In this document: positions 1 to 21,533 of the stretch, piece by piece
How positions within the stretch are numbered: position 1 is the first letter of the stretch
How the letters are laid out: every line of letters begins with the position of its first letter
Virus record (IMG/VR): IMGVR_UViG_3300026197_000010
Location: 1-21,533 of that record
Length of the DNA: 21,533 nt
Origin: a virus
Strand: one strand, 5' to 3'
Position numbers and translations under genes: made by a program
The notes under the pieces: model-generated
What the model saw: the letters and a program-made list of their open reading frames with translations, nothing else
The model's database searches: none
What the model was told of the DNA's origin: nothing

Positions 1-115
1 CTAAAATTATATCAAATTGATGATATTCTGTCGAAGTATAACTGTTATAGGTATTTTTAGATTTGTGTATTTCTTTTAATATATCTTTATTGTTAAGATA
101 ATTCTTTTTCCTCAA
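1..115 (-). CDS. Conserved-looking hypothetical phage protein, 5' part only
   Basis: The minus strand reads open from a TTG at 115 to the left window edge, giving the first 38 residues (begins M/L-RKKNYLNNKDILKEIHKSK). The start is well defined. AGGAGA lies at 126-121, five bases before the TTG, and an in-frame TAG at 127-125 rules out a longer N-terminus; no in-frame ATG is present. The peptide is lysine- and asparagine-rich, with a helical opening followed by a Tyr/Thr/Ser-rich stretch. From memory it resembles short hypothetical proteins found in T4-like marine phages, but I cannot assign a function. It is divergently oriented to the baseplate operon and has its own sigma70-type promoter (141-169), so it is probably expressed early, unlike its structural neighbours. 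The rest of the gene is outside the window. Confidence 0.72.
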   Translation of the reverse strand, partial: MRKKNYLNNKDILKEIHKSKNTYNSYTSTEYHQFDIIL

Positions 116-140
116 AGGATTCTCCTATTTTTTTATATTT

Positions 141-169
141 ATAATAATATACGTATTTAATTTTGTCAA
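141..169 (-). promoter_or_regulatory. Sigma70-like (early-type) promoter for the leftward gene
   Basis: On the minus strand, TTGACA (169-164) is a perfect -35 box. A 17-base spacer separates it from TATTAT (146-141), which matches the -10 consensus at five of six bases. Transcription would start near 134 and give a leader of about 20 bases containing the AGGAGA ribosome site. Spacing and matches are good, but the region is very AT-rich, so a chance -10 is easy to find; the perfect -35 is the stronger part. Confidence 0.6.
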
Positions 170-178
170 CTAAATACT
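169..178 (+). promoter_or_regulatory. T4-type late promoter for the baseplate operon
   Basis: ACTAAATACT resembles the T4 late -10 element TATAAATA (6 of 8 matches over 169-176) and its marine-phage variants. It needs no -35 box because the phage late sigma factor and sliding clamp direct polymerase. Transcription would start near 182, just before the AGGAGA ribosome site at 183-188 and the ATG at 195. It lies directly beside the -35 box of the divergent promoter. Confidence 0.55.
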
Positions 179-194
179 TTGTAGGAGAAACGAT

Positions 195-1091
195 ATGGTA
201 TTCAATCCGTTACAACAACTTGGAACTTCTTTAAGAACTCAAGTCAACGGAGTCTTTAATGACTTTAGGAGTCAAGCACAGTCTAGTGTACAAAATCTAG
301 TAGGCAGTGCGTTAAATGTCAACACTGGTGTGAGATTTATTGACAACACAGTTAACAACTTTGTTGGAGACACAATAGGAGATTTCTTCAATAGCACAGG
401 TTTTAACAGTGCTTCGAGAAGTAGAAATCTGCCTAATGCTGCTACAGGAAGAATATCAACTAGAACTACAGCACAGTGGAGTGCTTCAGGTTCTGATTCA
501 GATTGGCGTGTTAGATTAAGTGTTCCTTCGCAGTTTGGAAACAGCAGATTGCTAAGTCCATTGAGCAGAACAGGCGGGTTAGTTTTTCCTTATACTCCGT
601 CTATTATTATAGGACACAGTGCAAGTTACAATCAACTGCATCCTGTACATACAAACTATCCATTTCAAGTTTATGAAAACAGTAGAACTGATGATATTGT
701 TATCACAGGAGACTTCACTGTTGAAAACGCAGAAGAAGGTAGATATTGGGTAGCCGCAGTACATTACCTAAGAAGTGTAACCAAAATGTTTTATGGCGAT
801 GGCGAAAACTCAGGTGCTCCGCCGCCGCTAGTAAAACTAAATGGCTATGGTGATTATGTTTTTAATAACGTTCCCTGTGTAGTTACAAACTTCACTGTAG
901 ATTTACCGTCTGATGTTGATTATATTTCCTGTGTGATTGAATCGGACTCATCAGGTACATCTTGGGCTCCTACACAGAGTATTATATCAGTTACACTACA
1001 ACCAACTTATAGTCGTTCAAGAGTATCAGAGTTTAACTTAAATGATTTTGTTAATGGAAAATATGTAACAAACGGAACAGGATTCATCTAA
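195..1091 (+). CDS. gp48: Baseplate tail-tube cap protein, gp48/gp54 type
   Basis: This 298-residue protein probably sits on top of the baseplate hub and starts tail-tube polymerisation. The recognisable core is at about residues 130-205. It contains PYTPSIIIGHSASYN, a HTNYPF segment, and a run ending in AEEGRYWVAAVHYLRSVTKMF, a pattern typical of gp48/gp54-like tube-cap proteins. The N-terminal 70 residues are amphipathic and contain VNNFVGDTIGDFF, which is echoed in the next large protein. T4 gp48 is 364 and gp54 320 residues, so this one is slightly short. The start is supported by AGGAGA at 183-188, six bases upstream, and by the late promoter. It is the first gene of the rightward operon, with its stop one base before the gp53-like gene. 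Whether it corresponds to gp48 or gp54 cannot be settled by eye; gp48 is chosen because of the following gp53. Confidence 0.68.
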   Translation: MVFNPLQQLGTSLRTQVNGVFNDFRSQAQSSVQNLVGSALNVNTGVRFIDNTVNNFVGDTIGDFFNSTGFNSASRSRNLPNAATGRISTRTTAQWSASGSDSDWRVRLSVPSQFGNSRLLSPLSRTGGLVFPYTPSIIIGHSASYNQLHPVHTNYPFQVYENSRTDDIVITGDFTVENAEEGRYWVAAVHYLRSVTKMFYGDGENSGAPPPLVKLNGYGDYVFNNVPCVVTNFTVDLPSDVDYISCVIESDSSGTSWAPTQSIISVTLQPTYSRSRVSEFNLNDFVNGKYVTNGTGFI

Positions 1092-1092
1092 T

Positions 1093-1395
1093 ATGGCAAA
1101 CTATCCGGAAACCAGTCCGTGGCATAGAACAAAACTTACTAGTTTAGGTAGTTTAGGAATATTGAGTATTCGTCCTATACCTGCTGCTAGTGATGATCCT
1201 CAGTATACGATAGAGCCACAATATACCCATAGACCTGATTTGCTTGCTTATGATTATTATGGCACACCTAAGCTATGGTGGGTTTTTGCACAGAGAAATA
1301 TGGATATTATTAAAGATCCTGTTTATGATATGCGAGCAGGAACGACGATATATCTTCCAAAGCCGGATGCATTAAAGAAGATATTAGGAGTTTAA
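1093..1395 (+). CDS. gp53: Short gp53-like baseplate wedge protein with LysM-like fold
   Basis: The 100-residue product carries the LysM-like signature of gp53. RPDLLAYDYYGTPKLWWVF (about residues 47-65) is followed by AQRNMDIIKDP and then AGTTIYLPKP, the usual 'low disc-shaped domain, WW, N, D/P, G, I-lP' order. T4 gp53 (196 residues) lies between neighbouring wedges and helps join them around the hub. Here only the LysM-like half is present, so the protein is about half the T4 length. The LysM fold in baseplate proteins binds protein partners and is not evidence of peptidoglycan binding. The gene starts one base after the previous stop with only a weak AGG upstream (1079-1081), so translational coupling is likely. 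It ends one base before the next ATG. Confidence 0.72.
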   Translation: MANYPETSPWHRTKLTSLGSLGILSIRPIPAASDDPQYTIEPQYTHRPDLLAYDYYGTPKLWWVFAQRNMDIIKDPVYDMRAGTTIYLPKPDALKKILGV

Positions 1396-1396
1396 A

Positions 1397-4300
1397 ATGT
1401 CATTTAACCCTAGTAGAATTATCAACAGCAGAATCAATACACTGAGATCTACTGCATCAGATTTAGGTCAAAATTTACAAAGCAATTTTGAAGAACAGTT
1501 ACCATTGTTAGATGTTTCTAGACAGTTAAGATCTACTTCTCTTAGAGTCATGGATAGAGCCGAAGTGGGAATAAATGATATTTCTAGTTCATTTCAAGAA
1601 AGTTTAGGAAACCTAAGTAATATAGTTCCAGGAGCACTAGGAAATGTAGCACAAGGAGTAGGAGCAACATTAGGAAGAGTTGACGACGTTCTTGGAGGAA
1701 TTCGAGATTTTGCTTCTGAAGGATTTACAGGTTTAGCAAATAGTGCTTTAGCAAATGTAGGTGACAGAGTAGAAAACTTTTTTGGAGATTTTATAGGAGA
1801 TTTTGCTAAACTTGAACTGTCTCCTGGACAACTTTTAACTAGTTTAGGAGCCAGTAGCAGTGTTGTTGGAAGTTTAACAACACCTGAAGCCAAACCTTCT
1901 CCTAAGTTTTCTAAAGTCAAAAATCAGATTCGAGACTTTGCAAGTTATAACTGTATTACAACACTTGGTGTGATATCTTCTCAGAGTTTGGAAAATCCAG
2001 AAGCAACATATAGAAGCCGTGGTGCTGATTATACTATTTTAAGAAGTGGCGGCGGGGGGATTGAAAACTCTCAAAGAGTACTAACTGCTTATGATTATGA
2101 AGCAACAGGAAATCTTGAATATTTTATTGATGATATTGAAATAGGAGCAATAGTTCATCCTAATCAGAGTACTAGTGTTAGTACAGCAACTACGCTTACT
2201 TTTAAAGTTTATGAACCCTACAGTTTAGGATTATTCCTACAAAGTCTTCAAATAGGTGCGTTTAATACTGGTTATGAAAACTATCTAGAAGCAGTATATC
2301 TCTTAGAACTTGACTTTATTGGCTGGGACGAAGATAATAATCCTGTGCAAATAGAATATTCAAGTAGAAAAATTCCTATTAAAATTACAAAAGTAGATTT
2401 CAATGTAGAACAAGGCGGATCAGTTTATGAAATAAGAGCAATAGCCTATAATGAAATAGCATTTTCAGACGAAGTACAGAGAGTACAAGACAGCATTTCA
2501 ATAACTGGTGCTACTGTTGCTGACTGTTTAACTTTTGGCGAAAGAAGTCTTACTTCTTATCTGAATACAAAACTGCAAGACACTGCTAGAGAGGAAGGCT
2601 TGTCAACAAGTGACTTGTACACTATTATTTTCCCTTCGTCGATTGCTAACCAAACTTCACCTACTGAAACAGGCAGTTCTGCAACACTGACAGAACTAGA
2701 ACAGCAAAGGACTATATTTGGCGCACAGCTAATGGATGACGAAGGAAACGTGTCACAGTATGTAGAATCAGCTAGGAATAATTCAAGCAGTGCAACATTT
2801 AACTCGTTAGTAAGCAGTTCGATTACTGATGTTAATGTTATAGGTGCTTCTGAACAGATTGAAAACTTTAATGCTGCTGGAGATCATCCTTTTGGATTTG
2901 CTAACTTTATTCTAAATCCTGAAACAAATGTTTATGAAAGAAACTCAGTTCAGTTGTCCTTAAGTGATACAAACAGAGAGTTTAGATTCCCTCAAGGAAT
3001 GACAATACAAAAAATCATAGAAGACATAGTTTTAACCAGTGGTTATGGTAGAGACATAGCAACTGCTGTTGAAGATGAAAATAGTATGATACCTTGGTTT
3101 AGAATTGAAAGTGAAATATATCATATTGAAGACACACAGTTTGAAAGTGTTAGAGGAAGAAAAGCAAGAGTTTATGTTTACAAAGTAATACCTTATGAAA
3201 TAAGTGCTTCTAATATTGTTGCTCCGGGTAGAAGTGCAGCTAATCTTCCTAATCTAGCAGGTCATGCAGTTAAGGAATACAACTATATCTTTACAGGTAA
3301 AAATGAAGACGTATTAGGATTTGACATTCAGTTCAATGCAGCATTTTTCGAAGCAGTGAGAGCAGACAGAAATAATCTAGGATACAACGAAATATTAAAT
3401 GCACAGAACCAGTTAACTGGAGTCGATCCGGATCCGGATTATACAACAGCAGGTTCTAATGAAACAATATCAGAAGCTGCTAGACGACGCATAGATGCGG
3501 GAGGCACAGCTTCTGGAAGTCAAGGTCGATCAGAAAATACTATTAACAACGGCGATCAAACCGGCGGCGGCGAACGTACAAAGGCAACAAATCTTGCAAG
3601 ACAAATACACAATGCACTCTTAAATAGTGCTGTTGATTTAATCAGTGCTGATTTAGAAATATGGGGAGATCCATATTTCTTACCCGATTCTGGATTAGGA
3701 AACTATTCAGCTGGCCGCGGCCCGACTATTGCTATTAACGATCAAGGCACTATGGATTATCAGCGTAACGAAGTTGATATTATTGTAAACTTCAGAACAC
3801 CTGTAGATTATAATGAACAAGGATCCATGTCTTTCCCTGAAGATACATTAGGAACTAGAGCTATTAAAGGGTTTAGTGGTCTTTACAAAGTGTTAAAAGT
3901 TACATCAACAATATCAGGAAATCAGTTTAAACAATCATTGCAGATTTTAAGAAGAAGAAACCAGGAGATAGAAGGAGTTTCGGATTCTCGAATATTAAGG
4001 CAAGACCCAAATGCTTCCTTCAACCCGAACGAGCGATCAAATAGTCCTGGACAAGCTGGAACAGGTAATGGAGATGTACTAACTACAGGCGACGCAAGAT
4101 CTGCTCCACAATCGATAGCTGTTCCTTCAGAAGATTTGCGTAGATCGACTACGCCGTTAACAAATCCTCCGAGTGGTCCTAGTGATTCGGGTTCGAGCGG
4201 TCCTAGACCAGGAGATCAAGTTGTTTCTTATGATGCGTTTGGAGACCCTGTAACTCAAGCAGAACTAGAAGCACAGGTTCCTCTTGACGCTTTTGGAGGA

Positions 4301-4549
4301 CCTGGGATAGTTGCTGCACCTGAAAGAAGATTTGGAACATTTAATGCAGATGGCACAGTAGTAGGTCCCAGAAGTCCTGCTGCTGCTCCTCGAAGAAGTT
4401 TTGGAACATTTAACTCTGACGGAACTGTGCAAGGATCAGGCCAAGCAGCAAGGCCAGGAAGTCGTCCTGCTCCTAGCCCAAGATCTAATCTTTTGGAAAG
4501 AAACAACGCTGCCGGCAGCTTCGGGAACACTGGTTCTAATATAGCGTAA
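1397..4549 (+). CDS. Large baseplate hub-like structural protein
   Basis: This 1050-residue protein probably forms the hub ring that holds the spike, the role of gp27/gpD-type proteins. Residues 1-165 are an amphipathic, Gly/Ala/Ser-rich N-terminal region. Around 272-316 is YEPYSLGLFLQSLQIGAF and an EAVYLLELDFIGWDED strand pair, then IPIKITKVDF and GGSVYEIRAIAYNE; the same pattern occurs in marine T4-like 'structural' proteins as I remember them. The segment DLEIWGDPYFLP (about 752-763) is typical of hub proteins. Residues about 675-720 form a polar insertion in the hub domain that carries the RRRIDAGGT cassette. Residues about 860-1050 are Pro/Ser/Gly-rich and contain two RxFGTFNxDGT repeats. 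AGGAG at 1386-1390 fixes the start. The hub assignment rests on motifs and gene order; it could instead be a gp29-linked or hub-decorating protein. Confidence 0.6.
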   Translation: MSFNPSRIINSRINTLRSTASDLGQNLQSNFEEQLPLLDVSRQLRSTSLRVMDRAEVGINDISSSFQESLGNLSNIVPGALGNVAQGVGATLGRVDDVLGGIRDFASEGFTGLANSALANVGDRVENFFGDFIGDFAKLELSPGQLLTSLGASSSVVGSLTTPEAKPSPKFSKVKNQIRDFASYNCITTLGVISSQSLENPEATYRSRGADYTILRSGGGGIENSQRVLTAYDYEATGNLEYFIDDIEIGAIVHPNQSTSVSTATTLTFKVYEPYSLGLFLQSLQIGAFNTGYENYLEAVYLLELDFIGWDEDNNPVQIEYSSRKIPIKITKVDFNVEQGGSVYEIRAIAYNEIAFSDEVQRVQDSISITGATVADCLTFGERSLTSYLNTKLQDTAREEGLSTSDLYTIIFPSSIANQTSPTETGSSATLTELEQQRTIFGAQLMDDEGNVSQYVESARNNSSSATFNSLVSSSITDVNVIGASEQIENFNAAGDHPFGFANFILNPETNVYERNSVQLSLSDTNREFRFPQGMTIQKIIEDIVLTSGYGRDIATAVEDENSMIPWFRIESEIYHIEDTQFESVRGRKARVYVYKVIPYEISASNIVAPGRSAANLPNLAGHAVKEYNYIFTGKNEDVLGFDIQFNAAFFEAVRADRNNLGYNEILNAQNQLTGVDPDPDYTTAGSNETISEAARRRIDAGGTASGSQGRSENTINNGDQTGGGERTKATNLARQIHNALLNSAVDLISADLEIWGDPYFLPDSGLGNYSAGRGPTIAINDQGTMDYQRNEVDIIVNFRTPVDYNEQGSMSFPEDTLGTRAIKGFSGLYKVLKVTSTISGNQFKQSLQILRRRNQEIEGVSDSRILRQDPNASFNPNERSNSPGQAGTGNGDVLTTGDARSAPQSIAVPSEDLRRSTTPLTNPPSGPSDSGSSGPRPGDQVVSYDAFGDPVTQAELEAQVPLDAFGGPGIVAAPERRFGTFNADGTVVGPRSPAAAPRRSFGTFNSDGTVQGSGQAARPGSRPAPSPRSNLLERNNAAGSFGNTGSNIA
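3467..3508 (+). repeat. Linker cassette A, copy 1 (ISEAARRRIDAGGT)
   Basis: These 42 bases encode residues 691-704 of the hub-like protein. A second copy at 8957-8998 in a different gene differs at 6 of 42 bases, and 12 of 14 residues are identical (E/D and A/S differ). The copy sits in a Gly/Asn/Thr-rich insertion between conserved hub segments. Confidence 0.8.
4283..4300 (+). repeat. Linker cassette B, copy 1 (LDAFGG)
   Basis: Encodes LDAFGG at residues 963-968 of the hub-like protein, a short distance before the RxFGTFNxDGT pair. The same six residues recur at 8903-8920 in the 7736-10954 gene, there placed after the matching FNxDGT motif. YDAFGD at about residues 943-948 may be a degenerate extra copy. 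Confidence 0.6.
4325..4435 (+). repeat. Linker cassette C, tandem pair (RxFGTFNxDGTVxG)
   Basis: Two copies, at 4325-4372 and 4391-4435, encode RRFGTFNADGTVVGPR and RRSFGTFNSDGTVQG near the C-terminus of the hub-like protein. They are separated by an Ala/Pro spacer and share the 13 bases tttggaacattta. A related single copy, ERSFASFNPDGTLVRGPR, lies at 8813-8866 in another gene. Confidence 0.8.
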
Positions 4550-4583
4550 CCGATAACTATTAATAAAGATTTGAAGAGGTAAC

Positions 4584-7500
4584 ATGTCAAGAAGTAGTAG
4601 ACGTACAAATGCTGATAGTATTTTAAGAGAACTAATATCAAGTCGTCCAGGACCTTTTGAAGCCATTGTCGTAAGCCATATGGACCCAAAGTACATGGGT
4701 TCTCTAAAGGTTGATATATTAAGGAAAAACTCAGCAAACTCTCGACCCGAAAGAGTTGGTACTACTATTGATGTTAGATACCTTTCTCCGTTTTATGGGG
4801 TTACAAACTATGACTATGCTAACCCGAATGATGGGTACGAAAACACTCAAAAGTCATATGGTTTTTGGGCAGTCCCGCCTGATCCTGGCACACGAGTACT
4901 TGTAATATTTGCTGAAAATGATATTAGTCGAGGATACTGGATAGGGTGTATCCAAGACGAATATATGAACTTTATGGTTCCAGACGGCAGAGCTAGTACT
5001 ATACTTTCAACGGACGGAACTCCTGATTCCCTTAAAAATCGAAAACTGCCAGTTGGCGAATATAATAAAAAAGTAGAAACTGGAGAAGCAAGAGATCCAA
5101 CTCTTTTCAAAAAACCATACAATAAAGACTTTACAGAAATATTAGAAGTTCAAGGTTTGTTAGACGACGAAGTTAGAGGATTAACAACATCAAGTGCAAG
5201 AAGAGAACTACCGAGTGCAGTTTACGGTTGGAGTACTCCGGGACCGATTGATAAAAGAATAAACGCTCCGCAAGGCAGATATGGAGAACAAGATCACGAA
5301 GCACTTATATTTGTAAACCGTTTAGGTGGTTCTAGTATTGTCATGGACGACGGTGATGATAAGTTTATTAGAGCTACCCATGCCGCCGACGGACCTCCTT
5401 ATTATGTGAACAAAGAAATCGGTGAACCCGGTGGCGACGAAACAATACCTCAAAATGAAGGTATTAGATTTAGAACTCGTACTGGTCATCAAATACTCTT
5501 AAGCAACAGTGAAGATTTGATCTATATAGGTAACTCTAGGGGAACTGCTTGGATAGAACTAACTAGCGATGGCAAGATTGATATATTTGCTAATGATAGC
5601 ATAAGTGTTTATTCAGAGCAAGATTTTAACTTTACTGCTGACAGAGATATCAACTTCGATGCAGGCAGAAATGTTAATATGTGGGCTAGTGGTAGATGGT
5701 CGGATAAGCAAACAGTGTTTGCTCCAGGCGGTATTAGAAGCGGCGAAGTTACTATAATGGGGCATTCTAATACTACAGTTCGTGGCGGCGAAAGTTCTTC
5801 ATCTCTTACACTAGATAACGACAATATCAACATAAAAGTAAATCAAGAAATACGACTTGAAACTGCTAGTGATTTTCATATTAAAGCAGGCGGCGATATT
5901 ATTATAGATTCTGAAAGTTCTTTAAATGTTACTGCTGACACAAACTTATTACTTAAATCAGGTAATAATATAGTAGTAGAAAGCCAAGAGTTCTTCAATC
6001 AAGTTTCGAATAACTTAAATGTTTCAGTTGGTGCAAACTACAGAGAAAATATAGGTGCAAACAGAGATTCTACAATCAATGGTAGCAGTAATACTAGAGT
6101 TGAAGCTACTAATAACTTATTAGTTTCTTCAGAAAGTCATACTATAATATCAGGATCGTCGTATCACGAAGTTTCTGGCAATGCTCATGTTATTACTAGA
6201 GGAACTACCTTTGCTAGCACTGAAGGTGATCAAAACGTATCAGTTACAGGATCTTCATTTACAGAAATAACAGGCGATCGAAACAGTGTAGTTTCTGGAT
6301 CTTCATTTAGTGAGATCACTGGTGACGAAAATAACTTAGTTTCAGGATCATCATATAATGAAATATCCGGCGATCAAAACAGCTTAGTTTCAGGTACTAG
6401 CTTCCATACAGCATCAGGTGATGTAAACATTCAAGGTGCTAACATAAACATGGATTCATCTGGAAACATAAATCAAAACACAGGAGCATCGTCGCCTGCA
6501 ATGCCAGGTTCTTTAGGATCTCCAGTAACTTCGGCTTCACCTGCACAAACCACAGTTATATCATCGAGCTCGGTTATTGGGCTAACAGGTGGATCACCTA
6601 GAAGAACTTATGGTGCGTTTGCTCCTGGGCATCTTAGCGGCTATGCAGTTCCGAGAATCATACCAGGTGTAGTAACCGAAGAACCATTACAGATTATAAC
6701 CATCTGTACTAGAGTACCTCAACACGAACCTTGGCCTCATCATGAAAATCTTGATCCTGTTAGCTTCAAACCTGAAAATCTTGACAGAGAACGTATGGAA
6801 AGAGAACTAGAACCGGCTGATAGAATAATAACACCTGACACTTTCTTAAAAGGTAGAGCAGAACTACTAACCAGTACTTTACAGAACGGGTTAAGAGGAG
6901 CCAATGGTCAAGTTATTACACCAGGAAGTAATACTACTGGTACAGCACCGTCAGGAACTTCTCCAGTGACAGCTACGCCAGGAACTGTACAAGGTGTCAC
7001 TGCAAGTGGCGATGGATCGATTAATAGAGGTAGAACTGGTCCTAACTTCCAAGCTAGCGTATTAAGAGGAGCAGCACCTAGAGGAAATCCAAGTCTAGCA
7101 CCGGGGAGGAGTACTATGATCGGTGTATCCGGAGGCCGAGCTGATTTAGGTCCTCTTGCACAAGGTAATCCGTTTGGAAGTTCACAAGGAATAGTTGGCG
7201 GAAATATTAACGGAAGAACTTACGGAAAACGAAGAGAACCAGTTAATCAAAAACTAGTAGAACTATTAGGAGAAGCCGCAGCTTATAGCAAAGTTGACGT
7301 CCATATAGAAGTTCCGGGACAAGTAGCATATAACGATCCTCGAGCAAGCAGTTCTAATAGGATAGGATCAAGACGACACGATAGAGGATTTGCTGTAGAT
7401 ATGGATTTAAAAGATCAAGGACGATTTTTAAACTGTAATAATCCAAACGACTTATCTAAGATAATAACGTTTGTCAGAGCGTTTAGAGATTTTGCTAGAC

Positions 7501-7736
7501 AAGCAGGAGAAAGACCAGCTGGTGCTATCGGCAATGGATATATGAATGGTCCAGATGGAACAAAACGAATGCACTTAGATATTGCTGACGGAAACGTGCA
7601 GAATGTTGGAAATAACTTGTCGTATCATTGGAAGCAAACCTTGACAAAAGCATGGATGTGGGCAATAATGTTTAACTCAGGACCAGATGACGGCATGCCG
7701 GACTCTAATGGTAGAATAATCGGATGGAATGACTAA
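4584..7736 (+). CDS. gp5: gp5-like baseplate spike with octad beta-helix and C-terminal M15-type peptidase
   Basis: This 1050-residue protein is the likely membrane-piercing spike. Residues about 20-135 fit the gp5 OB domain (GPFEAIVVSHMDPKYMG, then PPDPGTRVLVIF and SRGYWIGCIQDEY). There is no T4-type lysozyme domain after it. Residues about 225-370 have VgrG/gp5-type needle strands (GHQILLSNSED, IELTSDGKIDI). Residues 474-617 form 18 octads of the V/I-x-G-x5 kind, as in T4 gp5C. A His-rich PQHEPWPHHE (712-721) follows. A Gly/Pro/Thr linker leads to residues about 885-1010, which carry SRRHDRGFAVDMD (H932, D939) and MHLDIA (H997), the HxxGxAxD plus HxD zinc-ligand pattern of M15 peptidases that cut peptidoglycan stems. 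The usual catalytic Glu three residues before the last His is not obvious (K994 is there). GAAGAGG (4573-4579) precedes the start. The stop overlaps the next ATG. Confidence 0.85.
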   Translation: MSRSSRRTNADSILRELISSRPGPFEAIVVSHMDPKYMGSLKVDILRKNSANSRPERVGTTIDVRYLSPFYGVTNYDYANPNDGYENTQKSYGFWAVPPDPGTRVLVIFAENDISRGYWIGCIQDEYMNFMVPDGRASTILSTDGTPDSLKNRKLPVGEYNKKVETGEARDPTLFKKPYNKDFTEILEVQGLLDDEVRGLTTSSARRELPSAVYGWSTPGPIDKRINAPQGRYGEQDHEALIFVNRLGGSSIVMDDGDDKFIRATHAADGPPYYVNKEIGEPGGDETIPQNEGIRFRTRTGHQILLSNSEDLIYIGNSRGTAWIELTSDGKIDIFANDSISVYSEQDFNFTADRDINFDAGRNVNMWASGRWSDKQTVFAPGGIRSGEVTIMGHSNTTVRGGESSSSLTLDNDNINIKVNQEIRLETASDFHIKAGGDIIIDSESSLNVTADTNLLLKSGNNIVVESQEFFNQVSNNLNVSVGANYRENIGANRDSTINGSSNTRVEATNNLLVSSESHTIISGSSYHEVSGNAHVITRGTTFASTEGDQNVSVTGSSFTEITGDRNSVVSGSSFSEITGDENNLVSGSSYNEISGDQNSLVSGTSFHTASGDVNIQGANINMDSSGNINQNTGASSPAMPGSLGSPVTSASPAQTTVISSSSVIGLTGGSPRRTYGAFAPGHLSGYAVPRIIPGVVTEEPLQIITICTRVPQHEPWPHHENLDPVSFKPENLDRERMERELEPADRIITPDTFLKGRAELLTSTLQNGLRGANGQVITPGSNTTGTAPSGTSPVTATPGTVQGVTASGDGSINRGRTGPNFQASVLRGAAPRGNPSLAPGRSTMIGVSGGRADLGPLAQGNPFGSSQGIVGGNINGRTYGKRREPVNQKLVELLGEAAAYSKVDVHIEVPGQVAYNDPRASSSNRIGSRRHDRGFAVDMDLKDQGRFLNCNNPNDLSKIITFVRAFRDFARQAGERPAGAIGNGYMNGPDGTKRMHLDIADGNVQNVGNNLSYHWKQTLTKAWMWAIMFNSGPDDGMPDSNGRIIGWND
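6003..6434 (+). repeat. Octapeptide beta-helix repeats of the spike
   Basis: Residues 474-617 divide without gaps into 18 octads, for example VTGSSFTE, ITGDRNSV, VSGSSFSE, ITGDENNL, VSGSSYNE, ISGDQNSL. The pattern V/I-x-G-x5 is the one that builds the T4 gp5 triple-stranded beta-helix. At DNA level the best copies form 48-base units at 6225-6272, 6273-6320, 6321-6368 and 6369-6416, each coding two octads that begin one turn apart (GDxN and SGSSF halves). The outer octads at both ends are degenerate. Confidence 0.85.
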
Positions 7737-10700
7737 TGAGTAATCAATATCAGATAACAAGGCAAGATCAAGGTATTTTAAACTTAATATCTCACGCAAA
7801 TGGTATTTCTGATACTAGGTCTAGATATAATATGATTAATGGCCAAGCAAGTCAGCCAGTTGATCAAATGACTATAGAGCAAGTATTACAATCGTTTACT
7901 GATGTTACTGTAGGTGCTTATAGTTTAACAAATGATACTTTGTCATCGTTTGTAGAAAGTGCTGGAATCAACCGAACCCTTAGATTTACTCCAGCAGTAC
8001 AAGATTTTATAGCTTTATCTTTAATACTTACACATGCTAACTATGATCAATGGAAAAGCGGAAGTTGTTCAGACAGTGAAAACGGTGATCATGATCCGAG
8101 ATTAACTAGGGATGTATGGAGCGGCCCGCCAGATAACTTTAATCACGCAGTATTTTTGTTAAATCTCTGCAAAATCTTTCCTAGTCTTCCTATTCCTATT
8201 AGGTTAAACGAATACACAAATGAAGAAGGAACAACTTATTCTAGGCCTATAAACTCATCTTACTACGGTGAAGAAGATTTAGCAAAAGGAAACTCTAGAA
8301 CTTTAATAATGGAGTTGAAGTCTATTTTTAGTAGAGGTTCAAGAAACTCAATGACAGTTAGTTTGATAAACTCTCAGGCTTATGTTCCTTCATCTACTCA
8401 AAGTGCGTTAAACGCAGCAGGCGGTGGCCAAGATTATATGAGGCAAGCCCGCCCTCATGCTAACAACGACATAGGATCGTTAAAAGATTTAAGAGCACGA
8501 GAGCCCAGGTCTCAACCTGCAACTAATACTAATAGAGCTCAGCCATCTGTTTTTGACCAAGCATTACAGGATTTTGAATCAAACTCTTTCAACCTTAGCA
8601 CTGTAGGAACTGATACAATAACTCTTCAAAGTTTTGATTTAAACACTCCTCGAACATCTCCAGATCCGAATGCGTTTGTTGGAAGTCGAGTAGACTTTGG
8701 TAGTTTTCCTAATTCTGAAACACCTGTTGGTCCAAGGATTGAAAATTTGCCAAGCTATGATTTAGATGCTCCTGTAGAAGAAGCTACTGCTACTTCAGGA
8801 CCAGTTTTACCGGAGAGAAGTTTTGCAAGTTTCAACCCAGACGGAACACTGGTGAGAGGACCAAGAACACCGTCCCAAGCAGATAGAGAAGCTGAGGTAG
8901 GGTTAGATGCGTTCGGAGGTGCAGGCGATGATGTACCGTCTGCTAGCAATCCTGAAATATCAGACTCTGCTAGACGTCGAATAGATGCAGGCGGCACAGG
9001 CGCGAGTGATACTGGAGGCACCGGAGGCGCCGGAGGCGGGCGTGGCGGCGACCCTAGAAACTTTGGAGCACCTAGTATATCATCGCCAGTAGCAGGACTA
9101 TTACCGGACCCAGGAAATCCGTATGAGTATCAATACATAGATCCGTTAGATAACAGGTATGATTTTAGAACTGGAAAAAAAGTAATTGACTTATTGATAA
9201 ATGGAACTGCTTCTGCTGCTTCGTACGCCAACGACCCTAATGCTCGTAGATACGGTGAAGTAGGAGCAAGCTTACCGGGTCAAGGCTATGGCGGAAATGC
9301 AGACGCTCGCCGCCCGAACCCAAATCTTACCGGAAACTCTCCTAGAACTCCAGGAAGTTCTGCTGGTCCTAGTCCGTATGATCCTATAGAATTTAATACA
9401 GATGCTTACATTGTGAGAAATATTATTGAAAACCCTGTAGACTCAAATGGGAATGTTGTTGTTATTGCAACACCTGATGGAAGAGTTGCAGAACTAGAAC
9501 AAGGACAAGTGTTGTTTACTTCTCCAGGCGTAGATGGAGCACCTGGAGAAACTATTACAATATCTAGTATTAGTCCGGGAGGTGCAGTTACGTTATCAAA
9601 TGGAGAGACGCTAAATAGGGTAGGGCAATATGGCGACAGTAACAGTGTTATTGGGGGTAAAATCAATGACATTGCTCCGGCAGATGAAGAACCTGCCGGA
9701 GAATATTTGCCTATTAGGGGATCTATTGAAAACGACATTGCACTTCTGAATGCGTTAGTACAAGAAGAAACTTCGTATGTTCGTGTAATACCGATAGATA
9801 TAGGCGACGGCAAAGCTCATTATGTAAGTTCGGGTTATTACAGAGACTCAAGAGGTGACTGGCCGTATACTGCACTATCTCCACGAGGAAGTGCTACAAC
9901 TTCAAGAGCACCTGAGTTTGCAGTACAAGTTGCTCAACGATTAAACGGGTCACTTCCTCCTAGGGAAGTAATACAATGGATTGAAACCGAAGCAAATGTA
10001 GATCATTGGTTAGTAGGATTTACAGGAGATCCGGATAGCGACTCTACAAGAGAACAGGTTAATAACAGAATAAGAGAAGAGTTTAGGTCGAGGGGAATAC
10101 AGCCCGGAGAACTAGTCGCAGGCCACAAAAAGAGTTTTGATAAAGATGGCGGTTTTTGGGGACTTGCAAAACCCGAAGGCGGGATATATCAAAACGGTGG
10201 AGCATTTAGTAACGTTCATTCTACAGATTACACCGACTATTCACACGGTACAAGAATATACTGGGGCGGCATTGATTTAGAATCTGGTGAAAGATTTGGA
10301 CCTGTACAACTATTAAGAAGTGGTTCGCCGCAGATAGGAGATCCTGAAAGTTGGTCTGCAACACCACCTGGAGAACAACCGTCTTATATGAACGATTCTC
10401 AATGGGAGTTGCTAAACAGAGGAACTTCGGGACAAGATCCGACTGAAACTGTAAGAGCAGTTGAAGAAGTAGCAACCGAACTAGGAGTTCACCCTTCTGC
10501 TATTATGGGAAAACTGCAAACGGAATCAGCCTTAGGAGGGTTATACAGTTTTGATCGCCTTAACAGTGGTACATTTCGAGGCGCCTGGCAAGCAGGTCGA
10601 GGTGTATTTGATGACAACGGCGGAGCATTAACTAGTTTAGATGGCAACTCGTATACCTTTGAGCAATATTCTCAGTTGTCTTATGCTGATCAGATTAGAG

Positions 10701-10954
10701 TTTATCCTTCCTATTTGAGAAGTTACAATAACTGGAATAACAATCTTTCTAACTCAATCGGAGATTATCCGCCGGATGTTCAGTTCGCAGTTCTTCAAGG
10801 ATTACAGTTTGCTCCAAATGGTAGTTGGGTAAGAGAGTTTGACAATGGTGTTTATACTGTACCTACAACAAGGTCTCAGCAGTCTATGTCAGCATCAACT
10901 GGAACTAGTATCAATGGGTTGTTAGACTGGTGGGATAGAGGTTTCTCAAACTGA
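7736..10954 (+). CDS. Multidomain baseplate-associated protein with several hydrolase-like domains
   Basis: The 1072-residue product probably attacks or binds the cell wall from the baseplate centre. Residues about 10-110 resemble a phage muramidase fold (GILNLISHANG, YNMINGQ, MTIEQVL, VGAYSLTNDTL, FTPAVQDFIALSLIL), but N22 stands where such enzymes have the AEG/GEG glutamate. Residues about 225-560 are a low-complexity linker with Gly-rich stretches and cassettes A-C shared with the hub-like protein. Residues about 655-850 hold LVAGHKK (H797) and DYTDYSHGTRI (H837), which recall a conserved domain of phage and bacterial proteins sometimes annotated as hydrolase. Residues about 908-1050 look like a lytic transglycosylase (VATELGVHPSAIMGKLQTES, candidate catalytic E930, then AWQAGRG and LSYADQIRVYPSYL). 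The start ATG overlaps the spike stop (TAATG). The domain assignments are from motif memory, with the C-terminal one most secure. Confidence 0.7.
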   Translation: MSNQYQITRQDQGILNLISHANGISDTRSRYNMINGQASQPVDQMTIEQVLQSFTDVTVGAYSLTNDTLSSFVESAGINRTLRFTPAVQDFIALSLILTHANYDQWKSGSCSDSENGDHDPRLTRDVWSGPPDNFNHAVFLLNLCKIFPSLPIPIRLNEYTNEEGTTYSRPINSSYYGEEDLAKGNSRTLIMELKSIFSRGSRNSMTVSLINSQAYVPSSTQSALNAAGGGQDYMRQARPHANNDIGSLKDLRAREPRSQPATNTNRAQPSVFDQALQDFESNSFNLSTVGTDTITLQSFDLNTPRTSPDPNAFVGSRVDFGSFPNSETPVGPRIENLPSYDLDAPVEEATATSGPVLPERSFASFNPDGTLVRGPRTPSQADREAEVGLDAFGGAGDDVPSASNPEISDSARRRIDAGGTGASDTGGTGGAGGGRGGDPRNFGAPSISSPVAGLLPDPGNPYEYQYIDPLDNRYDFRTGKKVIDLLINGTASAASYANDPNARRYGEVGASLPGQGYGGNADARRPNPNLTGNSPRTPGSSAGPSPYDPIEFNTDAYIVRNIIENPVDSNGNVVVIATPDGRVAELEQGQVLFTSPGVDGAPGETITISSISPGGAVTLSNGETLNRVGQYGDSNSVIGGKINDIAPADEEPAGEYLPIRGSIENDIALLNALVQEETSYVRVIPIDIGDGKAHYVSSGYYRDSRGDWPYTALSPRGSATTSRAPEFAVQVAQRLNGSLPPREVIQWIETEANVDHWLVGFTGDPDSDSTREQVNNRIREEFRSRGIQPGELVAGHKKSFDKDGGFWGLAKPEGGIYQNGGAFSNVHSTDYTDYSHGTRIYWGGIDLESGERFGPVQLLRSGSPQIGDPESWSATPPGEQPSYMNDSQWELLNRGTSGQDPTETVRAVEEVATELGVHPSAIMGKLQTESALGGLYSFDRLNSGTFRGAWQAGRGVFDDNGGALTSLDGNSYTFEQYSQLSYADQIRVYPSYLRSYNNWNNNLSNSIGDYPPDVQFAVLQGLQFAPNGSWVREFDNGVYTVPTTRSQQSMSASTGTSINGLLDWWDRGFSN
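8813..8920 (+). repeat. Linker cassettes C and B, second location
   Basis: Residues 360-377 (ERSFASFNPDGTLVRGPR, 8813-8866) match cassette C of the hub-like protein, and residues 390-395 (LDAFGG, 8903-8920) match cassette B. The order is C then B here, but B then C in the hub-like protein, and cassette A follows at 8957-8998 (upstream of B in the hub-like protein). The surrounding linker is otherwise unalignable by eye. Confidence 0.72.
8957..8998 (+). repeat. Linker cassette A, copy 2 (ISDSARRRIDAGGT)
   Basis: Encodes residues 408-421 of the 7736-10954 protein and is the partner of 3467-3508. Of six base differences, those in the RRRIDAGGT part are all synonymous third-position changes. A Gly-rich run (GGTGGAGGGRGG) follows directly. 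Confidence 0.8.
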
Positions 10955-10960
10955 TAAATA
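10953..10960 (+). promoter_or_regulatory. Possible late promoter GATAAATA directly before gp25
   Basis: GATAAATA matches the T4 late -10 element TATAAATA at seven of eight bases and overlaps the upstream stop codon TGA (10952-10954). A start point about six bases downstream would coincide with the gp25 ATG at 10966, giving a leaderless message. No ribosome site is visible near that ATG. In such AT-rich DNA a chance match is quite possible. Confidence 0.4.
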
Positions 10961-10965
10961 GTATT

Positions 10966-11412
10966 ATGAGCACATTAGAAAAAAATCTTTACAAACGAGT
11001 AGTAGTTGACGATGCCCAGACACCGAAAAAGCCTGCGTCTAGTGCAGTATATCGTGGCTTCTCGACGGTCAATGTAGAAAATCCAACATTTAACTTATAT
11101 GATATTGCAGTTATTAAACAAGATATCATAAATCATTTTCATATTCGTCAGGGTGAAAAACTGGAAAATCCAGAGTTTGGAACCATAGTCTGGGATGTGC
11201 TCTACGAACCTTTAACAGACAATCTAAAACAGGCAATCGTAGAAAATGTTGAAGAAATAATAAACTATGATCCTCGAGTTGCAGCAGATAATGTAATTGT
11301 AGATTCCTACGAAAGTGGCATTCAAATAGAGTGTGTTATTACCTATTTGAACTACAGTATTGCTGAAACTATGATACTACAGTTTGATCAATCTATCGGT
11401 CTTATCAGTTAA
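10966..11412 (+). CDS. gp25: Baseplate wedge protein gp25
   Basis: This 148-residue protein is a clear gp25/GPW family member (T4 gp25 is 132 residues). It forms part of the inner wedge core, where it contacts the sheath and gp6. Diagnostic segments are NPTFNLYDIAVIKQDIINHF (about 40-59), RQGEKLENPEFGTIVWDVLYEP (about 63-84), and NYDPRV (100-105). D102-P103-R104 stands at the site of the conserved Glu-Pro-Arg motif of the family, a conservative Asp-for-Glu change. The N-terminal 30 residues are charged and variable. The ATG is 11 bases after the previous stop with no ribosome site close by. Expression must therefore depend on coupling or on the GATAAATA element at 10953-10960. The lysozyme label sometimes given to gp25 is historical; no catalytic residues are expected. 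Confidence 0.95.
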   Translation: MSTLEKNLYKRVVVDDAQTPKKPASSAVYRGFSTVNVENPTFNLYDIAVIKQDIINHFHIRQGEKLENPEFGTIVWDVLYEPLTDNLKQAIVENVEEIINYDPRVAADNVIVDSYESGIQIECVITYLNYSIAETMILQFDQSIGLIS

Positions 11413-11440
11413 AAAATAAAACACGCACATTTCTATTTTC

Positions 11441-11448
11441 AATAAATA
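11441..11448 (+). promoter_or_regulatory. T4-type late promoter for gp6
   Basis: AATAAATA matches TATAAATA at seven of eight bases. It lies in the only real intergenic gap inside the operon (11413-11469). A start near 11454 would give a leader of about 16 bases that contains the ribosome site AGAGGA (11458-11463), six bases before the ATG at 11470. Confidence 0.6.
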
Positions 11449-11461
11449 CTCTATAATAGAG
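11449..11461 (+). promoter_or_regulatory. Small hairpin overlapping the gp6 ribosome site
   Basis: CTCTA (11449-11453) can pair with TAGAG (11457-11461) across a three-base loop, covering the first bases of AGAGGA (11458-11463). The predicted late start (about 11454) falls in the loop, so a late transcript would lack the left arm while read-through RNA would keep it. The stem has five pairs and is weak. Confidence 0.35.
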
Positions 11462-11469
11462 GAAAGCAA

Positions 11470-14400
11470 ATGTCAATAACTGATAGGCAGAATAGACTTC
11501 TTGTTGCAGAAGACTGGAAAAGAGTATATCAAACATTTCGAAATGCAGATTTTCAAAGTTATGATTTTGATAACTTAAGAAGAACAATGATCAACTACCT
11601 CCGCCAAAACTATCCGGAGGATTTTAACGACTATATCGAAAGTTCAGAATATCTTGCACTTATTGATTTGATTGCGTTCTTAGGTCAAAACCTTGCTTTC
11701 CGTATTGATTTAAATGCTAGAGAAAACTTTCTTGAACTTGCTGAAAGAAGAGAAAGTGTTCTTCGTCTTGCAAGATTGCTGTCATACAATCCAAGAAGAA
11801 ATCAGGCTGCTAATGGTTTGTTAAAAATCGTCAGTGTAAGTACAACAGAAGATGTGTTTGATTCTAATAATACTAACCTTAAAGGTCGTACTATTGAATG
11901 GAACGATAGCACTAACAGCAACTGGTTTGAACAGTTTACAAAGGTTCTTAACACTGCTCTTCCTGTAAACGGAGTAGTTGGCAGACCCAACAAAGTTGAC
12001 ACAGTTGCAGGTATACCTACAGAGCAATATCGCATAAATGGTATCAATACCAATGTTCCTGTATTTTCATTTACAAAACCGATTGAAGGTAAAACTACTC
12101 AGTTCGAGATCACAAGTACTGACGTAGTAGATGGAGAAATACAAGAAGAACCGCCAGTTCCCGGAAACAACTTTGCGTTTCTCTATAGAGATGACGGACA
12201 AGGTGCAGGCAGCACTAACAGCGGATTCTTCTGTCATTTCCGTCAAGGAAAACTGTCAAATGGTGACTTTTCAATCACCCAATCAGCTGCAAATCAATCA
12301 GTAGCTATTGACACTATTAACATTAATGATACTGATGTTTGGCTTTATAAGTTAGATGCTAATAACAACGAATCAGAACTATGGACTAAAGTAGATGCTG
12401 TTGAAGGAAACAACATTATTTACAACTCCCTTAACAAAAAAATAAGAACAGTTTACAGTGTTTTAACACGAATAGATGATAGAATCAATCTTGTTTTTGC
12501 CGACGGAGTGTTTGGTGATTTACCAAACGGTAACTTTAGGACTTATTATCGTACTAGTGAAAATAGATCAATGGTAATAGCACCTACTAATATGTTTGGT
12601 ATTAACTTTTCTACTTCATATTTGAGTAAAACTGGTAGAGTTGAAAATATTACATTTACCTGTTCTCTACAATATACTGTTGCAAACGGATCAAGATCTG
12701 AGTCAAACGCAAGCATTAAGACCAATGCTCCTGCAACGTATTATACACAGAACAGAATGATAACTGGTGAAGATTACAATATTGCTCCACTGGGTGTAAG
12801 TCAGGAAATAGTAAAAGCAAAGTCAGTTAACAGAACGTCAAGTGGGATAAGTCGTTATTTTGATTTGATCGACTCAACTGGAAAATATTCTAGTACTAAT
12901 CTGTATGGTAATGACGGAGTAGTTTATAAAGAATATGTTGACTCAACTATGACATTTTCTTTTAATACTCAAACTGATATAGAAGGTATTGTTATCAACG
13001 ATATTGAACCTATATTATCAGACAATAAAGTTAATCATTTTTACTTTGACAGATTTTCAAGAATACTGTTGAGTGATCTAAATGCCTATTGGACTGAAGT
13101 AACAGACTCATTTAACACTTATACTGGATACTTTGTTACTGATTTTAACACTGACAGTCCTCGTCAGTTAACTGTTGGCAGTTTTACAAGAAACAACTTG
13201 AGATATATTGAACCTGGAAGTTTAGTTAAGTTTGTACCACCTACAGGAAGTTGTTTTGATAAGAACAACAACATTGTTTCAAGAACGCCAAGTCAGTTAG
13301 GTGATAAATCTTATATTTGGACCAAGGTAATAAAAGCAACTGGCAATGGAACAGTTACAGATGTAACAGATGTTGACGAAGGTCCTATTGCGTTCACCGA
13401 CAAGATTCCAACAGGTTCGCAGATTTCACAGATCCGTCCAAAAGTAGCAGAATCATTTGTTGATGATGTAAAGCGACAAATCATTGATCAAACTTTTGCA
13501 TACAACAACTTTGGTTTAAGATTTGATGATAACGACAGAAGATGGAAGTTGATTAGAGCATCAAACTTAAACTCAAGAGGTGACTTTAGTACAGGCTTTG
13601 CAGGAGATACTTCAGGCCAAGGTCTTGATGCTAGTTGGTTAATCAAGTTTGAAACAAATGGAGAAAACTATAAAGTAACATATCGTGGTTTAAGGTATGT
13701 GTTTGAAAGTGACGAAGAGATTCGTTTTTATTACGATTCGAGTGATAGAATATATGACAATCTAACTGGTAAAATAGTTAAAGATAAAATATCAGTTTTA
13801 AGCGTTAACACACAACCAGAATCGATTCAGCCTTTCACTCAAGAGTATGATTGGGAGATTCTAAAAGAATACAGAGATCGAGATGGCTATATTGACAGTA
13901 CTAGAATCGAAGTAACTTTCTTTGATGAAGACAGTGACGGTGTTCCTGACAATCCTGAGGTATTTAGATATCTAGTAGAAGAAGGTGTCTCTGACGATAA
14001 GAATAAAATAGTAGTTCAAGAAAGATATCTAACCGAAGCAGGCACAGAAGATTTTCGTTATGTAGATTGGGAAGCAGCAGGAATAGAAGTGTTCCAAACT
14101 GAAGGACAAGAGTTACCACCTAGCTCTTATCAACCTGGTCAAATAGTTTACTTTATTGACACAGATGTGTTTAAGAAACTAAACGACAGAGGTGATAGAT
14201 TTGAGTTTACTTCTGACTACAAAGCATATATTGGAAGAGATAAGCTAAAGTTTCATTATGTTCACAGTGCTGATTCAAACAGCAGAATCGACCCAAGTGC
14301 AAGCAACATAATGGACACATATCTTCTTACAAGAGGATATGACAGAAACTACAGACTTTATCTCGACGGACAACTTTCACCTATGCCTAAGCCGCCAAGT

Positions 14401-14952
14401 TCTGATGAGTTGTTTAGGAGTTTTGGTAGAGAGTTAAATAAAATAAAATCAATCAGTGATGAAATCATTTATCATCCTGTAAAATATAAACCATTGTTTG
14501 GATCAAAGGCGAACGTAGACTTGCAAGCAACATTTAAAATAGTAAAAAATCCTGAACAGGTATTGAACGATAACGACGTAAAAACTAGAGTTATTGATGC
14601 AGTTAATCAATACTTTGCGTTAGAGAACTGGGATTTTGGTGACACTTTCCATTTCCAAGAACTAGCAACTTATGTAATGAATCAACTTGCACCTGATCTA
14701 GTAACATTTGTAATAGTTCCAAATCAAAACGGTCAAACATTTGGTAGCTTGTTTGAAATCAAATCAGAAGCAGATGAAATCTTTATCAATGCTGCAACTG
14801 TAGCAGATGTTGAAATAATAGACGAAGTTACAGCGTCAAGATTAAACGCATCAGGTAGAGTTGTAACACAATCGGATATAACAAACAGAACAGGCATACA
14901 AAGCGCACCGTCAACTGGTGTAATCACTACAACTGGAGGTTTTAGTTACTAA
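11470..14952 (+). CDS. gp6: Baseplate wedge protein gp6, enlarged
   Basis: This 1160-residue protein is a gp6/baseplate-J family member, much longer than T4 gp6 (660 residues). gp6 joins neighbouring wedges into a continuous ring around the hub. The N-terminal 120 residues are classic gp6 (DFDNLRRTMINYLRQNYPEDF, YLALIDLIAFLGQNLAFRIDL, ARENFLELAERRESVLRLA). The J-type core includes DRINLVFADGVFGDLPNGNF (about 337-356) and ITGEDYNIAPLG (431-442). The C-terminal part has PLFGSKANVDLQATFKIV, VNQYFALENWDFGDTFHFQE and INAATVADVEII, which fit the gp6 C-terminal domain. The extra length lies mainly at about residues 500-950, in beta-rich, Asp/Tyr-rich sequence with no recognised motif. AGAGGA (11458-11463) and an upstream late promoter support the start. 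The stop overlaps the next ATG. Confidence 0.93.
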   Translation: MSITDRQNRLLVAEDWKRVYQTFRNADFQSYDFDNLRRTMINYLRQNYPEDFNDYIESSEYLALIDLIAFLGQNLAFRIDLNARENFLELAERRESVLRLARLLSYNPRRNQAANGLLKIVSVSTTEDVFDSNNTNLKGRTIEWNDSTNSNWFEQFTKVLNTALPVNGVVGRPNKVDTVAGIPTEQYRINGINTNVPVFSFTKPIEGKTTQFEITSTDVVDGEIQEEPPVPGNNFAFLYRDDGQGAGSTNSGFFCHFRQGKLSNGDFSITQSAANQSVAIDTININDTDVWLYKLDANNNESELWTKVDAVEGNNIIYNSLNKKIRTVYSVLTRIDDRINLVFADGVFGDLPNGNFRTYYRTSENRSMVIAPTNMFGINFSTSYLSKTGRVENITFTCSLQYTVANGSRSESNASIKTNAPATYYTQNRMITGEDYNIAPLGVSQEIVKAKSVNRTSSGISRYFDLIDSTGKYSSTNLYGNDGVVYKEYVDSTMTFSFNTQTDIEGIVINDIEPILSDNKVNHFYFDRFSRILLSDLNAYWTEVTDSFNTYTGYFVTDFNTDSPRQLTVGSFTRNNLRYIEPGSLVKFVPPTGSCFDKNNNIVSRTPSQLGDKSYIWTKVIKATGNGTVTDVTDVDEGPIAFTDKIPTGSQISQIRPKVAESFVDDVKRQIIDQTFAYNNFGLRFDDNDRRWKLIRASNLNSRGDFSTGFAGDTSGQGLDASWLIKFETNGENYKVTYRGLRYVFESDEEIRFYYDSSDRIYDNLTGKIVKDKISVLSVNTQPESIQPFTQEYDWEILKEYRDRDGYIDSTRIEVTFFDEDSDGVPDNPEVFRYLVEEGVSDDKNKIVVQERYLTEAGTEDFRYVDWEAAGIEVFQTEGQELPPSSYQPGQIVYFIDTDVFKKLNDRGDRFEFTSDYKAYIGRDKLKFHYVHSADSNSRIDPSASNIMDTYLLTRGYDRNYRLYLDGQLSPMPKPPSSDELFRSFGRELNKIKSISDEIIYHPVKYKPLFGSKANVDLQATFKIVKNPEQVLNDNDVKTRVIDAVNQYFALENWDFGDTFHFQELATYVMNQLAPDLVTFVIVPNQNGQTFGSLFEIKSEADEIFINAATVADVEIIDEVTASRLNASGRVVTQSDITNRTGIQSAPSTGVITTTGGFSY

Positions 14953-17900
14953 TGGATTATTCAAGAGATCAAAACGATTATCCTCTTCCAGCAGGCAACG
15001 ACAATCAAAAAAGAAGAAGCATTGAGCATCTTCCTAAATACTTTAGAACTCAAGCAAACAAAAAACTGCTAGGAAGTACTCTTGATCAGTTAATACAACC
15101 TGGAGTTGCAGAAAAGCTTGATGGGTATTACGGAAGAAAAACAGCCAAAAGTTACAAGCCAGGTGATGTTTATATTGAAGATGTATCTGAGCAAAGACAG
15201 AACCGTCAGTTTGAACCTGCGTCAGTTGTTAAAGATGATTTAGGTAACCTACAGTTTTTCAAAGATTATACAGATTATGTAAATCAAACTGCTGCATTTA
15301 ATGGAAGTGTTAGCAATCAAAGTCTGTTAAACAGTCAAGAATACTACGCCTGGAACTCAAATATTGATTGGGACAAGTTTGTCAACTTCCGTCAGTATTT
15401 TTGGTTGCCGTTCGGTCCTCAAACTGTTAGAGTATTTGGACAAAGCAGAGAAGTACAGTCAACATATACTGTGACTGCTGAGGTACAAGACGACAACACA
15501 GTTTACAAGTTTTCCCCTCCTGGGTTTACACCTAATCCTACACTAAAACTCTACAGAGGACAGAGGTACCGTTTTGAAATCAATGCCCCTGGAAATCCTA
15601 TTGCATTTGCAACAGACAGAAGATTTTTGCCAGGTGATGCAATCATTACAACTACACAGGAGTTGATCAGAGAAGCATCAGTATTTGGTGGGTTGTTTGA
15701 TGTTCAGCTGTATGACGCTGCACAGGTAGTTGTACAAAATACTGAAATCAACTTTGAAGAAGATGAAAACATTTCAAGTATCTACGAACAAGGCATCAAC
15801 AGAGAAGATATCGACGGCAATGATCTACAAACTGTATACATTGAACAAGGTGTAATAGAGTTTACGATTCCTTTAACAGCACCAGACAGACTGTATTATG
15901 TGAATAGAAACAGTCAAGATACTAGTGGTGTTTTCCTTGTTTATGATATCGAAGAAAACAGTGAGATTGATGTTGAGAACGAAATCGTTGGTAAAAAGAC
16001 ATATTCTAGTGCAAACGGAGTTGAGTTTACTAACGGATTAAAAGTCAGTTTCGGTGGAAATGTCAAGCCTGCAAAATATGCCAATGATGATTGGTATGTA
16101 GAAGGTGTCGGCGAACAGATTAAACTGGTTAATGAAAAAGATCTAGTTATACCTGCTGCTTATTCTGCAAATGAACTGATTCCTTTTGGATCAGGACAGT
16201 TTGACAGATTACCTTTTGGTAACGCAACTAGTTATGCTAAAGACAAAGATTATCTTGTTATTAATCGTGCAAGTGTTGACAAAAACTCATGGACAAGATA
16301 TAATAAATGGTTCCATAGAGATGTTATTATAGCAAGTGCTCGTTACAACAATCAGCCAGAAGACATTGATCAAACAGCACGAGCAACAAGACCTATTATA
16401 GAGTTTGAACCAGGATTAAAACTGTATGACTTTGGTACACAGGCAAAACAAGATGTTGATCTTATTGACACATTTACAACTGATGTATTTTCAACTATCG
16501 AAGGTTCGTTAGGATATTCAGTTGACGAAACTGATCTTGCTGATGGTATGAGAGTTATCTTTACTGCGGATCAAGATCCTCTTGTTAAGAACAAGATATT
16601 TATTGTTAACTTTGAACTAATACAAAATCGTCGTCAGATAAGTCTAACAGAAGCAGAAGACGCAGAACCTCTGTTAAATGAAACTGTACTGGTAAAAAAT
16701 GGAACAGTCAACCGAGGAAGACTATTCTATTTTGACGGCGATATCTGGCGTGCCGGACAAGAAAAAACACAAACTAATCAACCTCCTATGTTTGATCTTT
16801 TTGATGCAGACGGAAACAGTTTTGCCGATCAAGAAACATACAAAGACAGCACTTTCAAAGGAAACTCTGTGTTTGCATACCGTCAAGGAACACAAGAATC
16901 ACCTGACTCTGAACTAGGTTTTCCGCTTGATTACAGAAGCATAGAAAATGTTGGTGATATAATATTTGATTTTAAACTGTTAAATGATTCATTTATATAT
17001 CAAGAGCAAAACAATCTTTTAACAGTTTATACTGATTCAGCATTTTTAAGAAAGTATTCTAACAGAGAAGACTTTGTATCTCAGAACGGCTGGACCAAAG
17101 CAGTAAAGTCAAGTGAACAAGCAGTTATCAGACAGTATGTTGTAGACGAACGGCTAAACAACTTTGCTGTTGATGTGTTTGCAAAAAGTGGTGCTATTAA
17201 CGATCTAAAAGTAAAAGTTTATGTAGACAACAGACTTCGTATAGAAAATCGTCACTATGAGATTGACAGAATAAATGAAATAGCGTACATAAGATTTTAT
17301 GAAGATCTACAGCAAGATTCTGTAGTACTGTTAAAGTGCTTTAGTTCTTCTGAAAAGAATGAAAACGGTTATTATGAGATTGCACATAACCTTGAAAGAA
17401 ATCCGTTAAACAATAATATCTCAGAGTTTACTTTTGGTGAAGTAAACGATCATGTAGAATCTATTGTTGAAAATCTAAGAAACTATGATGCAGGAACATT
17501 CCCTGGTCCTAGCAATCTAAGAGACCTTGGAGATGTTGATGGATACGGTAAGAGATTTGTACAACACAGTGGTCCTATTAACCTTGCGTTATACAGCATC
17601 ACTGACAAAGACAGTAATCTAGTAAAAGCGATTCGTTTTAATAGAAGTGAGTACGCAAAGTTTAAAAGAGTATTTTTACAAACAGCAGAAACTCTAGGCT
17701 TTGATGGACCTGTAAAGAAGCACGTTGACAGAATACTTCAGACTATGAACAAAGAAAAGTCTGAAGGCCAACCGTTTTACTTCTCAGATATGGCAGGTAT
17801 CTCAGGTGCTAGAAGAATAGAACACATTGTTAGAGCATCGTCGAGCAAGTTTTTTGCACTTACTGAAGTTTTTGATCCTAACAAAATAGGTGTAAAATCT

Positions 17901-20900
17901 GTTCTAGTTTACTTAAATGGCGTACAACTAGTTCACAAAAAAGATTATGTGTTTAACAGTGAAGGGTTTGTAGAAATAAAAACTGACCTAGTTAAAGATG
18001 ATCTAATCGAAATATACGAATACGATTCAACTGACGGTTGTTTTATTCCTCCTACTCCTACAAAACTAGGTTTGTATCCTGCGTATGAACCTGCAAAGTT
18101 TTTAGATAACACTACTCTAATACCAAGAGAAGTCGTTCAAGGACATGATGGTTCTATAGTTTTTGCTTTTGGTGACTATCGTGATGACTTGATTCTAGAA
18201 CTAGAAAAAAGAATATACAACAATCTAAAGCAAGAATACAATCCTGATGTTTTTGACATACATGACTTTGTTCCTAGTGACTTTAGAAAAACAGGATTTA
18301 CTAAACAGTCTGTTGATAGAAGCATAATATCTGACTTTATCGAATGGACAAGAATAGCAGGTGATCCTGATTATACTTCTAACAGTTTTTATGAAAGAAC
18401 AAATGGTTTCTCATACAACTACAGTTCGATGGTATCACCGTTTGGTAATCGTTTGCCTGGCTTCTGGAGAGCAGTGTATAAGCAGGCATTTGACACTGAT
18501 CGCCCTCACACTCATCCTTGGGAAATGCTTGGATATACGATTAAGCCAGATTGGTGGAATGACGAATATGGTCCAGCACCTTACACTAGCAGCAACCTTC
18601 TGCTATGGAGAGATATTGAAGAAGGCATTCGTAGAGAACCTGGTTCAGTAGAAAAAAGAAATCCAAAATATGCTCGTCCTGGAATCACAAAATATCTTCC
18701 AGTTGATGACAGAGGTAATCTTCTTGATCCTTTAGCTAGTGGTTATGCTACTAACTATATTGAAAGGCTAACTAGACAGCCATTCCGTTTCGGTGATGAA
18801 ACACCTGTCGAAACTGCGTGGAGAAGAAGTTCAGAGTTTCCATTCTCTCTAATCACTGCTTGGGTATTAAACGAACCTGCTAAAGCAATAGGTTTAGGTT
18901 TTGATAGATCGAGAATAGTCAGAAACCAAATAGGACAGTTAGTATACAGTGAAACTGGAAAGAGAATAAGACTAAAAGATCTCCTTTTTCCGAACACAGT
19001 TGTTGATAATCAAAGAATCACAACCAGCGGTTTAGTTAACTTTGTGTACAACTATATGACTTCTAATGTGTTAACAAGTTATAACAGATATAGAACACAG
19101 TTAACAAACATAACAAACCAGTTGGCATTAAAAGTAGGTGGATTTACAGAAAAAGAAAAGTTCAATATGATATTGGATTCAAGAACTCCTTTAAACGAAG
19201 GCAATGTGTTTGTTCCGAAAGAAAACTATGTCATACATCTAAACACTACTTCGCCTATTGATGTAGCAACCTACAGTGGTGTTATTGTTGAAAAGATTCC
19301 AAGTGGATTTGTAGTTAGAGGATATGACAGAGAAAATCCAGTATTTAAGTACAAAGAACCAAAAATATCAACTACTGATCCAGTTATCAATGTTGGTGGT
19401 TTATCTGAAGAATATGTTGACTGGGCAGAAAGAAAGCAATATGTTAAAGGACAAAATGTTCGCTACAATACTCGTTATTACAGAGTAAAAACCAGTCATG
19501 TAAGCACAACTGAGTTTGACGAAGACAAGTTTCAACCTTTAACATCACTACCACAAATCGGTGGTAGAGATGCAGTACTGAGAAGAAACTACACTGAAAG
19601 ATTGATAGAGATCAGTTACGGTACAGTGTTTGACACTGTACAGGAAGTTGTAGATTTTCTTCTCGGCTATGAATCATATTTAAGAGATCAAGGATTCAAG
19701 TTTGATTACTTTAATACTGAAATTGGACAAGTTGAAGATTGGACATTCAGTGTAAGAGAGTTTCTATTCTGGACCACACAAAACTGGGCAGCAGGATCAG
19801 TTATCACACTTAGCCCTGGAGCAACAGAGATTAACTTTGAAAGAGAATATGCAGTTGTTGATGACATTTTTGACAACTTCTATGATTATACTCTACTAAA
19901 AGCTGATGGTAAAAAACTAAACAGAGAGTTTAGTTCTATTGCTAGAGACAACGGAAATGAGTTTGGCTTAAGAAGCAAAAACACAGCTGATGGCATTTTC
20001 CATATTAAGCTGCCACTGGTTCAAAAAGAACACGTAGTTCTTCTTGATAATAGAACTGTATTCAATGATGTGATCTATGATCTAGAAGCAGGTTATAGAC
20101 AAGAAAGAATACGTGTAAATGGATATCGTTCAGATAACTGGAATGGTGGAGTTGATATTCCTGGATTTATCTATGACGAAGCCGTTGTGGTAGATTGGTC
20201 TGCTTGGACAGATTATTCTATTGGAACAGTTGTCAAGTACAAAGAGTTCTATTATGTTGCTATCAATGACCTACCTGGTGCAGAAGTGTTTGTTCCGAGA
20301 AACTGGAGATTACTAAACGAACGCCCGGAATCTAAACTAATGCCTAACTTTGATTATCGTATAAATCAGTTTGCAGACTTCTATGATTTAGATTCTGATA
20401 ACTTTGATGTTGAACAGCAGCGTCTTGCACAACACCTAATAGGCTATCAAAAAAGACAATATCTTCAAAACATTGTTAATGATGATGTAAGTCAGTACAA
20501 GTTTTATCAGGGTATGATTCAAGAAAAAGGAACAAGAAATGTTCTCGACAAACTGTTCAACGCATTAAGCAGTGCTGACAAAGATAGTCTTGAGTTTTAC
20601 GAAGAATGGGCAGTAAGAGTAGGTCGCTATGGTGACACTGATAATGTTGAATCAGTTGAGTTTATTATTGATGAATCAAAAGTTCGTCTAGATGTACAAC
20701 CTATTGAGTTAGTCAATAGAATAGACTCAGATTCTACTGATCTAGTTTATAGACAGCGTCCGTTTGAAGTATATTCAAGACCTGCAGATTATGAAAATAA
20801 TCCATTTCCTGCATTAACTGAGTCATTCAAGTTTTTAAAAACTTCTGGTTATGTTAAAGCCGATGATGTAGATTGGAGAGTTGTCACAAGAGGTGAACTA

Positions 20901-21533
20901 AGCGTTGCAAATATTAACAATATTGCTTTTAACAGCTATGTTTGGGTAACCGGTGATCAAGACGATTGGGATGTTTTACAACATGTTAACACACCATACC
21001 AAGTAACGGCGATTAAAAATCTAAGAAATCAAGCCGATCTTGCAGAAGATGATCCGTCTGCTACTATTACACTGGACAAACCAGTTAGAAACAATAACAT
21101 ACAAAAAGGTGATCTAATCGGATTACTAAACATGACGCTGCTTAACAATGCGTTTTACGAAGTTGTATCAGTTAATGGAAATCAACTAGATGTGCTTGCA
21201 AGTGAGTCAACAGAAGTTTCGGATGAAGATAGTGCAAACGGATTTTTAACACTGTTAAGAAGTGTTAGATCTGATGATGTAATGGATGCTAACAGCATAG
21301 CTGAAAGATCAACATTTGAAAAACAAAAGTTTTGGATCGACAATAGTCTAGATGATAAGTGGTATGTTCTAGAAAACAATGAAGTATATGACGATTATAC
21401 TATTGTAACTCCTATTAGAGATGATGAAACAGAGCTATTCAAAAAAATATCAATATCAGGTGATAATAGAACATTAGTTGCTGTTGATGCAACTAACATC
21501 TACGGATATGAAAGAGCAAGTGAAAGTGTTGAG
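14952..21533 (+). CDS. Giant virion structural protein in the gp7 position, 3' end outside window
   Basis: The frame is open for 2194 codons from the ATG at 14952, which overlaps the gp6 stop (TAATG) and follows GGAGG (14935-14939). It has no stop before the right edge. It occupies the place of T4 gene 7, whose wedge protein gp7 has 1032 residues, and is at least twice that size. Segments that recur in very large marine-phage structural proteins, as I remember them, are SQEYYAWNSNIDWDKF near residue 135, NRASVDKNSWTRYNKWFHRD (438-457), TDRPHTHPWEMLGYTIKPDW (1182-1201), QEVVDFLLGYESYLRDQGF followed by a WTTQNWAAGSVITL segment (about 1565-1620), and a YEEWAVRVGRYGD region near 1890. Residues about 185-245 (KLYRGQRYRFEINAPGNP) resemble a cupredoxin-like beta-sandwich. 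No enzymatic motif, signal peptide or membrane segment is seen. A wedge or peripheral-arm role is inferred from gene order; it might instead be a tail-fibre-like protein. Confidence 0.85.
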   Translation, partial: MDYSRDQNDYPLPAGNDNQKRRSIEHLPKYFRTQANKKLLGSTLDQLIQPGVAEKLDGYYGRKTAKSYKPGDVYIEDVSEQRQNRQFEPASVVKDDLGNLQFFKDYTDYVNQTAAFNGSVSNQSLLNSQEYYAWNSNIDWDKFVNFRQYFWLPFGPQTVRVFGQSREVQSTYTVTAEVQDDNTVYKFSPPGFTPNPTLKLYRGQRYRFEINAPGNPIAFATDRRFLPGDAIITTTQELIREASVFGGLFDVQLYDAAQVVVQNTEINFEEDENISSIYEQGINREDIDGNDLQTVYIEQGVIEFTIPLTAPDRLYYVNRNSQDTSGVFLVYDIEENSEIDVENEIVGKKTYSSANGVEFTNGLKVSFGGNVKPAKYANDDWYVEGVGEQIKLVNEKDLVIPAAYSANELIPFGSGQFDRLPFGNATSYAKDKDYLVINRASVDKNSWTRYNKWFHRDVIIASARYNNQPEDIDQTARATRPIIEFEPGLKLYDFGTQAKQDVDLIDTFTTDVFSTIEGSLGYSVDETDLADGMRVIFTADQDPLVKNKIFIVNFELIQNRRQISLTEAEDAEPLLNETVLVKNGTVNRGRLFYFDGDIWRAGQEKTQTNQPPMFDLFDADGNSFADQETYKDSTFKGNSVFAYRQGTQESPDSELGFPLDYRSIENVGDIIFDFKLLNDSFIYQEQNNLLTVYTDSAFLRKYSNREDFVSQNGWTKAVKSSEQAVIRQYVVDERLNNFAVDVFAKSGAINDLKVKVYVDNRLRIENRHYEIDRINEIAYIRFYEDLQQDSVVLLKCFSSSEKNENGYYEIAHNLERNPLNNNISEFTFGEVNDHVESIVENLRNYDAGTFPGPSNLRDLGDVDGYGKRFVQHSGPINLALYSITDKDSNLVKAIRFNRSEYAKFKRVFLQTAETLGFDGPVKKHVDRILQTMNKEKSEGQPFYFSDMAGISGARRIEHIVRASSSKFFALTEVFDPNKIGVKSVLVYLNGVQLVHKKDYVFNSEGFVEIKTDLVKDDLIEIYEYDSTDGCFIPPTPTKLGLYPAYEPAKFLDNTTLIPREVVQGHDGSIVFAFGDYRDDLILELEKRIYNNLKQEYNPDVFDIHDFVPSDFRKTGFTKQSVDRSIISDFIEWTRIAGDPDYTSNSFYERTNGFSYNYSSMVSPFGNRLPGFWRAVYKQAFDTDRPHTHPWEMLGYTIKPDWWNDEYGPAPYTSSNLLLWRDIEEGIRREPGSVEKRNPKYARPGITKYLPVDDRGNLLDPLASGYATNYIERLTRQPFRFGDETPVETAWRRSSEFPFSLITAWVLNEPAKAIGLGFDRSRIVRNQIGQLVYSETGKRIRLKDLLFPNTVVDNQRITTSGLVNFVYNYMTSNVLTSYNRYRTQLTNITNQLALKVGGFTEKEKFNMILDSRTPLNEGNVFVPKENYVIHLNTTSPIDVATYSGVIVEKIPSGFVVRGYDRENPVFKYKEPKISTTDPVINVGGLSEEYVDWAERKQYVKGQNVRYNTRYYRVKTSHVSTTEFDEDKFQPLTSLPQIGGRDAVLRRNYTERLIEISYGTVFDTVQEVVDFLLGYESYLRDQGFKFDYFNTEIGQVEDWTFSVREFLFWTTQNWAAGSVITLSPGATEINFEREYAVVDDIFDNFYDYTLLKADGKKLNREFSSIARDNGNEFGLRSKNTADGIFHIKLPLVQKEHVVLLDNRTVFNDVIYDLEAGYRQERIRVNGYRSDNWNGGVDIPGFIYDEAVVVDWSAWTDYSIGTVVKYKEFYYVAINDLPGAEVFVPRNWRLLNERPESKLMPNFDYRINQFADFYDLDSDNFDVEQQRLAQHLIGYQKRQYLQNIVNDDVSQYKFYQGMIQEKGTRNVLDKLFNALSSADKDSLEFYEEWAVRVGRYGDTDNVESVEFIIDESKVRLDVQPIELVNRIDSDSTDLVYRQRPFEVYSRPADYENNPFPALTESFKFLKTSGYVKADDVDWRVVTRGELSVANINNIAFNSYVWVTGDQDDWDVLQHVNTPYQVTAIKNLRNQADLAEDDPSATITLDKPVRNNNIQKGDLIGLLNMTLLNNAFYEVVSVNGNQLDVLASESTEVSDEDSANGFLTLLRSVRSDDVMDANSIAERSTFEKQKFWIDNSLDDKWYVLENNEVYDDYTIVTPIRDDETELFKKISISGDNRTLVAVDATNIYGYERASESVE

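Follow-up and report, generated by a model that had tools for sequence, protein, structure and literature searches.

Short peptide cassettes recur in shuffled order in the disordered linkers of neighbouring tail-tip proteins of a myophage baseplate cluster

Why should proteins with unrelated folded parts carry the same short peptides, in different order, in their linkers? This question is raised by the myophage baseplate cluster in a virus record of 21,533 bases (the window, by which we mean the whole stretch of DNA that was analysed). A preliminary description had pointed to three such peptides, cassettes A, B and C, in the hub protein and in a second large protein, here called X, and our analysis confirmed that the cassettes are shared and shuffled. 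Judged from their sequences, A, B and C belong to a larger vocabulary of motifs used by three neighbouring tail-tip proteins, the hub, the spike and X. The features are collected in Table 1.

Table 1. Genes and peptide motifs of the window, in order of position.
Feature	Position	Strand	Sequence	Remarks
gp54-like protein	195-1091			
gp53-like protein	1093-1395			
Hub protein, T4 gp27 / Mu gp44 fold	1397-4549	+		Disordered internal linker, about aa 648-725; C-terminal tail, aa 858-1050
Cassette A, hub copy	3467-3508	+	ISEAARRRIDAGGT	
Cassette B', extra hub copy	4229-4246	+	YDAFGD	Followed by PVTQAE
Cassette B, hub copy, extended	4253-4306	+	TQAELEAQVPLDAFGGPG	
Cassette C, hub copy 1	4319-4372	+	PERRFGTFNADGTVVGPR	
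Cassette C, hub copy 2	4388-4459	+	PRRSFGTFNSDGTVQGSGQAARPG	Matches hub tails of L029 and L031 and the N-terminal region of the L027 hub
Hub C-terminal tag	4496-4546	+	ERNNAAGSFGNTGSNIA	Resembles C-termini of the L002 hub and the L208 X-like protein
gp5-like spike	4584-7736	+		C-terminal tail; M15-like domain, aa 879-1035
Motif F, spike tail	6954-6971	+	GTSPVT	Ahead of the M15-like domain; again in hub, spike and X of relatives
X	7736-10954	+		Muramidase-like N-terminal domain, aa 1-210; long disordered linker bearing cassettes; further C-terminal domains
Cassette C, X copy	8810-8866	+	PERSFASFNPDGTLVRGPR	
Cassette B, X copy, extended	8873-8926	+	SQADREAEVGLDAFGGAG	
Cassette A, X copy	8957-8998	+	ISDSARRRIDAGGT	
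Motif E in X	9119-9202	+	PYEYQYIDPLDNRYDFRTGKKVIDLLIN	DNRYDFRTGxKV plus flanks
gp25	10966-11412			
gp6-like protein	11470-14952			
Long open protein	14952 to window end			

The gp6-like protein was closest to those of the cultured jumbo phages Phosso, SCTP-2, Atu_ph07, Munch and the SNUABM phages, at about 35% identity. Searches of IMG/VR with the hub and the gp54-like protein yielded L002 and 20 further loci. L002 is a near relative, with a gp54-like protein 97% identical to that of the window and a hub about 68% identical over 1-880; the tail of its hub is different.

The preliminary description held that the folded parts of the hub and X are unrelated and that the shared peptides lie in disordered linkers, and both statements were borne out. 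An AlphaFold model of the hub, built with 20 hub homologs, had a folded core and a pLDDT below 50 across most of residues 648-725 and 858-1050, where all the hub cassettes are located. The core matched T4 gp27 (1k28_D, Foldseek E 3.5e-5), Mu gp44 (1wru) and VgrG, placing it in the gp27/gp44/VgrG hub fold. All the cassettes of X were inside residues 331-478, again with pLDDT below 50, and the first 210 or so residues and parts of the C-terminal half of X were predicted with some confidence. The N-terminal domain of X may be distantly related to lambda lysozyme: an X-family profile weakly matched this enzyme (1am7/3d3d, E about 0.0045), and a region related to this domain is annotated as lysozyme-like in Rhizobium phages. 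A fold search with the X model (mean pLDDT 45) gave no informative match.

The order of the cassettes was as described, A-(B')-B-C-C in the hub and C-B-A in X. The positions given for cassette A were correct, and its two copies are identical at 36 of 42 nucleotides (86%) with flanks at background identity. The core LDAFGG of cassette B was likewise found at 4283-4300 and 8903-8920, but its extent and copy number had to be revised, as the shared stretch covers 18 residues and the copy YDAFGD had been missed. Cassette C has three copies where they had been placed, but its consensus had to be adjusted a little, as hub copy 2 has DGTVQGSG and no GPR. Sharing between the hub and X was above chance. 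The four best hub/X diagonals scored 78, 60, 56 and 52; in 1000 composition-matched, locally shuffled pairs, the best diagonal had a mean of 40 (maximum 75), and the fourth best never exceeded 41.

We compared the codons used for identical residues with the number of matches expected from codon usage. Four of 12 codons were the same in cassette B (5.35 expected) and 6 of 12 in the two hub copies of cassette C (5.49 expected); the hub/X pairs of C had 3 of 9 and 6 of 9 (4.75 and 4.25 expected). Synonymous sites are thus saturated in B and C, and therefore the peptide is what is conserved. The earlier proposal of selection on the peptide holds for these two cassettes but is weaker for A, the example on which it had been based: there, 8 of 12 codons were the same versus 4.85 expected (sd 1.67), so that the codons are somewhat more alike than saturation gives. 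Cassette A may be a younger copy. An exact search of IMG/VR for it gave no matches, and it has been seen in the window only. We do not claim kinship of A with two motifs introduced below, L and K, as the L and K profiles fail to find A.

Cassette C was found in distant relatives. A pattern made from the window copies alone recovered nine IMG/VR contigs, six of them with hub homologs representing about three distinct phages. The six hub homologs share FG[TR]FN[AS]DGTVQGPGQ.ARP, a longer match than the search pattern demanded. The sequence FGTFN[AS]DGTVQG[PS]GQAARPG is common to hub copy 2 of the window and the hubs of L029 and L031, near the C-terminus, and the hub of L027 has a similar sequence close to its N-terminus. 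These findings place the cassette in hubs that are merely 24-36% identical to the window hub. A looser pattern, FG.FN.DGT, matched 79 IMG/VR contigs; what it added were unrelated proteins, with no new genuine copy of C. Comparison of the C, E and L peptides with cultured phages by tblastn gave nothing useful, with sensitivity limited by the short queries and the low-complexity filter. Cassette B was carried by the hub in the window and L006, and by X or small proteins in the window, L002, L106 and L115. According to the preliminary description, relatives that lack the motifs in otherwise well conserved proteins would make a function unlikely. L002 agrees with this in part, as its hub has neither A nor C, but its X, which is shorter than that of the window, keeps a B-like motif (FNEFGDP) and motif E. 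Because A and C are missing from the hub of this closest relative, single cassettes appear to be dispensable.

Motif E is 25-30 residues long and has a helix predicted at its end. An IMG/VR search with its pattern gave 30 contigs. In 28 of these, the protein that carries the motif is homologous to the hub or to X, or is a small protein encoded beside the spike gene. Among 24 whole records of up to 330 kb, 16 contained the motif, always as a single copy, and the carrier varied among phages, being the hub C-terminus, X or the small protein. Several codons were used for its invariant residues, and L015 has a degenerate form. By reading, we counted 17 sets that have an M15 or muramidase domain, 16 of them with E, and eight sets that have neither domain, one of them with E. 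The sets are related, some being near-duplicates, and the counts are uncorrected for this. Two matches to the motif in GTDB genomes were both attributed to chance.

Other motifs extend the vocabulary. Motifs D (GPDDGxR or GDG[TL]RG) and F (GTxPVT) occur in the hub, the spike and X, and motifs H, K, G and J in the hub and X. Over 1,197 open reading frames (ORFs), the motif models matched almost exclusively hub, spike and X proteins, although some of the sequences used to test the models for E, B and L had also served to build them, so that the independent evidence is that from the IMG/VR pattern scans and from matches to untrained proteins. The comparison set comprised 1,030 unique other ORFs (364,016 aa) from the same contigs. 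In this set there were no matches to E, C, L, A, K, F, G or J, five to B, four to D and one to H. The profile search in relatives suggested by the preliminary description found the motifs again in the same three proteins, and rarely or not at all in other ORFs; the phage sets are related, and the motif counts represent non-independent events. In addition, 12 hub, spike and X proteins end in GPQ or GAQ, compared to one of the 1,030 other ORFs (that one in GPQ).

Sharing between protein classes was also analysed over 65 linkers. There were 32 cross-class shared segments scoring at least 60, compared to a mean of 2.4 (maximum 5) after shuffling, and 122 scoring at least 46, compared to a mean of 33 (maximum 40). 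The excess of sharing within phages over sharing across phages was not significant (10 observed, 7.4 expected, P = 0.17), which indicates that the motifs are a lineage-wide vocabulary rather than a private set of tags.

Lysin domains also change places. According to Pfam searches, the hub carries an M15 peptidase in L006 and L018, whereas in L126 and G011 this domain is on the spike; the spike of L012 has a phage lysozyme. A muramidase domain of the X type is found at the C-terminal end of the spike in L006, L018, L022 and L124, and is part of X in the window, L002 and others. The window spike had no match to Pfam Peptidase_M15_4, and its M15-like domain is a putative assignment, made from homology to the gp5 of L002 and a motif resemblance. 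Like the cassettes, the lysin domains thus move among the hub, the spike and X.

Motif L ([VI]G[YF]GxGQ[VI]DP[AG]LAxAxG) is absent from the window and occurs in jumbo-phage hubs, a spike and X, with varying codons for its invariant residues. A scan of IMG/VR with a pattern that fixed GxGQ[VI]DP[AG]LA matched at least 120 stretches, and 79 new loci and L115 were among the matches listed. Among these listed matches, 42 of 50 distinct 17-mers began with [VITSL]G[YFTH]G, of which the pattern fixed the last G alone. When the motif was masked, the proteins among the matches listed formed 21 clusters, which include hub homologs and several that probably reflect chance. In the T4-like gp5 of L269, motif L sits at about residue 136, after the OB region (18-132) and ahead of the lysin-like region (168-298). 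The motif is also carried by a tail tube cap (L257). For the largest L-bearing cluster without an assigned family, among the matches listed, the genes nearby in L219 include virion, DNA-ejection and endolysin-like ones. Motif L is the strongest case for a peptide vocabulary that crosses phage lineages. We offer only tentatively, and with considerable doubt, the idea that several phage lineages share short peptides in disordered regions of the delivery machinery that would be read by a common partner, perhaps a host protein. We found no report tying GQVDP to a phage protein in the literature searched. The open-licence papers yielded nothing relevant on any of these motifs or on linker cassettes of this kind, although descriptions may exist elsewhere.

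What might the cassettes do? The explanation that we favour, with about as much doubt as confidence, is that they are docking motifs: from their disordered linkers they would keep lysin-bearing proteins in the tail tip, and recombination between linkers would have spread them. Each motif would probably bind a site on a common component of the tail tip, and lysin domains and their carriers would be kept there irrespective of whether they are joined to the hub or the spike or stand alone. X would then be a muramidase-like tail lysin. Because a peptide of 10-30 residues must persist and its place need not, recombination between linkers could relocate the motifs together with adjoining lysin domains. 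The presence of the motifs, their predicted disorder, their conservation in relatives, their near-confinement to the three proteins, the constraint on the peptides and the movement of motifs and lysin domains are observed; the binding, the identity of the partner and the route of recombination are what we infer in this proposal.

The most serious alternative, which we nevertheless consider unlikely, is that linkers are shuffled without any docking function, so that recombination copies spacer segments, and lysin domains with them, between neighbouring genes and leaves the cassettes as its traces. Such copying would fit the clear movement of lysin domains among the three proteins, the close DNA identity of the two copies of A and their matching codons above the saturation expectation, the different, cassette-free tail of the L002 hub and the lack of excess sharing within phages. 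It accounts poorly for motifs B, C, E and L, which hold their residues while synonymous sites vary, and for the persistence of C and E between phages whose hubs are about 24-45% identical and whose surrounding linkers cannot be aligned.

The motifs could also be tags for a chaperone or assembly factor, a protein absent from the virion that would group the tail-tip proteins before they dock. The same motif on several proteins of one assembly module is what such tagging predicts, and the enrichment of GPQ and GAQ C-termini agrees with it. We identified no conserved candidate chaperone gene near the hub, spike and X genes, and consider tagging of this kind improbable, although chaperone tags and virion docking look alike at the level of sequence.

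We regard it as quite improbable that the cassettes are processing sites at which a protease of the phage or the host trims the tail-tip proteins. T4 gp5 is trimmed during maturation, and the motifs, often close to a lysin domain, are in disordered stretches that separate folded domains and that a protease could access. However, motif L is also found in loops of the hub core (L015, G011 and G001), and motif E, with its length and predicted terminal helix, is long for a cleavage site. In-frame mobile DNA elements of the Rickettsia palindromic element type, inserting into tolerant regions of proteins, would place short in-frame cassettes in different proteins but are hardly credible here, as DNA conservation does not exceed peptide conservation and no hairpin is common to the copies (the hub copy of A has one, z -3.2, and the X copy does not).

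If the cassettes are docking tags, they would explain how tail-tip lysins are swapped between carriers without an interface being rebuilt, and the question of how separate tail lysins are retained in the tip would become directly testable. Motif E, with one copy per phage on changing carriers, provides the clearest test case, and the most novel lead comes from motif L, which recurs across unrelated virion proteins of phages. More generally, conserved function can hide in linkers that are discarded when folded domains are aligned.

The arrangement resembles several known systems. Like T4 gp27-gp5 (PDB 1k28), it has a hub fold, a spike with OB and beta-helix parts and a tail-tip lysozyme; it differs in that the hub and spike have long disordered tails that share motifs, and in that the lysin may be carried by the hub or the spike or be a protein of its own. 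In type VI secretion (T6SS), effectors are fused to the VgrG spike or separately docked, and here too cargo enzymes are fused to the spike or are separate and would be docked at the tip. In contrast to VgrG, what recurs here is a short peptide within disordered linkers, and there is no secretion system. Immunoglobulin-like domains are promiscuous among phage structural proteins, and are folded and about 90 residues long. They resemble the cassettes in that one module appears in unrelated virion proteins, but here the modules are motifs of 10-30 residues in disordered regions. There is also a likeness to the short linear motifs catalogued by ELM, which covers eukaryotic proteins (PMC5753338). 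The phage motifs share with them the properties of being short, of lying in disordered segments (motif L in some hubs sits in core loops), of being conserved as peptides above their surroundings (B, C and E), and of recurring in proteins with unrelated folded parts, here the hub, the spike and X.

Motif L, [VI]G[YF]GxGQ[VI]DP[AG]LAxAxG, was found repeatedly across several unrelated families of phage virion proteins. Proteins of the hub, spike and X classes, the neighbouring tail-tip proteins with common linker motifs, frequently end in GPQ or GAQ. There were 12 such C-termini in these three classes (a count that includes near-duplicates), compared to one among the 1,030 other unique ORFs on the same contigs. 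A second C-terminal tag, NNxAG..FG..., is common to the hub of the window, the hub of its closest relative (L002), and an X-like protein of L208, another motif-bearing phage locus. The L208 protein also has motif H, two copies of motif L, and a stretch similar to motif E.

Tandem repeats of 21 residues, APGPGEGSLDAAAASAQNQQA, are present in the X-position genes of two loci, with four copies in that of L031, and one stretch in the L022 hub resembles them. The X protein of L002 is internally repetitive in its own way, with two copies of YQxINRNDxxSLENVRTPF. In the spikes of most relatives, the sequence RxPxHEPWxHHENxxPxxFKPExxD is strongly conserved immediately N-terminal of the variable tail.

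Positions and carriers of the motifs, C-terminal tags, repeats and domains
Feature	Carrier	Position
Motif L	L115 hub	aa 903-1008
Motif L	L015 hub	aa 450
Motif L	L130 hub	aa 1055 and 1117
Motif L	G012 spike	aa 758
Motif L	L207, L269, L257, L219 and others	
GPQ/GAQ	L018 hub and spike; G011 spike and X; L022, L111 and L126 spikes; L130 X; L031 hub	C-terminus
NNxAG..FG...	window hub	4496-4546
NNxAG..FG...	L002 hub	C-terminus
NNxAG..FG...	L208 X-like protein	12382-13455 (protein)
21-residue repeat	L031 X-position gene	4217-5500 (gene)
21-residue repeat	L033 X-position gene	2974-4131 (gene)
Internal repeat	L002 X	7502-9190 (X)
RxPxHEPWxHHENxxPxxFKPExxD	window spike	~aa 708-733
RxPxHEPWxHHENxxPxxFKPExxD	relatives' spikes	
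Tail lysin domains	compared in L006, L018, L126, G011, L012, window, L002	

Depending on the relative, the tail lysin domains (M15 peptidase, muramidase and phage lysozyme) are carried on the hub, on the spike or on a separate protein.
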